A DNA stretch of 64,000 nucleotides, taken from assembly GCF_021531435.1 (NCBI RefSeq), contig NZ_JAFBIS010000002.1:124001-188000 (forward strand), written 5' to 3'. A program made the translations under genes and the position numbers. The notes under the pieces are model-generated. The model was not told the origin of the DNA and did not search any database. It was given only the letters and a program-made list of their open reading frames with translations. Position 1 is the stretch's first letter. Every line of letters begins with the position of its first letter. Source of the DNA: Oscillibacter valericigenes. GTDB lineage: Bacteria; Bacillota; Clostridia; Oscillospirales; Oscillospiraceae. Of the stretch, positions 1 to 64,000 are shown in pieces.

Positions 1-66
1 ACGGCGGACGAGGTGCGGGCCGCGTTCAGCCTGATCCAGACGGAGTGGATCGCCGGAGACAATTAA
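1..66 (+). CDS. C-terminal end of an unidentified protein (partial)
   Basis: The window opens inside an open frame that reads 21 codons and stops at TAA 64-66. The visible end is hydrophilic and finishes in EWIAGDN. It lies 22 bases before the response-regulator start on the same strand, so it may be the first gene of the same transcript. Too little is visible to name a family. Codon use (gcg, ctg, atc, gcc) matches the neighbours, which supports a real gene end. Confidence 0.55.
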   Translation, partial: TADEVRAAFSLIQTEWIAGDN

Positions 67-88
67 CGATGATGGAGAGGATCGAACC

Positions 89-775
89 ATGAAAAAAGTA
101 TTGGTTTTGGAGGATGAGTCCAGCATCCGCAGTTTTATCGTCATCAATCTGCGCCGGGCCGGGTACGACGTCATCGAGGCGGAGACTGGCGAGGAGGCGC
201 TGGAGCGCCTGAAGGAGAATCCAGACACCAAGGTGGCCCTGCTGGACATTATGCTGCCCGGCATCGACGGCTTTGAGGTCTGCCGCCGCATCCGGGCCAC
301 CAACACCCGCATCGGCATTATCATGCTCACCGCCCGCTCCCAGGAGATGGATAAGGTGACGGGCCTGATGACCGGTGCCGACGACTATGTGACCAAGCCC
401 TTCTCCCCGGCGGAGCTGACTGCCCGGGTGGACGCCCTGTTCCGCCGTACCGGTGGAGAGGAGCCGGTGCAGTCCGGCGAGATCTGGCAGGCGCCGTTTC
501 TGCTGAACACCCGGAACCGGACGCTGGAGAAAAACGGCCAGCGCATCAAGCTGACCCAGGTGGAATATTCCATCATGCGGGTATTCATGGAAAACCCCGG
601 CAAGGCCCTGTCCCGGGAGGAGATCCTGGACATGGTGTGGGGCCGGGACTACTTCGGCGAGCTGAAGATCGTGGACGTCAATGTCCGCCGCCTGCGGCTG
701 AAAATCGAGGACAATGTGCAGAACCCCGCCTACATCACGACGGTGTGGGGCTATGGTTATAAATGGGGGCTGTAA
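89..775 (+). CDS. OmpR/PhoB-family response regulator
   Basis: A 228-residue two-component response regulator, presumably phosphorylated by the kinase encoded downstream. Residues 1-120 form a receiver domain with the acidic pair E8/D9, phospho-acceptor D53 in LLDIMLPG, T81 and K103 in VTKPFSP. Residues about 130-228 form the winged-helix DNA-binding domain, ending in the typical TVWGYGYKW wing. A GGAGAGG ribosome site precedes ATG 89. The length is normal for the family. The last 21 codons are repeated 230 bp downstream (see 712-1009). The regulon cannot be read from the sequence; PhoB-, ResD- and VicR-like roles are all possible. Confidence 0.95.
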   Translation: MKKVLVLEDESSIRSFIVINLRRAGYDVIEAETGEEALERLKENPDTKVALLDIMLPGIDGFEVCRRIRATNTRIGIIMLTARSQEMDKVTGLMTGADDYVTKPFSPAELTARVDALFRRTGGEEPVQSGEIWQAPFLLNTRNRTLEKNGQRIKLTQVEYSIMRVFMENPGKALSREEILDMVWGRDYFGELKIVDVNVRRLRLKIEDNVQNPAYITTVWGYGYKWGL

Positions 776-779
776 AGGC

Positions 780-941
780 ACTGGGCGTGCACATTGTCCG
801 GGGCCCCGCACGGCGGGGCGCGCCGTAAGGCGCGTACAAGCGTTTTCGTCAGGGACGAAAACCTTGGCGCAAGGCGGAATTCATTTCCGCCGCGCAAGAT
901 CAGACAAAAGGGCTCCCGCAGAGCGAAGCTCTGTGGGAAAG
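780..941. other. 162-bp array of six consecutive hairpins
   Basis: Almost every base lies in one of six back-to-back hairpins: 803-819, 819-834, 842-862 (9-bp stem, 3-base loop), 862-874, 874-890 and 914-938 (11-bp stem, GAA loop). No reading frame looks coding. The array sits between the two copies of the response-regulator 3' end and upstream of the kinase gene. It resembles a palindromic intergenic repeat (REP/MITE-like) more than a terminator, because no T run follows any stem. Whether it acts as DNA or RNA is unknown. Confidence 0.75.
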
Positions 942-1005
942 CAATGTGCAGAACCCCGCCTACATCACGACGGTGTGGGGCTACGGCTATAAATGGGGAC
1001 TGTAA
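942..1005 (+). pseudogene. duplicated 3' fragment of the response-regulator gene
   Basis: This stretch encodes the same 20 C-terminal residues and stop as 712-775 but has no start codon, ribosome site or receiver domain. It is a gene fragment rather than a gene. Silent third-position differences from the intact copy suggest that it evolved as coding DNA before becoming a fragment, or that it is the original gene end left behind by the event that placed the hairpin array here. Confidence 0.7.
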
Positions 1006-1083
1006 AGGCGGTCCGGTGCCTGGGAAAAGGAGTTCCGGGCGGTCTGGCGGCGGTATGCCGCTGCCGAATGTGAAAAACGGTTC

Positions 1084-1107
1084 CCGCTCCGGCGGAGGCC
1101 GGAGCGG
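1084..1107. other. GC-rich hairpin before the kinase gene
   Basis: A perfect 10-bp stem with a GGAG loop, located 23 bases before the histidine-kinase start. No T run follows, so it is unlikely to be an intrinsic terminator. It could stabilise the kinase part of a processed mRNA or moderate kinase expression relative to the regulator. Confidence 0.5.
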
Positions 1108-1130
1108 AAGTAAAAGAGAGGAGGGGCACT

Positions 1131-2573
1131 GTGGCTGAAAAGAAAAATTTCAAATTAAAAGCGCTTCAGCTGCGGGGCCTGCGGCAGCGGTGGATCTTCA
1201 ACTCCGTCATGCCGGCATTTATTCTGGTGCTGCTGATCGTGGTGCTGTTTTCCACCGGCGTGTCCAGCTACTATTACGGCACCATGCGGAAGGGACTGGA
1301 GACCCGGGCCCAGGCCATGGCCAACTCCTTCAACGAGTATTTTATGGATAACGGCTACATGGGCTTCTATCCCAAGGCAGTGCAGGCGGCGGACAGCTTT
1401 GAGGACAAGAACAGCATTGAGCTGCAGTTCATCAGCAGCAGCGGCCGCATCCAGGTCTCGACCTCCGGCCTGACGGCCGGCACCTCCCCCGGCACCAGCG
1501 ACATCACCCAGGCCATCGAGACGGCGGAGATGGCGCCTTTCCAGGGCCGGGACCCGGAGACAGGGGAGAACATCATGGCGGTGTCCCATCCGCTGGTGTT
1601 CCACGGCAACGTGGTGGGGGTCATGCGGCTGGTGACCTCCCTGCGCCTGGTGAGCCGGCAGGTGATGCTGGCGGTGCTCACCATCTGCCTCATTGCCCTG
1701 CTGTGCATGGCGCTGATCATCATTTCCAACCTCCTGTTCATCAACAACGTGGTGGAGCCGGTGGCGGTGGTGTCGGAGGCGGCCAAGCGCATTGCCGCCG
1801 GCGGCTATGGCTTCCAGATCGAGAAAAAATATACCGACGAGCTGGGGGAGCTGGTGGACAACATCAACGACATGTCCCTGCAGATCGGCCAGAATGAGAA
1901 GATGAAGAGTGAGTTCATCTCCTCCGTGTCCCATGAGCTGCGGACGCCCCTCACGGCCATCAACGGCTGGGGAGAGACGATCCTGGAGGACCCCACCGGC
2001 GATCCGGTGCAGATGCGCCGGGGAATCCGCATCATCCTCAACGAGTCCCGACGCCTCTCTACCATGGTGGAGGAGCTGCTGGAGTTTTCCAAAATGGAGG
2101 ACGGCCGCTTCACCCTCCGCATCGAGCAGGTGGACCTCCAGGCGGAGTTTGAGGACGCCATCTTCACCTACCGGGAGCTGTTCCGACAGGAGGGCATTGA
2201 GCTTCACTATCAGGCGGGAGACGAGGAACTGGCGCCCATTCCCGGCGATCCGGAGCGGCTGAAGCAGGTGTTCTGCAATGTGCTGGACAACGCCGCCAAG
2301 CACGGCGGCGCCGGACGGCGCATCGACGCCTCCATCGGCCCGGAGGGCGGCGAGCAGGTCATCCGCATCCGGGATTACGGACCCGGCGTGCCGGAGGAGG
2401 AACTGCCCTACGTGAAGCAGAAATTCTACAAGGGCTCCTCCAAGGCCCGGGGCAGCGGCATCGGGCTGGCTGTGTGCGATGAGATCATAAAACTCCACGG
2501 CGGCACCTTTGAGATCGGCAACGCCGAGGGCGGCGGTGCCGTGGTGACCATCCGGCTTCCGGCCGGCGAATAA
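1131..2573 (+). CDS. Membrane sensor histidine kinase
   Basis: A 480-residue sensor kinase, partner of the response regulator upstream. The order is: short cytoplasmic N-terminus, transmembrane helix about 28-48, extracytoplasmic sensor region about 50-175, second helix about 178-204, HAMP about 203-256, then HisKA with H268 in SHELRTP. The ATPase domain has N-box NVLDNAAKH (383-391), G1 DYGPGV (415-420) and G2 GSGIGLAV (441-448). The start is GTG 1131, chosen because GAGGAGGGG lies eight bases upstream and no ATG is better placed. All catalytic motifs are intact. The signal sensed is unknown. Confidence 0.95.
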   Translation: MAEKKNFKLKALQLRGLRQRWIFNSVMPAFILVLLIVVLFSTGVSSYYYGTMRKGLETRAQAMANSFNEYFMDNGYMGFYPKAVQAADSFEDKNSIELQFISSSGRIQVSTSGLTAGTSPGTSDITQAIETAEMAPFQGRDPETGENIMAVSHPLVFHGNVVGVMRLVTSLRLVSRQVMLAVLTICLIALLCMALIIISNLLFINNVVEPVAVVSEAAKRIAAGGYGFQIEKKYTDELGELVDNINDMSLQIGQNEKMKSEFISSVSHELRTPLTAINGWGETILEDPTGDPVQMRRGIRIILNESRRLSTMVEELLEFSKMEDGRFTLRIEQVDLQAEFEDAIFTYRELFRQEGIELHYQAGDEELAPIPGDPERLKQVFCNVLDNAAKHGGAGRRIDASIGPEGGEQVIRIRDYGPGVPEEELPYVKQKFYKGSSKARGSGIGLAVCDEIIKLHGGTFEIGNAEGGGAVVTIRLPAGE

Positions 2574-2578
2574 AAATA

Positions 2579-2590
2579 GAACATACGTTT
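2579..2590. promoter_or_regulatory. LexA (SOS) box before the yqhQ-prmC-recA operon
   Basis: GAACATACGTTT fits the Firmicutes LexA consensus GAACRNRYGTTY at all twelve positions. It overlaps the first two bases of the -35 element of the only good promoter before recA. The same consensus precedes lexA at 49778-49789. LexA bound here would block RNA polymerase. Confidence 0.8.
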
Positions 2591-2617
2591 GACTTTTGAA
2601 AGACGTTGTGATATACT
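2589..2617 (+). promoter_or_regulatory. Sigma-A promoter for yqhQ-prmC-recA-recX
   Basis: TTGACT (2589-2594), 17-base spacer, TATACT (2612-2617). Five of six bases match at each element with ideal spacing. The LexA box overlaps its -35. Confidence 0.85.
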
Positions 2618-2640
2618 TTAACATCAAGAAAGGAATTCCC

Positions 2641-3615
2641 ATGGCAGAAGAGAAAAAGTCCTGCGCCTTCCGCACCAGCATCGGCGGACAGGCGCTCATT
2701 GAAGGCATTTTGATGCGCGGGCCGGAAAAACAGGCCATTGTCGTCCGGGACCAGGATGGGAACCTGGTGGAAAAGGTCGAGGAGCTGAAGCTCATCAAGG
2801 ACCGCTACCCCATCCTGGGCCTGCCTCTGGTGCGCGGCACCGTTAATTTTCTGGATTCCATGGTCAAGGGCGTGAAAGCCCTTATGTACTCCGCGGATTT
2901 CTACCCGGAGGAAGAGGCGGCCAAGCCCTCCAAATTTGAGCTGTGGCTGGAGAAGCACCTCTCCAGCAAGAAGCTGGAGAGCGCGGTGGTGGCCCTGGCG
3001 GTGGCGCTGGGCGTGGGACTGAGCATTTTCCTGTTCCTGATTTTGCCTACCTTCCTCACCGGCGGCCTGCTCCACTTTTTCCCCAATTTCCCCCTGTGGG
3101 GACGGAACCTGGTGGAGGGCATTCTGAAGATCGCCATTTTCCTGGTGTACCTCATCGTCTGCTCCAAACAGAAGGACATCTACCGGGTGTTCCAGTACCA
3201 CGGCGCGGAGCATAAGACCATCTTCTGCTACGAGGCGGGCCTGCCCCTGACGGTGGAGAATGTCCGCTTTCAGCCCCGGCACCATCCCCGCTGCGGCACC
3301 AGCTTTTTGTTCGTGGTCATCTTTGTGTCCATCCTGTTCTCCAGCGTGGTGTTCGGCATCTGGCCCATCACCAACGTGTGGCTGCGAAGCCTGGTGCATC
3401 TGCTGCTCCTGCCCCTGGTGGTGGGCGTGACCTACGAGTTCAACCGCTGGGTGGGCCGCCATGTGCAGGACAGCGGCCTTGCCAAGGTTTTGACCGCCCC
3501 CGGCATGTGGATGCAGAACTTTACCACCAACGAGCCGGACGACGGCATGATCGAGTGCGCCATCCGCTCCCTGGAACTGGTGCTGCCCAGCGAAAAGGGC
3601 AAGGACGAGTGGTGA
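2641..3615 (+). CDS. yqhQ: DUF1385 family membrane protein (YqhQ-like)
   Basis: A 324-residue integral membrane protein of the DUF1385/YqhQ family, whose biochemical role is not established. The family signature SIGGQALIEGILMRGP lies near residues 13-28. Hydrophobic segments occur around residues 110-135, 155-180 and 225-265, and a conserved HGAEHKTIFCYE block with HPRCGTSF follows, rich in His and Cys. The start is ATG 2641, six bases after AAAGGA; an in-frame upstream TTG at 2596 lies between the -35 and -10 elements and cannot be used. It is first in the SOS-linked operon and is followed by prmC, a frequent neighbour in Firmicutes. Confidence 0.85.
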   Translation: MAEEKKSCAFRTSIGGQALIEGILMRGPEKQAIVVRDQDGNLVEKVEELKLIKDRYPILGLPLVRGTVNFLDSMVKGVKALMYSADFYPEEEAAKPSKFELWLEKHLSSKKLESAVVALAVALGVGLSIFLFLILPTFLTGGLLHFFPNFPLWGRNLVEGILKIAIFLVYLIVCSKQKDIYRVFQYHGAEHKTIFCYEAGLPLTVENVRFQPRHHPRCGTSFLFVVIFVSILFSSVVFGIWPITNVWLRSLVHLLLLPLVVGVTYEFNRWVGRHVQDSGLAKVLTAPGMWMQNFTTNEPDDGMIECAIRSLELVLPSEKGKDEW

Positions 3616-3653
3616 GCGCCGGATTTCTCTAAAAACCGACAACGAGGCGTATT

Positions 3654-4520
3654 ATGGCTATCACATATAACAATTTGTATTTGGATATTCGCCAGCAGCT
3701 CCGCAAGGCGGGCATCGAGGCCGCTACGCTGGAGGCCCGGGAACTGGTGTGCTTCGGCACCGGCAAGAGCCGGGAGGAGCTGGCCCGGGACGGCGGCCTG
3801 TACGCTTCCCCGGAGCTGGAGCGGCAGGTGCGGAGCCTGGTGGACCGCCATCTGGCGGGAGAGCCGGTGGCGTACCTCATCGGCGAGTGGGAGTTCTACG
3901 GCCTGCCGCTGGACATCTCCCCCGATGTGCTGATCCCCCGGCCGGACACGGAAGTTTTGGCGGGACAGGCCATCGAATACATCCAGACTTTAGGCGAGTG
4001 CCGGGTGCTGGACCTGTGCGCCGGAAGCGGCTGCATCGGACTGGCGGTGGCCTCTCAGGTGCCCCAGGCGCGGGTGGTGCTGGGGGAATATTCCGACGCG
4101 GCGCTCAAAGTCTGCCGCCAGAATATCCGCCGCAGCGGACTGTCAGGCCGGGTGGTGCCCATACAGGCGGACGCCCGGGAAAAGCCGGAGCGGGCCCTGG
4201 GGGAGTTCCAGTGCATCGTCTCCAACCCGCCCTATATTCCCCATGACGATATTGCCGGGCTGGATACCTCTGTGAAAGATTACGAGCCCCATCTGGCCCT
4301 GGACGGCGGCGAGGACGGCCTGGACTTTTACCAGACTATCTCCGGCAAGTGGAAAGACGCCCTGGTCCCCGGCGGACGGCTGTACTTTGAGGTCGGCATC
4401 GGCCAGGCGGACAGCGTACTGCGCATCATGCGGGCCCAGGGCTTCGGCGACATCCAGGTGGTGAAAGACCTCCACGGTATTCCGAGAGTGGTGTTCGGCA
4501 CTCTCTGTACGGAAATTTGA
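3654..4520 (+). CDS. prmC: Peptide chain release factor N5-glutamine methyltransferase
   Basis: A 288-residue enzyme that methylates the GGQ glutamine of release factors using S-adenosylmethionine. The N-terminal helical substrate domain spans about residues 1-85. The Rossmann methyltransferase domain has motif I DLCAGSGCIG (120-129) and the NPPY catalytic motif (191-194), with IPRPDTE at 94-100. Start ATG 3654 has only a weak upstream GAGG. It lies 38 bases after yqhQ and 40 before recA, so it is probably co-transcribed with both. Confidence 0.95.
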   Translation: MAITYNNLYLDIRQQLRKAGIEAATLEARELVCFGTGKSREELARDGGLYASPELERQVRSLVDRHLAGEPVAYLIGEWEFYGLPLDISPDVLIPRPDTEVLAGQAIEYIQTLGECRVLDLCAGSGCIGLAVASQVPQARVVLGEYSDAALKVCRQNIRRSGLSGRVVPIQADAREKPERALGEFQCIVSNPPYIPHDDIAGLDTSVKDYEPHLALDGGEDGLDFYQTISGKWKDALVPGGRLYFEVGIGQADSVLRIMRAQGFGDIQVVKDLHGIPRVVFGTLCTEI

Positions 4521-4560
4521 ACATTTTGATGGTTATATAGAGATTTAGGAGGACGAGATT

Positions 4561-5667
4561 ATGGCAAGAGACAAGGCACCCCTGCCCACCGCGGCACCGG
4601 CGGACGACAAGAAGCGGGCCATCGACACCGCCATGGCCCAGATCGAGAAAATGTACGGCAAGGGCTCCATCATGCGCCTGGGCGACCAGACGAATCTGGC
4701 CGTGGACTATATCCCCACCGGCTCCCTGGCCCTGGATGTGGCGCTGGGCATCGGCGGCCTGCCCAAGGGCCGTATCGTGGAGATCTACGGACCGGAGTCC
4801 TCCGGTAAGACCACCCTGGCTCTCCATGTGGTGGCCGAGGCCCAGAAGCGGGGCGGCGAGGTGGCCTTCGTGGACGCCGAGCACGCCCTGGACCCCACCT
4901 ATGCCCGGGCGCTGGGCGTGAAGGTGGAGGATATGCTGATCTCCCAGCCGGATACCGGCGAGCAGGCCCTTGAAATCACCGAGGCATTGGTCCGCTCCGG
5001 CGCCATTGACGTCATCGTGGTGGACTCCGTGGCCGCCCTGGTGCCCCGGGCGGAGATCGAGGGCGAGATGGGCGACAGCTATGTGGGCCTCCACGCCCGG
5101 CTGATGAGCCAGGCCCTGCGTAAGCTCACCGGCGCCATCGGCAAGACCAACACCATCGTCATCTTCATCAACCAGCTCCGCGAGAAGGTGGGCGTCATGT
5201 ACGGCAACCCGGAGGTCACCACCGGCGGCCGGGCCTTGAAGTTCTACGCCTCCGTCCGCATCGACGTGCGCCGCATCGAGGCGCTGAAGAACGGCAGCGA
5301 GGTGGTGGGCAGCCGCACCCGTGCCAAGGTGGTCAAGAACAAGGTGGCACCCCCCTTCCGGGAGGCGGAGTTCGACATCATGTATGGCGAGGGCATTGCC
5401 CATGAGGGCGAGCTCATCGACCTGGGTGTGAAGCTGGACCTGGTGCAGAAGGCCGGTTCCTGGTTCTCCATGGGCGAGACCCGCATCGGCCAGGGCCGGG
5501 ACGCAGCCAAGAAATATCTGCAGGAAAATCCCGACGTGGCCGCCAAGCTGGAGGCCGACATCCGGGCCAACTTCGACAAGCTGATGACGGGCCAGTCCCG
5601 CATTGCAGCCAAGGCCGCCGGCCGGGCGGTGGACGTCAGTGCCGACGACTTCAAGGATGAGGATTGA
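4561..5667 (+). CDS. recA: Recombinase RecA
   Basis: A 368-residue DNA-dependent ATPase that forms filaments on single-stranded DNA, carries out strand exchange and activates LexA self-cleavage. Walker A is GPESSGKT (77-84); Walker [11 protein letters not shown] and the L2 loop region around [17 protein letters not shown] follow. The N-terminus is slightly extended and the acidic tail ends in DFKDED. AGGAGG precedes ATG 4561. The 40-bp gap to prmC has neither a LexA box nor a clear promoter, so SOS control probably comes from the promoter at 2589. No intein is present. Confidence 0.98.
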
Positions 5668-6277
5668 GCGCTTAGAGGCGTCCAAGCATAAGCGGGGCCG
5701 GGTGCTGGTATTTCTGGCCGACGGCGCCTGCCTGAAGATCACGGAGCAGGAGCTGCTGGACTTCGGCCTCCGGGCCGGGGACGAGCTGGATGAAACAACG
5801 CTGGCCCGTCTGAAAGAAGCGGCGGGCGTCTCCAATGTGAAAGCCACGGCTGCGGACCTCATCGGCAAGCGGGCCATGAGCCGCGCTTCTCTGGAGAAGA
5901 AGCTGAAAGAAAAGGGCGCCAGCGAGGCGGAGGCCCGCTACGCCGCCGAGTGGCTGGAGGCCATCGGCGCCATCAACGACGCCGACTACGCCGCTCTGCT
6001 GGTGCGGCACTGCGCCGATTTGGGCTATGGCCCCGCTCGCACCCGGGAAAAACTCTACGAAAAGGGCGTGCCCCGGGAGCTGTGGGACGAGGCCCTGGAC
6101 CAGCTTCCGGACAATGGCGAACAGATCGACCGCTTTCTGCAAAGCAAGCTGCGGGGCCGGATGCCGGACGAGAAGGAAAAGAAACGGCTGACGGACGCGC
6201 TGCTCCGCCGGGGCTACTCCTGGGGCGATGTGAAGGCGGCCTGGAACCGGCTGGGGTCCGAAACCCGGGAGGACTGA
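5657..6277 (+). CDS. recX: Regulatory protein RecX
   Basis: A 206-residue helical protein that limits RecA filament growth. It is built of three-helix repeats; typical blocks are [20 protein letters not shown] and the [16 protein letters not shown] stretch near residues 90-105. Start ATG 5657 lies inside the last codons of recA, an 11-base overlap pointing to translational coupling. The open frame extends further upstream, but those starts lie deep in recA without ribosome sites. Length is typical for Firmicutes RecX. Confidence 0.9.
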
Positions 6278-6315
6278 GCGCCCACCTAAATATCAATGTA
6301 TCGGAGGATACAAGC

Positions 6316-7638
6316 TTGAGTTACAACGTGTCATTTATCTCCCTGGGCTGTGCCAAGAACCAGGTGAACTGCGAGCAGATGATGGCTGTCTGCCAGGCTG
6401 CCGGCTACAACATCCAGGCGGCGCCCGAGGGGGCTGATGTGGTGGTGGTGAACACCTGCGGCTTCCTGGCCTCCGCCTGCGAGGAGGCCATCGACAACAT
6501 TCTGGAGATGGCCGAGCTGAAAAAGGCGGGCCAGGTGAAGAAGATCCTGGTCACCGGCTGCATGGCCCAGCGGTACAAGGAAGATGTTTTAAAGGAGCTT
6601 CCGGAGGTGGACGGCATCCTGGGCACCGGCAGCTACGGCGATATTGCCGGTGCCATTGCCGAAGTCATGGAAAAGGGCCTGCGGCCCTGCCACATCGGGA
6701 ATATCCACACCGCCAATCAGAGCGGCGAGCGCATTTTGTCCACTCCCCCCTGGTATGCCTACCTCCGTATCGCCGAGGGCTGCGACAACCACTGTGCCTA
6801 CTGCGTCATCCCCTCCCTCCGGGGCAAGTACCGCAGCCGACCCATGGGCGAGCTGCTGGACGAGGCTGCCGAGCTTGCCTCCGCCGGAGTGAAGGAACTG
6901 CTGGTCATTGCACAGGACATCACCCGGTACGGCACGGACCTGAACGGCGAGCACCAGCTGGCAACGCTGCTGCGGGAGCTGTGCAAGCTGGACTTCCACT
7001 GGATCCGGCTCCACTACCTGTATCCCGACGAGATCACCGACGAGCTCATCGACACCATCGCGGCGGAGCCCAAGATCGTCAAGTACCTGGATATTCCCAT
7101 CCAGCACTGCAACGATACCATTTTGAAGGCCATGAACCGCCGGGACACCAAGGCGTCCCTGACGGAGATGTTCGGCAAGCTCCGCGCCCGCATCCCCGGT
7201 CTGGTGCTGCGGACCAGCATCATCACCGGCCTGCCCTACGAGAACGAGGCCGCCCTGGAGGAGCTGTGCGCTTTCCTGCGCCAGACCCACATCGAGCGGG
7301 CGGGCGTGTTCCCCTTCTCCCCGGAGGAGGGCACCCGCGCCGCCCTGATGGACCATGTGGACACCGAGGAGGCCCGGCGGCGGGCGGAACTGGTGGTGGA
7401 CGTGCAGTCCGACATCATCGACGATTACAACGAGTCCGTGCTTGGCACCGAGCGGGAGGTCCTGTGCGAAGGCTTCGACGGCCAGGCTCAGATGTTCTTC
7501 GGCCGCAGCTACGCCGAGTCCCCGGACATCGACGGCCGCATTTACTTCACCGCCGAGGAAGAAGTGGCGCCCGGCACTTTTGTAAATGTGCGCCTGACTG
7601 GTACCATGGACGGCGAACTCACCGGAGAAATGGCTTGA
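6316..7638 (+). CDS. rimO: Ribosomal protein S12 methylthiotransferase RimO
   Basis: A 440-residue radical-SAM enzyme that methylthiolates an aspartate of ribosomal protein S12. The N-terminal UPF0004 domain begins with ISLGCAKNQVNCEQ and carries the three Cys of the auxiliary iron-sulfur cluster. The radical-SAM motif is EGCDNHCAYCVIPS, followed by RGKYRSRP typical of RimO rather than MiaB, and a C-terminal TRAM domain with GTFVNVRLTG. The start is TTG 6316, chosen because CGGAGG lies eight bases upstream and homology begins there; the open frame extends upstream through recX without a ribosome site. Confidence 0.93.
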   Translation: MSYNVSFISLGCAKNQVNCEQMMAVCQAAGYNIQAAPEGADVVVVNTCGFLASACEEAIDNILEMAELKKAGQVKKILVTGCMAQRYKEDVLKELPEVDGILGTGSYGDIAGAIAEVMEKGLRPCHIGNIHTANQSGERILSTPPWYAYLRIAEGCDNHCAYCVIPSLRGKYRSRPMGELLDEAAELASAGVKELLVIAQDITRYGTDLNGEHQLATLLRELCKLDFHWIRLHYLYPDEITDELIDTIAAEPKIVKYLDIPIQHCNDTILKAMNRRDTKASLTEMFGKLRARIPGLVLRTSIITGLPYENEAALEELCAFLRQTHIERAGVFPFSPEEGTRAALMDHVDTEEARRRAELVVDVQSDIIDDYNESVLGTEREVLCEGFDGQAQMFFGRSYAESPDIDGRIYFTAEEEVAPGTFVNVRLTGTMDGELTGEMA

Positions 7639-7650
7639 GGAGAGAAAACT

Positions 7651-8172
7651 ATGAATCTGCCTAATAAACTGACGCTTCTGCGCATCATTCTGATCCCCGT
7701 ATTCATGGTGGTGCTGTACTGGGGCTTTCCCGGCGCAACCTGGGTGGCCCTGGCAATCTTTATCATCGCAAGCCTGACGGATATGCTGGACGGGAAGATC
7801 GCGCGGAAATATAACCTGGTGACGGACTTCGGCAAATTCGCGGACCCCCTGGCGGACAAAATGCTGGTGACGGCGGCCATGCTGTGGTTCGTGGAAAATG
7901 GCCAGATGGCGGCGTGGATGCTGCTGATCGTCATCTGCCGGGAATTCGCCGTCAGCGGCCTGCGGATGATCGCCAGCGACAAGGGCCGGGTCATCGCCGC
8001 CGGCTGGTCCGGCAAGGTGAAGACCGCCTCCACCATGGTGTGCATCGTGCTGATGTTCCTGCCCATTCCGGCTGTTTTGAACACCGTATGCTGCTGGGTC
8101 ATCACCCTGACCACCCTCTACTCCGGCGTGGAGTATTTTGTGAAGAACAAGGATGTCATCCAGTCCATCTGA
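7651..8172 (+). CDS. pgsA: CDP-diacylglycerol-glycerol-3-phosphate phosphatidyltransferase
   Basis: A 173-residue membrane enzyme making phosphatidylglycerol phosphate, the committed step to phosphatidylglycerol and cardiolipin. The CDP-alcohol phosphatidyltransferase signature D-x2-DG-x2-AR-x8-G-x3-D-x3-D is complete, from DMLDGKIAR to FADPLAD (about residues 45-70). Four to five hydrophobic helices are visible. It begins 12 bases after rimO with GAGGAGA as ribosome site and ends the operon; the thrS promoter follows. Confidence 0.95.
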   Translation: MNLPNKLTLLRIILIPVFMVVLYWGFPGATWVALAIFIIASLTDMLDGKIARKYNLVTDFGKFADPLADKMLVTAAMLWFVENGQMAAWMLLIVICREFAVSGLRMIASDKGRVIAAGWSGKVKTASTMVCIVLMFLPIPAVLNTVCCWVITLTTLYSGVEYFVKNKDVIQSI

Positions 8173-8200
8173 GGAAAACAAAAAAGCCAGGTACTGTCAC

Positions 8201-8229
8201 TTGACAACCGCAAATTCCGGTGATATGAT
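8201..8229 (+). promoter_or_regulatory. Sigma-A promoter of the thrS T-box transcript
   Basis: TTGACA (8201-8206), 17-base spacer, TATGAT (8224-8229): a perfect -35 and a five-of-six -10. Confidence 0.9.
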
Positions 8230-8236
8230 GACTTCC

Positions 8237-8490
8237 GATATGAAAAGGCATCGAAAAGGACACTGCCCGGCAGAGACAGCAGAGAGGGACCGCCATTGGC
8301 TGTAAGCGGTACTTGCCGAACCCGGGACCAGTTACCACCTTGGAGCCGCCCACCGATATGTAGGCTGGGACGGGACCTCCCGTTACAGAGGACACGAGCG
8401 ACGGCCAACAGCCGTAAGCAGGGTGGAACCGTGGAATACGTTTTTCGTATCTCACCCCTGATTTCCGTCAGGGGTGGGATTTTTCTTTAT
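8237..8490 (+). promoter_or_regulatory. T-box riboswitch, threonyl-tRNA responsive
   Basis: A leader of about 250 nt between a strong promoter and thrS. The T-box sequence AGGGTGGAACCGTGG at 8420-8434 would pair with the NCCA end of uncharged tRNA. It is followed by an intrinsic terminator (8451-8484) that competes with the antiterminator. A Stem I-like region with the AGAGAGGGACC base and candidate ACC (Thr) specifier triplets at 8334-8339 lies upstream. Threonine specificity is inferred from the downstream gene; the exact specifier was not folded. Confidence 0.92.
8451..8484 (+). terminator. T-box regulatory terminator
   Basis: A GC-rich stem around CACCCCTGA / TCAGGGGTG with a short TTTCCG loop, followed by TTTTTC. 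It is the off state of the thrS T-box. Confidence 0.9.
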
Positions 8491-8521
8491 TTTCACCCCT
8501 CAACAAAAGGAGGAACTTATT

Positions 8522-10315
8522 ATGAGCGAAGAAAACCTGTATACCTTTGAAAACGAGCAGTACCGCCGGACCTACTGGCACACCTGCTCCCATGTGCTGG
8601 CCCAGGCCATCAAGCGCCTGTGGCCTGAGACCAAGCTGGCCATCGGCCCCAGCATTGACAACGGCTTCTACTATGACCTGGACAGCGACGAGACCTTCAC
8701 CGCCGAGGATCTGGAGAAGATCGAGGCCGAGATGCGGAAGATCTGCAAGGAGAAGCTGAAGCTGGAGCGCTTTGAACTGCCCCGGGAAGAGGCCGTCAAG
8801 TTCATGGAGGAGAAGGGCGAGCCCTACAAGGTGGAGCTCATCAACGACCTGCCGGAGGACGCCGTCATCAGCTTCTACAAGCAGGGCGAGTTCACCGACC
8901 TGTGCGCCGGCCCCCACCTGGACTCCACCGGCCGCATCAAGGGCAACGGCATCAAGCTGACCGCCTGCAACGCCGCCTACTGGCGGGGCGATTCTTCCCG
9001 CAAGCAGCTCCAGCGCATCTACGGCATCGCCTTCCCCAAGAAGGAGGAGCTGGACGAGTACCTGGCTAAGCAGGCCGAGGCCCTGAAGCGGGACCATAAC
9101 AAGCTGGGCCGCGAGCTGGAGTATTTCACCACCGTGGACTCTATCGGCCAGGGCCTGCCCATTCTGCTGCCCAAGGGCGCCCGTGTCATCCAGCTCCTGC
9201 AGCGCTGGGTGGAGGACACCGAGCAGAAGGCCGGGTACCTGCTGACCAAGACCCCCCTGATGGCCAAGCGGGACCTGTACCGCATCTCCGGCCACTGGGA
9301 CCACTATCTGGACGGCATGTTCATCCTGGGCGACCCCTATGACGAGACCAAGGAGTGCTTCGCCCTCCGTCCCATGACCTGCCCCTTCCAGTATCAGGTC
9401 TATCTGAACCGCCAGCGCAGCTACCGCGACCTGCCCATGCGTCTGGGCGAGACTTCCACCCTGTTCCGCAACGAGGACTCCGGCGAGATGCACGGCCTCA
9501 TCCGCGTCCGCCAGTTCACCATTTCCGAGGGCCACCTGGTGCTCCGTCCCGACCAGCTGGAGGAGGAGTTCAAGGGCTGCCTGGACCTGGCGAAATACTG
9601 CCTGGGCACCGTGGGCCTGCTGGACAAGTGCACCTTCCGGTTCTCCCAGTGGGACCCCGCCAACCCCAACAACAAGTATGAGGGCACCGCCGAGCAGTGG
9701 GAGGAGGCCCAGCGGGTCATGGCCCAGATCCTGGACGACCTGGACGTGAAGTACACCATCGGCATCGACGAAGCCGCCTTCTACGGCCCCAAGCTGGACA
9801 TTCAGTACAAGAACGTCTACGGCAAGGAGGACACCCTGGTCACCATCCAGATCGACATGCTGCTGGCCGAGCGGTTCGGCATGTACTATATCGACGAGAA
9901 CGGCGAAAAGAAGCTGCCCTATATCATCCACCGCACCTCTCTGGGCTGCTACGAGCGCACCCTGGCCTACCTCATTGAGGAGTACGCCGGCGCCCTGCCC
10001 ACCTGGATGGCCCCCGAGCAGGTCCGCTTCCTGCCCGTCACCGACCGCGCCAGCGACTACTGCGCTGAGCAGGCGAAGAAGCTGGAGGCCCTGGGCTTCC
10101 GCGTGGAGGTGGACTACCGCAACGAGAAGATCGGCAAGAAGATCCGCGAGGCCCAGCTGGAGAAGATCCCCTACATGGTGGTGGTCGGCGACCGGGATAT
10201 GGAAAACGGCACCGTTTCTCCCCGTCACCGTGCCGACGGCGACCTGGGCGCTATGAGCATGGAGGACTTCACCGCCCTGCTGAAGGACGTTGTGGATTCC
10301 AAGGCCAAGAAGTAA
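8522..10315 (+). CDS. thrS: Threonyl-tRNA synthetase lacking the TGS domain
   Basis: A 597-residue class II synthetase that charges tRNA-Thr. It begins almost directly with the editing domain (H20 and H24 of HTCSH, C128 and H132 of CAGPH), so the usual N-terminal TGS domain of about 60 residues is missing. The catalytic core follows (MTCPFQYQVY region, motif 2 LFRNEDSGEMHGLIRVR region, motif 3 near the RTSLGCYER block), then the anticodon-binding domain. The start is ATG 8522, with AAGGAGG eight bases upstream; that this site is well placed argues the short N-terminus is real. Expression is under the T-box upstream. Confidence 0.96.
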   Translation: MSEENLYTFENEQYRRTYWHTCSHVLAQAIKRLWPETKLAIGPSIDNGFYYDLDSDETFTAEDLEKIEAEMRKICKEKLKLERFELPREEAVKFMEEKGEPYKVELINDLPEDAVISFYKQGEFTDLCAGPHLDSTGRIKGNGIKLTACNAAYWRGDSSRKQLQRIYGIAFPKKEELDEYLAKQAEALKRDHNKLGRELEYFTTVDSIGQGLPILLPKGARVIQLLQRWVEDTEQKAGYLLTKTPLMAKRDLYRISGHWDHYLDGMFILGDPYDETKECFALRPMTCPFQYQVYLNRQRSYRDLPMRLGETSTLFRNEDSGEMHGLIRVRQFTISEGHLVLRPDQLEEEFKGCLDLAKYCLGTVGLLDKCTFRFSQWDPANPNNKYEGTAEQWEEAQRVMAQILDDLDVKYTIGIDEAAFYGPKLDIQYKNVYGKEDTLVTIQIDMLLAERFGMYYIDENGEKKLPYIIHRTSLGCYERTLAYLIEEYAGALPTWMAPEQVRFLPVTDRASDYCAEQAKKLEALGFRVEVDYRNEKIGKKIREAQLEKIPYMVVVGDRDMENGTVSPRHRADGDLGAMSMEDFTALLKDVVDSKAKK

Positions 10316-10345
10316 AAAGCCGCTGCCTGAAGCGCAAACAGGAAC

Positions 10346-10377
10346 GATGCCCCCGGGCAAATGCCCGGGGGCATTTT
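10346..10377 (+). terminator. Intrinsic terminator after thrS
   Basis: A 12-bp stem ATGCCCCCGGGC / GCCCGGGGGCAT with a short AAA-type loop and TTTTT immediately after. It closes the single-gene thrS unit. The 120 bp beyond it, up to the pyc promoter, are AT-rich and show nothing else recognisable. Confidence 0.93.
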
Positions 10378-10497
10378 TACGCCAAAATGTCCGCAATACA
10401 AATACAATAGTCCTGTGTAAATAGACAAATAAATTAGGTAACCTTGCGTAAAAATATGGAATTTTTTCCGAAAATGCGCGTCTGCGGTAAAAAGCCA

Positions 10498-10527
10498 TTG
10501 CAACTGCCAAAATCAGAAGCGTATACT
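10498..10527 (+). promoter_or_regulatory. Probable promoter of pyc
   Basis: TTGCAA (10498-10503), 18-base spacer, TATACT (10522-10527), 53 bases before the pyc start. Confidence 0.65.
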
Positions 10528-10580
10528 GGTAAAAAATCAGGGTTACCATGGGCGGTTTATATGAAAGAGGAGGAAACTTT

Positions 10581-13500
10581 ATGAGCAGAATGTTCAAAAA
10601 GGTGTTGGTCGCGAACCGCGGCGAGATCGCTATGCGCATTTTCCGGGCCTGCCATGATCTGGACCTGCAGACCATTGCCATTTACTCCAATGAAGATACA
10701 TACAGCCTGTTCCGCACGGCTGCTGACGAGTCGTATCCCATTGGGGAGAATGAGAGCCCGCTGGGTGCGTATCTGAATATTGACCGCATCATCCGCCTGG
10801 CCAAAAAGCACGGCGCCGACGCCATCCATCCCGGCTACGGCTTCCTGTCCGAGAACGGCGACTTCGCCCGGGCCTGCGAGGAGGCGGGCATCCAGTTCAT
10901 CGGCCCCAGCTCCCGCATTCTGGATATGATGGGCGACAAGCTCTCCGCCAAGCAGATGGCGGTGGAGTGCGGCGTGCCCACCACACCCGGCACCACGGAG
11001 CCGCTGAAAAGCCGGCAGGAGGCCCAGAAGCTGGCCATGGAGTTCGGCTTCCCCGTCATTCTGAAGGCTGCGGCAGGCGGCGGCGGCCGTGGCATGCGCC
11101 GGTGCGACACCGTGGAGGAGGTCGGCGTCAACTTTGACCTGGTAAAGGCAGAGGCGAAGAAGGCCTTCGGCAACGACGACATCTTCATGGAGAAATTCCT
11201 GGTGGAGCCCAAGCACATCGAGGTCCAGATTTTGGGCGATGAGTTCGGCAATGTGGTCCATCTCTACGAGCGGGACTGCTCCCTCCAGCGGCGGTATCAG
11301 AAGGTGGTGGAGTTCACCCCGGCCTTCTCCGTGGCGCCGGAGGTGCGGCAGGCCCTTTACGACGACGCGGTCAAAATTGCCAAGCACGTCGGCTACGTCA
11401 ACGCGGGCACCCTGGAGTTCCTGGTGGATAAGGAAGGCCACCACTATTTCATCGAGATGAACCCCCGCATCCAGGTGGAGCACACCGTCACGGAGATGGT
11501 GACGGGCATCGACCTAGTGCGCTCCCAGATCCTGATCGCCGAGGGCCGTCCCCTCAGCGACCCGGAGATCGGCATTACCAGCCAGGCGGACGTCCACCAG
11601 AACGGCTATGCCATCCAGTGCCGCGTCACCACCGAGGACCCCGCCAACAACTTCGCTCCCGATACCGGCAAGATCACGGCCTACCGCTCCGCCGGCGGCT
11701 TCGGCATCCGGCTGGACGGCGGCAACGCCTATACCGGCGCGGTCATCTCCCCCTACTATGACTCCCTGTTGGTGAAGATCACCACCTGGGACAACACCTT
11801 TGAGGGCGTGTGCCGCAAGGCGGTCCGGGCCATCAACGAGGTCCACGTCCGGGGCGTCAAGACCAACATCGCCTTTATCACCAATATTCTGAAAAACCCA
11901 ACCTTTATGGCGGGCAAGTGCCACACGAAGTTCATCGACGAGACGCCGGAGCTGTTCCAGATCGACGAGAGCCAGGACCGGGCCACCAAGATGCTGAAAT
12001 ACATCGGCAATATCGTGGTGAAGGAGCAGGACGGCCACAAGTTCTACGATGCGCCCCGGTTCCCGCCGGTCACCGGAAACCGCCCCGACGGCCTGAAGCA
12101 GATGCTGGACGCCAAGGGCCCCAAGGCCGTTGCGGACTGGGTGCTGGACCAGAAGAAGCTGCTCATCACCGACACCACCTGCCGCGACGCCCACCAGTCC
12201 CTGCTGGCCACCCGGGTCCGTACCCGCGATATTGTGAAGGGCATGGAGGGCACCAGCGAGATCCTGGCGGACGCCTTCTCCCTGGAGTGCTGGGGCGGCG
12301 CCACCTTTGATGTGGCCTACCGCTTCCTCCACGAATCCCCCTGGGAGCGGCTGGACCTCATCCGCCAGAAGGCACCCAACCTGCTGCTGCAGATGCTCCT
12401 CCGGGGCGCCAACGCCGTAGGCTACACCAACTACCCCGACAACGTCATTCGGGAGTTCATCAAGGAGGCCGCCCGCTCCGGCGTGGATGTGTTCCGGGTG
12501 TTCGACTCCCTGAACTGGCTCCCCGGCATGGAAGTCGCCATGGACGAGGTGCTGAACCAGGATAAAATTTGCCAGGCCACCATCTGCTATACCGGCGACA
12601 TCCTGGACCCCAAGCGGGATAAATATACGCTGGACTACTATGTGAAGCTGGCGAAGGAATTGGAGCACCGTGGTGCCCATATGCTGGCCATCAAGGATAT
12701 GTCCGGCATCCTGAAGCCCTACGCCGCAAAGAAGCTGGTCTCCACACTGAAGCAGGAGATCGGCATCCCCATCCAGCTCCATACCCACGACACCTCCGGC
12801 AACCAGGTGGCCACCTGCCTGCTGGCGGCGGAGGCCGGCGTGGACGTGGTGGACCTGGCCATCAGCTCCATGGCCGGCATGACCAGCCAGCCCTCTCTGA
12901 ACGCCGTGGTTGCGGCCCTCCAGGGCACCGAGCGGGATACCGGATTGGACCTAGACCGTCTCCAGTACCTGACCGACTACTGGGAGGATGTACGCAAGCG
13001 CTACGATTCCTTCGAGGGCGGCATCAAGTGCAACAGCACCGACATCTACCGCTATGAGATCCCCGGCGGCCAGTACACGAACCTGAAGCCCCAGGTGGAA
13101 TCCCTGGGCCTGGGCAGCCGGTTCACGGAGGTCAAGGAGAACTACCGGAAGGTCAACGAGATGCTGGGCGACATCGTAAAGGTGACGCCCTCCAGCAAGA
13201 TGGTGGGCGACATGGCCATTTTTATGACCCAGAACGGCCTGACGCCGGAGAATATCGTGGAAAAGGGCGAGGGCCTGGCCTTCCCGGACAGCGCTGTCAG
13301 CTACTTCTCCGGCATGATGGGCCAGCCCGCCGGCGGTTTCCCCAAGGATCTGCAGAAGGTGGTGCTGAAGGGCAAGGAGCCGATCACCTGCCGCCCCGGC
13401 GAGCTGCTGCCGCCTGTTGATTTTGAGGCCAAGAAGAAAGAGATGCAGTCCTTTGACCCGAATCCCAGCTGGCGCGCCGTCCTCAGCTACTGCCTGTATC

Positions 13501-13997
13501 CCAAGGTAGTTGAGGACTACGTGAAGCAGCAGAAGGAGTACGGCTACATCATGCGCCTTGGCAGCCATGTGTTCTTCCACGGCCTGGCGGTGGGCGAGAC
13601 CAACAAGGTCAACATCGCCGACGGCAAGACCCTGGTCATCAAGTATCTGGGCCTGGGCGAGGTCGACAAGGAGGGCATGCGCACCGTCAGCTTTGAGCTC
13701 AACGGCATCCGCCGGGACGTGCAGGTGCCGGACGAAGCGGCCCAGAAGAGCATCGTCAAGGTGCCCATGGCGGACCCGGAGGACAAGAGTCAGGTGGGTG
13801 CTTCCATCCCCGGCGCGGTGAGCAAGGTCAGCGTCAAGGTGGGCGACCGGGTGGAGAAAAACCAGACCCTGGTCACCATCGAGGCTATGAAGATGGAGAC
13901 CGCCATCACCGCCCGCATGGACGGTACCGTCGCATCCATTGAGATCAAGGAGGGCGACACCGTGAAGGGCGGCCAGCTGCTGCTGACGATCCAATAA
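10581..13997 (+). CDS. pyc: Pyruvate carboxylase, single chain
   Basis: A 1138-residue biotin enzyme converting pyruvate, bicarbonate and ATP to oxaloacetate, an anaplerotic step. Biotin carboxylase occupies about residues 1-450 (KVLVANRGEIAMRIFRA at the N-terminus, glycine-rich AAAGGGGRGMR ATP loop). The carboxyltransferase TIM barrel spans about 530-830 (DTTCRDAHQSLLATR near its start), and the biotin carrier domain is C-terminal with biotin-accepting K1104 in EAMKMETA. The start is ATG 10581, eight bases after GAGGAGG; an in-frame ATG at 10548 is too close to the -10 and lacks a ribosome site. Length and domain order are normal. Confidence 0.97.
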   Translation: MSRMFKKVLVANRGEIAMRIFRACHDLDLQTIAIYSNEDTYSLFRTAADESYPIGENESPLGAYLNIDRIIRLAKKHGADAIHPGYGFLSENGDFARACEEAGIQFIGPSSRILDMMGDKLSAKQMAVECGVPTTPGTTEPLKSRQEAQKLAMEFGFPVILKAAAGGGGRGMRRCDTVEEVGVNFDLVKAEAKKAFGNDDIFMEKFLVEPKHIEVQILGDEFGNVVHLYERDCSLQRRYQKVVEFTPAFSVAPEVRQALYDDAVKIAKHVGYVNAGTLEFLVDKEGHHYFIEMNPRIQVEHTVTEMVTGIDLVRSQILIAEGRPLSDPEIGITSQADVHQNGYAIQCRVTTEDPANNFAPDTGKITAYRSAGGFGIRLDGGNAYTGAVISPYYDSLLVKITTWDNTFEGVCRKAVRAINEVHVRGVKTNIAFITNILKNPTFMAGKCHTKFIDETPELFQIDESQDRATKMLKYIGNIVVKEQDGHKFYDAPRFPPVTGNRPDGLKQMLDAKGPKAVADWVLDQKKLLITDTTCRDAHQSLLATRVRTRDIVKGMEGTSEILADAFSLECWGGATFDVAYRFLHESPWERLDLIRQKAPNLLLQMLLRGANAVGYTNYPDNVIREFIKEAARSGVDVFRVFDSLNWLPGMEVAMDEVLNQDKICQATICYTGDILDPKRDKYTLDYYVKLAKELEHRGAHMLAIKDMSGILKPYAAKKLVSTLKQEIGIPIQLHTHDTSGNQVATCLLAAEAGVDVVDLAISSMAGMTSQPSLNAVVAALQGTERDTGLDLDRLQYLTDYWEDVRKRYDSFEGGIKCNSTDIYRYEIPGGQYTNLKPQVESLGLGSRFTEVKENYRKVNEMLGDIVKVTPSSKMVGDMAIFMTQNGLTPENIVEKGEGLAFPDSAVSYFSGMMGQPAGGFPKDLQKVVLKGKEPITCRPGELLPPVDFEAKKKEMQSFDPNPSWRAVLSYCLYPKVVEDYVKQQKEYGYIMRLGSHVFFHGLAVGETNKVNIADGKTLVIKYLGLGEVDKEGMRTVSFELNGIRRDVQVPDEAAQKSIVKVPMADPEDKSQVGASIPGAVSKVSVKVGDRVEKNQTLVTIEAMKMETAITARMDGTVASIEIKEGDTVKGGQLLLTIQ

Positions 13998-14172
13998 CAG
14001 ATGCTCCGCCTGGGCGGGCGTTCTGTATAAAAGGTGGATGCATATTCTACCGGCTTTTATGTAAAATGACGTCCTTCGCAGGAGGCCCGTCAAAAAATGC
14101 AGAACGGAACCCCCGAAATGCAAGGCGAATGTCAACAACTTGCATATAAACCAAAGGAATTCGAAAAAATGC

Positions 14173-14201
14173 TTGAAAAATGAATTGATATGCGGTATGA
14201 T
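14173..14201 (+). promoter_or_regulatory. Promoter of the TRAP transporter operon
   Basis: TTGAAA (14173-14178), 17-base spacer, TATGAT (14196-14201). The preceding 175 bp after pyc contain weak inverted repeats (for example around 14026-14058) but no convincing terminator. Confidence 0.75.
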
Positions 14202-14249
14202 ATGCAAGGTATTACAAGCCCCATACCAAATATGAAAAGAGGATTTATG

Positions 14250-15275
14250 ATGAAAAAGTTTCTGTCTTTGCTGATGGCCGTCATGATGATGGCTACCGTC
14301 CTGGCCGGCTGCGGCGGCGGTAAGACTGCTGAGCAGCCTGCCGACACCAAGGAGCCCGCTCAGGAAGAGACCCAGGCTCCCGCCGCCACCGGCAGCGACC
14401 TGACCTTTACCACCGGCGGTTCCTCCGGCACTTACTACGCCTTTGGTTCCGTGCTGGCCGGCCAGATCAGCGACTGCACCGGCTCCAAGATCACCGCTGT
14501 CGAGGGCAAGGGCTCTCAGGGCAACATTGAGCTGATGGATATGAACGGCGCCCAGCTGGGCCTGGTTCAGTCCGACGTTATGAGCTACGCGTACAGCGGC
14601 ACCAACCTGTTCGCCGAGACCGGCAAGGTTGACTGCTTCTCCACCGTGGCAGCCCTGTACATGGAGCAGGTCCAGATCGTCACCTGCGATCCCAGCATCA
14701 AGACCGTGGCTGACCTGAAGGGCAAGAACGTGTCCATCGGTGACTCCGGCTCCGGCGTGTACTACAACGCCATCGACGTTCTGGGCGCTTACGGCCTGAC
14801 CGAGCAGGACATCAACCCCACCTACCAGGGCTTCGGCGACAGCGCTGACGCTCTGAAGGACGGCAAGATCGACGCGGCCTTCGTGGTTGCCGGCGCTCCC
14901 ACCACCGCTGTTACCGAGCTGGCCAGCGCCAAGGACGTCTATCTGGTGAGCCTGGACGACGAGCACATCGACGCCCTGCTGGCCAAGTCCCCCTATTACA
15001 GCAAGTATGTGATCCCCGCTGATACTTACGGCCTGGATTCCGACACGACCACCGTGGCCGTCGGCGCCGTGGTCATCGCCCGTGACGACGTCTCCGAGGA
15101 CGACATCTACAACTTCTGCTCCGGCGTGTTTGAGCATATCGACGAGATCACCGCTGTCCATGCCAAGGGCGCTGAGCTGAGCCTGGACTTCGCCACCTCT
15201 GTCACCTCCGTTCCCTATCATCCCGGCGCTGCCAAGTACTTTGCCGAGAAGGGCATCGACGTTCCTACCAAGTAA
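14250..15275 (+). CDS. TRAP transporter solute receptor, TAXI family, lipoprotein
   Basis: A 341-residue extracytoplasmic substrate-binding lipoprotein that delivers its ligand to the fused TRAP permease downstream. The signal peptide ends in the lipobox VLAGC with lipidated C21; an Ala/Pro/Glu-rich linker follows. The TAXI signature TFTTGGSSGTYYAFG begins near residue 51. Two adjacent ATGs (14247, 14250) exist; 14250 is preferred because AGAGGA then has a six-base spacing. The ligand is unknown; characterised TAXI systems often move dicarboxylates or amino acids, which is only a family-level guess. Confidence 0.92.
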   Translation: MKKFLSLLMAVMMMATVLAGCGGGKTAEQPADTKEPAQEETQAPAATGSDLTFTTGGSSGTYYAFGSVLAGQISDCTGSKITAVEGKGSQGNIELMDMNGAQLGLVQSDVMSYAYSGTNLFAETGKVDCFSTVAALYMEQVQIVTCDPSIKTVADLKGKNVSIGDSGSGVYYNAIDVLGAYGLTEQDINPTYQGFGDSADALKDGKIDAAFVVAGAPTTAVTELASAKDVYLVSLDDEHIDALLAKSPYYSKYVIPADTYGLDSDTTTVAVGAVVIARDDVSEDDIYNFCSGVFEHIDEITAVHAKGAELSLDFATSVTSVPYHPGAAKYFAEKGIDVPTK

Positions 15276-15297
15276 GACGTTTAGGAACTGTTAAAAA

Positions 15298-15412
15298 TCG
15301 ATAAAACCCTCCGAGAGGCTGCGGCGGGCTATGCCCGCCGCAGTCCCTTGTCGGTTTTACGAGGCGGATGAGTTTCCGCGGAAAACGGCGGAAAGTCATG
15401 CGTTTCGTAAAA
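15298..15412 (+). promoter_or_regulatory. Structured spacer with mutually exclusive helices between receptor and permease
   Basis: The segment 15353-15362 can pair with 15298-15308 (ten pairs, one bulge), enclosing a perfect 11-bp hairpin at 15319-15343. Alternatively its part 15355-15362 can pair with 15405-15412 (eight pairs), enclosing a second hairpin around TTTCCGCGGAAA. Both cannot form at once. No T run makes either a classic terminator. The likely effect is to lower or tune permease expression relative to the receptor, or to protect the receptor mRNA 3' end. Confidence 0.5.
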
Positions 15413-15441
15413 GAATCTGGTGAGAAAGTGAGGAAAGCAGC

Positions 15442-17457
15442 ATGAGCTTTTGGAAAAAAAGTGAAAAAGCTCCCGTAAACACTGCTCCGGCGGAGGACGC
15501 CTCCACCGGTACGGCCGCCGATGTGGAAGCGGTTATGAAAAAATACGACAGGGAGTCCAATACCCGCGTGTGGGAGGGAAAGCCTAAGCTGGTGGTTCGT
15601 ACCTTCATGGTGTTCTTCTCCCTGTGGAGCATCTATGTCACGCTGTTCAGCACCGCCCTGCCGGAGGTTCGGCTGAGCCTGTTCCTGGGCATGGTGCTGC
15701 TGATGGGCTACCTGAATTTCCCGGCCCGGAAGAACCATGTGAAAGTGAACTCCATGCCCTGGTACGACATCCTCATTATGGTGCTGGGCTCCGGTGCGTT
15801 TTTCTATTACGCCATTAACGCGCAGAAGATCATCAAGCTGTCCCTGCGGGCGGCCAAGGACCCGCTGCTGCTGGTTTTGGGCGTGGTGGGCATCATCGCG
15901 CTGATCGAGCTGTGCCGCCGCAGTGTGGGCCTGCCCATTTTGTGCGTGGTGGGCGCCCTGCTGGTGTACACCTTCACGAAGGTGCAGCCCCAGCTGGTGA
16001 TTTATAACCTGTTCTACACCACCTCCGGCGTGATGAACACGCCCATCAATGTCTGCGCCAAGTACATCGTGGTGTTCATCATCTTCGGCGCGTTCCTGGA
16101 GCGGACCGGCATCGCCCAGTTCTTCATTGACCTTGCCAACTCCGTTGCAGGCGCCTCCGCCGGCGGCCCCGCCAAGGTGGCCGTCATCTCCTCCGCCCTG
16201 TGCGGCATGGTGTCCGGCTCCTCCGTGGGCAACACCGTCACCACCGGCTCCGTCACCATCCCCATGATGAAAAAGACGGGCTATAAGGGCGAGTTCGCCG
16301 GCGCTGTGGAGGCCGCCGCCTCCACCGGCGGCCAGATCATGCCCCCCATCATGGGCGCCGCCGCGTTCCTGATGGCGGAGTATATGGGCATCAGCTACGC
16401 CACGGTGGCCGTGAAGGCCATCCTGCCCGCGGTTTTGTATTTCACCGGCATTTACATCGCCGTCCATCTGGAGGCCAAGAAGCTGGGATTGAAGGGCATC
16501 CCCAAGGATCAGCTCCCCAAGTTCAGCATTTTGATTCGGAAGATCTATCTGCTGGCTCCTCTGGTGGTCCTGGTGGGCATGGTGGCCACCAATATGAGAA
16601 CGATGCAGTTCTCCGCCGCCATCGCGATCCTTGTGGCGATCCTGGTCAGCCTGCCGGATACCATTCGGGACAGCCGTCCCCAGGCAGGGGAGGAGGGCGG
16701 CTTCCTCAAGCACGCCCGGAATGCCTTGAAGAAGCTGTTCTTTATGTGCTTCAACGCTCTGGAGGCCGGCGGCAAGGGCACCATCACCGTTGCCGTGGCC
16801 TGCGCCATGGCCGGTATCGTGGCCGGCTGCATCACCGTTACCGGCCTCGCCTCCAAGCTGATCACCGCCATCGTGACGATCTCCGGCGGCCACGCCATGA
16901 TCGCCCTGGTGCTGACCATGCTGTGCTGCATCGTGCTGGGCATGGGCGTGCCTACCACCGCCAACTACTGCATCATGGCGGCTACCTGCGCGCCCATCCT
17001 GATCAAGATCGGCATCCCCACCGTGGCGGCCCACTTCTTCGTGTTCTACTTCGGCATCGTGGCGGACATCACCCCGCCCGTGGCTCTGGCAGCCTACGCC
17101 GGCAGCGCCATCGCCAAGGCCGACCCCATGAAGACGGGCTTCAACGCCACGAAGCTGGCTATCGCGGCCTTTATCGTGCCGTACATCTTCGCGCTGAACC
17201 CCGCCATGCTGTTTATCGACACCAATGCCTTCCAGGTGGTGCAGATCGTCATCAGCTCCCTCATCGGTCTGTTCGGTGTGGCTTCCGCCCTCAACGGCTT
17301 CCTGTACTGCAAGATCAACCCGCTGTTCCGCATCCTGCTGGTGGTCGGCGGTTTGGGTATGATGATCCCCGGCACGCTGACCGATGTGACGGGCCTCGTC
17401 ATCGTGGTCGGCATCGTGCTCTATCAGCGGATGTCCGCCAAGCGCCTGGCTGCGTGA
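15442..17457 (+). CDS. TRAP transporter fused permease (DctQM type)
   Basis: A 671-residue integral membrane protein fusing the small (DctQ-like) and large (DctM-like) TRAP subunits, as usual for TAXI systems. After a hydrophilic N-terminus of about 50 residues come some sixteen hydrophobic segments. Conserved DctM-type stretches such as GMVSGSSVGNTVTTG, AAASTGGQIMPPIMGAAAFLM and MGVPTTANYCIMA are present. It uses an ion gradient to import the ligand bound by the upstream lipoprotein. A GTGAGGAAAGC region precedes ATG 15442. Confidence 0.93.
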   Translation: MSFWKKSEKAPVNTAPAEDASTGTAADVEAVMKKYDRESNTRVWEGKPKLVVRTFMVFFSLWSIYVTLFSTALPEVRLSLFLGMVLLMGYLNFPARKNHVKVNSMPWYDILIMVLGSGAFFYYAINAQKIIKLSLRAAKDPLLLVLGVVGIIALIELCRRSVGLPILCVVGALLVYTFTKVQPQLVIYNLFYTTSGVMNTPINVCAKYIVVFIIFGAFLERTGIAQFFIDLANSVAGASAGGPAKVAVISSALCGMVSGSSVGNTVTTGSVTIPMMKKTGYKGEFAGAVEAAASTGGQIMPPIMGAAAFLMAEYMGISYATVAVKAILPAVLYFTGIYIAVHLEAKKLGLKGIPKDQLPKFSILIRKIYLLAPLVVLVGMVATNMRTMQFSAAIAILVAILVSLPDTIRDSRPQAGEEGGFLKHARNALKKLFFMCFNALEAGGKGTITVAVACAMAGIVAGCITVTGLASKLITAIVTISGGHAMIALVLTMLCCIVLGMGVPTTANYCIMAATCAPILIKIGIPTVAAHFFVFYFGIVADITPPVALAAYAGSAIAKADPMKTGFNATKLAIAAFIVPYIFALNPAMLFIDTNAFQVVQIVISSLIGLFGVASALNGFLYCKINPLFRILLVVGGLGMMIPGTLTDVTGLVIVVGIVLYQRMSAKRLAA

Positions 17458-17474
17458 TTTTACCCCGGCATCAG

Positions 17475-17503
17475 GACCGCTCCCAATCGGGAGCGGTCTT
17501 TTT
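17475..17503 (+). terminator. Intrinsic terminator of the TRAP operon
   Basis: A perfect 10-bp stem GACCGCTCCC / GGGAGCGGTC with an AATC loop followed by TTTTT. Confidence 0.95.
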
Positions 17504-17663
17504 GCGTAAATATGAAAAATTCCGGAACCATTTCGTCTCCTGAACCGTCTATATCCATATACAGGCTTTTGCGGAAACTGTAACCATTTTGTTGTTGTTT
17601 TGCAGAATAGACTGTACTACCATGAATCATACAGTTGTAACGACATATGAAGGAGAAACGGAT

Positions 17664-19334
17664 ATGGCAGAGATCATGGAAAGAGAGGAACTGGCCCCGG
17701 ACACGGCGGAGACCGCGCCCAAAGCGGCTGAAAAGCCCAAGGACGGAAAATGGAAGAATATGCCCCGGAAAAAGCGCCGCCGCATCATTCGCTGGTGTGT
17801 GATATTGGTGGTCCTGGCGCTCATCGGGGCGTTGCTGCTGAAGATGTTCGGCGGGAAACAGGAAGCGGAAAAGCAGGTGGTGACGGACTACGTGCAGTAC
17901 GGCGCCATCACCGCCACGGTAGAGGGCAGCGGCATCGTCAAGGCCAAGAGCAGCGAGAGCATTTCCATCACCACCACCGGCACGGTCATGGACGTTCTGG
18001 TCACAGAGGGCCAGGAGGTCACCGCCGGCACGCCGCTGTTCACCGTGGATTCTCCCGCCGCCCAGGCGGCGGTACAGAAGGCCCGGAGCCAGGTGGAGGG
18101 CTATGAAAAGCAGCTTTCCACCGCCCTGAAGGACATTGCGGGGCTGAATCTGGCGGCGCCGTATTCCGGCAAGCTGATGGAAGTCGCCGCCCTGAACCCC
18201 GGCGATACCATCTCCAGGGGCCAGGTGGTGGCGAAGCTCAACGACGATACCCATTTGCGGCTGGAACAGTATTACAGCTACGCCTATGCCGGTGAGCTGA
18301 AAGCGGGCCAGACCGTGGATGTGTCCATCCCCGCCCTGATGACCACCATCCCCGGCACGGTGGAGACGGTCCATATGGTCAGCCGCATCACCCCGGAGGG
18401 CTCCAAGCTGTTCTCCGCCGAGATCGTGGTGGAGAACGAGGGCGCCCTGACAGCGGACATGGCGGCTTCCGCCACCGCCGTAGTGAACGGCGAGACCGTC
18501 TACCCCTATGAGCCGGGCAAGCTGGAGTACTGCCGCACCGGGGAGCTGAAGTCCACCGTGGACGGCACCGTGCTCTCCAGCGACCTTGTGAACTATCTCC
18601 AGGTCTCCGCCGGGCAGGTACTGGTGCGTATCGACGGCGAGGAGAGCGAGAGCGAGATCTTCACCATTGAGCAGAGTTTGGAGGAGGCCCGGGAGGAGCT
18701 GGAAAAGGCGGAGAAGAACCTGGCCAACTGCAATGCCGTGGCGCCCATCGACGGCAAGGTCATCGGCCTGTCCATCCAGTCCGGCGACGAGATCAACACC
18801 CAGCAGCCCATTTTGACCATTTCCGATACCCGCTCCCTCATCGTCAACGCCACGGTGGACGAGCGGAACATCAGCTACATCAAGCCCGGCATGATGGTGG
18901 ACCTGGACCAGTGGGGCAACGCGGCCATGGGCACGGTGGAGAGCGTCAGCCTGTCCAGCACCGTCAGCAATGGCGTGGCCACCTATCCCATGGTGGTGTC
19001 CATGGACAACAGCGAGGGGGCCATCCAGGTCAACAGCAACATCCAGTATTCCCTGGTCGCCAGCCAGAACGACAACTGCCTCGTCCTGCCCATCCAGGCG
19101 GTGCGGACGGTGTCCCTGGAGGACGGTTCCACCGCCACGGTGGTCTATGTCTCCGGAGACCGGCCGGACAACGCCCTGGACGGCGTCATGGCGGACGAGG
19201 AGATCCCCGATGGCTTCTGGGCCGTGCCGGTGGAGATCGGCATTTCCGATAACTACAATGTGGAGATCAAGTCCGGTGTGGAGGAGGGGACCGAGGTGTT
19301 CACCCAGATCCAGACCATGGAAGCCTGGGGTTGA
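17664..19334 (+). CDS. HlyD/MacA-like periplasmic adaptor subunit of an exporter
   Basis: A 556-residue membrane-anchored adaptor for the ABC exporter encoded next. A basic cytoplasmic N-terminus of about 45 residues is followed by one transmembrane helix (about residues 38-60, WCVILVVLALIGALLL). The rest contains two barrel-sandwich/lipoyl-type regions and beta-barrel stretches with short coiled-coil segments (for example near QSLEEAREELEKAEKNL). The start is ATG 17664, preceded by AAGGAGA; an upstream in-frame ATG at 17622 has no ribosome site. It is longer than E. coli MacA and may carry a duplicated lipoyl domain. The substrate is unknown. Confidence 0.85.
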   Translation: MAEIMEREELAPDTAETAPKAAEKPKDGKWKNMPRKKRRRIIRWCVILVVLALIGALLLKMFGGKQEAEKQVVTDYVQYGAITATVEGSGIVKAKSSESISITTTGTVMDVLVTEGQEVTAGTPLFTVDSPAAQAAVQKARSQVEGYEKQLSTALKDIAGLNLAAPYSGKLMEVAALNPGDTISRGQVVAKLNDDTHLRLEQYYSYAYAGELKAGQTVDVSIPALMTTIPGTVETVHMVSRITPEGSKLFSAEIVVENEGALTADMAASATAVVNGETVYPYEPGKLEYCRTGELKSTVDGTVLSSDLVNYLQVSAGQVLVRIDGEESESEIFTIEQSLEEAREELEKAEKNLANCNAVAPIDGKVIGLSIQSGDEINTQQPILTISDTRSLIVNATVDERNISYIKPGMMVDLDQWGNAAMGTVESVSLSSTVSNGVATYPMVVSMDNSEGAIQVNSNIQYSLVASQNDNCLVLPIQAVRTVSLEDGSTATVVYVSGDRPDNALDGVMADEEIPDGFWAVPVEIGISDNYNVEIKSGVEEGTEVFTQIQTMEAWG

Positions 19335-19338
19335 TGCC

Positions 19339-20040
19339 ATGGCGAAGCTGATCACACTGCGGGACGTGTATAAGATCTACGGCGAGGGCCTGGAAAGCGA
19401 GGTCCGTGCCCTGGACGGCGTGTCCCTGGATATTGAGCGGGGCGAGTTCGTGGCCGTGGTGGGCCAGTCCGGTTCCGGCAAGTCCACCATGATGAATGTG
19501 CTGGGCTGCCTGGACATCCCCACCCGGGGAGAGTACTTTCTGGACGGCACCGATGTCCAGGAGCTGACGGACAAGGAGCTCAGCCGCATCCGCAACAAGC
19601 AGATCGGATTCATTTTCCAGCAGTATAATCTGATCCAGTCCCTGACGGTGCTGGAAAACGTGGAGCTGCCCCTGATTTATCAGGGCATCAACGCCGATGA
19701 CCGCTACGACATGGCCATGGCCGCCCTGGAGCGGGTGGGACTGGCGGGCCGGGTCAAGCACAAGCCGGCGGAGATGTCCGGCGGCCAGCAGCAGCGGGTG
19801 GCCATCGCAAGGGCCATCGCCACGAAACCGCCCATCATCATGGCCGACGAACCCACCGGCGCGCTGGACTCCCGGACGGGCCAGGAGGTGCTGAAGTTCC
19901 TCCAGCAGCTCAACAGGGAGGGCAGCACCGTCATCCTCATTACCCACGACAACGGCATTGCCGCCACCGCCCGCCGCGTCGTGCGGCTTCAGGACGGCAA
20001 AATCGTGGAGGACCATGGCCAGGAGGTGGATTGGCTGTGA
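19339..20040 (+). CDS. ABC transporter ATPase, MacB/LolD type
   Basis: A 233-residue nucleotide-binding subunit. Walker A is GQSGSGKST, the signature is MSGGQQQRVAIARA, Walker B is IIMADEPTGAL, and the Q-loop FQQYNLIQSLTVLENVELPL motif region is typical of MacB/LolD-type mechanotransmission ATPases. It begins four bases after the adaptor stop (ATG 19339) and overlaps the permease gene by four bases, so the three are one translationally coupled unit. Confidence 0.96.
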   Translation: MAKLITLRDVYKIYGEGLESEVRALDGVSLDIERGEFVAVVGQSGSGKSTMMNVLGCLDIPTRGEYFLDGTDVQELTDKELSRIRNKQIGFIFQQYNLIQSLTVLENVELPLIYQGINADDRYDMAMAALERVGLAGRVKHKPAEMSGGQQQRVAIARAIATKPPIIMADEPTGALDSRTGQEVLKFLQQLNREGSTVILITHDNGIAATARRVVRLQDGKIVEDHGQEVDWL

Positions 20041-21290
20041 ATATCCAACAGGCCGTGAAAATGGCGTGGAAGTCCATCTGGGGCAAGAAAGGCCGCTCCG
20101 CCCTGACGATTTTGGGCATCTTTATCGGCATCGCCGCCGTCATGACCATCGTCTCGGTGATGGAGGGCATGAAGCAGAAGACCATGGAGCAGTTTGAGGC
20201 CATGGGCAGCAACCGCATCACCGTCAGCATTTACAGCTGGATGTACGACGAGGACGGCAACGATATTTCCAAGGATTACTTCCCGGACCTGTACGATTAC
20301 TGCAACGGCATGAAGGAGTATGTCATGGGTATTACACCCACGGGCTACTGCAATGCCACGGTATCCTACGGCACGAAATCCACCGCCAATATGCAGTACA
20401 GCTGGGACGAAATGGGCAATCCCGTGGGCGACATTCCGCCCAGCCTGTATTACGGCAGTGACCAGTACGCCGCCTGCAATAATCTCACCATTGCCAAGGG
20501 CCGGGACCTGGCCCAGCTGGACATTGAGAAGTACAACCAGGTCTGCGTCATGGGCGCTCAGGCGGCCAAGATCTTTTTTGGTTCCGCCAATCCCGTGAAC
20601 CAGACCGTGCAGGTCAACGGCCAGAATTTCCTGGTGGTGGGCGTGTATGCCTCCCGCCTCAGCGAGGAGAGCGCCGGCGCTAGCACCCTGGATAATTTCA
20701 TCGTGTTCCCCTATACGGCCAGACGGGTGCTGGGCGGCGAGAAGCCCACGGAATTCCTGGTGAAGGCCCGCAGCAGCGAGGACATGACCGAGGCCATCTC
20801 CCGGCTCAGCGGCTTTTTGCGGGGCCTGGTGGACCAGAATACCGGCGGCTACAACGTCTATTCCGAGAGCCAGTGGCAGCAGTCCAATGAGTACCTGACC
20901 ATGATCGGCATGGTGCTGGCGGGCATCGCGGCCATCAGCCTGCTGGTGGGCGGCATCGGCATTATGAATATCATGCTGGTGACGGTGACGGAGCGGACCC
21001 GGGAAATTGGCATCCGCCGGGCCATCGGCGCCCAGCGGGGGAGCATCGTGGCCCAGTTCCTCATCGAGGCGGCCATGCTCTGCGGCATCGGCGGCATCGT
21101 GGGCATCGCTTTCGGAACCTTAGGCAGCATGGCATTGAGCACGCTGATGTTCCAGATGACGATCTACCCGTCGCCCGCCGTGACGATCGGTTCCTTCTCC
21201 CTGTCGGTGGTGCTGGGCGTGATCTTCGGCAGCTACCCGGCGGTGAAGGCGTCCAAACTCCAGCCTGTGGAAGCCCTGCGGGCGGAATAA
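20037..21290 (+). CDS. ABC transporter permease, FtsX/MacB type
   Basis: A 417-residue permease with one N-terminal transmembrane helix (GRSALTILGIFIGIAAVMTI, about residues 20-40), a large extracellular MacB periplasmic core domain (about 45-285) and a C-terminal FtsX domain with three helices (IGMVLAGIAAISLLVGGIGI, then two more). The start chosen is GTG 20037: AGGAGGTG at 20021-20028 is eight bases upstream, whereas the TTG at 20031 is too close. The four-base GTGA overlap with the ATPase gene supports this. Confidence 0.93.
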   Translation: MNIQQAVKMAWKSIWGKKGRSALTILGIFIGIAAVMTIVSVMEGMKQKTMEQFEAMGSNRITVSIYSWMYDEDGNDISKDYFPDLYDYCNGMKEYVMGITPTGYCNATVSYGTKSTANMQYSWDEMGNPVGDIPPSLYYGSDQYAACNNLTIAKGRDLAQLDIEKYNQVCVMGAQAAKIFFGSANPVNQTVQVNGQNFLVVGVYASRLSEESAGASTLDNFIVFPYTARRVLGGEKPTEFLVKARSSEDMTEAISRLSGFLRGLVDQNTGGYNVYSESQWQQSNEYLTMIGMVLAGIAAISLLVGGIGIMNIMLVTVTERTREIGIRRAIGAQRGSIVAQFLIEAAMLCGIGGIVGIAFGTLGSMALSTLMFQMTIYPSPAVTIGSFSLSVVLGVIFGSYPAVKASKLQPVEALRAE

Positions 21291-21304
21291 GGAGGAAAAC
21301 AGAT

Positions 21305-23515
21305 ATGAAACAACGAATTTTCGCGCTGCTGCTGGCGGTGTGCATGGCATCGTCCCTGCTGGCTGTGCCCGCCGCGGCGGCGGATACCGTCCGCTTTTCC
21401 GACGTCAGCGACCAGGATACCGCCGTGGCGGTGGAGACCCTGCGGCTGATGGGTGTGCTGGACGGCTACGGCGACGGCAGCTTCCGCCCCTCCGCCCAGC
21501 TGAACCGGGCGCAGTTCTGCAAAATGGCGGTCTACGCCATGAATGGCGAGAGCGAGCTGGGCCTGTACCGCACCGTCACGGTGTTCCCGGATGTGAAGCC
21601 CTCCCACTGGGCCTCCGCCTACATCAATATGGCGGCCAAGGGGAAGAACGTCATTTCCGGCTATCCTGACGGCAAATTCCACCCGGAGCGCACCGTCACC
21701 CTGGGCCAGGCGGCCACCATCCTGCTGCGGCTGCTGGGCTACAAGGATGAGAACGTGGGCGGCGTGTGGCCGGACAGCTACATGGCCGTAGCCGCCACCA
21801 TCGGACTCACCGACGGCGTGGGGGACAACGGCAACGCCCCCCTGACCCGGAGCCAGGCGGCGAAGCTGTTTTTGAACCTGCTCCGGGCGGAGAAGCAGGA
21901 CGGCTCCAAGTATCTTGCGTCCCTCGGCACCGCCAGGGACACCGTGCTGGCGTCCTCCGCCGCCGGAAATGACGGCAAGTCCTTCAAGACGGCCGACGGC
22001 AGCGAGTTTGCGCTGGCCTCCGGCAAGACGCCCAGCGGCATCCTGAACGGACGGAAGGGCACCCTGCTGCTGAACAAGAACGGCAAGGCCGTGACCTTTG
22101 TGCCGGACGCCGCCGGCTCCAACCGGACGGTCACCATCGCCTCCTGCACCGCGACGCAGATCACAGACACCAGCGGCGTCAAGTACACGCTGAAAAGTGA
22201 CACCGCTACCTATTACAACGGCACAGAGACTACCTGGGCGGCGGTCTTCGCGTGGCTCCACGCCGGGAATACCGTCACGCTGAGCCTGGACAGCTCCGGC
22301 GCCGTGACCTATGTGTTCGTGGGCGGCGGCAGCAAGGCTGAGGCGGCGGTCATCATCTATGAGAACGGCTCCTCCGTGGGCTTTGACGCCATCACCGGCG
22401 GCGTGACCGGATACAGCATCTACAAAAACGGCTCCTCCGCCGGACTGGGCGACCTGCGGAAGTACGATGTGGCGACCTATTCCAGCGCCACCAATTCCAT
22501 CCGGGTCTGCGACACCCGGGTGACGGTGTACTACGAGGGCTGCGAGCCCAGCCCCAGGGAACCCTCCAGCATCACGGTCCTGGGCGGCATGAAGCTGACG
22601 GCGCTGCCCACGGCCGCGGAGAGCCTCTCCAAGTTCAAGCCCGGCGACCAGATGACGCTGCTGCTGACGGAGGACGGCCAGGTGGCCGGGGCCGTGGAAG
22701 CCAGCGGCACCAGTGCCCGGGGCAATGCCGTGGGCATCGTCCGGGACGGAACCGTCCAGTTCCTGTGCGGCACCGCCAAGCTGGAGGTCAGGAGCAGTCA
22801 GGCGGCGGAGCTTGATGGCCAGATCGTCCGCATTTCTTCCAATCAGAGCGGCGTTACGCTGTCCCGCCTCATCGGCGGCACCGGCGGCGACCTGGATGTG
22901 GACGCGAAAAAGCTGGGCGGCAAGGCTCTGGCGGAGAGCGTCCTGATCTTCGAGAACGGCAAAGAGACCACGCTGGACCAACTCACCAGCGGCGTCATCC
23001 CCTCCAATGAGATCCTCTACGCCCGGACCAACTGGGCCGGGAAGGTGGACCTGATCGTGCTGGGCAGCACCAGCGGCGACACGGTGTACTATGGAAAGGC
23101 TGATGTTACTGAGTCCACAAAGACAGGCGAATTGGGAACCTATAAAGTCAGAACCCTTCAGGTAATTTGCGGAGACGGAAAAACGGTAGGCCCCTATGAA
23201 ATAGGCTCTGGAATCAACACCGGCGATTATGTAGCTGTCACTATTGGAACTCGAAAGATAGAGGATGGCACAGAGAAGTATGTCTCCAGTCTGACGAAGC
23301 TGACAGAGCTGAAGAACATTCCCAACAGCGCCTGGAGCGGCAGCTCCGCCGTTACCGTGGGCGGACGGACCTACCGGGTGAGCGCCGACGTGCCCTGCTA
23401 CAACAAGGACACCGGCACCTGGATGACCCTCTCCGAGGCCCATGCCTACGCCAGTGTTTCCAACCTCTATGTGAAGGACGGCACCGTCCGGGTCGTGGAA
23501 GTCAAACACGGGTAA
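21305..23515 (+). CDS. S-layer homology (SLH) domain protein
   Basis: A 736-residue secreted protein. The signal peptide (FALLLAVCMASSLLAVPAAAA, cleavage near residue 26) is followed by three SLH modules at about 30-75, 97-140 and 155-200 (FSDVSDQDTA, FPDVKPSHWA, VWPDSYMAVA), which normally bind pyruvylated cell-wall polymer. The rest is a Gly/Ser/Thr-rich beta region without a recognised domain. AAGGAGG overlaps the permease stop, so it is the last gene of the exporter operon. Codons from about 23090 to 23300 (gga, ata, aga, aca, ttg) differ sharply from the flanks, suggesting a recombined patch. Confidence 0.9.
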   Translation: MKQRIFALLLAVCMASSLLAVPAAAADTVRFSDVSDQDTAVAVETLRLMGVLDGYGDGSFRPSAQLNRAQFCKMAVYAMNGESELGLYRTVTVFPDVKPSHWASAYINMAAKGKNVISGYPDGKFHPERTVTLGQAATILLRLLGYKDENVGGVWPDSYMAVAATIGLTDGVGDNGNAPLTRSQAAKLFLNLLRAEKQDGSKYLASLGTARDTVLASSAAGNDGKSFKTADGSEFALASGKTPSGILNGRKGTLLLNKNGKAVTFVPDAAGSNRTVTIASCTATQITDTSGVKYTLKSDTATYYNGTETTWAAVFAWLHAGNTVTLSLDSSGAVTYVFVGGGSKAEAAVIIYENGSSVGFDAITGGVTGYSIYKNGSSAGLGDLRKYDVATYSSATNSIRVCDTRVTVYYEGCEPSPREPSSITVLGGMKLTALPTAAESLSKFKPGDQMTLLLTEDGQVAGAVEASGTSARGNAVGIVRDGTVQFLCGTAKLEVRSSQAAELDGQIVRISSNQSGVTLSRLIGGTGGDLDVDAKKLGGKALAESVLIFENGKETTLDQLTSGVIPSNEILYARTNWAGKVDLIVLGSTSGDTVYYGKADVTESTKTGELGTYKVRTLQVICGDGKTVGPYEIGSGINTGDYVAVTIGTRKIEDGTEKYVSSLTKLTELKNIPNSAWSGSSAVTVGGRTYRVSADVPCYNKDTGTWMTLSEAHAYASVSNLYVKDGTVRVVEVKHG

Positions 23516-23521
23516 AATAAG

Positions 23522-23553
23522 AAGGAACGGACCGTTCAGGTCCGTTCCTTTTC
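23522..23553. terminator. Bidirectional terminator between convergent genes
   Basis: A perfect 12-bp stem AAGGAACGGACC / GGTCCGTTCCTT with a GTTCA loop, T-rich on both sides, between the SLH gene and the convergent hydrolase. Confidence 0.92.
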
Positions 23554-23554
23554 T

Positions 23555-24493
23555 TTATACCCTTGCGGGGATACGGCTGTTCAGCCATTGGAGGATGTCG
23601 CCGTACACCGCCTCCCGGCAGTCCTCGTTCAGGATCTCGTGCCGCAGCTCCGGGTAGAGCTTCAGGGAGACACTGCGTACCCCAGCCTTGCGGAAGCTCT
23701 CGTAAGCCCGCTTCACACCCTTGCCGCACTCGCCCACCGGGTCCATCTCGCCGGAGATGAACAGAATGGGCGTGTTCAGGTTCATCTTTCGCAGATTCTC
23801 CGGCTTCGCGATGAACCGCATGCCGCCCAGCATTTCCCGGAACAGGCCAATGGTGGGGTTTCCCGCGCACAGGGGGTCGGCGATGTACCGGTCCACATTG
23901 TCGGTGTTGATGCTGATCCAGTCGAACCCGGTGCGGTTCGGGGCGAAGAGCTTGTTGTAGGTGCCGAAGGCCAGCTTCTGCACGAGGGGACTGGACCGGT
24001 CTTCTCCCACCCGGCGGGCTTCCTCGGTGGCCACGGCCCTGCCGCCGGCGATGACCGCCGGGGGCATCTGACCGGTGCCCATGAGGATAGCGCCGTCCAC
24101 GGTGCCGGGATAACGGATGAGGTAGGTCCGGGCCAGGAAAGAGCCCATGGAGTGGCCCAGCAGGAAATAGGGCACGCCGGGGAACCGCCTGCCCGCCAGC
24201 TGGCGGCGGGTGTAGATGTCATTTACCACCCAGTTCCAGCTGCCCTTGGGACCGAAGTACAGCCGTGGGGCACCCTCCGCCACGGACTGGCCGTGGCCCA
24301 GGTGGTCATGGCCCACCACGGCGAAACCGTGAGTGGTCAGATACTCCGCAAAGGGCTCATACCGCAGGATGTACTCCGCCACGCCGTGGGAAATCTGCAG
24401 AACGGCCCGGACTTCTCCCTCAGGGACCCACTCCACCGCATGGATGGCGGTATGTCCGTCGGCGGACGGGAAAGTAAATTCGTTTCTGACCAT
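23555..24493 (-). CDS. Alpha/beta hydrolase, monoacylglycerol-lipase-like
   Basis: A 312-residue cytoplasmic hydrolase of the S33/lysophospholipase type. The nucleophile elbow is LLGHSMGSF, the oxyanion region HGVAEYILRYEPFA resembles monoacylglycerol lipases, the acid lies in ISGEMDPVGE and the catalytic His in ELRHEIL near the C-terminus. AAGGAGG precedes the start. It is divergent from glpK with 76 bp between them; release of glycerol from acylglycerols feeding glycerol kinase would be a coherent pathway, but this is inference. Confidence 0.88.
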   Translation of the reverse strand: MVRNEFTFPSADGHTAIHAVEWVPEGEVRAVLQISHGVAEYILRYEPFAEYLTTHGFAVVGHDHLGHGQSVAEGAPRLYFGPKGSWNWVVNDIYTRRQLAGRRFPGVPYFLLGHSMGSFLARTYLIRYPGTVDGAILMGTGQMPPAVIAGGRAVATEEARRVGEDRSSPLVQKLAFGTYNKLFAPNRTGFDWISINTDNVDRYIADPLCAGNPTIGLFREMLGGMRFIAKPENLRKMNLNTPILFISGEMDPVGECGKGVKRAYESFRKAGVRSVSLKLYPELRHEILNEDCREAVYGDILQWLNSRIPARV

Positions 24494-24569
24494 GGAAAAA
24501 CCCGCCTCCTTGTGTTATATTGGAACCATCATATCATATGTTTTCAACAATTACCAGAGGAGGCCGCCA

Positions 24570-26081
24570 ATGGAAACTTATATTGCCGCCATGGACCAGG
24601 GGACCACCAGCTCCCGGGCCATTCTGTTCAACCGGGCGGGGGAGATCGTCTCCCGTGCCCAGTATCCCTTCCGGCAGATCTATCCCCAGCCCGGCTGGGT
24701 GGAGCACGATCCGGTGGAGCTTTGGAACATGGAGAAGAAAGCCCTGGCGGAGGCGGTGGACGCCGCCCACATCGACCCCAAGCAGATCGCGGCCCTGGGC
24801 ATCACCAACCAGCGGGAGACCACGGTCCTTTGGGAGCGGGCCACCGGGCAGCCGGTGTATAACGCCATTGTGTGGCAGTGCCGCCGCACCGCCGCCATCT
24901 GCGACCGGCTGAAAGCCGACGGTTGGTCGGAGGCGGTGACGGACAAGACCGGATTGCTGATCGACGCCTACTTTTCCGGCACGAAGATCAAATGGATCCT
25001 GGACAATGTCCCCGGCGTCCGGCAGCGGGCGGAGCGGGGCGAGCTGTGCGCCGGCACGGTGGATTCCTGGCTCATCTGGAATCTGACCGCCGGGAAGGTC
25101 CATGTGACGGACTACTCCAACGCCTCCCGGACCATGCTGTTCAACATCCATACGCTGCAATGGGACGAGGACCTGTGCCGCGCCCTGGACATTCCCATGT
25201 CCCTGCTGCCCCAGCCCCGGCCCAACAGTGAGGTCTACGGCACGGTGGCGGGGGGGATCCCCGGCCTGGAGTCTCTTGCGGGCATTCCTATCTGCGGCAG
25301 CGCCGGAGACCAGCCCGCCGCCCTGTTCGGCCAGGCCTGCTACCTGCCGGGCCAGGCGAAAAATACATACGGCACCGGCTGCTTTACCCTGATGAACGTG
25401 GGCGGACAGGCGGTGCGCTCCCGGGCGGGGCTGGTGACCTCCGTGGGCTGGTCCGTGGGCGGAAAGCTGACTTACGCTCTGGAGGGCAGCGTGTTCAACG
25501 CCGGCAGCACCATCCAGTGGCTGCGGGATGAGCTGGGGCTTATCCGGTCGGCGCCGGAGTGCGACCGGCTGGCGGAGAGCGTGCCCACCTCCGGCGGCGT
25601 GTATGTGGTGCCCGCCTTTACCGGCCTGGGCGCGCCCTATTGGGATATGTACGCCCGGGGCACCATCGTGGGTCTGACCCGGGGCACCACCCGGGCCCAT
25701 ATCGCCCGGGCGGTGCTGGACTCCATCGCCTTCCAGGTGACGGACCTGGTGCGGGCCATGAACGACGACGCTCCCTGTCCCCTCACCACGCTGCGGGTGG
25801 ATGGCGGCGCGTCGGTCAGCGACATCCTGATGCAGACCCAGGCGGACCTGCTGCGCCTGCCGGTAGACCGTCCCGCCCAGGTGGAGACCACCGCCTTCGG
25901 CGCGGCGGCGCTGGCGGGGCTGGCCGCGGGCGTATGGAGCGGCCTGGAGGAGCTGGCGGGCCTGCGCCGCAGCCAGCACGTGTTCCTGCCCCTGCGGGAG
26001 GAGGACGCCTGTGCCGCCGATTACCGCCAGTGGCGCAGGGCGGTGGAGCGGTCCCGCATGTGGATTGAAAACGAATTGTAA
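24570..26081 (+). CDS. glpK: Glycerol kinase
   Basis: A 503-residue FGGY-family kinase making sn-glycerol 3-phosphate. The N-terminal phosphate-1 loop DQGTTSSRAILF and the glycerol-binding block ITNQRETTVLWE are intact; the C-terminal domain has the GLGAPYWDMYARG and VDGGASVSDILMQ motifs. The start is ATG 24570 with GAGGAGG upstream; the frame runs further 5' across the divergent lipase gene but has no ribosome site there. No glycerol facilitator gene adjoins it. The flanking 76 bp hold a possible promoter (TTGTGT, 16-base spacer, TATCAT). Confidence 0.96.
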   Translation: METYIAAMDQGTTSSRAILFNRAGEIVSRAQYPFRQIYPQPGWVEHDPVELWNMEKKALAEAVDAAHIDPKQIAALGITNQRETTVLWERATGQPVYNAIVWQCRRTAAICDRLKADGWSEAVTDKTGLLIDAYFSGTKIKWILDNVPGVRQRAERGELCAGTVDSWLIWNLTAGKVHVTDYSNASRTMLFNIHTLQWDEDLCRALDIPMSLLPQPRPNSEVYGTVAGGIPGLESLAGIPICGSAGDQPAALFGQACYLPGQAKNTYGTGCFTLMNVGGQAVRSRAGLVTSVGWSVGGKLTYALEGSVFNAGSTIQWLRDELGLIRSAPECDRLAESVPTSGGVYVVPAFTGLGAPYWDMYARGTIVGLTRGTTRAHIARAVLDSIAFQVTDLVRAMNDDAPCPLTTLRVDGGASVSDILMQTQADLLRLPVDRPAQVETTAFGAAALAGLAAGVWSGLEELAGLRRSQHVFLPLREEDACAADYRQWRRAVERSRMWIENEL

Positions 26082-26097
26082 ATAAACAAAAAATGGA

Positions 26098-26126
26098 TTG
26101 CGTTTGCCGAAAAAGCAGGGTATACT
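26098..26126 (+). promoter_or_regulatory. Promoter of the zinc-ribbon protein gene
   Basis: TTGCGT (26098-26103), 17-base spacer, TATACT (26121-26126). A small hairpin AGGCC-GAAA-GGCCT (26161-26174) lies in the leader. Confidence 0.75.
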
Positions 26127-26195
26127 GATTTCGATAAGCAAGATCATGCTTTGAAAGGACAGGCCGAAAGGCCTTAGTGAAAGGAGTTTTTCAGG

Positions 26196-26573
26196 ATGGC
26201 GTTTTCTTTTGATGAACTGACGAAAAAGGCGAAGGATATGGCGAATCTGGCAGCTGATAAGGCCAAGGATGCCGCGGAGCTGACCAAGATCAGCGTGGCG
26301 ATCGCCGGAGAGCAGAAGGAGATCGACAAGAACTACCGTACCATCGGCGAGTGGTTCGTCAATGAGTACGAGGGCGAGATCCCCGATGCCGTCCGGGAAA
26401 TGGTGGAGGCCGTGGCCGCTTCCAAGGCGAAGATCGCCGAGCTGGAGGCCAGCAAGCCCACCAAGGAAGAGCCTGTGGCGGAGGCGGCGCCTGCCGCCAA
26501 GAAGTGCCCCATCTGCGGCGCGGAGTCCGACAGCAAGTTCTGCCCCAAGTGCGGCGCCCCCATGGGTGAATAA
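26196..26573 (+). CDS. Small coiled-coil protein with C-terminal zinc ribbon
   Basis: A 125-residue soluble protein. Residues 1-90 are Ala/Lys/Glu-rich and predicted helical or coiled coil; residues about 100-120 form a zinc ribbon, CPICG and CPKCG with ten residues between. Such zinc-ribbon proteins are common in Oscillospirales, but I know of no assigned function. AAGGAG is nine bases before ATG 26196. It has its own promoter and terminator, hence a monocistronic unit. Confidence 0.75.
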   Translation: MAFSFDELTKKAKDMANLAADKAKDAAELTKISVAIAGEQKEIDKNYRTIGEWFVNEYEGEIPDAVREMVEAVAASKAKIAELEASKPTKEEPVAEAAPAAKKCPICGAESDSKFCPKCGAPMGE

Positions 26574-26593
26574 ACGGAAAAGTAATCAGTTTG

Positions 26594-26628
26594 AGAGCAC
26601 CCCGGCAAAGCCGGGGCGCTCTTGCGTT
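26594..26628 (+). terminator. Intrinsic terminator after the zinc-ribbon gene
   Basis: A long stem AGAGCxCCCCGGC / GCCGGGGxGCTCT with an AAA loop, followed by a broken T run. Its tail overlaps the -35 of the next promoter. Confidence 0.8.
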
Positions 26629-26650
26629 TTCTGACAGAATATGTTATCCT
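26622..26650 (+). promoter_or_regulatory. Promoter of the SLC13-type transporter gene
   Basis: TTGCGT (26622-26627), 17-base spacer, TATCCT (26645-26650). Confidence 0.6.
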
Positions 26651-26681
26651 GTGGCCGGATTTTGAAGCGGAGGAAACGGCC

Positions 26682-27788
26682 ATGGCGAGGATTTGGAGAT
26701 TTGTCAAAAAAGAAGCGGTGCTTTGCATCGCGGCAATGTGCGCGGTGCTGACCATGTTTTTGGTGCCGCCGGACGGCGGCTATCCCGGCTACATCGACCT
26801 GCGGGTGCTGTGCCTGCTGCTGTGCCTGATGGCGGTGGTGGCGGGATTTCGCTCCTGCGGCGCCTTTCAATGGCTGGCCTGTCAATTACTGTCCTGGGGC
26901 GGCAGAGGCCGTGGGTTGGCGGTGACGCTGGTGCTACTGCCCTTTTTCAGCGCCATGCTGGTGACCAACGATGTGGCGCTGCTGACCTTCGTTCCCTTTA
27001 CGCTGCTGCTGTTGGAGACCCTGGACTGCCGGGAAGCGGCTATCCCGCTGCTGGTATTACAGACCATCGCGGCGAACCTGGGAAGCATGGCCACCCCGGT
27101 GGGGAACCCCCAAAACCTCTTCCTGTACGCCGCCTACAGCCTGTCTGCCGGGGAGTTCTTCTCCGTGATGCTGCCGCTGACCGCGATCAGCCTGGTGTGT
27201 TTGACGGCAGCGTCCCTGCCGGTGCTGCCGAAGGAGCTGGCGGTGCCGGAGCTGGCTCCGGCGGTCATTCGAAACGCCAAGCGGCTGGCACTATACGGTA
27301 TCCTGTTCCTGCTGTGTCTGTTGACGGTGTTCCGGGTGTTGCCCTACGGTATCCTGACGGTACTGGTGCTGGCGGCCGTTGCCGCCGTGGAACCAAAACT
27401 GCTGAAAACGCTGGACTACGGCCTGCTGGCGACCTTCGTGTGCTTTTTCATCGTCTCCGGGAACCTGGGGCGGGTGGAGGCGGTGCGGGCCTTCCTGCAA
27501 GCGCTGCTGGAGCGCAGCACCCTGCTGACGGCTACACTCACCAGCCAGGTCATCAGCAACGTTCCGGCGGCGGTGCTGCTGTCCGGTTTCACGGACAACT
27601 GGCGGCCGTTGCTGGAGGGCGTGAATATCGGCGGCCTGGGGACTCCAGTGGCGTCTCTTGCCAGCCTCATCACCCTGAAGCTCTATCTGCGCTGGCCCGG
27701 AGCGAAGCCGGGGCGGTATCTGGCGGTATTTACCCTGGCAAATCTGGCGGGACTGGCGGTCCTGCTGGCGGCAGCATATTTCCTGTAA
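26682..27788 (+). CDS. SLC13/ArsB-type anion permease
   Basis: A 368-residue integral membrane protein with about ten hydrophobic segments. The pattern VTNDVALLTFVPFTLLLLE followed by a TPVGNPQN loop (residues about 138-150) is the ion-transporter/DASS hairpin seen in SLC13 and ArsB families; a second SQVISNVPAAVLLSGF hairpin is near residue 290. It is shorter than the usual 430-480 residues. The start is ATG 26682, with GGAGGAAA upstream. The substrate (dicarboxylate, citrate, sulfate or arsenite) cannot be decided here; no arsenic genes adjoin it. Confidence 0.8.
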   Translation: MARIWRFVKKEAVLCIAAMCAVLTMFLVPPDGGYPGYIDLRVLCLLLCLMAVVAGFRSCGAFQWLACQLLSWGGRGRGLAVTLVLLPFFSAMLVTNDVALLTFVPFTLLLLETLDCREAAIPLLVLQTIAANLGSMATPVGNPQNLFLYAAYSLSAGEFFSVMLPLTAISLVCLTAASLPVLPKELAVPELAPAVIRNAKRLALYGILFLLCLLTVFRVLPYGILTVLVLAAVAAVEPKLLKTLDYGLLATFVCFFIVSGNLGRVEAVRAFLQALLERSTLLTATLTSQVISNVPAAVLLSGFTDNWRPLLEGVNIGGLGTPVASLASLITLKLYLRWPGAKPGRYLAVFTLANLAGLAVLLAAAYFL

Positions 27789-27868
27789 AGCTGTTGCATT
27801 TGCTATTTTGAAATTCCAACTGATTTGGTATGATACTGCCAAGAAATCATAAAGAGGGAGGTCTTTCC

Positions 27869-28246
27869 GTGCCGTTGTTTGAATTGAAGTCCCTGTCCCA
27901 GACCTGCGTTTTGGAGAACGCCACCGACGATTACCGCTCCGCCCGCAAGGTGGGCCAGTTCCGCATCGGAGAAAAAGCGGCCTATCTGCCCGGCTTTCCC
28001 GGCACCCGGTATGTGCCCTACGACGCCGTGTCCCACGCCTGGACGAAAAAGACCTCCATCACGGTGAAGGGCTGTTGCGGCAAGGCGCTGCCCATGGTCC
28101 GCTTCCGGATGTTCTACGACGGGGAGTTCTACCAGGATTTCATGTTTGACAAGCTGGAGGATGCCAATACTGCCCTGGACATCCTCCACACCGCCCGGCC
28201 GGACATCCCGCTGGAGCGGGAGAGCACTGAGTGGCGGGCTGTCTGA
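27869..28246 (+). CDS. Conserved-looking hypothetical protein
   Basis: A 125-residue soluble protein without signal peptide. A central run of alternating hydrophobic residues (FRIGEKAAYLPGF, RYVPYDAVSHAW, TVKGCCGKALPMVRFRMFYDG) suggests a beta sheet, possibly a PH-like fold, followed by a C-terminal helix (LEDANTALDILH). I do not recognise the family. The start is GTG 27869, eight bases after AGGGAGG. A weak promoter (TTGAAA 27808, 15-base spacer, TATGAT 27829) precedes it. Confidence 0.65.
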   Translation: MPLFELKSLSQTCVLENATDDYRSARKVGQFRIGEKAAYLPGFPGTRYVPYDAVSHAWTKKTSITVKGCCGKALPMVRFRMFYDGEFYQDFMFDKLEDANTALDILHTARPDIPLERESTEWRAV

Positions 28247-28287
28247 GAAAAACACCGTTGGGAACTTCCCAACGGTGTTTTTCTCAG
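28243..28287. terminator. Bidirectional terminator containing both stop codons
   Basis: A perfect 21-bp stem with a three-base loop (28264-28266), A-rich on the left and T-rich on the right. The stop codons of both convergent genes (28244-28246 plus, 28284-28286 minus) lie inside the stem. Confidence 0.95.
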
Positions 28288-28988
28288 AACTTATTTTTGA
28301 TGACCTGGGTGTATTCGCCGCTTTTCAGGTCGATGTACCGCACGAACAGGGACACCTTGTTGTCCGGGTTCAGCGCATCCCACATCCGGTCCGCCAGGAC
28401 TTCGGCACTGGGCGCGTCCAGGATGACCCGCTCCGGCTCGCCCTCGAAGGAGGGGAGGGGACTGCCGTCACCCATGTAGGTGTGGATGAAGCGGCCCTCA
28501 CCGGCCAGAGGATGGTCGTAGGTATAGAAGTACCGCAGGCAGCAGGAGGGGTCGCCGTCGGCGGACTTCAGGATGGACAGCTTGAAGCTGCCGTCGGGGG
28601 AAATCAGGCCGGAGATGCGGGGGGTGTAGTTGGGGCCGTCGGGCTCAAACTCCCGGCTGTGCAGGGCGGAGGCAAAGGTCTTGCCCGCCAGCAGGCCGTC
28701 CCGGACGGTGTCGGTCTGGTCGCCGTTGGTGACCACCAGGCTGTCACCCACCTGACGGACGGGGTGGTAGATGATGAGGCTGGGGTCCGTCATCTTGGAG
28801 GGGTCGTGGGCCTCGGTGCGGATGCCGTCCCCGGTGACGGTGAACACCCGGTTCCGGGAGTTCTCGCTGCGGCCCATGATGAAGTAGGCGGCCACGGCGT
28901 ATTGGTTGTCGGCGCTGCGGCCCAGGACAATGCCCCGGCCGGGGTAGGGGGTGCTGCTCAGCAGCTGCATGAGATCCAGTTTGTTCAT
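28284..28988 (-). CDS. IMP cyclohydrolase-like protein (PurO family)
   Basis: A 234-residue protein resembling the archaeal-type IMP cyclohydrolase (PurO) family, which closes the ring in the last step of IMP synthesis. The N-terminal block YPGRGIVLGRS and the following FIMGRSENSRNRVF (residues about 35-52) fit that Ntn-hydrolase-like fold. AAAGGAG precedes the start. It lies 12 bases after the metallopeptidase gene on the same strand, forming a two-gene unit. Bacteria usually use bifunctional PurH instead, so it may replace or supplement that activity or have a related role. Confidence 0.75.
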   Translation of the reverse strand: MNKLDLMQLLSSTPYPGRGIVLGRSADNQYAVAAYFIMGRSENSRNRVFTVTGDGIRTEAHDPSKMTDPSLIIYHPVRQVGDSLVVTNGDQTDTVRDGLLAGKTFASALHSREFEPDGPNYTPRISGLISPDGSFKLSILKSADGDPSCCLRYFYTYDHPLAGEGRFIHTYMGDGSPLPSFEGEPERVILDAPSAEVLADRMWDALNPDNKVSLFVRYIDLKSGEYTQVIKNKF

Positions 28989-29000
28989 GTTGCGGCTCCT

Positions 29001-29516
29001 TTATCTCAAAAGTTTTTTGCGTTCCTTGTAGTCCGGGAGGTATTGGCCCAGCAGGGCGTAGAACCGGGGGCCGTGATTTTTCTCCCGGATGTGGCACAGC
29101 TCATGGACCACCACCAGGTCGATGGCCTCCTCCGGGCAGTCCATGAGAAAGCAGGAAAAGCACAGGCTGTTTTTCCCGCTGCAGCTCCCATACCGCTTCC
29201 GGGCGGCGGTGATCTTCAGCCCGGTGGGGCGGATGCCCATTTTTTCGCTCCAATACGCCACTTTCCCCGGCAGAATGGCCCGGGCCTTCGCTTTCAGGGC
29301 GGTAATATCTGCCTCCGTGGGGGGCGGTGGGGCGGAGGTCATCCGCTGCCGCTGCTGCTCCAGATGGGCCTGTATCCAGACGGTATGGCTTTCCACGAAA
29401 GCGTCGATTTTGGCCTGGGACAGCCGCAGGGGTGCCCGGACCAGCACCCGGCAGTCCCGGGTGATCTCCAGCGCCAGGGTCCTCCGGCGGGAGCGGATCA
29501 GTTCGTAAGATTCCAT
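29001..29516 (-). CDS. YgjP-like (DUF45) zinc metallopeptidase
   Basis: A 171-residue protein with the zinc-binding motif VVHELCHIREKNHGPRF (HELCH plus a downstream His) typical of the YgjP/WLM/SprT-like group; KRYGSCSGKNSLCFS precedes it as in the family. A catalytic role in proteolysis is presumed from the motif; the substrate is unknown. The start at 29516 was chosen from the family-like N-terminus, but no clear ribosome site precedes it; a longer form from 29579 is possible. Confidence 0.82.
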   Translation of the reverse strand: MESYELIRSRRRTLALEITRDCRVLVRAPLRLSQAKIDAFVESHTVWIQAHLEQQRQRMTSAPPPPTEADITALKAKARAILPGKVAYWSEKMGIRPTGLKITAARKRYGSCSGKNSLCFSCFLMDCPEEAIDLVVVHELCHIREKNHGPRFYALLGQYLPDYKERKKLLR

Positions 29517-29596
29517 GGGACTAAGAATATCACGGGAAACCGGAAAACACAAGAGAAAATCGAAAAAAGGTAGTACCATATTCAAAGCAGGGAAGG

Positions 29597-29625
29597 TTGA
29601 CATTTCTGCCCGGAATGGATACAAT
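29597..29625 (+). promoter_or_regulatory. Promoter of proS
   Basis: TTGACA (29597-29602), 17-base spacer, TACAAT (29620-29625). The 65-base leader has no T-box motif, unlike thrS. Confidence 0.88.
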
Positions 29626-29690
29626 AATACCTTAGTGAAAACCGCGTGTGCGATACATTATCATAATATAGCAGCAAAGGATTTGAGATT

Positions 29691-31130
29691 ATGGCACAGG
29701 ATAAGAGACAAGTGGACGCCATCACTGCCCGGGACGTGGATTTCGCCCAGTGGTACACCGACGTCTGCAAAAAAGCCGAGCTGATCGACTATACCTCCGT
29801 GAAGGGTATGTTCATCTACCGCCCCTATGGCTACGCCATCTGGGAGAACATCCAGAAGGAGCTGGACAAGCGGTTCAAGGAGACGGGACATGAGAACGTG
29901 TATCTGCCCGTTCTGATCCCCGAGTCCCTGCTCCAGAAGGAGAAGGACCACGTGGAGGGATTTGCCCCTGAGTGCGCCTGGGTCACCATGGGCGGCAGCG
30001 AGAAGCTGGAGGACCGCCTCTGCGTCCGCCCCACCTCCGAGACTCTGTTCTGCGAGCATTACGCTAACATCATCCACTCCTGGCGGGACCTGCCCAAGAA
30101 GTACAACCAGTGGTGCTCCGTCCTGCGGTGGGAGAAGACCAGCCGTCCTTTCCTGCGCCACCGGGAGTTCCTGTGGCAGGAGGGCCACACCATGCATGCC
30201 ACCGAGGAAGAGGCCCGGGAAGAGACCATGCAGATGCTGAACATCTACGCCGACTTCATGGAGAACTTCCTGGCCATGCCCGTCATCCGGGGCCGCAAGA
30301 CCGAGAAGGAGAAGTTCAAGGGCGCTGAGGAGACCTACACCGTGGAGTGCATGATGCACGACCACAAGGCTCTCCAGGCCGGCACCAGCCACTATTTCGG
30401 CGACGGCTTTGCCAAGGCCTTCGACATCACCTTCGCCGGCAAGGACAACCAGCCCCACCATCCCCATCAGACGAGCTGGGGCGTGTCCACCCGCATGATC
30501 GGCGGCATCATCATGACCCACGGCGACGACAACGGCCTGGTGCTGCCTCCCCGGGTGGCCCCCATCCAGGCGGTGGTCATCCCCGTGGCCCAGCACAAGC
30601 CCGGCGTTCTGGACGCCGCCGCCGCCCTGCGTGACCGTCTGACCGCGGCGGGTATCCGTGCCAAGATGGACGATTCCGACAACTCTCCCGGCTGGAAGTT
30701 TGCCGAGTATGAGATGAAGGGCGTGCCCCTGCGGGTGGAGATCGGTCCTAAGGACATGGAGAAGGAGCAGTGCGTCATCGCCCGCCGGGATACCGGCGAG
30801 AAGGTGATGGTGCCTCTGGCGGAGCTGGAGGACAGGGTGGCGGAGCTGCTGGACGCCGTCCACGACAATATGTACGCCATGGCGCTGAAGAACCGTGAGG
30901 ACAACACCTTCGACATCAAGACCCCCGAGGAGGCCAAAGCCATCGCCGACGGCAAGGGCGGCTTCCTGCGGTCCAAGTGGTGCGGCTCTCTGGAGTGCGA
31001 AATGGCCATGAAGGAGCGGGCGGGCGTTTCCTCCCGCTGCATGCCTCTGGCACAGTCCGGCACCGAGGGCGTGTGCCCCGTGTGCGGCAAGAAGTGCACC
31101 ACTGATATTTACTGGGGTGTAGCATATTAA
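29691..31130 (+). CDS. proS: Prolyl-tRNA synthetase, archaeal/eukaryotic type
   Basis: A 479-residue class II synthetase of the shorter ProS type without the bacterial INS editing domain. The core includes VRPTSETLF, the motif 2 region LRWEKTSRPFLRHREFLWQE, and a motif 3 GDDNGLVLPPRVAP block. The C-terminal zinc-binding domain has four Cys (CGSLECE-type and CPVCGKKC) and ends in the conserved aromatic Tyr. Start ATG 29691 has AAAGGA upstream. It stands alone, with its own promoter, and is followed within four bases by the repeat element at 31134. Confidence 0.96.
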   Translation: MAQDKRQVDAITARDVDFAQWYTDVCKKAELIDYTSVKGMFIYRPYGYAIWENIQKELDKRFKETGHENVYLPVLIPESLLQKEKDHVEGFAPECAWVTMGGSEKLEDRLCVRPTSETLFCEHYANIIHSWRDLPKKYNQWCSVLRWEKTSRPFLRHREFLWQEGHTMHATEEEAREETMQMLNIYADFMENFLAMPVIRGRKTEKEKFKGAEETYTVECMMHDHKALQAGTSHYFGDGFAKAFDITFAGKDNQPHHPHQTSWGVSTRMIGGIIMTHGDDNGLVLPPRVAPIQAVVIPVAQHKPGVLDAAAALRDRLTAAGIRAKMDDSDNSPGWKFAEYEMKGVPLRVEIGPKDMEKEQCVIARRDTGEKVMVPLAELEDRVAELLDAVHDNMYAMALKNREDNTFDIKTPEEAKAIADGKGGFLRSKWCGSLECEMAMKERAGVSSRCMPLAQSGTEGVCPVCGKKCTTDIYWGVAY

Positions 31131-31133
31131 AGA

Positions 31134-31261
31134 GGGGACTTCGTCCCCCCCCCTTTAGATTCCCCCTCACCAGTGAAGCGTTCTTCACTGGTGTCGCCGC
31201 CCAAGGCGGCTGGGTCAATGTATTTTTGTCAGGCGCATGTCCTGACAAAAATGATTGAAAT
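31134..31261 (-). repeat. Multi-hairpin repeat element, copy 1
   Basis: Read on the minus strand: ATTTCAATCATTTT lead-in, hairpin 31222-31252 (12-bp stem), a linker with GACCC, hairpin 31196-31210 (GCCGCC/GGCGGC), hairpin 31168-31193 (CACCAGTGAAG / CTTCACTGGTG), a G-rich linker, and hairpin 31134-31148. Copy 2 at 54773-54901 has the same order, linkers and spacing with different stem sequences that still pair. The element starts four bases after the proS stop, antisense to proS. As transcribed from proS it may also act as a terminator, although the run after the first stem is C then T. The next 60 bp to the rpsJ promoter show nothing recognisable. Confidence 0.8.
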
Positions 31262-31322
31262 GCAAAAAGGAATTACCTCCAAAAATTTCTGAAAAATTTC
31301 ATCAAAAACGGAGAAAATCCTC

Positions 31323-31351
31323 TTGACATCAAGGGGATTTTCTTTTATTAT
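31323..31351 (+). promoter_or_regulatory. Promoter of the S10 ribosomal superoperon
   Basis: TTGACA (31323-31328), 17-base spacer, TATTAT (31346-31351): a near-consensus sigma-A promoter. Confidence 0.93.
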
Positions 31352-31357
31352 ATAGAG

Positions 31358-31636
31358 GCTGTGCGGCAGGGGATGCCCTGTCCGCGGCACTGCGATGAAC
31401 CGGGAGATTGCTCCGAGAGGAGGTAACTTCCGGGGAGTATGTCCGATAATCGGGCGGCTGAGAAGTTCTGTGCGTCGCGTAGATCGCCACGCCATGAACA
31501 GAGTACCGGCCTGCTTTGTGCCGGTATTTTTCATGAGCTGGAATGATACGCACGGATAAGCGTATAGAAAATCTCTCGCCGTAGGTCGTCGAGACTGCGT
31601 GACAAAACGACGTACGAAATCAGGAGGAAACAAACC
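31358..31636 (+). promoter_or_regulatory. Structured leader RNA of the S10 operon
   Basis: About 280 nt between the promoter and rpsJ. It holds a 5' hairpin (31361-31390), a middle folded region, an intrinsic terminator (31504-31531) and a 3' part of 105 nt. A terminator inside the leader points to attenuation, by analogy with r-protein control of S10 operons in other bacteria (L4 in E. coli). The regulator here is not known. A 13-base match (TCGTCGAGACTGC) links the leader around 31586 with the rpsJ coding region around 31713. Confidence 0.6.
31504..31531 (+). terminator. Putative attenuator in the S10 leader
   Basis: Stem TACCGGC / GCCGGTA with a nine-base loop, followed immediately by TTTTT. 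It lies 105 bases before rpsJ and after a strong promoter, so full-length transcription would require readthrough. Confidence 0.7.
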
Positions 31637-31948
31637 ATGGCACAGAAAGAAATGATCCGCATTCGTCTGAAGGCCTATGACCACCAGGTCATCGACCAGA
31701 GCGCAGAGAAGATCGTCGAGACTGCCAAGCGCACCGGCGCCGAGGTCTCCGGCCCCATCCCTCTGCCCACCAAGAAGGAAGTCGTCACCATCCTGCGGGC
31801 CGTGCACAAGTACAAGGACAGCCGCGAGCAGTTCGAGCGCCGCACCCACAAGAGACTGATCGACATCACCAAGTCCACTCCCAAGACCGTCGAGGCTCTG
31901 ATGGCCCTCGAGCTGCCTGCCGGCGTGGAGATCGAGATCAAGCTGTAA
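31637..31948 (+). CDS. rpsJ: Ribosomal protein uS10
   Basis: A 103-residue small-subunit protein, also the NusE partner in antitermination. It begins [17 protein letters not shown], the typical uS10 N-terminus, and contains GPIPLPTKK and [15 protein letters not shown] precedes ATG 31637. It is the first gene of the superoperon but is unusually separated from rplC by 263 bp. Confidence 0.98.
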
Positions 31949-32211
31949 AGCTGGTTTCGTACGCACTCCCTCATTTAAATAGTTTGCTGTCCCAAGTCCG
32001 TGCCACAGGGTTCCCGTCGCAAACCAGCGCAGCATTTGCAACGGGAAAAGGAAAAAGGAACTAAGCGAGCGGAATTTTTCGCAAAGCGGAAAATGAAGCG
32101 GAGCGGAGTTTCTTTTGACGCGGACGGGTCATGTCGGCAGAGCAATGCGGCGGGGACCCAACCCCGGATGTATCTAAGCCGACCAATAACCTATCAGGAG
32201 GAGAATACACA
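31949..32211 (+). promoter_or_regulatory. Structured 263-bp spacer between rpsJ and rplC
   Basis: No gene is seen. Strong pairings include 32011-32023 with 32035-32047 (seven plus five pairs around one mismatch) and 32133-32138 with 32178-32183 enclosing a GGGG/CCCC hairpin. A purine-rich stretch with repeated AGCGGA lies between. GCTGGTTT just after the rpsJ stop can pair with AAACCAGC near 32021-32028, an alternative to the first hairpin. A role as an rplC leader, such as a ribosomal-protein binding site, is likely but unproven. Confidence 0.5.
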
Positions 32212-32931
32212 ATGAAAGCTATCATCGGCAAAAAAGTGGGCATGTCCCAGATTTTTGACGAGAACGGCCATGTGATCCCCGTCACCGTCATCGAGGCGGG
32301 TCCCTGCACGGTCGTTCAGAAGAAGACTTCCAAAAAGGAAGGCTACCAGGCTGTTCAGCTGGGCTTCGAGGATGTCCCCGAGCGTAAGCTGACCAAGCCC
32401 GAGATGGGCCACCTGAACAAGGCTGGCGTGTCTCCCAAGAAGTACCTGCGCGAGTTCGACCTGGAGAACGCCGCCGAGCTGAACATCGGCGACATCGTTA
32501 AGGCCGACACCTTCAAGGCCGGCGACTTCGTCGACGTCACCGGTATCAGCAAGGGCCATGGCTATCAGGGCGTTATCAAGCGTCACGGCGCTCACCGCCT
32601 GAAGGAGACCCACGGTTCCGGTCCTGTCCACCGTCACGCCGGCTCCATGGGCTCTTCCACCGATCCCTCCCGGATCTTCAAGGGCAAGATCGGCGCCGGA
32701 CACATGGGTGTTGACCAGGTCACCGTCCAGAACCTGTCCGTCGTGAAGGTCGATCCCGAGCTGAACATGCTGGTCGTCTGCGGCGCCGTTCCCGGCCCCA
32801 AGGGCGGTCTGGTGACCATCAAGTCCACCGTCAAGGTCCACAAGGTCAAGCAGGCCGGCGCTGACATCAGCAAGAACCCGCAGAAGGCTTCCGGCCGCAA
32901 CCCGCAGAAGGCTTCCGCCAGAAACAAGTAA
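32212..32931 (+). CDS. rplC: Ribosomal protein uL3
   Basis: A 239-residue large-subunit protein near the peptidyl-transferase centre. MKAIIGKKVGMSQIFDENG is the standard start; GHGYQGVIKRHG and the HRHAGSMGSS loop are conserved. The frame is open further upstream, but AGGAGGAG fixes ATG 32212. The C-terminal tail carries a tandem NPQKASGR/NPQKASAR repeat encoded by a 24-bp duplication (32875-32917), making the protein about 25 residues longer than usual. Confidence 0.98.
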   Translation: MKAIIGKKVGMSQIFDENGHVIPVTVIEAGPCTVVQKKTSKKEGYQAVQLGFEDVPERKLTKPEMGHLNKAGVSPKKYLREFDLENAAELNIGDIVKADTFKAGDFVDVTGISKGHGYQGVIKRHGAHRLKETHGSGPVHRHAGSMGSSTDPSRIFKGKIGAGHMGVDQVTVQNLSVVKVDPELNMLVVCGAVPGPKGGLVTIKSTVKVHKVKQAGADISKNPQKASGRNPQKASARNK

Positions 32932-32949
32932 GAAAGGGGTGCTTGAGTA

Positions 32950-33573
32950 ATGTCTACTATGAAGGTTTTGAACATGGCCGGCGCAGAAGTCGGCACTGTG
33001 GAACTGAACGACGCGATCTTTGGTATCGAGCCCAACGAAGCCGTTGTGCATGAAGTCGTCAAGAACCACCTGGCTAATTGCAGACAGGGCACCCAGAGCG
33101 CCCTCACCCGCGCCGAGGTTTCCGGCGGCGGCAAGAAGCCCTGGCGTCAGAAGGGCACCGGCCACGCCCGTCAGGGCAGCACCCGTGCTCCCCAGTGGAC
33201 CCACGGCGGCATCGTGTTCGCTCCCAAGCCCCGGGATTACAGCTACGTGCTGAACAAGAAGGTCAAGCGCCTGGCGCTGAAGTCCGTCCTGTCCGCCAAG
33301 GCTGCCGAGGGCAAGCTGGTCGTGATCGACTCTATCAAGATGGACGCCATCAAGACCGCTGACTTCCGCAAGTTCCTGACCGCTGTCGGCGTGGACGGCA
33401 AGGCCGTCGTCGCCACTCCCGCTGTTGACACCGTCATCGTCAAGAGCGCCCGGAACATCCCCGGCGTGCTGACCACCCCCGCCGCGCAGCTGAATGTCTA
33501 TGACATCCTCAACGCGCAGTATCTGGTCGTGGATCAGGCCGCCCTCGCAAAAATCGAGGAGGTGTACGCATAA
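32950..33573 (+). CDS. rplD: Ribosomal protein uL4
   Basis: A 207-residue protein lining the exit tunnel. Conserved GTQSALTRAEVSGGGKKPWR and GTGHARQGSTRAPQW blocks form the tunnel extension. In E. coli the homologue represses its own operon through the S10 leader, so it is the prime candidate regulator of the leader at 31358. The stop shares one base with the rplW start. Confidence 0.97.
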   Translation: MSTMKVLNMAGAEVGTVELNDAIFGIEPNEAVVHEVVKNHLANCRQGTQSALTRAEVSGGGKKPWRQKGTGHARQGSTRAPQWTHGGIVFAPKPRDYSYVLNKKVKRLALKSVLSAKAAEGKLVVIDSIKMDAIKTADFRKFLTAVGVDGKAVVATPAVDTVIVKSARNIPGVLTTPAAQLNVYDILNAQYLVVDQAALAKIEEVYA

Positions 33574-33866
33574 TGACTGCTTACGATATCATTATCCGTC
33601 CCATCATCACCGAGCGTGCCATGTCCGGCGCCGCCGACAAGAAGTATGTCTTCGAGGTCGCCAAGGACGCCGGCAAGATCGAGATCAAGAAGGCTGTTGA
33701 GGAGATTTTCGGCGTGAAGGTCGCTTCCGTCAACACCCTGACTGTCCCCGGCAAGGAAAAGCGCATGGGCGCCGGCCGTCCCGGTATGACCAAGACCTGG
33801 AAAAAGGCCTATGTCCAGCTGACTGCCGATTCCAAGACCATCGAGTTCTTCGAAGGCATGGTCTGA
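33573..33866 (+). CDS. rplW: Ribosomal protein uL23
   Basis: A 97-residue protein at the exit of the ribosomal tunnel and docking site for trigger factor and SRP. The YDIIIRPIITERAM start and GVKVASVNTLTVPGKEKRMG block are typical. ATG 33573 overlaps the rplD stop by one base (TAATG), with GAGGAGG upstream inside rplD. Confidence 0.97.
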   Translation: MTAYDIIIRPIITERAMSGAADKKYVFEVAKDAGKIEIKKAVEEIFGVKVASVNTLTVPGKEKRMGAGRPGMTKTWKKAYVQLTADSKTIEFFEGMV

Positions 33867-33889
33867 TAACGGAAGGAGAGTAAAGCGAT

Positions 33890-34723
33890 ATGTCTATCAA
33901 AACTTTTAAGCCGACGACTCCCTCCCGCCGTCAGATGACGGTCTCCGGTTTCGACGGCATCGACAAGAAGGCCAAGCCCGAGCCCAGCCTGACCGAGACT
34001 CTGAAGAAGAGCTCCGGCCGCAACAGCTACGGCCGCATCACCGTCCGTCATCGCGGTGGCGGCAACAAGCGCAAGTACCGCGTTATCGACTTCAAGCGCG
34101 ACAAGGTCGGCTCCGCCACCGTGCTGCGTCTGGAGTATGACCCCAACCGCAGCGCCAACATCGCCCTGATCGAGTATGAGGACGGCGAGAAGCGCTACAT
34201 TCTGGCTCCTGTCGGCCTGAAGGCCGGTCACAAGATCATGACCGGTCCCGACGCCGATATTCTGCCCGGCAACGCTCTGCCCATCGCCAACATCCCCGTT
34301 GGTACCATCATCCACAACATCGAGCTGCATCCCGGCAACGGCGCCCAGCTGGTGCGCTCCGCCGGTACCGCCGCTCAGCTGATGGCCAAGGAAGGCAGCG
34401 ACGCCCAGATCCGTATGCCCTCCGGCGAGGTTCGCATCGTGCGTACCAACTGCTACGCCACCATCGGTCAGGTGGGCAACATCGAGCACGAGAACATCAA
34501 CATCGGCAAGGCCGGCCGTAAGCGTCACATGGGTTGGCGGCCCACCGTCCGCGGCTCCGTCATGAACCCCAATGACCACCCCCACGGCGGCGGCGAGGGC
34601 CGTGCGCCCGTCGGTCGTCCCGGCCCTGTCACTCCCTGGGGCAAGCCTGCTATGGGTTACAAGACCCGTAAGGGCAAGAATCCCACCAATAAGTTCATCG
34701 TGAAGCGTCGCAACGAGAAGTAA
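33890..34723 (+). CDS. rplB: Ribosomal protein uL2
   Basis: A 277-residue protein needed for subunit association and peptidyl transfer. [19 protein letters not shown] begins the protein; the [18 protein letters not shown] block and the C-terminal [17 protein letters not shown] with the functional His are intact. GGAGAG precedes ATG 33890. Confidence 0.98.
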
Positions 34724-34737
34724 GGAGGCAAGTCAAT

Positions 34738-35001
34738 ATGAGCAGATCCATTAAAAAAGGCCCGTATGTTGCCCCTGAGCTTCTGAAGCGGGTCGAGGAA
34801 ATGAACGCCAAGAACGAGAAGAAGGTCCTGAAGACCTGGAGCCGCAGCTCCACCATCTTCCCCGCCTTCGTCGGTCACACCATCGCCGTCCATGATGGCC
34901 GCAAGCACGTGCCCGTCTATGTCCAGGAGGACATGGTCGGCCACAAGCTGGGTGAGTTCGCTCCCACCCGCACCTTCCGCGGCCACCGGAAAGACAACTA
35001 A
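34738..35001 (+). CDS. rpsS: Ribosomal protein uS19
   Basis: An 87-residue head protein of the small subunit. [18 protein letters not shown] and the [17 protein letters not shown] block are typical. It is a few residues shorter at the C-terminus than E. coli S19. AAGGAGG lies upstream of ATG 34738. Confidence 0.97.
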
Positions 35002-35020
35002 GTAAAGGAGGATGCAGAAC

Positions 35021-35365
35021 ATGGATAAGAAAGAAGCCAAAGCCTACCTGCGCTATGTCCGCATTTCTCCCCGCAAGGTCCAGATCGTCTGCGACCTGAT
35101 CCGCGGCAAGGATGCCGGCACCGCCATGGCCATCCTGATGCAGACCCCCAAGGCCGCCTCCGAGCCTCTGATGAAGCTCCTGAAGAGCGCCTGCGCCAAC
35201 GCCGAGAACAACTTCGGCATGGACCCCGCTAAGCTGGTGGTGTCCGAGGTCTTCGCCACTCCCGGCCCCATCCTGAAGCGGATGATGCCCCGGGCTCAGG
35301 GCCGTGCCTATCGTATCAACAAGCGCACTTCTCACGTCACCCTGGCTGTGACGGAAAAGGCATAA
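35021..35365 (+). CDS. rplV: Ribosomal protein uL22
   Basis: A 114-residue tunnel protein. [20 protein letters not shown] and the macrolide-loop region with [13 protein letters not shown] are present. Two in-frame ATGs exist; 35021 is preferred because AAAGGAGG at 35004-35011 abuts the earlier ATG 35012 but is nine bases from 35021. Confidence 0.96.
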
Positions 35366-35383
35366 GAGGGAGGAGAACAGTTT

Positions 35384-36268
35384 ATGGGACAGAAAGTTAA
35401 TCCCCACGGCCTGCGCGTGGGCGTCATCAAAGACTGGGATTCCCGTTGGTATGCCAGTGATGAGAAGGTCGGCGATCTGATCGTCGAGGATCAGAAGATC
35501 CGTAAGTTCCTGAAGAAGACCCTGTACGGTGCCGGCGTGCCCAAGATCGAGATCGAGCGCAGCGCCGATGTCGTCACCATCTACCTGCACTGCGCCCGTC
35601 CCGGTGTTGTCATCGGCAAGGGCGGCGAGCAGATCGAGCAGTACCGTCTGGCCGTCGAGAAGATGATCGGCAAGAAGGTGAAGCTGAACATCGTCGAGGT
35701 CAAGAACCCCGACATGAACGCTCAGCTGGTGGCTGAGAACATCGCTCAGCAGCTGGAGAAGCGTATCTCCCACCGCCGCGCCATGAAGAACGCCATGGCC
35801 CGCGCCATGCGCGCCGGCGCCAAGGGCATCAAGACCTGCTGCTCCGGCCGTCTGGGTGGCCGCGAGATCGCTGGCGTTGAGCACTATCACGAGGGCACCA
35901 TCCCCCTGCAGACCATCCGCGCCGACATCGAGTACGGCTTCGCGGAGGCCGCCACCACCTTCGGCCGCATCGGTGTGAAGGTGTGGATCTACAAGGGTGA
36001 GGTCCTGAGCCAGACCCTGCGCACCACTCCCCGCACCATGGACACCTCCAAGCCCTATCAGGAGCGTCGTGAGCGTCGTCCCCGCCGTGATGGTGACCGT
36101 CGTCCCGGCGGCTTCAACCGCGGCGGCCAGGGCGGTTTCAACCGTGACCGTCAGAACGGCGGCATGGGCCGCAACGGCCAGGGCCGTCCCCAGGGCGGTT
36201 TCAACCGCAACAACAACGCTCGCCCGGCTGCTCCCGCAGCCCCCGCTAAGGAAGGAGGAGCCCAGTAA
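35384..36268 (+). CDS. rpsC: Ribosomal protein uS3 with extended Arg/Gly/Asn-rich tail
   Basis: A 294-residue protein of the mRNA entry site. The KH domain ([14 protein letters not shown] near residues 78-91) and the C-terminal domain ([17 protein letters not shown]) are standard to about residue 225. A further 65-70 residues follow, with [16 protein letters not shown] and repeated GGFNR motifs, then an Ala/Pro-rich end. Such RG-rich tails are disordered and RNA-binding in other proteins. E. coli S3 has 233 residues. The stop shares a base with the rplP ATG. Confidence 0.97.
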
Positions 36269-36690
36269 TGTTAATGCCCAAGAGAGTCAAATACCGCCGC
36301 ATGCAGCGCGGCCGTATGACTGGTAAGGCCACCCGCGGCAACACCGTCGCTTACGGCGAGTATGGCCTGGTGGCCGAGGAGCCCGGCTGGATCAAGAGCA
36401 ACCAGATCGAGGCTGCCCGTATTGCCATGACCCGTTACACCAAGCGTGGTGGTCAGGTCTGGATCAAGATTTTCCCCGATAAGTCCGTTACCATGAGAGC
36501 CGCCGACTCCCGTATGGGTTCCGGTAAAGGTAACCCCGAGTACTGGGTCGCCGTCGTGAAGCCCGGCCGTGTCATGTTCGAGATTGCCGGCGTGTCCGAA
36601 GATGTTGCCCGCGAGGCGCTGCGTCTGGCCAGCCACAAGCTGCCCATCAAGACGAAGATCGTCGCCCGCACCGAGGAAGCAGGTGAGTAA
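36268..36690 (+). CDS. rplP: Ribosomal protein uL16
   Basis: A 140-residue protein that positions the A-site t[22 protein letters not shown] is the canonical start, and [19 protein letters not shown] is the conserved core. It begins within the rpsC stop codon (TAATG), implying coupling. Confidence 0.98.
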
Positions 36691-36691
36691 G

Positions 36692-36895
36692 ATGAAGGCA
36701 AGTGAAATCCGTAAGATGACCCCCGAGCAGCTGAATGAGAAGCTGGCTGGCCTGAAGAAGGACCTCTTCTATCTGCGTATGCAGCACGCCACTAATCAGC
36801 TGGATAACCCCGTGAAGATCCGGGAGACCAAGCACGACATTGCCCGAGTCAAGACCGCGCTGGCGGAACTCGCCGCGGCTGACCAGAAGCAGTGA
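36692..36895 (+). CDS. rpmC: Ribosomal protein uL29
   Basis: A 67-residue two-helix protein at the tunnel exit. It begins MKASEIRKMTPEQLNEKL and has the FYLRMQHATNQLDNPVKIRE core. The start is ATG 36692, one base after the rplP stop; the longer open frame upstream lies inside rplP. Confidence 0.96.
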   Translation: MKASEIRKMTPEQLNEKLAGLKKDLFYLRMQHATNQLDNPVKIRETKHDIARVKTALAELAAADQKQ

Positions 36896-36912
36896 GAAGG
36901 AGGTAAGCGAAC

Positions 36913-37179
36913 ATGAACGAAGAGAAGAGAACTTCCTCCCGGAAGACCCGCGTTGGCAAGGTCGTTTCCGACAAGATGGACAAGACCGTGGTCGTCGCCA
37001 TCGAGGACCGCGTGGCCCATCCTCTGTATAAGAAGATCGTTGGCCGTACCTACAAGCTGAAGGCTCATGACGAGCAGAACGCCTGCGGCGTCGGCGATAA
37101 GGTCAAGGTGATGGAGACCCGCCCCCTGTCCAAGGACAAGCGCTGGCGCGTGGTCGAGATCATTGAGAAAGCGAAGTAA
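36913..37179 (+). CDS. rpsQ: Ribosomal protein uS17
   Basis: An 88-residue OB-fold protein. [20 protein letters not shown] and the [20 protein letters not shown] block are typical. AGAAGGAGG precedes ATG 36913. Confidence 0.97.
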
Positions 37180-37193
37180 GGAGGTGCCGAAGT

Positions 37194-37562
37194 ATGATTC
37201 AGCAGGAAACTTTTCTGAAAGTCGCCGATAATACCGGCGCCAAAGAGATCAAGTGCATCCGCGTTCTGGGCGGCTCCAGCCGGAAGTTCGGCAACATCGG
37301 TGATGTGATCGTGGCTTCCGTCCGTAAGTCCACCCCCGGCGGCACTGTGAAGAAGGGCGAGGTCGTGAAGGCTGTTATCGTCCGCAGCGCCAAGGGCGTC
37401 CGCCGCAACGACGGCACCTATGTCCGCTTCGACGACAACGCTGCCGTCCTGATCAAGGACGACCACAACCCCAGAGGTACCCGTATCTTTGGGCCTGTGG
37501 CTCGCGAGCTGCGTGACAAGGATTATATGAAGATCCTGTCCCTCGCTCCCGAAGTGATTTGA
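37194..37562 (+). CDS. rplN: Ribosomal protein uL14
   Basis: A 122-residue inter-subunit bridge protein starting [19 protein letters not shown] with the conserved [20 protein letters not shown] block. Length is exactly that of the family. Confidence 0.98.
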
Positions 37563-37575
37563 GGAGGGCAGCGAA

Positions 37576-37887
37576 ATGGCTATGAACGTTAAGAAGGGCG
37601 ATACCGTTGTCGTCCTGTCCGGCAAGGACAAGGGCAAGCAGGGCAAGGTGCTGGGCACCGTTCCCGGCTCCCTGAAAGTTGTCGTGGAGGGCATCAACAT
37701 GGTGACCTGCCACATCAAGCCCCGCCGTCAGGGCGAGGAGGGCGGCATCGTCAAGCGCGAGGCTGCCATCGCCGCCTGCAAGGTGCAGGTTGTGTGCCCC
37801 AAGTGCAAGAAGGCCACCCGCGTCGCCCACAAGGTCGAGGATGGCAAGAAGACCCGCGTGTGCAAGCACTGCGGCGCTGAGCTGTAA
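37576..37887 (+). CDS. rplX: Ribosomal protein uL24
   Basis: A 103-residue assembly initiator of the large subunit with a KOW motif ([18 protein letters not shown]). Its C-terminal part has [10 protein letters not shown] and CKHCG, two CxxC pairs seen in many bacterial L24 proteins. GAGGAGGG precedes ATG 37576; a second ATG two codons later is also possible. Confidence 0.96.
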
Positions 37888-37904
37888 GAAAGGAGCGAGA
37901 ACAA

Positions 37905-38444
37905 ATGGCTAGACTGAAAGAGAAATACAATGCCGAAGTCGCTCCCGCTCTGATGAAGCAGTTCGGCTACAAGAGCGTCATGCAGATCCCCAAGATCGAC
38001 AAGGTCGTCGTGAACGTGGGCTGCGGCGAGGCTCGTGAGAACTCCAAGGTCCTTGAGAACGTTGTCGGCGACCTGGCCCAGATCACCGGCCAGAAGCCCA
38101 TCATCACCAAGGCCCGTAAGTCCATCGCTAACTTCAAGCTGCGTGAGGATATGCCCATCGGCGCCAAGGTCACCCTGCGGGGCGACAAGATGTGGGAGTT
38201 CCTGGACCGTCTGTTCAACGTGGCTCTGCCCCGTGTCCGTGACTTCCAGGGCATCAACCCCAACTCCTTCGACGGCCGCGGCAACTATGCCCTGGGCATC
38301 AAGGAGCAGCTGATCTTCCCCGAGATCGAGTACGACAAGATCGACAAGATCCGCGGCATGGATGTGGTCATCTGCACCACCGCTCACACCGATGAAGAGG
38401 CCCGCGCTCTGCTGGAGCAGGTCGGCGCTCCCTTCGCCCGCTAA
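37905..38444 (+). CDS. rplE: Ribosomal protein uL5
   Basis: A 179-residue protein that binds 5S rRNA and the P-site tRNA. It contains [18 protein letters not shown] and [20 protein letters not shown], with a normal length. AAAGGAGCG precedes ATG 37905. Confidence 0.98.
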
Positions 38445-38458
38445 GGAGGAAGAGACAA

Positions 38459-38644
38459 ATGGCTAAGAAATCTATGATCCTGAAGCAGCAGGGCCCTGCG
38501 AAGTTCTCCACTCGCAAGTACAATCGCTGCAAGCTGTGCGGCCGCCCCCACGCTTACCTGCGTGACTACGGTGTCTGCCGTATCTGCTTCCGGGAGCTGG
38601 CCTACAAGGGCGAGATCCCCGGCGTGCGCAAGGCTTCTTTCTAA
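38459..38644 (+). CDS. rpsZ: Ribosomal protein uS14, zinc-binding type
   Basis: A 61-residue head protein of the zinc-containing S14 type. [20 protein letters not shown] supplies the four Cys ligands. Length matches B. subtilis RpsN1/type Z. It ends the first contiguous ribosomal block; a 310-bp spacer follows. Confidence 0.97.
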
Positions 38645-38954
38645 GAAAAAAATGGATTTGGCGCAGCGAAAAATACTTGACGAACCTCGGTTCTTCTGGT
38701 ACGCTAGAAAAGTGGGACATTTCTACGGAAATGTGCCCACTGCGCCATGTTCAGATATAATTTCTTAAAAAACCGAGCCTGGCACAATTACTTTTTTGTA
38801 ACCAGGGCCTATGATATGGGGGCCTGGCGATATACGGATGGCGAAAGGTCATGACTAATTGGGCACGAGCGTCAGCGGACTGCTCCATTAGCCATGATAC
38901 CTCGCTGCCGGAGCGGTTCATCGAACCGCAACTCTATAAATAGGAGGATTTACC
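38645..38954 (+). promoter_or_regulatory. 310-bp structured spacer before rpsH
   Basis: No gene is seen. The 8-base segment 38659-38666 pairs perfectly with 38740-38747, enclosing a hairpin at 38712-38740 (twelve pairs, one bulged G, TACG loop closed by C-G). Further down, GCCTGG and CCAGGGC can pair around a T-rich loop (about 38780-38815). Inside it are a candidate promoter (38677-38705) and a second TATAAT at 38756. An internal promoter and r-protein leader for the spc half of the cluster is the best guess. Confidence 0.5.
38677..38705 (+). promoter_or_regulatory. Candidate internal promoter before rpsH
   Basis: TTGACG (38677-38682), 17-base spacer, TACGCT (38700-38705) with an upstream TG (extended -10). 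The spacer contains GAAC-CTCG-GTTC (38682-38693), a palindrome with LexA-box half sites but poor central bases. Confidence 0.5.
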
Positions 38955-39353
38955 ATGCATATCACCGATCCTGTTGCGGATATGCTGACCCGTATCCGCA
39001 ACGCCAACAGTGCAAAGCACGACACCGTTGATGTCCCCGCTTCCAACATGAAGAAGAGCATCGCTCAGATCCTGCTGGATGAGGGCTACATCAAGAGCTT
39101 CACCGTGGTGGACGACGGCCTCCAGGGCATGATCCACATCACGCTGAAGTACAACGCGGGCAAAGAGAAGGTCATCACTGGCCTGCGCCGCGTTTCCAAG
39201 CCCGGCCTGCGCGTCTATGTGGGCGCCGATGAGCTCCCCCGCGTGCTGCGTGGCCTGGGTATCGCCATCATCTCTACGTCCAAGGGCGTCATGACCGACA
39301 AGAAGGCCCGCGAGCTGCATGTCGGCGGCGAAGTCCTGGCATTCGTCTGGTAA
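38955..39353 (+). CDS. rpsH: Ribosomal protein uS8
   Basis: A 132-residue central-domain 16S rRNA binder starting [20 protein letters not shown]; the C-terminal [18 protein letters not shown] block is conserved. In E. coli S8 represses the spc operon by binding its mRNA, so it could act on the structured spacer directly upstream. AGGAGG precedes ATG 38955. Confidence 0.98.
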
Positions 39354-39369
39354 GGAGGGCAAACGAACA

Positions 39370-39915
39370 ATGTCTAGAATTGGCAGAATGCCCATTACCG
39401 TTCCCGCCGGCGTCACCGTGAATGTCGCCGAGGGTAATGTGGTTACCGTCAAGGGACCCAAGGGCGAGCTGACTCGCGCGCTGCGCCCCGAGATGATCAT
39501 TAAGCAGGAAGGCAATACGATCACCGTAGAGCGTCCTTCCGATGACAAGCTGCACCGCAGCGTGCACGGCCTGACCCGTACTCTGCTCCACAACATGGTC
39601 GTCGGCGTGACCGATGGCTTCAAGAAGGAGCTGGAGGTCAACGGTGTTGGTTACCGTGTGGCCAAGGAGGGCAAGAACCTGGTCATGAACCTGGGCTTCT
39701 CTCATCAGGTGATCGTTCCTGAGATCGAGGGCATTACCATTGATGTCCCCGCTCCCAATAAAATCGTCATCAGCGGCTGCGACAAGCAGGCCGTCGGCCA
39801 GTTCGCCGCTGAAGTCCGCGAGAAGCGTCCTCCCGAGCCTTATAAGGGCAAGGGCATCAAGTACGCTGACGAAGTTATCCGCCGCAAGGTGGGTAAGACC
39901 GGCGCTAAGAAGTAA
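39370..39915 (+). CDS. rplF: Ribosomal protein uL6
   Basis: A 181-residue protein near the GTPase centre starting [18 protein letters not shown]; the C-terminal [20 protein letters not shown] block is diagnostic. AAGGAGGG lies upstream of ATG 39370; the longer open frame lies inside rpsH. Confidence 0.98.
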
Positions 39916-39929
39916 GGAGGTGTGCCGAT

Positions 39930-40289
39930 ATGATTAAGAGACCCAATACCAACGCCCAGCGTCTGAAGCGCCACAAGAGAGTGCGCGCCAAGATCTCCGG
40001 CACCCCTGAGATGCCGCGTCTGAATGTGTTCCGCAGCGAGGCCAACATTTACGCCCAGGTCATCGACGATGTCAACGGCGTGACCCTGGCTTCCGCTTCC
40101 TCCCTGGATAAGGCCATCGAGGGTTACGGCGGCAATATCGCCGCTGCCACCGCCGTTGGCAAGCTGGTCGCCGAGCGCGCCAAGGCCAAGGGTATCGAGA
40201 CGGTTGTTTTTGACCGCGGCGGTTACCTGTATCACGGCCGCGTGCAGGCCCTGGCTGAGGGCGCCCGTGAAGGCGGCCTGAAATTCTAA
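39930..40289 (+). CDS. rplR: Ribosomal protein uL18
   Basis: A 119-residue 5S rRNA-binding protein. [20 protein letters not shown] and the C-terminal [20 protein letters not shown] block are typical. AAGGAGGTG precedes ATG 39930. Confidence 0.97.
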
Positions 40290-40307
40290 GGAAGGAGGAA
40301 CGATACA

Positions 40308-40808
40308 ATGCCTAGATTTGAAAGAGAGCAGAGCGAGTATATCGAGAAGGTCGTATACCTGAACCGCGTTTCCAAGACGGTGAAGGGCGGCCGCGTTATG
40401 AAATTCTCCGCCCTGGTCGTCGTTGGCGACGGTAAGGGCAAAGTGGGTTACGGCCTGGGCAAGGCCGCCGAAGTCCCCGAGGCTATCCGCAAGGGCATCG
40501 AGGCTGCCAAGAAGAACATGATCACCGTGACCCTGTCTGGCACCACCGTTCCCCACGAGACCATCGGTGAGGCTGGTGCCGGCCGCGTGCTGATGAAGCC
40601 CGCTGCCCCCGGTACCGGCGTGATCGCCGGCGGCGCTGTCCGTGCCGTCGTCGAGGCCGCAGGCATCAAGGACATCCGTACCAAGTGCCTGCGTTCCAAC
40701 AACCCCAACAATGTCGTCGCCGCCGCTTTCCAGGGCCTGAAGAACATGCGTGGCCCCGAGGAGGTCGCCCGCATCCGCGGTAAGAGCGTCGAAGAGATCG
40801 TGGGTTAA
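40308..40808 (+). CDS. rpsE: Ribosomal protein uS5
   Basis: A 166-residue protein of the decoding-fidelity region. [20 protein letters not shown] contains the spectinomycin-binding loop, and [19 protein letters not shown] the double-stranded RNA-binding-like part. Length is normal. Confidence 0.98.
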
Positions 40809-40821
40809 GGAGGCGCTGAAC

Positions 40822-41004
40822 ATGGCAAACTTAAATATTAAGCTCGTCAAGAGTCTGAACGGCCGCCTGGAAAAGCAGGTTGCCACCGCACATTCCCTGG
40901 GCCTGCGCAAGATCGGTGACGTCACCGTGCAGCCCGACAACGATTCCACCCGCGGCAAGATCGCCAAGATCGGCTACATGCTGCAGGTCACTGAAGAGAA
41001 GTAA
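40822..41004 (+). CDS. rpmD: Ribosomal protein uL30
   Basis: A 60-residue protein containing [20 protein letters not shown] and the [11 protein letters not shown] core. AAGGAGG precedes ATG 40822; the upstream extension of the open frame lies inside rpsE. Confidence 0.96.
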
Positions 41005-41018
41005 GGAGGCACGGAATT

Positions 41019-41459
41019 ATGAAACTGAGCGAACTGTCTCCCGCCGAGGGCTCTGTCCGTCAGGCCTACCGCAAGGGCCGGGGCGCCGGCTCCGGCAACG
41101 GCAAGACCGGCGGCCGCGGTCACAAGGGTCAGAAGGCCCGCAGCGGCGGCAAGATCCGCGTGGGCTTCGAAGGCGGCCAGATGCCTCTGGCCCGCCGCAT
41201 CCCCAAGCGCGGCTTCAACAACATCTTTGCAAAGCCCCTGGAGATCATCAACCTGAATGCTCTGAACGCCTTTGAGGACGGCGAGACCGTCACCGCCGAG
41301 GCGCTGTTGGCCAAGGGCATCCTCTCCAAGTGTGAGTATGGCTACAAGGTTCTGGGCAACGGTAAGGTTACCAAGAAGGTCAACGTGGAGGCTTCTGCTT
41401 TCTCCGCTTCTGCCAAGGAGGCTATCGAGGCAGCAGGCGGAAAGGCAGAGGTGAAGTAA
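41019..41459 (+). CDS. rplO: Ribosomal protein uL15
   Basis: A 146-residue protein with the glycine-rich N-terminus [20 protein letters not shown] and the [18 protein letters not shown] block. It ends one base before the secY start. Confidence 0.97.
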
Positions 41460-41460
41460 C

Positions 41461-42831
41461 GTGATCCAGACGATTCGCAAGGCATGGGGCATTCCCGAGC
41501 TGCGGAAAAAGATCATCTTCACACTCCTCATCCTGCTGATCTTCCGGATCGGTAATGCCATCACGGTGCCTTATATCAATGTCTCCGCGCTGAAGAGCCA
41601 GTTGGACATGATGGGTACCACCTATTTCGGACTGCTGAACGCCATGAGCGGCGGCGCCTTCGCGATGGCCACCGTTTTCGCCCTGAGCATCCAGCCCTAT
41701 ATCAACAGCTCCATTATTATCCAGCTGCTGACCGTCGCCATCCCCTATCTGGAGCGGCTGGCGAAGGACGGCGGCGAAGAGGGCAAGAAGAAGATCCAGT
41801 CCATCACCCGCTACACCACCGTGGCGATCGCCATCCTGCAGGCTGTGGGTTACTACTTCATGATGAAGCGGTACGACCTGCTGGCTGCCGATGGCATCTG
41901 GCCCGCCCTGGTCATCATCGTGACCTTGATCGCAGGTTCTTCCTTCGTCATGTGGATGGGTGAGCAGGTCACCGAATTTGGCGTCGGCAACGGTATTTCC
42001 ATCATCCTGTTCGCCGGCATCATCTCCCGCGTGCCCAACATGATCAGCGGTATGATCGACGGTGTCAAGACCTGGTCCAGCGTGCGCAGCGGCACTCTGA
42101 CTCTGGAGACCCTGACCTCCGCCGGTTACAGCGCTGAGCGGGCCCAGCAGGTGCTGGATTCCGCCATCGCCCCCTGGGGCGTGGTGCTGCTGATCGTCGG
42201 TATGCTGGCCCTGATCGTTTTCATCGTGTTCATCAACGACGCCGAGCGCCGCATTCCCGTGCAGTACGCCAAGCGTCAGGTGGGCCGCAAGATGTACGGC
42301 GGCCAGAGCACCAACCTGCCCATGAAGGTGAGCATGGCCGGCGTTCTGCCCATCATCTTCGCCCAGAGCATCGCTTCTCTGCCCATCACGGTGTGGAGCT
42401 TCATCGGTGTTCCTGCGGACGGCACGGTCTCCCGTGCGATCTACGATGCCATTGATACCAAGTCCGTCATCTACATGGTGGTGTACTTCATCATGATCAT
42501 TGGCTTCAGCTACTTCTATTCCAGCATCCAGTTCAACCCCGTTGAGATCGCCAACAACCTGAAGAAGCAGGGCGGCTTCATTCCGGGCTTCCGTCCCGGC
42601 AAGCCCACTGTGGACTTCATCAAGAAGGTCCTGAACAAGATCACCCTGTTTGGCGCCATCTACCTGGGCGTTGTGGCGATCTGCCCCCTGATCGTGGGCA
42701 AGATCATCGGTAATTCCTCCGTGTCCATCGGCGGTACCTCTGTGATCATCGTCGTGGGCGTCGCGCTGGAGACCGTTAAGGCTCTGGAGTCCCAGATGCT
42801 GATGCGTCAGTACAAGGGCTTCCTGGAATAA
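41461..42831 (+). CDS. secY: Protein translocase subunit SecY
   Basis: A 456-residue channel of the Sec translocon with ten transmembrane helices. The plug region (INVSALKSQLDMMGTT and following), the QPYINSSIIIQLL helix-2 block and the cytoplasmic RRIPVQYAKRQVGRKMYGG loop that contacts SecA and the ribosome are clear. It starts at GTG 41461 directly after rplO, suggesting coupling. Its partners SecA (54908) and SecG (49374) are also in the window. Confidence 0.97.
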   Translation: MIQTIRKAWGIPELRKKIIFTLLILLIFRIGNAITVPYINVSALKSQLDMMGTTYFGLLNAMSGGAFAMATVFALSIQPYINSSIIIQLLTVAIPYLERLAKDGGEEGKKKIQSITRYTTVAIAILQAVGYYFMMKRYDLLAADGIWPALVIIVTLIAGSSFVMWMGEQVTEFGVGNGISIILFAGIISRVPNMISGMIDGVKTWSSVRSGTLTLETLTSAGYSAERAQQVLDSAIAPWGVVLLIVGMLALIVFIVFINDAERRIPVQYAKRQVGRKMYGGQSTNLPMKVSMAGVLPIIFAQSIASLPITVWSFIGVPADGTVSRAIYDAIDTKSVIYMVVYFIMIIGFSYFYSSIQFNPVEIANNLKKQGGFIPGFRPGKPTVDFIKKVLNKITLFGAIYLGVVAICPLIVGKIIGNSSVSIGGTSVIIVVGVALETVKALESQMLMRQYKGFLE

Positions 42832-42849
42832 GAGAGAAGGCGTTTCGAT

Positions 42850-43482
42850 ATGAAACTCATTCTGCTGGGCGCCCCCGGCGCCGGCAAGGGCACACAGGCC
42901 GACATCCTGTGTAAAGAGCTGGACATCCCCACCATCTCCACCGGCAACATCCTCCGCGCCGCCATCAAGAACGGAACTCCCACCGGCATGAAGGCCAAGG
43001 CCTACATGGACGCGGGCAAGCTGGTGCCTGATGACGTGATCATCGGCATCATCACCGAGCGGGTGGCCGAGGAGGACTGTGCCAACGGCTACATCCTGGA
43101 CGGCGTGCCCCGCACCATCGCCCAGGCTGAGGCCATGGAGAAGGCCGGGATCGTGTTTGACGCCGTTGTTTCCATTGAGATCTCTGACGAGACTATTATG
43201 GAGCGCATGAGCGGCCGCCGGGTCTGCGAATCCTGCGGCGCCAGCTACCATCTGGTGGCTGTGCCTCCCAAGCAGGAAGGCATCTGCGATAAGTGCGGCG
43301 GCAAGCTGGTCCAGCGGAAAGATGATGCCCCCGAGACCGTGAAAGCGCGTCTTGAGGTCTATCATAAGGAGACTGAACCGCTGAAGGCGTTCTACGCCCA
43401 GCGGGGACTCCTGAAATCTGTGGAAAATCAGCCCTCTGTGGCGGAGACCTCTCAGGCCATCCTCCACGCGCTGGGGAGATGA
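42850..43482 (+). CDS. adk: Adenylate kinase, zinc-lid type
   Basis: A 210-residue enzyme interconverting ATP + AMP and 2 ADP. The P-loop is GAPGAGKGTQA, the AMP site has STGNILRAA, and the LID carries CESCG and CDKCG, four zinc-binding Cys as in Gram-positive long-form enzymes. GAGAGAAGG lies upstream of ATG 42850. Confidence 0.97.
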   Translation: MKLILLGAPGAGKGTQADILCKELDIPTISTGNILRAAIKNGTPTGMKAKAYMDAGKLVPDDVIIGIITERVAEEDCANGYILDGVPRTIAQAEAMEKAGIVFDAVVSIEISDETIMERMSGRRVCESCGASYHLVAVPPKQEGICDKCGGKLVQRKDDAPETVKARLEVYHKETEPLKAFYAQRGLLKSVENQPSVAETSQAILHALGR

Positions 43483-43486
43483 GCGC

Positions 43487-44239
43487 ATGATCACGCTCAA
43501 GTCCTCCCATGAGATCGAACTGATGCGCCGTGCCGGAAAAATTACCGCGGCTGCCCGTGCTTATGCAGGGGAATTGGTAAGACCCGGCGTAACAACCCAG
43601 GAGATCGACAGCGAAGTGGAGCATTTCATCCGCAAACAGGGCGCCGTCCCTTCGTTCCTCCACTATAACGGCTATCCGGCCAGCGCCTGCATCAGCGTCA
43701 ACGATGAGATCATCCACGGCATTCCCGGCAAGCGGGTGCTGCAGGAGGGTGACATCGTCAGCATCGATGTGGGTGCCTATATCGGAGGATTCCACGGGGA
43801 CTGCGCGGCGACCTTCGCCTGCGGCAGGATCTCTCCCGAGGCTCAGGATCTGATCGACGTGACCAGACAGAGCTTTTTCGAGGGGATCAGGTTCGCGAAG
43901 GAAGGCCACCGGTTGTTGGATATTTCCGCAGCCATTCAAACTTATGTGGAAAGCCACGGTTACTCCATCGTCCGGGAATACGTCGGCCACGGCGTCGGCG
44001 CCCAGATGCATGAGTCGCCGGAGATCCCCAACTACGGTCATCCCGGCCGGGGACCGCGGCTTCTGCGAGGCATGACCCTTGCAATCGAACCCATGGTGAA
44101 CGCCGGCACGGCGGCCATCCAGCAGATGAGCGACGGCTGGACCGTCAAAACGCTGGACGGCAAGTGGGCGGCACACTATGAGAATACGGTCCTGATTACC
44201 GACGGTGAGCCCGAGATCTTAACGGTCCCCGTCATCTGA
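43487..44239 (+). CDS. map: Methionine aminopeptidase type I
   Basis: A 250-residue metalloenzyme that removes initiator Met. Metal ligands are recognisable in the DVGAYIGGFHGDCAATF block (two Asp), VGHGVGAQMHESPEIPN (His), LAIEPMVNAG (Glu) and the C-terminal YENTVLITDGEPEIL (Glu). The gene starts four bases after adk (ATG 43487, with GGGGAG upstream). Confidence 0.97.
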   Translation: MITLKSSHEIELMRRAGKITAAARAYAGELVRPGVTTQEIDSEVEHFIRKQGAVPSFLHYNGYPASACISVNDEIIHGIPGKRVLQEGDIVSIDVGAYIGGFHGDCAATFACGRISPEAQDLIDVTRQSFFEGIRFAKEGHRLLDISAAIQTYVESHGYSIVREYVGHGVGAQMHESPEIPNYGHPGRGPRLLRGMTLAIEPMVNAGTAAIQQMSDGWTVKTLDGKWAAHYENTVLITDGEPEILTVPVI

Positions 44240-44255
44240 ACGTAAGAAGAAACGT

Positions 44256-44540
44256 ATGGAAATTGCAAAATCAGATATTGTTCGGTCTGACGCCGGCAGG
44301 GACAAGGGAAAACTCTTTGTCGTACTTGCGGCGGAGGGGGAGTACCTTCTGCTGGCGGACGGAAAAGGCCGGAAGGTGGAATCACCGAAGCGCAAAAAGC
44401 GCAGGCATGTGCTGTTTGTGGCCGCGGATTCGACCCGGCTCTCCGAGAAGATCAAAAGCGATGAGAAGATCACGAACAGTGAGATTCGCAGGACTCTGGC
44501 GGGCTACCGCACGGAAGTCCAACCGGACCAGGAGGGATAA
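44256..44540 (+). CDS. KOW-domain RNA-binding protein (L14e/L6e/L27e-like)
   Basis: A 94-residue basic protein regularly found between map and infA in Firmicutes. The N-terminal IVRSDAGRDKGKLFVVLA block is a KOW motif; a basic RKKRRHV stretch follows. RNA or ribosome binding is inferred from the domain and its place in the cluster. The homologues have no firmly assigned function. The start is ATG 44256 after a weak AAGAAG. Confidence 0.85.
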   Translation: MEIAKSDIVRSDAGRDKGKLFVVLAAEGEYLLLADGKGRKVESPKRKKRRHVLFVAADSTRLSEKIKSDEKITNSEIRRTLAGYRTEVQPDQEG

Positions 44541-44543
44541 CGT

Positions 44544-44762
44544 TTGGCAAAATCCGATATGATTGAAGTGGAAGGTGTTGTGGTGGAAGCCCTGCCCAAC
44601 ACGACGTTCCAGGTTGACATTGGAAATGGACACACGATCTTAGCGCATATTTCCGGAAAACTCAGAATGAATTTCATCAGGATTCTGCCCGGCGATAAGG
44701 TCACGGTGGAGATGTCCCCGTATGACCTGACCCGCGGCCGGATCACCTGGCGCAGCAAGTAA
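44544..44762 (+). CDS. infA: Translation initiation factor IF-1
   Basis: A 72-residue OB-fold factor that occupies the A site during initiation. [20 protein letters not shown] and [20 protein letters not shown] are diagnostic. The start is TTG 44544, seven bases after AGGAGGG, and the protein then matches the standard family length. Confidence 0.97.
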
Positions 44763-44795
44763 GCCAGGCGAAAGTAAAAGACTTGAAACCGCTGA

Positions 44796-44927
<132 letters not shown>

Positions 44928-44953
44928 CATTTAATTGGAGGTGCTTTAAGAGT

Positions 44954-45319
44954 ATGGCACGTATTGCCGGTATTGACCTGCCGAAGGATAAGCGTATCGA
45001 AATCGGCCTCACCTATATCTACGGCATTGGCAGAAAGAGCGCCAAGGACATCCTGGCGCAGACGGGCATCAACCCCGACACCCGCGTCAAGGATCTGACC
45101 GACGCCGAGGAGCAGCAGCTCCGTGACGCCATCGACGCCTATACCGTCGAGGGCGACCTGCGCCGCCAGACCGCACTGGACATCAAGCGCCTGACCGAGA
45201 TCGGCTGCTATCGCGGCATCCGTCACCGCAAGGGCCTGCCTGTCCGCGGCCAGCGCAGCAAGACCAACGCAAGAACCCGCAAGGGTCCCAAGAAGACCAT
45301 TGCGAACAAGAAGAAGTAA
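44954..45319 (+). CDS. rpsM: Ribosomal protein uS13
   Basis: A 121-residue head protein contacting the P-site t[23 protein letters not shown] and the [15 protein letters not shown] tail are typical. GGAGGTG precedes ATG 44954. Confidence 0.98.
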
Positions 45320-45334
45320 GGAGGGAGAACGAAA

Positions 45335-45742
45335 ATGGCAACTGCAAAGGCTTCCGGCGGCAAGAAAGTCATCCGCCGCCGTCGTGAGAAGAAGAACATT
45401 GAGCGTGGCCAGGTCCATATCCGTTCTTCTTTCAACAACACCATGGTGACTGTCACTGATACGCAGGGCAACGCCATTTCCTGGGCCTCCTCCGGTGGCC
45501 TGGGCTTCCGCGGCAGCAAGAAGTCCACTCCTTTCGCTGCCCAGACCGCGGCTGAGACTGCCGCCCGCGCCGCTATGGAGCACGGCCTGAAGACCGTCGA
45601 GGTCTTCGTCAAGGGCCCCGGCCAGGGCCGTGAAGCCGCTATCCGCGCGCTGCAGGCTGTGGGCCTGGAAGTGACCATGATCAAGGACGTCACACCCATC
45701 CCCCACAATGGCTGCCGTCCCCCCAAGCGTCGTCGCGTGTAA
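45335..45742 (+). CDS. rpsK: Ribosomal protein uS11
   Basis: A 135-residue platform protein with [20 protein letters not shown] and the C-terminal [19 protein letters not shown] block. AGGAGGG precedes ATG 45335. Confidence 0.98.
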
Positions 45743-45766
45743 TCAAAAGAGGAGGTAACAAGCAAT

Positions 45767-46393
45767 ATGGCAAGATATACCGGCGCAGTCTGCCGCCTTT
45801 GCCGCAGAGAGGGCCAGAAGCTCTTCCTGAAGGGCGACCGCTGCTACACGGACAAGTGCTCCATCGAGCGTCGTGGTTACGCTCCCGGCATGCACGGCAA
45901 TGCAAGAAACAAGAAGCTCAGCGAGTATGGCATGCAGCTGCGTGAGAAGCAGAAGGCCAAGCGCTACTATGGCGTTCTGGAGAACCAGTTCCATGACTAC
46001 TTCGAGATGGCCAACAAGAAGGTCGGCATGACCGGCGAGAACCTGCTCAGCATCCTGGAGACCCGTCTGGACAACGTGGCTTACCGCCTGGGCTTCGCCA
46101 TGAGCCGCGCCGAGGCCCGTCAGCTGGTGCTGCACGGCCACTTCACCGTCAACGGCAAGAAGGTCAACATCCCCTCTTACCTCGTGAAGGTGGGCGATGT
46201 GGTGGAGCTGAAGGAAGGCTCCCGCAGCCTGGATAAGTTCAAGGGCTCCCTGGAGGCCAACGCTTCCCGCGTGGTTCCCAAGTGGCTTGAAATGGACAAG
46301 AACAATGTGGCCAAAGTCGTCGCAGAACCCGCCCGCGAGGACATCGATCTTCCCATCGAGGAGCACCTCATCGTCGAGTTGTACTCCAAGTAA
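45767..46393 (+). CDS. rpsD: Ribosomal protein uS4
   Basis: A 208-residue protein that starts 16S rRNA folding. The N-terminal [19 protein letters not shown] holds zinc-ligand Cys, and the S4 RNA-binding fold includes [20 protein letters not shown]. In other bacteria S4 represses the alpha operon; the rpoA ribosome site directly downstream is within a possible pairing structure (46402-46475). Confidence 0.98.
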
Positions 46394-46401
46394 TCGGAGG
46401 A

Positions 46402-46475
46402 TACCCTCGAAGATGATACGAACTGTCTGCGGTATGCAGCTTTGCATGGCCGCAATGAGAAGATGAAGGAGGGTA
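46402..46475 (+). promoter_or_regulatory. Possible ribosome-site sequestering structure before rpoA
   Basis: TACCCTC (46402-46408) is complementary to GAGGGTA (46469-46475), which includes the rpoA Shine-Dalgarno sequence AAGGAGGG. A hairpin GCGG...CCGC with an ATGC/GCAT inner stem (about 46430-46454) lies between them. This would allow translational control of rpoA relative to rpsD. Confidence 0.45.
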
Positions 46476-46480
46476 ACTGC

Positions 46481-47431
46481 ATGATCGAAATTGAAAAGCC
46501 CCAGATCGAGTGTATCGAGACCCCGGGCGACGCGACGTACGGCAAGTATGTCGTGGAACCGCTGGAGCGCGGATACGGCACGACTCTGGGCAACGCGCTT
46601 CGCCGCATTATGCTGTCCTCTCTGCCTGGCACCGCTCCCACCACCATCAAGATCGCCGGTGTCCAGCATGAGTTTTCCACGATCCCCGGCGTGAAGGAAG
46701 ATGTGACGGAGATCGTCCTGAACATCAAGGGTCTTCTGACCAAGCTGCACAGCGAGACTGTGAAGACGGTCTATATCGAGGCGGTGGGCCCCTGCAAGGT
46801 CACCGCCGGCGACATCAAGGCCGACGGCGAGGTGGAGATCCTGAATCCCGATATGCACATCGCCACCCTGGACAACGGTGCGACCCTGAACATGGAGATC
46901 ACCCTGTCTCACGGCCGGGGCTATGTGCCCGCTGACCGCAACAAGCCCCAGCAGAACGTCATCGGCACCATCGCCGTAGACTCCATCTACACCCCCGTGT
47001 ACAAGGTGAACTACACCGTGGAGCCTACCCGCGTGGGTACTTCCAGCGACTTCGACAAGCTGACCCTGGAGGTCTGGACCGACGGCACCATCTCCGCCCG
47101 GGACGCTGTGTCTCTGGGCGCCAAGATCCTGTGCGACCACTTCACCCTCTTCACCGACCTCTCTGAGAACGTGGGCAGCAAGCCTACCGTGGTGGAGAAG
47201 GCCGAGGCCCAGCGGGATAAGGTGCTGGAAATGACCATCGAGGAACTGGACCTTTCCGTCCGCAGCTTCAACTGCCTCAAGCGCGCCAACATCAACACCG
47301 TCGAGGACTTGATCTCCAAGACCGAGGACGAAATGATGAAGGTCCGCAACCTGGGCCGCAAGTCCCTGGAAGAGGTCATCAACAAGCTGGCCATGATGGG
47401 TCTGCACCTGGCTGACGAAGAAAACAACTGA
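46481..47431 (+). CDS. rpoA: RNA polymerase alpha subunit
   Basis: A 316-residue subunit. The N-terminal assembly domain has [20 protein letters not shown]; the C-terminal DNA- and activator-binding domain has [18 protein letters not shown] and [12 protein letters not shown]. The start is ATG 46481, after AAGGAGGG; an in-frame ATG at 46442 lacks a ribosome site. Confidence 0.98.
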
Positions 47432-47483
47432 TTTTATGCCGCGTGTACGCGGCTGACCAAATCCTAACAAGGAGGAAACCGAA

Positions 47484-47828
47484 ATGCCCGGAACTCGGAA
47501 ACTTGGCAAGACCACTGACCAGCGCATGGCGATGCTGCGTCAGCAGGTCACGGATTTCCTGGACAACGGGAAGATGGAGACCACCGTCACCCGTGCCAAG
47601 GAGATCAAGCCCCTGGCTGAGAAGATGATCACCCTCGGCAAGAAGAGCGACCTGGCCGCTTACCGCCAGGCCATGAGCTTCATCACCCGTGAGGACGTCT
47701 GCAAGAAGCTGTTCAAGGAGATCGCTCCCACCTATGCGGAGCGCAACGGCGGCTATACCCGCATCATCCGCACCGGCGTGCGCCGCGGCGACGCTGCGGA
47801 GACCGCCATCATCGAGCTGGTAAAATAA
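47484..47828 (+). CDS. rplQ: Ribosomal protein bL17
   Basis: A 114-residue protein with [40 protein letters not shown] and the usual C-terminus. It ends the superoperon and is followed by a terminator. AGGAGG precedes ATG 47484. Confidence 0.98.
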
Positions 47829-47845
47829 TTATCACTCCCTGACTC

Positions 47846-47892
47846 AAAAGCCCTTTGCAATGTGTACCTAGGCACATTGCAAAGGGCTTTTT
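47846..47892 (+). terminator. Terminator of the ribosomal superoperon
   Basis: A long perfect stem AAGCCCTTTGCAATGTG / CACATTGCAAAGGGCTT with an eight-base loop and TTTTT. Confidence 0.95.
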
Positions 47893-47969
47893 GAACTGCG
47901 GCGGATTTTTCTTCCCAAATCAGCGGCAGTGTGTTATGATGGGCATAGAGAAAGGGAGGAGGCGGTTTC

Positions 47970-48353
47970 ATGCGGCGGGTGCGGTGCTATGAATGTGGGA
48001 AACGCTACGATTTTGATGTGGATGATTTTTGCCCGAAATGCGGTGCGTTCAACCAGCCTGACAGGGCGTCCCGGATCGATGCCGATGGAAATGTTGTCCG
48101 GGTGGATGGCCTGAATGAGTCGAACCACCGTGGCTCTTTCGTCCATTCGGAACTCCATGAGGAGAATAAAGAGCGCCGGGCCTCCGGATTGTCCAAGGGC
48201 ACCAAGCGGAGTTCCCGGAAAACGGCACAGCCTGCCCTCCACCAAAGGCAAAAACAGGCAGGCTCACAGAGTATTGGGGCGGTCATCAAATGGGTCATTT
48301 TCGCGATCATTGGCCTGAATATCCTCTCCAGTGTCCTCTCCGGATTGTTCTGA
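47970..48353 (+). CDS. Zinc-ribbon protein with C-terminal membrane anchor
   Basis: A 127-residue protein. N-terminal CYECG and CPKCG form a zinc ribbon (residues 6-25); a basic, Ser/Gln-rich linker follows; residues about 105-127 (IKWVIFAIIGLNILSSVLSG) form one transmembrane helix, giving a tail-anchored topology. The function is unknown. GGGAGGAGG precedes ATG 47970, and a TATGAT box lies at 47935. It is distinct from the soluble zinc-ribbon protein at 26196. Confidence 0.72.
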   Translation: MRRVRCYECGKRYDFDVDDFCPKCGAFNQPDRASRIDADGNVVRVDGLNESNHRGSFVHSELHEENKERRASGLSKGTKRSSRKTAQPALHQRQKQAGSQSIGAVIKWVIFAIIGLNILSSVLSGLF

Positions 48354-48363
48354 TACTACTCTC

Positions 48364-48484
48364 CCATTAAAATAAGATATTTTAATGGAACCGCCGCGCT
48401 TTGCGGGTCGGTGCGTCTCATAAGAATCCAACGCGCCGTTGGCGCTATAAAAACAAGACCATTGTCTTGTTTTTAATGGATTCT
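48364..48484. repeat. Multi-hairpin intergenic array
   Basis: Consecutive hairpins at 48364-48388 (10-bp stem), about 48390-48412 (imperfect, GC-rich), 48428-48442 (CCAACG/CGTTGG) and 48449-48474 (11-bp stem). AGAATCCA (48423-48430) can pair with TGGATTCT (48477-48484) as an outer stem. No coding potential is seen. The architecture is like the elements at 780-941 and 31134-31261, but I could not align the sequences. Confidence 0.65.
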
Positions 48485-48505
48485 AGTATGAATACATAAA
48501 ATCAT

Positions 48506-48534
48506 GCCCGTGCCGAAAAGCACGGGCTTTTTTT
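48506..48534 (+). terminator. Intrinsic terminator
   Basis: Stem GCCCGTGC / GCACGGGC, loop CGAAAA, then seven T. It follows the zinc-ribbon gene and the hairpin array and may terminate both. Confidence 0.92.
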
Positions 48535-48620
48535 GATTTTAATTACATTTTTTTGCACCGGTATTTTTCGTCGAACTGCGTAAACTACCTCTGGATTTTT
48601 TGGGCGGGGAGATGTTGCCG

Positions 48621-49337
48621 ATGCGAAAACAAAAGCTGTCTGCGGCTGTATTCGCCGTTTTGACGGCGCTGAGCTGCTGCGGATGCGGAGGATCCGTACC
48701 CTCGGACGCACCAGCGGAGATCCCCGCGTGCGCCTGTTACGTCGCCTTGACATTTGATGACGGCCCCCGGCAGGGAACGACCGGCCGCCTGCTGGATGGC
48801 CTGCGGGAGCGGGGCGCCAGCGCCACTTTTTTTCTGGTAGGGGAAGAAGCGGAAGCAAATCCGGAGCTGGTGAAGCGAATGAAGGCGGAGGGCCACCAGA
48901 TCGGCAACCACACCTGGAGCCATGTGCGGCTGGATGACGCCGCGCCGGATACCATTCGGCAGGAAGTGGGGAAGACAGATGCCCTTTTGACAGATCTGCT
49001 GGGCCCCGGCTCTTATTGGCTGCGCCCGCCCTACGGATTCATTACGCCGGGAACGGAGAAAGAGATCACGGTGCCCATGGTCAAATGGTCGGTGGACCCC
49101 AGGGACTGGGAGAGCCGGGACACGGCGAAGGTGGTACAGGCGGTCCTGCGGGATGTAAAGCCCAACAGCATCATCCTGCTCCACGACATCTATCCTACCT
49201 CGGTGGACGCCGCTTTGCAAATTGTGGATACGCTGCAAGCGCAGGGCTATTGTTTTGTGACAGTGGAAGAGCTGCTCTGCTTGAACAGCATCACGCCGGA
49301 GGCGGGACAGATGTACCGCAGCGGCGATCCGGCATAA
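48621..49337 (+). CDS. Polysaccharide deacetylase (NodB family), probable lipoprotein
   Basis: A 238-residue extracytoplasmic deacetylase acting on peptidoglycan or another N-acetylated glycan. The N-terminal hydrophobic segment ends in a Cys-rich LSCCGC, consistent with lipidation but not a perfect lipobox. All five NodB motifs are visible: TFDDGPRQG, HTWSH, RPPYG, DPRDWE and LLHD. The start is ATG 48621, with GGGGAG about nine bases upstream; ATG 48612 is too close to that site. Confidence 0.9.
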   Translation: MRKQKLSAAVFAVLTALSCCGCGGSVPSDAPAEIPACACYVALTFDDGPRQGTTGRLLDGLRERGASATFFLVGEEAEANPELVKRMKAEGHQIGNHTWSHVRLDDAAPDTIRQEVGKTDALLTDLLGPGSYWLRPPYGFITPGTEKEITVPMVKWSVDPRDWESRDTAKVVQAVLRDVKPNSIILLHDIYPTSVDAALQIVDTLQAQGYCFVTVEELLCLNSITPEAGQMYRSGDPA

Positions 49338-49338
49338 A

Positions 49339-49367
49339 AAAAGAGACGACCCGCAGGCGTCTCTTTT
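49339..49367. terminator. Bidirectional terminator between deacetylase and secG
   Basis: A 10-bp stem AAAAGAGACG / CGTCTCTTTT with a nine-base loop; T-rich in both directions between convergent genes. Confidence 0.92.
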
Positions 49368-49373
49368 CATACA

Positions 49374-49613
49374 TCAACCCAGGATCAGCAGGATCAAGGT
49401 GAGAATCAGGAACACAGCGCCGATCCACTTGGTCGCGCGGGCCAGCTTAGCGTCCATGGTCTTAGCCTTGTTCTTGGCCAGGAAAGAATCAGCCACGCCG
49501 CCGATGGCACCGGACAGGCCAGCGCTCTTGCCGGACTGAACCAGAACAGCCACAATAATAGCGAGGCCGCAAATCAACTGCAGGATCGTAATGATAAGCT
49601 TCAAAGCACCCAT
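49374..49613 (-). CDS. secG: Protein translocase subunit SecG
   Basis: A 79-residue two-helix translocon subunit. Helix 1 is IITILQLICGLAIIVAVLVQ, the conserved linker has SGKSAGLSGAIGG, and helix 2 is WIGAVFLILTLILLIL. The start at 49613 is supported by GGAGG upstream; an earlier in-frame ATG (49631) overlaps that site. Confidence 0.93.
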   Translation of the reverse strand: MGALKLIITILQLICGLAIIVAVLVQSGKSAGLSGAIGGVADSFLAKNKAKTMDAKLARATKWIGAVFLILTLILLILG

Positions 49614-49672
49614 AGGGAAAACCTCCAACATTCACTTGTGTCAAAGCACAAAAAGTCGTTTCACAGGTAGCT

Positions 49673-49701
49673 ATCATATCATAGTTATGCGGTGTTTTCA
49701 A
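49673..49701 (-). promoter_or_regulatory. Promoter of secG
   Basis: On the minus strand TTGAAA (49701-49696), 17-base spacer, TATGAT (49678-49673). Confidence 0.8.
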
Positions 49702-49777
49702 GGGGAATTTACAAAAAAGCAGAGAATTTCCTGAATTGTATGCTGTAGTGCTCCAGTTAAAAAAATGAGAAAATGTG

Positions 49778-49789
49778 GAACAAATGTTT
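49778..49789. promoter_or_regulatory. LexA (SOS) box before lexA
   Basis: GAACAAATGTTT fits GAACRNRYGTTY at all positions and overlaps the -35 of the lexA promoter, the expected arrangement for autorepression. Confidence 0.88.
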
Positions 49790-49816
49790 GCAATCCGCAA
49801 ACAGCTATGATATAAT
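49788..49816 (+). promoter_or_regulatory. Promoter of lexA
   Basis: TTGCAA (49788-49793), 17-base spacer, TATAAT (49811-49816). An extra inverted repeat GTTTGC / GCAAAC spans 49786-49802. Confidence 0.82.
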
Positions 49817-49847
49817 AATGCCGAATTATAAGGCGAGGAGGTCAGTT

Positions 49848-50438
49848 ATGGCGGAGCTTTCTCATATGCAGCAGAAAATTTACGATTATATTGCCTCCTG
49901 TATCCGGGAGCAGGGGTATCCTCCTTCCGTTCGGGAGATCGGAGAGGCGGTGGGCCTGAAATCGCCTTCCACGGTCCATTTTCATCTGAAACACCTGGAG
50001 GAAGCCGGCGTGATCGAGAAAGGCGCCGGGAAAGGCCGCGCCATTGCGCTGACCGAGCCTGAACCGCTGAAGAATCAAGTGCCCATTGTGGGCAATGTGG
50101 CGGCGGGCAGCCCGATCCTCGCGCAGGAGTGCATTGAGGACTACCTGACTTTCGATACAGATGGCCCCAATAATGAGTATTTTGCCCTGCGGGTGCGGGG
50201 AGAGTCTATGCTGAACGCCGGTATCCTGCCGGGCGATCTGGTGGTCGTCCACCGGCGGCAGACGGCCAATAACGGTGAGATCGTGGTTGCCATGATCGAC
50301 GATGAAGCCACCGTAAAGCGGTTTTCCAGGCAGAACGGCCACATCTGGCTTTTGCCGGAAAATGAGGCGTATTCTCCCATTGACGGAACTTACGCGCAAA
50401 TTCTTGGAAAAGTGGTCGCCGTTGTACGGCGGTATTGA
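49848..50438 (+). CDS. lexA: SOS repressor LexA
   Basis: A 196-residue repressor-protease. The N-terminal winged-helix domain (about 1-68) has GYPPSVREIGEAVGLKSPST; the cleavage site is A86-G87 in VAAGSP; the catalytic dyad is S120 (GESM) and K157 (ATVKRF). The start is ATG 49848, seven bases after GAGGAGG. Its operator is the box at 49778, and an identical type of box precedes the recA operon at 2579. Confidence 0.97.
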   Translation: MAELSHMQQKIYDYIASCIREQGYPPSVREIGEAVGLKSPSTVHFHLKHLEEAGVIEKGAGKGRAIALTEPEPLKNQVPIVGNVAAGSPILAQECIEDYLTFDTDGPNNEYFALRVRGESMLNAGILPGDLVVVHRRQTANNGEIVVAMIDDEATVKRFSRQNGHIWLLPENEAYSPIDGTYAQILGKVVAVVRRY

Positions 50439-50467
50439 TAAAAGCGGGAGCGAAGCTCCCGCTTTTA
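50439..50467. terminator. Bidirectional terminator between lexA and sigK
   Basis: Stem TAAAAGCGGGAGC / GCTCCCGCTTTTA with a GAA loop; the sigK stop codon lies at its right edge. Confidence 0.93.
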
Positions 50468-51169
50468 TTTGTGGTGGGTATCGGGCGTATCATCCAGTTC
50501 TGCCCGCAGCTTTTCCAGCGCCCGCTTTTCAATGCGGGATACATAGCTCCGCGAGATGCCGAACGTGGCGGCGACCTCCCGCTGTGTCAGAGGAATGGTG
50601 CCTCCCAGACCGTAGCGCAGGCGGATGATCTCCGCTTCCCGGGCGGTCAGCCGTTCCTGCACCAGCCTGCGGACCTTCTCGGCGCTGTCCCGATCGTGGA
50701 GGTCCTCCAGCATGGTGTCGTCCACACCCACCACATCCATCAGCTGCAAAGCGTTGCCCTCCTTGTCCATGTCAATTGAATCGGACAGAGAAACCTCGCC
50801 CTGCAGCTTTTTCTGCGCCCGGAAATACATTAAGATCTCATTTTCAATACACCGGGCGGCGTAAGTGGCCAGCTTAGCACCCTTGGAGGGGTCAAAGCTG
50901 GAGATGCCTTTGATGAGCCCGATGGTCCCAATGGAGATCAGATCCTCCTGGTCGGCGCTCTGTACGTAATATTTTTTGATGATATGGGACACCAGACGCA
51001 AATTGTGCTCGATCAGAACGTTCCGGGCCTCCTGGTCGCCCCGGGCATAGCGCTCCAGCCACATCCGTTCCTCGGCGGCGGAAAGAGGCTTTGGGAATGA
51101 CCCGCCCCCGGACAGACGCAGGGAAAACAGCAAGGAATTGGCGAATATCAGCAGCGCGGCAGACAGCAT
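50465..51169 (-). CDS. sigK: Sporulation sigma factor SigK (pro-form, uninterrupted)
   Basis: A 234-residue sigma-70-family factor for late mother-cell gene expression during sporulation. A hydrophobic N-terminus (LSAALLIFANSLLFSLRL) corresponds to the pro-sequence removed by SpoIVFB-type proteolysis in Bacillus. Region 2 contains EHNLRLVSHIIKKYY, DLISIGTIGLIKGISSFDP and KLATYAARCIENEILMYFRA; region 4 ends in TQREVAATFGISRSYVSRIE. The frame is continuous, so no skin element splits it. GAGAGGGGGG precedes the start. A SigE-like promoter candidate lies upstream. Confidence 0.92.
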   Translation of the reverse strand: MLSAALLIFANSLLFSLRLSGGGSFPKPLSAAEERMWLERYARGDQEARNVLIEHNLRLVSHIIKKYYVQSADQEDLISIGTIGLIKGISSFDPSKGAKLATYAARCIENEILMYFRAQKKLQGEVSLSDSIDMDKEGNALQLMDVVGVDDTMLEDLHDRDSAEKVRRLVQERLTAREAEIIRLRYGLGGTIPLTQREVAATFGISRSYVSRIEKRALEKLRAELDDTPDTHHK

Positions 51170-51187
51170 AGAATCCCCCCTCTCGAC

Positions 51188-51217
51188 AATCTATGCGGCG
51201 GAGGGAAGTCCCTATGC
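51188..51217 (-). promoter_or_regulatory. Candidate SigE-type promoter of sigK
   Basis: On the minus strand GCATAGG (51217-51211), 15-base spacer, CATAGATT (51195-51188), resembling SigE -35 (ATA core) and -10 (CATAnnnT) elements. The -10 lies 19 bases before the sigK start. Confidence 0.4.
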
Positions 51218-51224
51218 CGCCTCT

Positions 51225-51253
51225 TTGCGTTTCCGGCGGAAGTGTGCTATACT
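51225..51253 (+). promoter_or_regulatory. Promoter of the GIY-YIG/PNPOx gene
   Basis: TTGCGT (51225-51230), 17-base spacer, TATACT (51248-51253). Confidence 0.75.
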
Positions 51254-51281
51254 GTTCCGGAGACAGGAAGGGGGCGGTGAA

Positions 51282-52001
51282 GTGGCCTGGTATGTGTATA
51301 TGCTCCGGTGCGGGGATGGCTCCCTATATACCGGCTGCACCGACAATGTGGCCCGGCGGCTGGCGGCGCACCAGAGCGGCAAGGGCGCCAAATACACCCG
51401 CAGCCGCCCGCCGGTCTCCCTGGCATATCAGGAGGAGCTGCCGGACAAACCGGCGGCCCTGCGGCGGGAGGCGGCCATCAAGCGGCTGACCCGCCCGCAG
51501 AAGCTAAAGCTGATCGCGGGAAAGGAACGGTGCGCAATGCGGGAAATGCGGAGAAAAGAGCGGCAGATCACGGAAGAGGAAGCCTGGGCGGTGGTGGACA
51601 AGTGTGAATACGCCTTCCTGGCCATGACGGCGGAGGACGGCACGCCCTACGGCCTGCCGGTGACCATCGTCCGGGAGGGGCGGAATGTTTACTTTCACAG
51701 CGCCATGGAGGGCCGGAAGGTGGAGTGCCTGCGGCGGCAGCCCCGGGTGTGCCTCACCTGCGTGGGAGACACCGCCATCCAGCAGGACCGGTTCACGACC
51801 CTGTATGAGTCTGCTGTGGCCTTTGGAACGGCCTCTGAGGTGACAGAGGACCAGGATAAGGTCCGTGCCCTGCGGCTCCTGTGCCAGCGGCATACGCCGG
51901 ACAATATGGCGGATTTTGACCGTGCCGTTCAGACCAGCCTGGCGCGGACAGGCATCTGGAAAATAACCGTGGAGGAAATGACGGGCAAGGCAAAACGGTA
52001 A
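51282..52001 (+). CDS. GIY-YIG nuclease domain fused to a PNPOx-like flavin-binding domain
   Basis: A 239-residue protein. Residues 1-80 are a UvrC/YhbQ-type GIY-YIG nuclease domain: WYVYMLRCGDGSLYTGCT, then the NVARRLAAHQSGKGAKYTR and KLTRPQKLKLI-like elements. Residues about 88-239 form a pyridoxamine-phosphate-oxidase-like split barrel with AFLAMTAEDGTPYGLPVTIV and VYFHSAMEGRKVECL, as in small FMN-binding or nitroimidazole-reductase-like proteins. No stop separates them. The start is GTG 51282 after GGAAGGGGG. An internal start (ATG 51538 or 51547) could yield the second domain separately. Confidence 0.85.
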   Translation: MAWYVYMLRCGDGSLYTGCTDNVARRLAAHQSGKGAKYTRSRPPVSLAYQEELPDKPAALRREAAIKRLTRPQKLKLIAGKERCAMREMRRKERQITEEEAWAVVDKCEYAFLAMTAEDGTPYGLPVTIVREGRNVYFHSAMEGRKVECLRRQPRVCLTCVGDTAIQQDRFTTLYESAVAFGTASEVTEDQDKVRALRLLCQRHTPDNMADFDRAVQTSLARTGIWKITVEEMTGKAKR

Positions 52002-52013
52002 TAGCAAAAATGG

Positions 52014-52045
52014 AACGCCCCCGGCAGAATTGCCGGGGGCGTTTT
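52014..52045. terminator. Terminator between convergent genes
   Basis: A perfect 13-bp stem AACGCCCCCGGCA / TGCCGGGGGCGTT with a GAAT loop and TTT. Confidence 0.92.
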
Positions 52046-52054
52046 GCGCGATCT

Positions 52055-53581
52055 TTACGTTTCCCGCAGATGGACGGTGCAGTCCGTTAGACCGTAAAAC
52101 GGCTGGGAGGCGGTGGAAACGAGATTTTCCAGCACGCCGGACTGGGTGAGGACAGAGGTGGACTTGAAGCACACGGGGATGATGGGCGCTTGCTCCTGCA
52201 AATGGCGGCACAGGGTTTCCATAGCGGCGGCCCGGTCGCCTGCGCCGGCGTAGGCTGCCAGGAGGCGGTCCGTCGTCTCATTGGACCAGCCGCCGTAATT
52301 CAAAGCGCCGCCGGTGGACAGCAGGGCGGACAGGTCCCAGTCGGCGGAGAGCCGGACCTCGCCGTAGTACAGGTCGAAATTCCCGGCGGCCAGGGCCGCG
52401 GTGTATTCCTCCCAGGGCAGGACCCGGACAGAAATGGCAATGCCGGCGTCGGCAAAAGATTCCGCCAGCTCGTTCGCCACAGAGGTCTTAAAGCTGTTTT
52501 CCTCGTTCACCAGCAGGGTGAGGGTACGGCTGCCCGTGTAGCTGCTCAGGTTCAGCGCGGCGGTGAGGTCGTCCCGGGAGTAGGAGCGCTCCAGGCCTGA
52601 GGGATACAGCGGGGAAGCGGGGGAGACGGGGAATTGAGTTGCGTCTCCGTGGCCGGAGAGAAAGGCGCTGACGATGCGGTTACGGTTGGTGCCGATCCAG
52701 AGGGCACGGCGGAAGGCCGGGTCATCCAGCGGCTGCCGGGTCACATTGCAGCCGATATACTGGAAAACGGTGGTATCTGTGTCCGTATAGCTGATGTCGC
52801 CGGTCACACTGATGGGGGACGTGCCGGTAAGGTCGGCGGTAATGAGCTGCACATCCCGGGAGGTGAAGCGGTAGAGCATGGTATCCAGGTCGGCGGCCTC
52901 GACTAAGGCGATGCGGTCCGTGGGCTGCCGGGTGCCCTGCCACCAGGTCTGATTGGCCACCAGACAGGCCCCGGCCTCCGTCTGGGACAGAAGATAGGGC
53001 CCTGTGCCGATGGGCAAGGCTTCCGAACCGGCTTTGACAATGGGAATATCCAGCAGGGCGGGCAGGCCGCTGTTGGGGGAGCTGAGGATGACTGTCACGG
53101 AGCCCTCCCCGGCGGAGACGGCGGTGATGCCGGAGAGCCGGGCCTGATAGCGCTCGGACGTCCTGGCACGGTTCAGCGCGGAGCGGACGTCGGCGGCGGT
53201 GAGGGGGGAACCGTCGGAAAAGGTGACGCCCTCCCGGAGGACAAAGGTATAGGAGGTGAAGTCCTCACTGGCGGTATAGTCGGCGCACAGCCAGGGCTGG
53301 GGCTCGAAATCCGGCCCCAGGCGGAACAGCCCCTCACAGATCAGGGAGGAGACCACCTGCTGCATCCCGTCGGGGCAGGTCACCGGGTCCAGGGACTGGT
53401 CCGGCGCGTAGGGCAGGGCCAGCTGCTCCGGCAAAAGGGAGCGCTTGCCGTCCTCCTCCCGGATCTCGCCGGGCTGGAGCAGCTCCGGACTTTCCTCCTC
53501 CAGAGGTTCCACCTGCCAGCAGCCGGACAGCAGGCCCACACAGGCCAGGGCGCATAGGATCAAAACCAGACGCTTTTTCAT
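52055..53581 (-). CDS. ABC transporter solute-binding lipoprotein, family 5 (peptide/nickel type)
   Basis: A 508-residue extracytoplasmic receptor of the OppA/DppA class. The signal peptide ends in LLSGC (lipobox, Cys near residue 21). The family core DYTASEDFTSYTFVLREGVTFSDG with following LTAADV is clear, as is the C-terminal domain with the GNFDLYYGEV block. No permease or ATPase gene is nearby, so it is an orphan receptor that must borrow a transporter. AAAGGAG precedes the start. It is the last gene of a three-gene minus-strand unit behind pgeF. Confidence 0.88.
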   Translation of the reverse strand: MKKRLVLILCALACVGLLSGCWQVEPLEEESPELLQPGEIREEDGKRSLLPEQLALPYAPDQSLDPVTCPDGMQQVVSSLICEGLFRLGPDFEPQPWLCADYTASEDFTSYTFVLREGVTFSDGSPLTAADVRSALNRARTSERYQARLSGITAVSAGEGSVTVILSSPNSGLPALLDIPIVKAGSEALPIGTGPYLLSQTEAGACLVANQTWWQGTRQPTDRIALVEAADLDTMLYRFTSRDVQLITADLTGTSPISVTGDISYTDTDTTVFQYIGCNVTRQPLDDPAFRRALWIGTNRNRIVSAFLSGHGDATQFPVSPASPLYPSGLERSYSRDDLTAALNLSSYTGSRTLTLLVNEENSFKTSVANELAESFADAGIAISVRVLPWEEYTAALAAGNFDLYYGEVRLSADWDLSALLSTGGALNYGGWSNETTDRLLAAYAGAGDRAAAMETLCRHLQEQAPIIPVCFKSTSVLTQSGVLENLVSTASQPFYGLTDCTVHLRET

Positions 53582-53604
53582 AGCGAAAAGACTCCTTTTG
53601 AGGC

Positions 53605-54405
53605 TCAGGGGCGGACGATTACAGCGGCCTGGACGCCCCGGGCGTCGCCCATCTTCCGATGGGACCAGAACAGGTCCGGGCGGCAGGCGGTACAGAGGCC
53701 GCAGACGTCGATGTGCTCCGGGAGTACACCCGCGCGCAGCAGCCATTGGCGGTTCAGTCCCGCCAGATCCACGTGGTACTTGGGAGAGCGCCAGGTGAGG
53801 TACGGCTCCGCGTCGGTGCCCAGAGCATCCCTCATGGCGTCGGCCACGTCGCTGTCCGTCTCAAAGCAGCACGAGCCGATACAAGGGCCGATGGCGGCCA
53901 GAATATGTTCCGGCTTTGCACCGTATGCGGCGGCCATGGCCGCCACCGCTTTTTCCACGATGCCCCCGGCGCAGCCCCGCCATCCGGCGTGGACGCCGCC
54001 CACGGCCCCGGTCACCGGGTCGTGGAGGAGCAGGATGCCGCAGTCGGCGGAGAACACTACTAACGGGAGATTCGGCTCGTTGGTGATAAGGGCGTCGGCG
54101 GTGTAGTCCCGCTCCCGCCAGAGGCCCTTGCCCGCGTCGTCGGCGGTGCAGACCCGGACGGTGGTCTCATGGACCTGCTTGGAAAGTACCACCCGTTTTT
54201 CATCCAGCCCCACGGCGCCGCAGAAGCGGCGGTAGTTCTCCGCCACGGCGGCGGGGTCGTCACCCCGGCTGGGGCCCAGGTTCAGACTGTCCCAGGGCGG
54301 GACGGACACGCCGCCCTTCCGGGTGGAAAAGGCGTGGCGGATGCCGGAGAGCAGGGGAGAGGTCAAAAAGACGAGGCCGTTTTGTTCGCGTGTTTCAAAA
54401 GGCAT
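53605..54405 (-). CDS. pgeF: Peptidoglycan editing factor / polyphenol-oxidase family protein (PgeF, YlmD-like)
   Basis: A 266-residue DUF152 protein. Copper/zinc-site motifs are present: LSKQVHET, VFSADCGILLL and GGVHAGWRGCAGGIVEK, with CIGSCCFE later. Family members have been described as purine-nucleoside-active enzymes and as editors preventing L-Ser misincorporation into the peptidoglycan stem peptide. GGAGG precedes the start. It lies 23 bases before the solute-receptor gene and 12 after the small membrane protein gene. Confidence 0.9.
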   Translation of the reverse strand: MPFETREQNGLVFLTSPLLSGIRHAFSTRKGGVSVPPWDSLNLGPSRGDDPAAVAENYRRFCGAVGLDEKRVVLSKQVHETTVRVCTADDAGKGLWRERDYTADALITNEPNLPLVVFSADCGILLLHDPVTGAVGGVHAGWRGCAGGIVEKAVAAMAAAYGAKPEHILAAIGPCIGSCCFETDSDVADAMRDALGTDAEPYLTWRSPKYHVDLAGLNRQWLLRAGVLPEHIDVCGLCTACRPDLFWSHRKMGDARGVQAAVIVRP

Positions 54406-54417
54406 GGGAACCTCCGT

Positions 54418-54639
54418 TCAGTCCTGTTTTTCTTCTACTGTATGATGGTGATAGCCCTGGTAGGCATTGTTCAGCCCGGCCAACAGGACAAAAAAGCCAA
54501 TGGCGGACAGCAGGATGCCCCATCCGCCCAGCAGAATGCCTGCCATGCACAACAGACCACCTGCCAGCAGCAGGGCGATGCCATAAAGGATGTCCTTGAT
54601 GTCCTGCAAAAGAGCCAGGACACCGTCATTGTCTTTCAT
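54418..54639 (-). CDS. Small two-helix membrane protein
   Basis: A 73-residue protein with two adjacent transmembrane segments (about residues 20-40 and 42-60, rich in Gly and Leu) and a His-rich C-terminus (YHHHTVEEKQD). I do not recognise a family. The start at 54639 follows AAAGGAG; the longer frame to 54663 has no ribosome site. It appears to head the operon with pgeF and the receptor. Confidence 0.7.
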   Translation of the reverse strand: MKDNDGVLALLQDIKDILYGIALLLAGGLLCMAGILLGGWGILLSAIGFFVLLAGLNNAYQGYHHHTVEEKQD

Positions 54640-54664
54640 GGAAAACTCCTTTCTGGGTAGCAAA

Positions 54665-54769
54665 GCGCCCCCTGCCCTCCGGCAGGAGAACAGGGGGCGT
54701 GATCAGACAGAGGAAAGGGGCTAGGGGAAACCTACGGTTTCCCCAGTTCATTCGCCAAAGGCAAATGAA
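54665..54769. other. Hairpins upstream of the small membrane-protein gene
   Basis: Three stems with no coding potential: 54665-54699 (GCGCCCCCTG / CAGGGGGCG with an inner CCTGCC/GGCAGG), 54724-54744 (perfect 9-bp GGGGAAACC / GGTTTCCCC, TAC loop) and 54747-54769 (nine of ten pairs). They abut repeat copy 2 and may belong to the same composite element. Confidence 0.65.
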
Positions 54770-54772
54770 GAA

Positions 54773-54901
54773 ATTTCAATCATTTTCGCCGCGGCGTGTA
54801 CGTGGCGAAAATACCTCGACCCGTGCGCCCTTGGGACGCACACACCAGTGGCCAATGTCACTGGTGGTGGGGGAGGTCGAGGGGGAGCCTGCTCCCCCTC
54901 G
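54773..54901 (+). repeat. Multi-hairpin repeat element, copy 2
   Basis: In order: ATTTCAATCATTTT lead-in, hairpin 54782-54812 (12-bp stem), a linker ending CGACCC, hairpin 54823-54841 with a CCTTGGG centre, hairpin 54843-54866 (CACCAGTG / CACTGGTG), a G-rich linker, and hairpin 54878-54901 (10-bp stem). The segment 54814-54821 also pairs with 54875-54882 as an outer stem. It is homologous to the minus-strand element at 31134-31261. It ends six bases beyond the secA stop, antisense to secA, and probably also serves as the secA terminator region. Confidence 0.8.
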
Positions 54902-54907
54902 AAAGCG

Positions 54908-57661
<2,754 letters not shown>

Positions 57662-57764
57662 AGTATTTGAAACATCCTTTCCAAATCCCGCTTGTAAAAG
57701 AAGCGGGAAGAAAAATACATACTTTTATTAAATAAGAGAAGCGTGCCCATAAAAAAGCAAGAGT

Positions 57765-57793
57765 AGCATACCACAAATGCCCAGGGATTGCAA
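57765..57793 (-). promoter_or_regulatory. Promoter of secA
   Basis: On the minus strand TTGCAA (57793-57788), 17-base spacer, TATGCT (57770-57765). Confidence 0.72.
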
Positions 57794-57825
57794 AGAAAAA
57801 TGAGGATTTCCGAAAAAAGTTCACA

Positions 57826-57861
57826 AACAGGCGGCGGTTTTCCCCAAAACCGCCGCCTGTT
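57826..57861 (-). terminator. Terminator of the small minus-strand gene
   Basis: A perfect 16-bp stem AACAGGCGGCGGTTTT / AAAACCGCCGCCTGTT with a four-base loop, followed on the minus strand by a T run at 57814-57819. It lies 11 bases after the stop of the 40-codon reading frame at 57872. Confidence 0.85.
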
Positions 57862-57871
57862 CCCTCACTTT

Positions 57872-57994
57872 TTATGAAAAACAAAGCTCCTCGTCCAGCA
57901 GCACCGGCTGCCGGCTGCCTGACGCGAAGGCGTATTGCGGCAGGGGGAACCAGTCGTCCGGCAGGGACGGGAACCGCAGCGTTCCGGCGGCCAC
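57872..57994 (-). CDS. Possible 40-residue protein
   Basis: A short frame starting GTG 57994, with AGAGAGG eight bases upstream, a promoter (58018-58046) before it and a strong terminator just after. Codons are strongly GC-ending in the same way as known genes here (ctg, ttc, gac, gcc, cgg). The predicted peptide contains LRFPSLPDDWFPLPQYAFA and an acidic LLDEELCF end; it has no signal peptide or membrane helix. I do not recognise it. It could be a small regulatory protein, a toxin-like peptide or the end of a decayed gene. Confidence 0.5.
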   Translation of the reverse strand: MAAGTLRFPSLPDDWFPLPQYAFASGSRQPVLLDEELCFS

Positions 57995-58017
57995 GGCGCT
58001 CACCTCTCTTTCCTGTC

Positions 58018-58046
58018 AGCATAGCGGCATTTTACGCGAAAAACAA
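58018..58046 (-). promoter_or_regulatory. Candidate promoter of the 40-codon gene
   Basis: On the minus strand TTGTTT (58046-58041), 17-base spacer, TATGCT (58023-58018). The leader to the ribosome site would be very short. Confidence 0.5.
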
Positions 58047-58096
58047 GGCGGTTTCGGTTATAGAACAAAAACCGGACATTTTACCGCAAACGTTCA

Positions 58097-58125
58097 TTGT
58101 GCTTTTGAGTGGGATATGCTACAAT
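58097..58125 (+). promoter_or_regulatory. Promoter of the beta-CASP nuclease gene
   Basis: TTGTGC (58097-58102), 17-base spacer, TACAAT (58120-58125). Confidence 0.72.
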
Positions 58126-58175
58126 CATGGCAAGAAAAGAAGAACCCCTACAAAATCCAACAAGGAGGAACTCTT

Positions 58176-59777
58176 ATGAAGCTCAGCTTTTTCGGCGCCG
58201 ATCAATGCGTGACCGGCAGCTGTCACTGTCTGGAAGTGAACGGTAAGCGCATCCTGGTGGACTGCGGTTTGCAGCAGGGACGGGACGAGGTCTCCAACGC
58301 CGAGTTCCCCTTCGCGGCGAACAGCATCGACTGCGTGCTGGTCACCCACGCCCACATTGACCACTCCGGCCGCATCCCCATGCTCATCAAGCAGGGCTTT
58401 CAGGGCCGTATCCTCACCACCCGGCTGACGGCGGACCTGCTGGACATCATGCTGCTGGACTCCGCCCACATCCAGGAGCAGGACGCCGAGTGGAAGAACC
58501 GCAAGGGCGAGCGCTCCGGCGCGCCCCATGTGGAGCCGCTGTACACCATCGAGGACGCCTCCCGGGTCCGGGAGTTCATGACCACCTGCGAGTACGGCGA
58601 AAAGATCGACCTGTGCGAGGGCGTGACGGTGGAATTCGTGGACGCCGGCCACCTGCTGGGCTCCGCCAGCATCATCGTGGACGCCACCGAGGGCGGCGTG
58701 ACGAAGCGGCTGGTGTTCTCCGGCGACCTGGGCAACATCAACCAGCCCATCATCCGGGACCCGGTCCACATCCACGGCGCCGACTATGTGGTCATGGAGT
58801 CCACCTACGGCGACCGCAACCACACCGAGGTCTGGAGCTACACCGACGACCTGGCGGAGATCATCGACAAGACCATCGCCCGGGGCGGCAACGTCATCAT
58901 CCCCTCCTTCGCCGTGGGCCGCACCCAGGAGCTGCTGTACTTCATCCGGGAGATCAAGGACGCGGGCCTTGTGAAGTCCAACCCGGATTTCCCCGTCTAT
59001 ATCGACTCGCCCCTGGCGAAAAAGGCCACTACCATCTTCACCGGGAACCTCCACGGCTATCTGGATGAGGACGCTCTGGCCCTGGTGCAGGACGGCACCC
59101 ACATGTTCAACTTCACAAATCTGCGGATGACGGAGACTTCCGAGGAGTCCAAGGCCCTGAACGAGGAGCCCACCCCCAAGGTCATTATTTCCGCCTCCGG
59201 CATGTGCGACGCGGGCCGTATCCGCCACCACCTGAAGCACAACCTCTGGCGGAAGGAGTGCACCGTGGCGTTCGTGGGCTACCAGGGTGAGGGCACCCTG
59301 GGCCGCAGCCTGCTGGAGGGCACCAAGAGCGTGAAGATGTTCGGCGAGGAGATCGCCGTCAACGCGGAGATCGTGAACTTCCAGGGCCTTTCCTCCCACG
59401 CCGACCGGGACCATCTGCTGAGCTGGATCGCGGACTTCAAGGAGCCCAAGCCCCAGCACGTCTTTGTGGTCCACGGCGACCGGGAGGTGGCGCCCTTCTT
59501 CGCCCAGAGCATCCAGGGCATGGGCTTTACCGCCCACGCGCCCCAGTACACCGAGGTCTACGACCTGATCGCCGACAAGATGCTCTCGCCCGGCTACCTG
59601 CCCGAGCGGAAGGCCAAGGCCGTCGCCGGCGGCAAGACCAGCTCCGCCTACGAGCGCCTGGTGGCCGTGGGCGAGATGCTCATGGCGTCCATCAAGCGCT
59701 CCAAGGGCCGGGACAACAAGAGCCTTGCCCGTTTCGCCGACCAGCTCCGCCAGCTGCTGGAGAAGTGGGAGGCGTAA
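58176..59777 (+). CDS. MBL-fold beta-CASP ribonuclease-like protein with RMMBL domain
   Basis: A 533-residue metallo-beta-lactamase-fold protein of the CPSF/TTHA0252 type, probably an RNA nuclease. The zinc motif HAHIDH is at residues 58-63, a second metal site lies in DAGHLLGSASIIV, and the beta-CASP insert and RMMBL region (SGMCDAGRIRHHL, FQGLSSHADRD, VVHGDREV) follow. It differs from RNase J, which is longer at the C-terminus. ATG 58176 follows AAGGAGG. Substrates are unknown. Confidence 0.9.
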   Translation: MKLSFFGADQCVTGSCHCLEVNGKRILVDCGLQQGRDEVSNAEFPFAANSIDCVLVTHAHIDHSGRIPMLIKQGFQGRILTTRLTADLLDIMLLDSAHIQEQDAEWKNRKGERSGAPHVEPLYTIEDASRVREFMTTCEYGEKIDLCEGVTVEFVDAGHLLGSASIIVDATEGGVTKRLVFSGDLGNINQPIIRDPVHIHGADYVVMESTYGDRNHTEVWSYTDDLAEIIDKTIARGGNVIIPSFAVGRTQELLYFIREIKDAGLVKSNPDFPVYIDSPLAKKATTIFTGNLHGYLDEDALALVQDGTHMFNFTNLRMTETSEESKALNEEPTPKVIISASGMCDAGRIRHHLKHNLWRKECTVAFVGYQGEGTLGRSLLEGTKSVKMFGEEIAVNAEIVNFQGLSSHADRDHLLSWIADFKEPKPQHVFVVHGDREVAPFFAQSIQGMGFTAHAPQYTEVYDLIADKMLSPGYLPERKAKAVAGGKTSSAYERLVAVGEMLMASIKRSKGRDNKSLARFADQLRQLLEKWEA

Positions 59778-59843
59778 CGCGCTCCCGTCCTCCGCTGCGA
59801 GGACATATTTCCGCAGGTTCAGCCTGCGTACCCGGAGGCCACT

Positions 59844-61205
59844 ATGGAACAACTGAAAGAAAACCACATCTATTCCAGCACCGTGGAGGGCTACTCCAGC
59901 GAGGGCCTTGGTATCGTGCGGCTGGACGGAGCCGTGGTGTTCGTGCCCCAGGCCATCCGGGGCGAGGAGATCGACCTGCGCATCACGAAAGTGATGAAGA
60001 CCTGCGCGGCGGGAGAAGTTGTTCAGATACACAAGCCGTCCCCGGAGCGGACAAAGCCGGAGTGCCCGTATTTCGGCAAATGCGGCGGCTGCGACTTCCA
60101 GCACATGAGCTACACCGAGGAGCTGTGGGCCAAGCGGCAGCGGGTGCAGGACGCCCTGACCCGTCTGGGCGGCACGGGCCTCCAGGTGGAGGAAATTCTG
60201 GGGGCCAAAGATCCGGCCCATTACCGCAACAAGAGCCAGTACCCCGTGGGGGCTGACGGCGCCATCGGCTTTTTCCAGGCCCGGACCCACCGGGTGGTCC
60301 CCATCGACCGCTGCCTCATCCAGTCGGAGGCTTCCGACAAAACAGCCAAAGCCGTGGGAGACTGGATGAAAAAATACAAGATTTCCGCCTACGACGAGCG
60401 CACCGGCAAGGGCCTCATCCGGCACATCTACGTCCGGGTGAACAAAAAGGGCGAGAGTCTGTGCTGCGTCGTCGCCAACGGCAAGCAGGTCCCCCGGGAG
60501 CCGGAGCTGGCGGCCTTTGTCCGGGCCGCCGCGCCCCGGACGGTAGGCGTGGTGCTGAACACCAACACGAAAAAGGGCAACGTCATTCTGGGGGACAAGT
60601 ACCGCACCATCTGGGGCCAGGACTTTTTGATGGACACCCTCTGCGGCCTCCGGTTCAAGCTGTCCGTGCCGTCCTTTTACCAGGTGAACCGGGACCAGGC
60701 GGAGGTGCTGTACGGCAAGGCGTTGGAGTTTGCCGGGCTGACGGGAGAGGAGACGGTCCTCGACCTGTACTGCGGCACCGGCACCATCACCCTCTGCCTT
60801 GCTAAGCGGGCAAAACGGGCCATCGGCGCGGAGATCGTGCCCCCGGCCATTGAGGACGCCAAGGAGAACGCCGCCCGGAACGGCATCGAAAACGCGGAAT
60901 TCTTCTGCGGCGACGCGGCGGACATCGCGGCAAAGCTGGAGGCGGAGGGCCTGCGGCCGGACGTCATCACCGTGGACCCGCCCCGGAAGGGCCTGGCCCC
61001 GGAGGTCATCGCCTCCGTAGCGGGCATGGAGCCGAAGCGGGTGGTGTATGTCTCCTGCGACCCCGCCACCCTTGGCCGGGATGTGAAGATCTTCCGGGAG
61101 CTGGGCTATCAGCCCGTCCGGGCCTGCGCCGTGGATATGTTCCCGGGCACGCGGCATGTGGAGAGCGTCGTATTGCTGTCACACAGCGGTGCTGAAACAC
61201 GCTGA
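59844..61205 (+). CDS. rlmD: 23S rRNA (uracil-5-)-methyltransferase, RlmD/RumA type
   Basis: A 453-residue SAM-dependent RNA methyltransferase. An N-terminal TRAM domain (about 1-60) is followed by a four-Cys iron-sulfur motif (CPYFGKCGGCDFQHM), then the Rossmann domain with DLYCGTGTITLCLA, DPPRKGL and the catalytic VSCDPATL Cys. The exact target uridine (RlmD or RlmCD type) cannot be told from sequence alone. CCGGAGG precedes ATG 59844; it lies 66 bp after the nuclease gene and may be co-transcribed. Confidence 0.92.
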   Translation: MEQLKENHIYSSTVEGYSSEGLGIVRLDGAVVFVPQAIRGEEIDLRITKVMKTCAAGEVVQIHKPSPERTKPECPYFGKCGGCDFQHMSYTEELWAKRQRVQDALTRLGGTGLQVEEILGAKDPAHYRNKSQYPVGADGAIGFFQARTHRVVPIDRCLIQSEASDKTAKAVGDWMKKYKISAYDERTGKGLIRHIYVRVNKKGESLCCVVANGKQVPREPELAAFVRAAAPRTVGVVLNTNTKKGNVILGDKYRTIWGQDFLMDTLCGLRFKLSVPSFYQVNRDQAEVLYGKALEFAGLTGEETVLDLYCGTGTITLCLAKRAKRAIGAEIVPPAIEDAKENAARNGIENAEFFCGDAADIAAKLEAEGLRPDVITVDPPRKGLAPEVIASVAGMEPKRVVYVSCDPATLGRDVKIFRELGYQPVRACAVDMFPGTRHVESVVLLSHSGAETR

Positions 61206-61267
61206 GGCGGGGCAAACATATGCCGCCCCCTGCCTCTGAACGCAAATGATGATGGCAGGAGGGGAAT

Positions 61268-62419
61268 ATGCAAATGGATCCCTACTTTTTGATCATCACG
61301 GTCATCGATGTCTTTGTCCTGGGAATCATGTGCATTCTTACAAAGCATAATGAAACATTGAGTAAACAGAAAAGACTCTGGTTTATCAGGTCGTTTGTAT
61401 TGATCATTGCGATTTCTGTCTTAGAGGCAGTTACCGTCGTTGTGGATCAAGGGCCGCCATCACTCCGATGGATCAATATTTTTGCAAATTACCTGGGATT
61501 TGGATTGACACCCGCAGTTCCGATTTTTCTTGCTTCCGCTCTGGAGAACAACCGGAGCACAAGATATGCCCTTCTGCTTGAGGCTGTATATCTGCTGTTA
61601 TTGGCGATCTCGTATCCGTATAAGATCGTTTTTTACATCGACCGGAACAATCAATATATGCGGGGAGACTTTTTCGGAATATACATTGCGGCCTATTTTG
61701 CCGGCATACTTTATCTGCTTGCCATCACGGTTCAGGTTGTCAAAATGTACCAGAATAAAAGCAAACATCATATTTATTTGATTACCGCATTCCTGTTAGT
61801 GGGTACGATGGTACAGGTGGCCTTTCCGCAAATTCATGTAACCTGGCTGTGCGTAACGCTTCTGGCGATCCTTTTCTTTACATATTGCAACGGAATGTGG
61901 CAGCAATTGGATGAACTGACCGGACTGCTGAACCAGAACAGTTACCTGAATAAGACGGATGCATTATCACAAAGCGGGACGCTGGTGGTTTTTGACGTCG
62001 ATGATTTTAAACAAGTCAATGATCATTACGGTCACTTGACGGGAGACCAATGCCTGAAAGAGATCGCCGACTGCATCAAAAAGGCGTATTCGAAAGACGG
62101 CTTTTGCTACCGGATCGGCGGGGATGAATTCTGCGTTTTGCTCAATGAAAACGCGGATACGGAAGCATGTTACAGAAACCTGATCAAGGAATTGAATATC
62201 AGGAGAAAAACGCGGAAGATTCTTCCCCGCGTGTCTGTCGGTGCAGCGCCGTTTGCGGCAGATGATGACATTCTGACGGTCAAAGAAGCTGCCGATCAAA
62301 ATATGTATCAATTCAAGAGAAAGCAAAAAGCAGGTGACACAGAAAGCGGGGGAGAGCATCAGGACACGATCCCGCCTCCCCATCCCGCACAGGCGCCTCG
62401 TATTGCTTCCGAGGGTTGA
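61268..62419 (+). CDS. Membrane-bound diguanylate cyclase (GGDEF)
   Basis: A 383-residue protein with about seven hydrophobic helices in residues 1-210 and a GGDEF domain at about 213-345. DELTGLLNQNSY starts the domain, FDVDDFKQVNDHYGH holds the metal-binding Asp and substrate Asn/Asp, and the signature GGDEF is intact at 284-288. No RxxD inhibitory site lies at the usual distance before it. It should make cyclic di-GMP in response to a membrane-sensed cue. AGGAGGGG precedes ATG 61268. Codons are much more AT-ending than the surroundings, suggesting acquisition. Confidence 0.92.
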   Translation: MQMDPYFLIITVIDVFVLGIMCILTKHNETLSKQKRLWFIRSFVLIIAISVLEAVTVVVDQGPPSLRWINIFANYLGFGLTPAVPIFLASALENNRSTRYALLLEAVYLLLLAISYPYKIVFYIDRNNQYMRGDFFGIYIAAYFAGILYLLAITVQVVKMYQNKSKHHIYLITAFLLVGTMVQVAFPQIHVTWLCVTLLAILFFTYCNGMWQQLDELTGLLNQNSYLNKTDALSQSGTLVVFDVDDFKQVNDHYGHLTGDQCLKEIADCIKKAYSKDGFCYRIGGDEFCVLLNENADTEACYRNLIKELNIRRKTRKILPRVSVGAAPFAADDDILTVKEAADQNMYQFKRKQKAGDTESGGEHQDTIPPPHPAQAPRIASEG

Positions 62420-62634
62420 CAGGTCCGGATACGCCTGAATTTGCAGCCCCGGATATACACCCGGCGGATGGAGTTTCATGGAAATCAACGGCGCTGTTTT
62501 TTGGGGGCCGGGTCTGCCGCATAAAAACGCACAAAAAATATAAAATTTATTTGGCCCCTCGTTTTTTACTGAAATTTATGATATGATGGCCCAAAAGAAC
62601 AGAAGCCCAAAGGAGCAGCAAGGAAAATTTTGCC
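62420..62634 (+). other. Intergenic region between two GGDEF genes
   Basis: 215 bp without a gene. It contains a few GC inverted repeats (for example CCCCGGATATACACCCGG), an AT-rich stretch and a TATGAT box at 62582-62587 without a good -35. I looked for cyclic-di-GMP riboswitch signatures (GEMM-I, GEMM-II) and did not find one by eye. Confidence 0.4.
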
Positions 62635-64000
62635 ATGAGATTCTGGAATAAGAGAGAAAACATCATACCGGTGCTGTACGGGATATTGGCTTTCGTATCC
62701 GTTATTTTGCTGCTGTTCGTTTCTCAAACAGAGAATATAGAAACATTCGCGGCACGGAATGAGCAGGGACAGCAGACCATAGAAAATGTGGACTTCCGGG
62801 AGACGGAGGACGCTTCCGCGCCGGTGGGCCTGCGCCAGACGTATCGCTGGCCCCTGCCGGACAGCATTGAAGAAAACTGCTGCCTGGCGTTTTATACGGT
62901 ACACCAGTATGCGGAGGTCTATTTCGACGGAGAGCTGATGTACAGCCTGATGCCCCAGGCGGGGAACCGGATCGGACGGACCAGCGGCAGCAACTGGATC
63001 TTCGTGCCCCTGTATCCGGAGGACGCGGACAAGGAGGTCCGGGTGGAGATCACTCCGGTCTATGAAAGCGCCCGCGGCAGGACGATCACATTTTATATGG
63101 GAACGCACCTGCAGATCTATCTGAACCAGCTGAAAAAGGACCTTCCCCAGATCGTCCTCAGCATCCTGGCAATCACCATCGGCGCTGCGTTTGCCTTGGT
63201 GTCGCTGTATAACCGCCTGAAACGCGGAAACAGGCAGGGGGGAGAGCTGCTCTACTTAGCGATCTTCTCTGTGATCATCGGCCTCTGGAAACTGTCTGAC
63301 ACCCGGTTTTCGCCCCTGATGTTCCCACGGAACCCGCTGCTGCTGTCTTATATTTCTCTGGCGATGCTGATGCTGGCGCCGGTGCCGCTGATGCTGTTCG
63401 TCCGCAGCTGCTCCAGAGGGACATCCTACCGCATGCTGGATGGAGCCTGCCTTGCTTCTGTGGCGTCCGGTGCGGCACTGATCATCCTCCAGACCGCTAA
63501 TATCATGGATTTCCGGGAGAGTCTGCCTGTCACTCATGTGATCATCGTGCTGACGGGAGTTTCCATCACAGTCAATGAGATCCGGGAATGGAAGCGGGGG
63601 AAGCGGACGAGCCAATCCCGCATTATGGCGGTGGGCTTCCTGCTGTGCACGGTGGGGGCGCTTCTGGATCTGTTCCTTTACTATGAGCGCGGAAATTCCG
63701 CCGGCGTGCTGTATACGCTGACAGCATTCCTGGTGTGTATCGTCCTCACGGGCGCCGAGTCCAACCGGGAGCTGAATTACAGAGCCCATGTTGACATGCA
63801 TACCGGCCTGTACAATAAGAGCTCCTGCAACGAGCAGTTCAGCGGCAATGAGGCGGTGCAGGAGCCGACGGCGGTGTTCATGTTCGACCTCAACGGATTG
63901 AAGCAGGTCAATGATACCATGGGACACGATGCCGGCGACACGCTGATCTTCCAGTTTGCCGATATTCTGCGGAAGAATCTGCCCGCCCGGACCTTTGTGG
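62635..64000 (+). CDS. Second membrane-bound diguanylate cyclase (partial, runs off the window)
   Basis: An open frame of 455 codons with no stop before the window edge. An N-terminal transmembrane helix (about 9-28), an extracytoplasmic beta-rich domain (about 35-165, similar in layout to 7TMR-DISM sensors), a block of about seven helices (170-375), and the start of a GGDEF domain: DMHTGLYNK (387-395) and FDLNGLKQVNDTMGHD (from 417). The GGDEF signature lies beyond the window. AAGGAAAA precedes ATG 62635. It is likely co-functional with the adjacent cyclase. Confidence 0.88.
   Translation, partial: MRFWNKRENIIPVLYGILAFVSVILLLFVSQTENIETFAARNEQGQQTIENVDFRETEDASAPVGLRQTYRWPLPDSIEENCCLAFYTVHQYAEVYFDGELMYSLMPQAGNRIGRTSGSNWIFVPLYPEDADKEVRVEITPVYESARGRTITFYMGTHLQIYLNQLKKDLPQIVLSILAITIGAAFALVSLYNRLKRGNRQGGELLYLAIFSVIIGLWKLSDTRFSPLMFPRNPLLLSYISLAMLMLAPVPLMLFVRSCSRGTSYRMLDGACLASVASGAALIILQTANIMDFRESLPVTHVIIVLTGVSITVNEIREWKRGKRTSQSRIMAVGFLLCTVGALLDLFLYYERGNSAGVLYTLTAFLVCIVLTGAESNRELNYRAHVDMHTGLYNKSSCNEQFSGNEAVQEPTAVFMFDLNGLKQVNDTMGHDAGDTLIFQFADILRKNLPARTFV

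Follow-up and report, generated by a model that had tools for sequence, protein, structure and literature searches.

A structure-defined, interspersed hairpin mosaic of Oscillospirales found in bacteria and some viruses

Two hairpin clusters in a 64,000-nt stretch of the Oscillibacter valericigenes contig NZ_JAFBIS010000002.1 (the window, in whose numbering all positions are given) raise the question of what kind of element keeps its parts in order while its stems change sequence. The initial annotation had described them as homologous, lying antisense to proS and secA at 3–6 nt from the stop codons, with three differing but still pairing stems, and this description was borne out at both sites. 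Copy 1 (31134..31261, minus strand) lies 3 nt downstream of the prolyl-tRNA synthetase gene (29691-31130, plus strand, stop codon 31128..31130), which was identified by its ORF and the Pfam prolyl-tRNA synthetase C-terminal domain. Copy 2 (54773..54901, plus strand) lies 6 nt downstream of secA (54908-57661, minus strand, stop codon 54908..54910; ORF and Pfam SecA), and each copy is antisense to its gene. Read along the element strand, both consist of the lead-in ATTTCAATC, a core hairpin H4, a GACCC strand, hairpin H3 with a CTTGGG centre, hairpin H2 with CACCAGTG, a G-run pairing with GACCC, and a G-rich hairpin H1 that adjoins the stop codon.

In copy 1, all on the minus strand, H4 occupies 31222..31252 (ATTTT-stem-ACATGCG loop-stem-AAAAT) and is followed by the GACCC strand at 31212..31216, H3 at 31196..31210, H2 at 31168..31193 (CACCAGTG...CACTGGTG), the GGGGG strand at 31162..31166, which closes a junction with GACCC, and H1 at 31131..31156. 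The corresponding parts of copy 2, on the plus strand, are H4 at 54782..54812 (ATTTT-stem-GCGTGTA loop-stem-AAAAT), the GACCC strand of the junction at 54818..54822, H3 at 54823..54841 with the same CTTGGG centre, H2 at 54843..54866 (again CACCAGTG...CACTGGTG), the GGGGG strand pairing with GACCC at 54869..54873, and H1 at 54877..54902. Two further plus-strand hairpins, H5 (54747..54769, TTCATTCGCC...GGCAAATGAA) and H6 (54724..54744, GGGGAAACC...GGTTTCCCC), stand upstream of copy 2 outside these limits and are lacking at copy 1; a hairpin similar to H5 precedes H4 in other families, and H6 is present at other copies of the same genome. The CACCAGTG stem is almost common to both window copies, and the remaining stems are unlike yet pair. 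Folding gave z = -7.04 and -7.32 for the two copies, and none of 200 dinucleotide-preserving shuffles folded as well. Elsewhere in the window, an S10-Clostridia ribosomal leader (RF03136, 40.6 bits) was found just beyond copy 1 at 31387-31457 on the plus strand, followed by the ribosomal protein S10 gene (31637-31948, Pfam), and a 68-nt direct repeat (712-779 and 942-1009) is 96% identical at a distance of 230 nt.

The two copies belong to a large family. A strict pattern retrieved nine copies from the window's genome and none with the reversed control, and a covariance model built from these nine (R1, E cut-off 0.001) found 33 matches in the same genome, 28 of them above 60 bits. Among the matches at or below 60 bits, L039 proved to be another copy read on the opposite strand, and L038 a diverged relative whose stems are different. 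A search of 60 genomes, run with stricter filters than that of the own genome, yielded R1 matches in 27: the own genome, 25 of the 36 same-genus relatives, whose copy numbers range from 0 (in 11 of them) to 34, and one of 23 genomes of other families (G042). Named loci place the family in Dysosmobacter and Oscillibacter, with two copies in Oscillibacter valericigenes An860; an 18-base pattern also matched many loci in unrelated phyla, in a collection of a size where chance matches are expected. The initial annotation had not recognised a named family. In searches with Rfam covariance models, no Rfam family matched the element at gathering score, the gathering-level matches being ribosomal leaders and a SAM riboswitch only, all outside the element, and the weak overlaps with it (e.g. 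sraA, E = 3) fell far under the cut-offs. Among the papers listed by literature searches, none describes the element.

The covariation suspected from the two window copies was then judged across the family. Among 99 distinct rows, 97.6% of cells paired in the consensus structure versus 90.0% after shuffling, 19 of 33 pairs changed on both sides versus 10.3, and the covariation score was 0.235 versus 0.098. All five pairing and covariation measures exceeded 500 of 500 shuffles and every slid version, a figure that does not amount to a probability because the copies are related and the alignment was fitted to the model's own structure. When the partner was slid by 1–3 columns, pairing fell to 47–58%. 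Paired positions change together more consistently than after shuffling. The same was seen free of any model in G076 and G191, two genomes of one genus with 48 copies, where the H1 and P2 stems are unlike from copy to copy and pairing is near-perfect: 1212 of 1257 cells in 69 distinct long stems are Watson-Crick, in a set whose H1 stems include neighbouring terminator hairpins and some of whose P2 outer arms are misassigned.

Wobble pairs were counted by a symmetrical rule in seven sets of the element's own hairpins, two of them overlapping H4 sets, and in each set G-T outnumbered A-C on the element strand. For H4 across groups the G-T:A-C ratio was 47:9, a single position giving 33 of the 47; further sets gave 29:9, 25:9 and 31:4, and those of Dysosmobacter 19:12, 19:12 and 32:13. 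In the model alignment it was 135:63, or 86:62 without the dominant position, with 12 pairs leaning one way and five the other. The asymmetry thus leans, to a moderate degree, to the strand antisense to the gene, which speaks against a purely mRNA-level function.

The element also keeps a fixed place relative to genes. Genes were called after training seeded with proS and secA, and Pfam bore out the called strand in all 17 right-hand genes scanned. The 139 model matches included seven same-place repeats and one weak reverse-strand match; orientation was counted on 132 distinct Dysosmobacter-type copies. With copies that have no gene or a sense gene at the right kept in the counts, the gene at the H1 end runs on the opposite strand in 124 of the 132, on the element strand in five, and is uncalled in three. 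L011, L286, L306, L029 and L033 are caller failures, each having at the element end an opposite-strand ORF that was outscored by a rival or did not reach the cut-off, and L047 and L063 look like real exceptions. In 101 of the 132 copies, no more than 8 nt separate the element end from the stop codon of the gene. The left gene is co-directional with the right-hand gene in 111 copies, opposed in 16 and uncalled in five, and among strict H4 pattern copies the right-hand gene was opposite in 76 of 76.

In the own genome, 17 of the 28 stop-abutting genes were scanned, and all 17 match Pfam. They encode methionyl-tRNA synthetase, HU, GroES (followed by GroEL), a PLP enzyme, a response regulator, PNPase, a phospholipase D type protein, an ANTAR protein, triosephosphate isomerase (followed by iPGM), prephenate dehydrogenase, BipA, L1, a TPP enzyme, UPRTase, a class V aminotransferase, an M20 peptidase and an ACT protein, so that copies sit inside the groES-groEL and tpi-gpmI gene pairs. 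The list gives the impression of a housekeeping-gene bias. Outside Dysosmobacter, in counts that omit copies inside called genes and hold some twice-fetched loci in the G042 and f19 sets, the right-hand gene was opposite in 12 of 17 copies of G042, 15 of 16 in the f19 genomes and seven of eight in g25/g30; the figures for G076 and G191 were 29 of 32 and 10 of 13 (one of the 13 without a called gene). The gene ends there are mostly 90–250 nt from H4, and some are further away.

The core of the element is H4, which consists of an A/T-rich base, the loop RCRTGYR and a free stem. Three families of the order have it, with stems that are unrelated to one another. The pattern ATTTT-N6-9-RCRTGYR-N6-9-AAAAT matched 22 times in the own genome, 13 times in G060 and 25 times in G042, and the reversed pattern never. 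Among 394 genomes of the order, 98 had at least one match, a level at which the control also yields single matches; at least five matches were present in 17 genomes (nine of the own family, four of f7 and four of f19) versus none of the 394 for the reversed control, and the highest count in one genome was 135 (G076). The f7 carriers G042, G070, G089 and G134 have 20–32 matches each, and G106 of the same genus has none. A tightened pattern matched eight of 391 genomes across the class. Three of these belong to the own family and have between 2 and 132 matches; the other five, among 373 genomes outside the order, have one match each. H4 stems are wholly unlike between genera. Of 81 distinct H4, 77 have G..A or A..G at the loop ends, where the pattern would accept any two purines; in 68 of the 81, A-T or G-T forms the third pair counted from the loop.

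The remaining architecture varies around this core. Outside Dysosmobacter, one stem with a small internal loop (GCAAGTG / CGCRCAGC) replaces the H3/H2 junction, and the hairpin ACCAGTCCGCAGACTGGT occurs in elements of both the Dysosmobacter and the non-Dysosmobacter type. A conserved GCCTCGCAGAGTTT with a short hairpin stands upstream of H4 in several families (G042, g25/g30; L380, L394, L345) and before H4 in the viral loci L453, L462, L464 and L465, suggesting that the full element may exceed the modelled part. In L416 and L420 of G076, H4 is joined nearly directly to a GCACG tail with neither middle stem nor H1. Judged by eye in g26, a pseudoknot or kissing contact of the H4 loop with the GCACG that follows H1 was not supported, since loop position 3 changes while GCACG stays.

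The element is also carried by viruses. In IMG/VR, 11 contigs hold 14 copies, and four of the 15 pattern-matching contigs lack the structure. The right-hand gene runs on the opposite strand in all 14 viral copies, and a scan of 20 proteins from seven of the 11 contigs showed portal and peptidase genes, endolysin and tail protein genes, and a virion structural gene as neighbours. Neither window copy had a match among GenBank phages or plasmids.

Clustering the right-hand genes from the 139 rows gave 65 gene clusters, and in 26 of them more than one genome has a copy, far above chance. Six of ten copies fetched from G061 lie behind the same gene as an own-genome copy, and G061 carries the element at both window sites with another H1 type than the own genome. 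Presence at a given site is patchy: the element stands behind proS in three of 30 fetched loci and behind secA in five of 30, with two more secA loci holding remnants and one locus in each set hidden by a contig end. The secA remnants, L220 (G007) and L231 (G020), are a lone H1-like hairpin in one case and a lone H4 arm with lead-in in the other. Between genera, only one of 70 non-Dysosmobacter stop-abutting genes, triosephosphate isomerase, has a clear counterpart among the 123 Dysosmobacter ones. No pair of filled and empty sites was clean enough to show exact flank junctions or target duplications, as the element-free proS and secA loci are too diverged. The proposed structured intergenic repeat family is thus upheld by many copies, covarying stems, a fixed place and orientation, and patchy presence at orthologous sites. 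Its mobility, like its transcription and function, is inferred, neither a mover nor a clean insertion having been seen.

Copies behind the same gene are hardly more alike than others. In a comparison of the 120 of 139 rows that could be split into modules, leaving out loci from named records or without a right-hand gene, 98 same-gene pairs from different genomes were set against 4379 different-gene pairs. The likeness was 0.84 versus 0.80 for H4 (same-genome pairs 0.82), 0.70 versus 0.69 for H3 (0.70), 0.84 versus 0.82 for H2 (0.82), and 0.71 versus 0.68 for H1 (0.69). L016 and L280, which lie behind the same gene, have identical H4 and H2, an H1 one base apart, and a different H3 stem. This points to replacement of a whole module, as does the H1 exchange between the own genome and G061 at both window sites. 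The loops also receive repeats of their own. A 45-nt hairpin repeat lies inside the H4 loop in nine copies (L029, L035, L036, L037, L064, L098, L168, L264 and L274), six in one orientation and three in the other, placed between loop bases 3 and 4 where readable; one further unit stands alone at L030 (minus strand, from 1071), not within an H4. Insertion in both orientations is as nested mobile repeats would behave. In addition, a 60-nt structured unit occupies the H3 loop in five copies (L032, L033, L035, L037 and L325), all in one orientation.

Several known systems resemble parts of this picture. Integron attC sites keep their structure while the stem sequence varies, and they lie in fixed orientation behind a gene's stop codon with the folded strand antisense to the gene. 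The element likewise keeps its structure with varying stems in fixed orientation behind a stop, but its genes are housekeeping genes rather than cassettes. The REP/BIME sequences of enterobacteria and pseudomonads, which go with RAYT transposases, are short palindromic, extragenic, high-copy mosaics of units often near gene 3' ends, a subset being reported within 15 nt of a stop codon (PMC12306157). High-copy extragenic palindromes are found here as well, with 33 matches in the own genome and up to 135 H4 in one genome. Unlike REP/BIME, the element is about 130 nt long with four or more hairpins, has conserved loops rather than a conserved foot, keeps one fixed orientation to the upstream gene, and has no tie to a Y1/RAYT gene; no GTAG or CGTC tag was found at the palindrome end in the copies read, CGTC occurring inside the H4 stem of one genus. 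The BOX elements of Streptococcus pneumoniae are described as modular, intergenic, structured and of MITE-like origin (PMC3049150), and the element shares the first three of these features. It differs in that its stems change wholesale between copies while loops and linkers are kept, and in its fixed orientation at stop codons; by reading, its two ends, formed by the H4 lead-in and H1, do not match as inverted repeats, and no matching IS was noticed. Repeated intergenic stem-loop families with a shared secondary structure, to which the element is likewise comparable, were reported from 40 genomes by Cozzuto et al. 2008 (PMC2267715). On the best reading, the element behaves like an interspersed repeat of the REP/BOX type, but it fails the RAYT and tag features of REPs.

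What the element does can be approached by weighing these observations against one another. Orientation locked to the upstream gene would suit a cis-acting mRNA element, the first structure after the stop, that sets mRNA stability, translation termination or the gene ratio of an operon as some E. coli REPs do. The left neighbour is co-directional in 111 of the 127 distinct copies with a called left gene, copies stand between groES and groEL, tpi and gpmI, and the phage portal/peptidase and endolysin/tail genes, sites are common to several species, and the 17 Pfam-matched genes (of 28) include many housekeeping ones; moreover, a lowering of translation has been reported for E. coli REPs that lie 15 nt or less from a stop codon (PMC12306157). 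This explanation is possible, if on the improbable side, as the wobble pairs favour the other strand (G-T above A-C on the element strand), stop contact is not maintained outside Dysosmobacter, with H4 mostly 90–250 nt away, and the carrier genes differ between genera. The wobble asymmetry would fit better an independent small RNA made from the element strand, antisense to the abutted gene and with H4 at its 5' side; readthrough would extend it by an antisense tail over the 3' end of that gene. In one genus, 23 copies are followed by a terminator-like hairpin; the element strand has the longer T-run in 10 of them and the other strand in four, the runs being equal in nine. The promoter-like score upstream of Dysosmobacter copies was 7.33 versus 6.98 (sd 0.07) for shuffled sequences. 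A promoter upstream of H4 was nevertheless rejected as a general feature, since only the Dysosmobacter set rises above the shuffles, and that score is not independent because the upstream sequences are related repeats. The scores were 6.68 versus 6.68 in the most-copied genus and 6.54 versus 6.62 in f7, and within error in f19 (7.29 versus 7.10, sd 0.27), and the window copies have no terminator after the element, which makes a small RNA hard to credit.

A transcription terminator or attenuator module, for which the place behind genes, the GC-rich hairpins and the terminator-like hairpins beside many G076 and G191 copies would speak, has the faintest chance of all. H1 of the window copies lacks a U-run, in H4 the T-run precedes the A-run, opposite to the order in a terminator, copies are found within conserved operons, and ordinary hairpin-plus-T terminators occur elsewhere in the window. 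By reading, a U-run after a GC-rich hairpin on the gene-sense strand is absent at both window copies. With neither U-run nor a general upstream promoter signal, and with copies inside groES-groEL and tpi-gpmI, the small RNA or terminator module once suggested is not supported for the window copies. Movement by a Y1 (HUH) transposase with the folded single strand as its substrate, as for REP/REPIN- or IS200/IS605-type elements, would match a hairpin-based, extragenic, high-copy repeat of fixed strand, and Y1 transposase genes are present in the own genome (four matches) and in G023; the mover could also have been lost. PF01797 is absent from G191 (51 H4 matches), G042, G070, G089 and G134, several genomes without an H4 match do have Y1, and the copies read showed neither GTAG nor CGTC as an end tag, so such a mover is highly improbable. 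As a candidate mover, Y1 transposase was rejected on its absence from genomes with 20–51 H4 matches and its presence in several with none. Reverse transcriptase was set aside too, as its presence does not follow copy number: PF00078 had no match in G076, in the f7 genomes G042, G070, G089 and G134, or in G017, G023 and G028, which are incomplete draft assemblies.

An explanation with about an even chance of being right is that of a REP/BOX-like mosaic element that spreads and is overwritten module by module at the DNA level by a putative H4-reading enzyme. The element would spread by copying or conversion of DNA, the enzyme recognising H4 in the folded strand, and resident copies would be overwritten one module at a time. 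Insertions would survive, or be made, only just behind a stop codon and in one direction, where they would disturb no promoter or start site, and the mRNA would then carry the inserted element as a strong structure in its 3'-UTR or between cistrons. Patchy presence, genes unshared between genera and the wobble asymmetry favour such DNA-level spreading over the cis-acting mRNA element, in whose favour stand the location in operons and the sites shared within the genus. The 26 shared clusters among 65 together with 97.6% pairing argue that copies are kept for something, or are refreshed, and so count against DNA-level spreading as framed here. A bolder proposal, which we consider unlikely, is a structure-defined, order-wide, phage-borne replicator whose functional form would be the single strand antisense to the host gene. 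Only loops and linkers would be fixed and stems rewritten as paired units behind the same genes, and the replicator would be moved and refreshed by a new type of H4-loop-reading enzyme, or would act as an RNA scaffold with 3' readthrough antisense to the neighbouring gene.

The element is a small non-coding, structure-defined interspersed hairpin mosaic of Oscillospirales, present in bacteria and some viruses. Most bacterial hairpin repeats are recognised by sequence, whereas here the stem letters are nearly free, and it is the architecture, the loops and the orientation that persist across families and phages, which makes the element a natural experiment on what recognises folded nucleic acid. 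As it stands at a fixed place after the stops of phage and housekeeping genes, the element is probably part of many transcripts in common gut bacteria, and the 3' ends, mRNA stability and operon stoichiometry of these little-studied organisms may depend on it.
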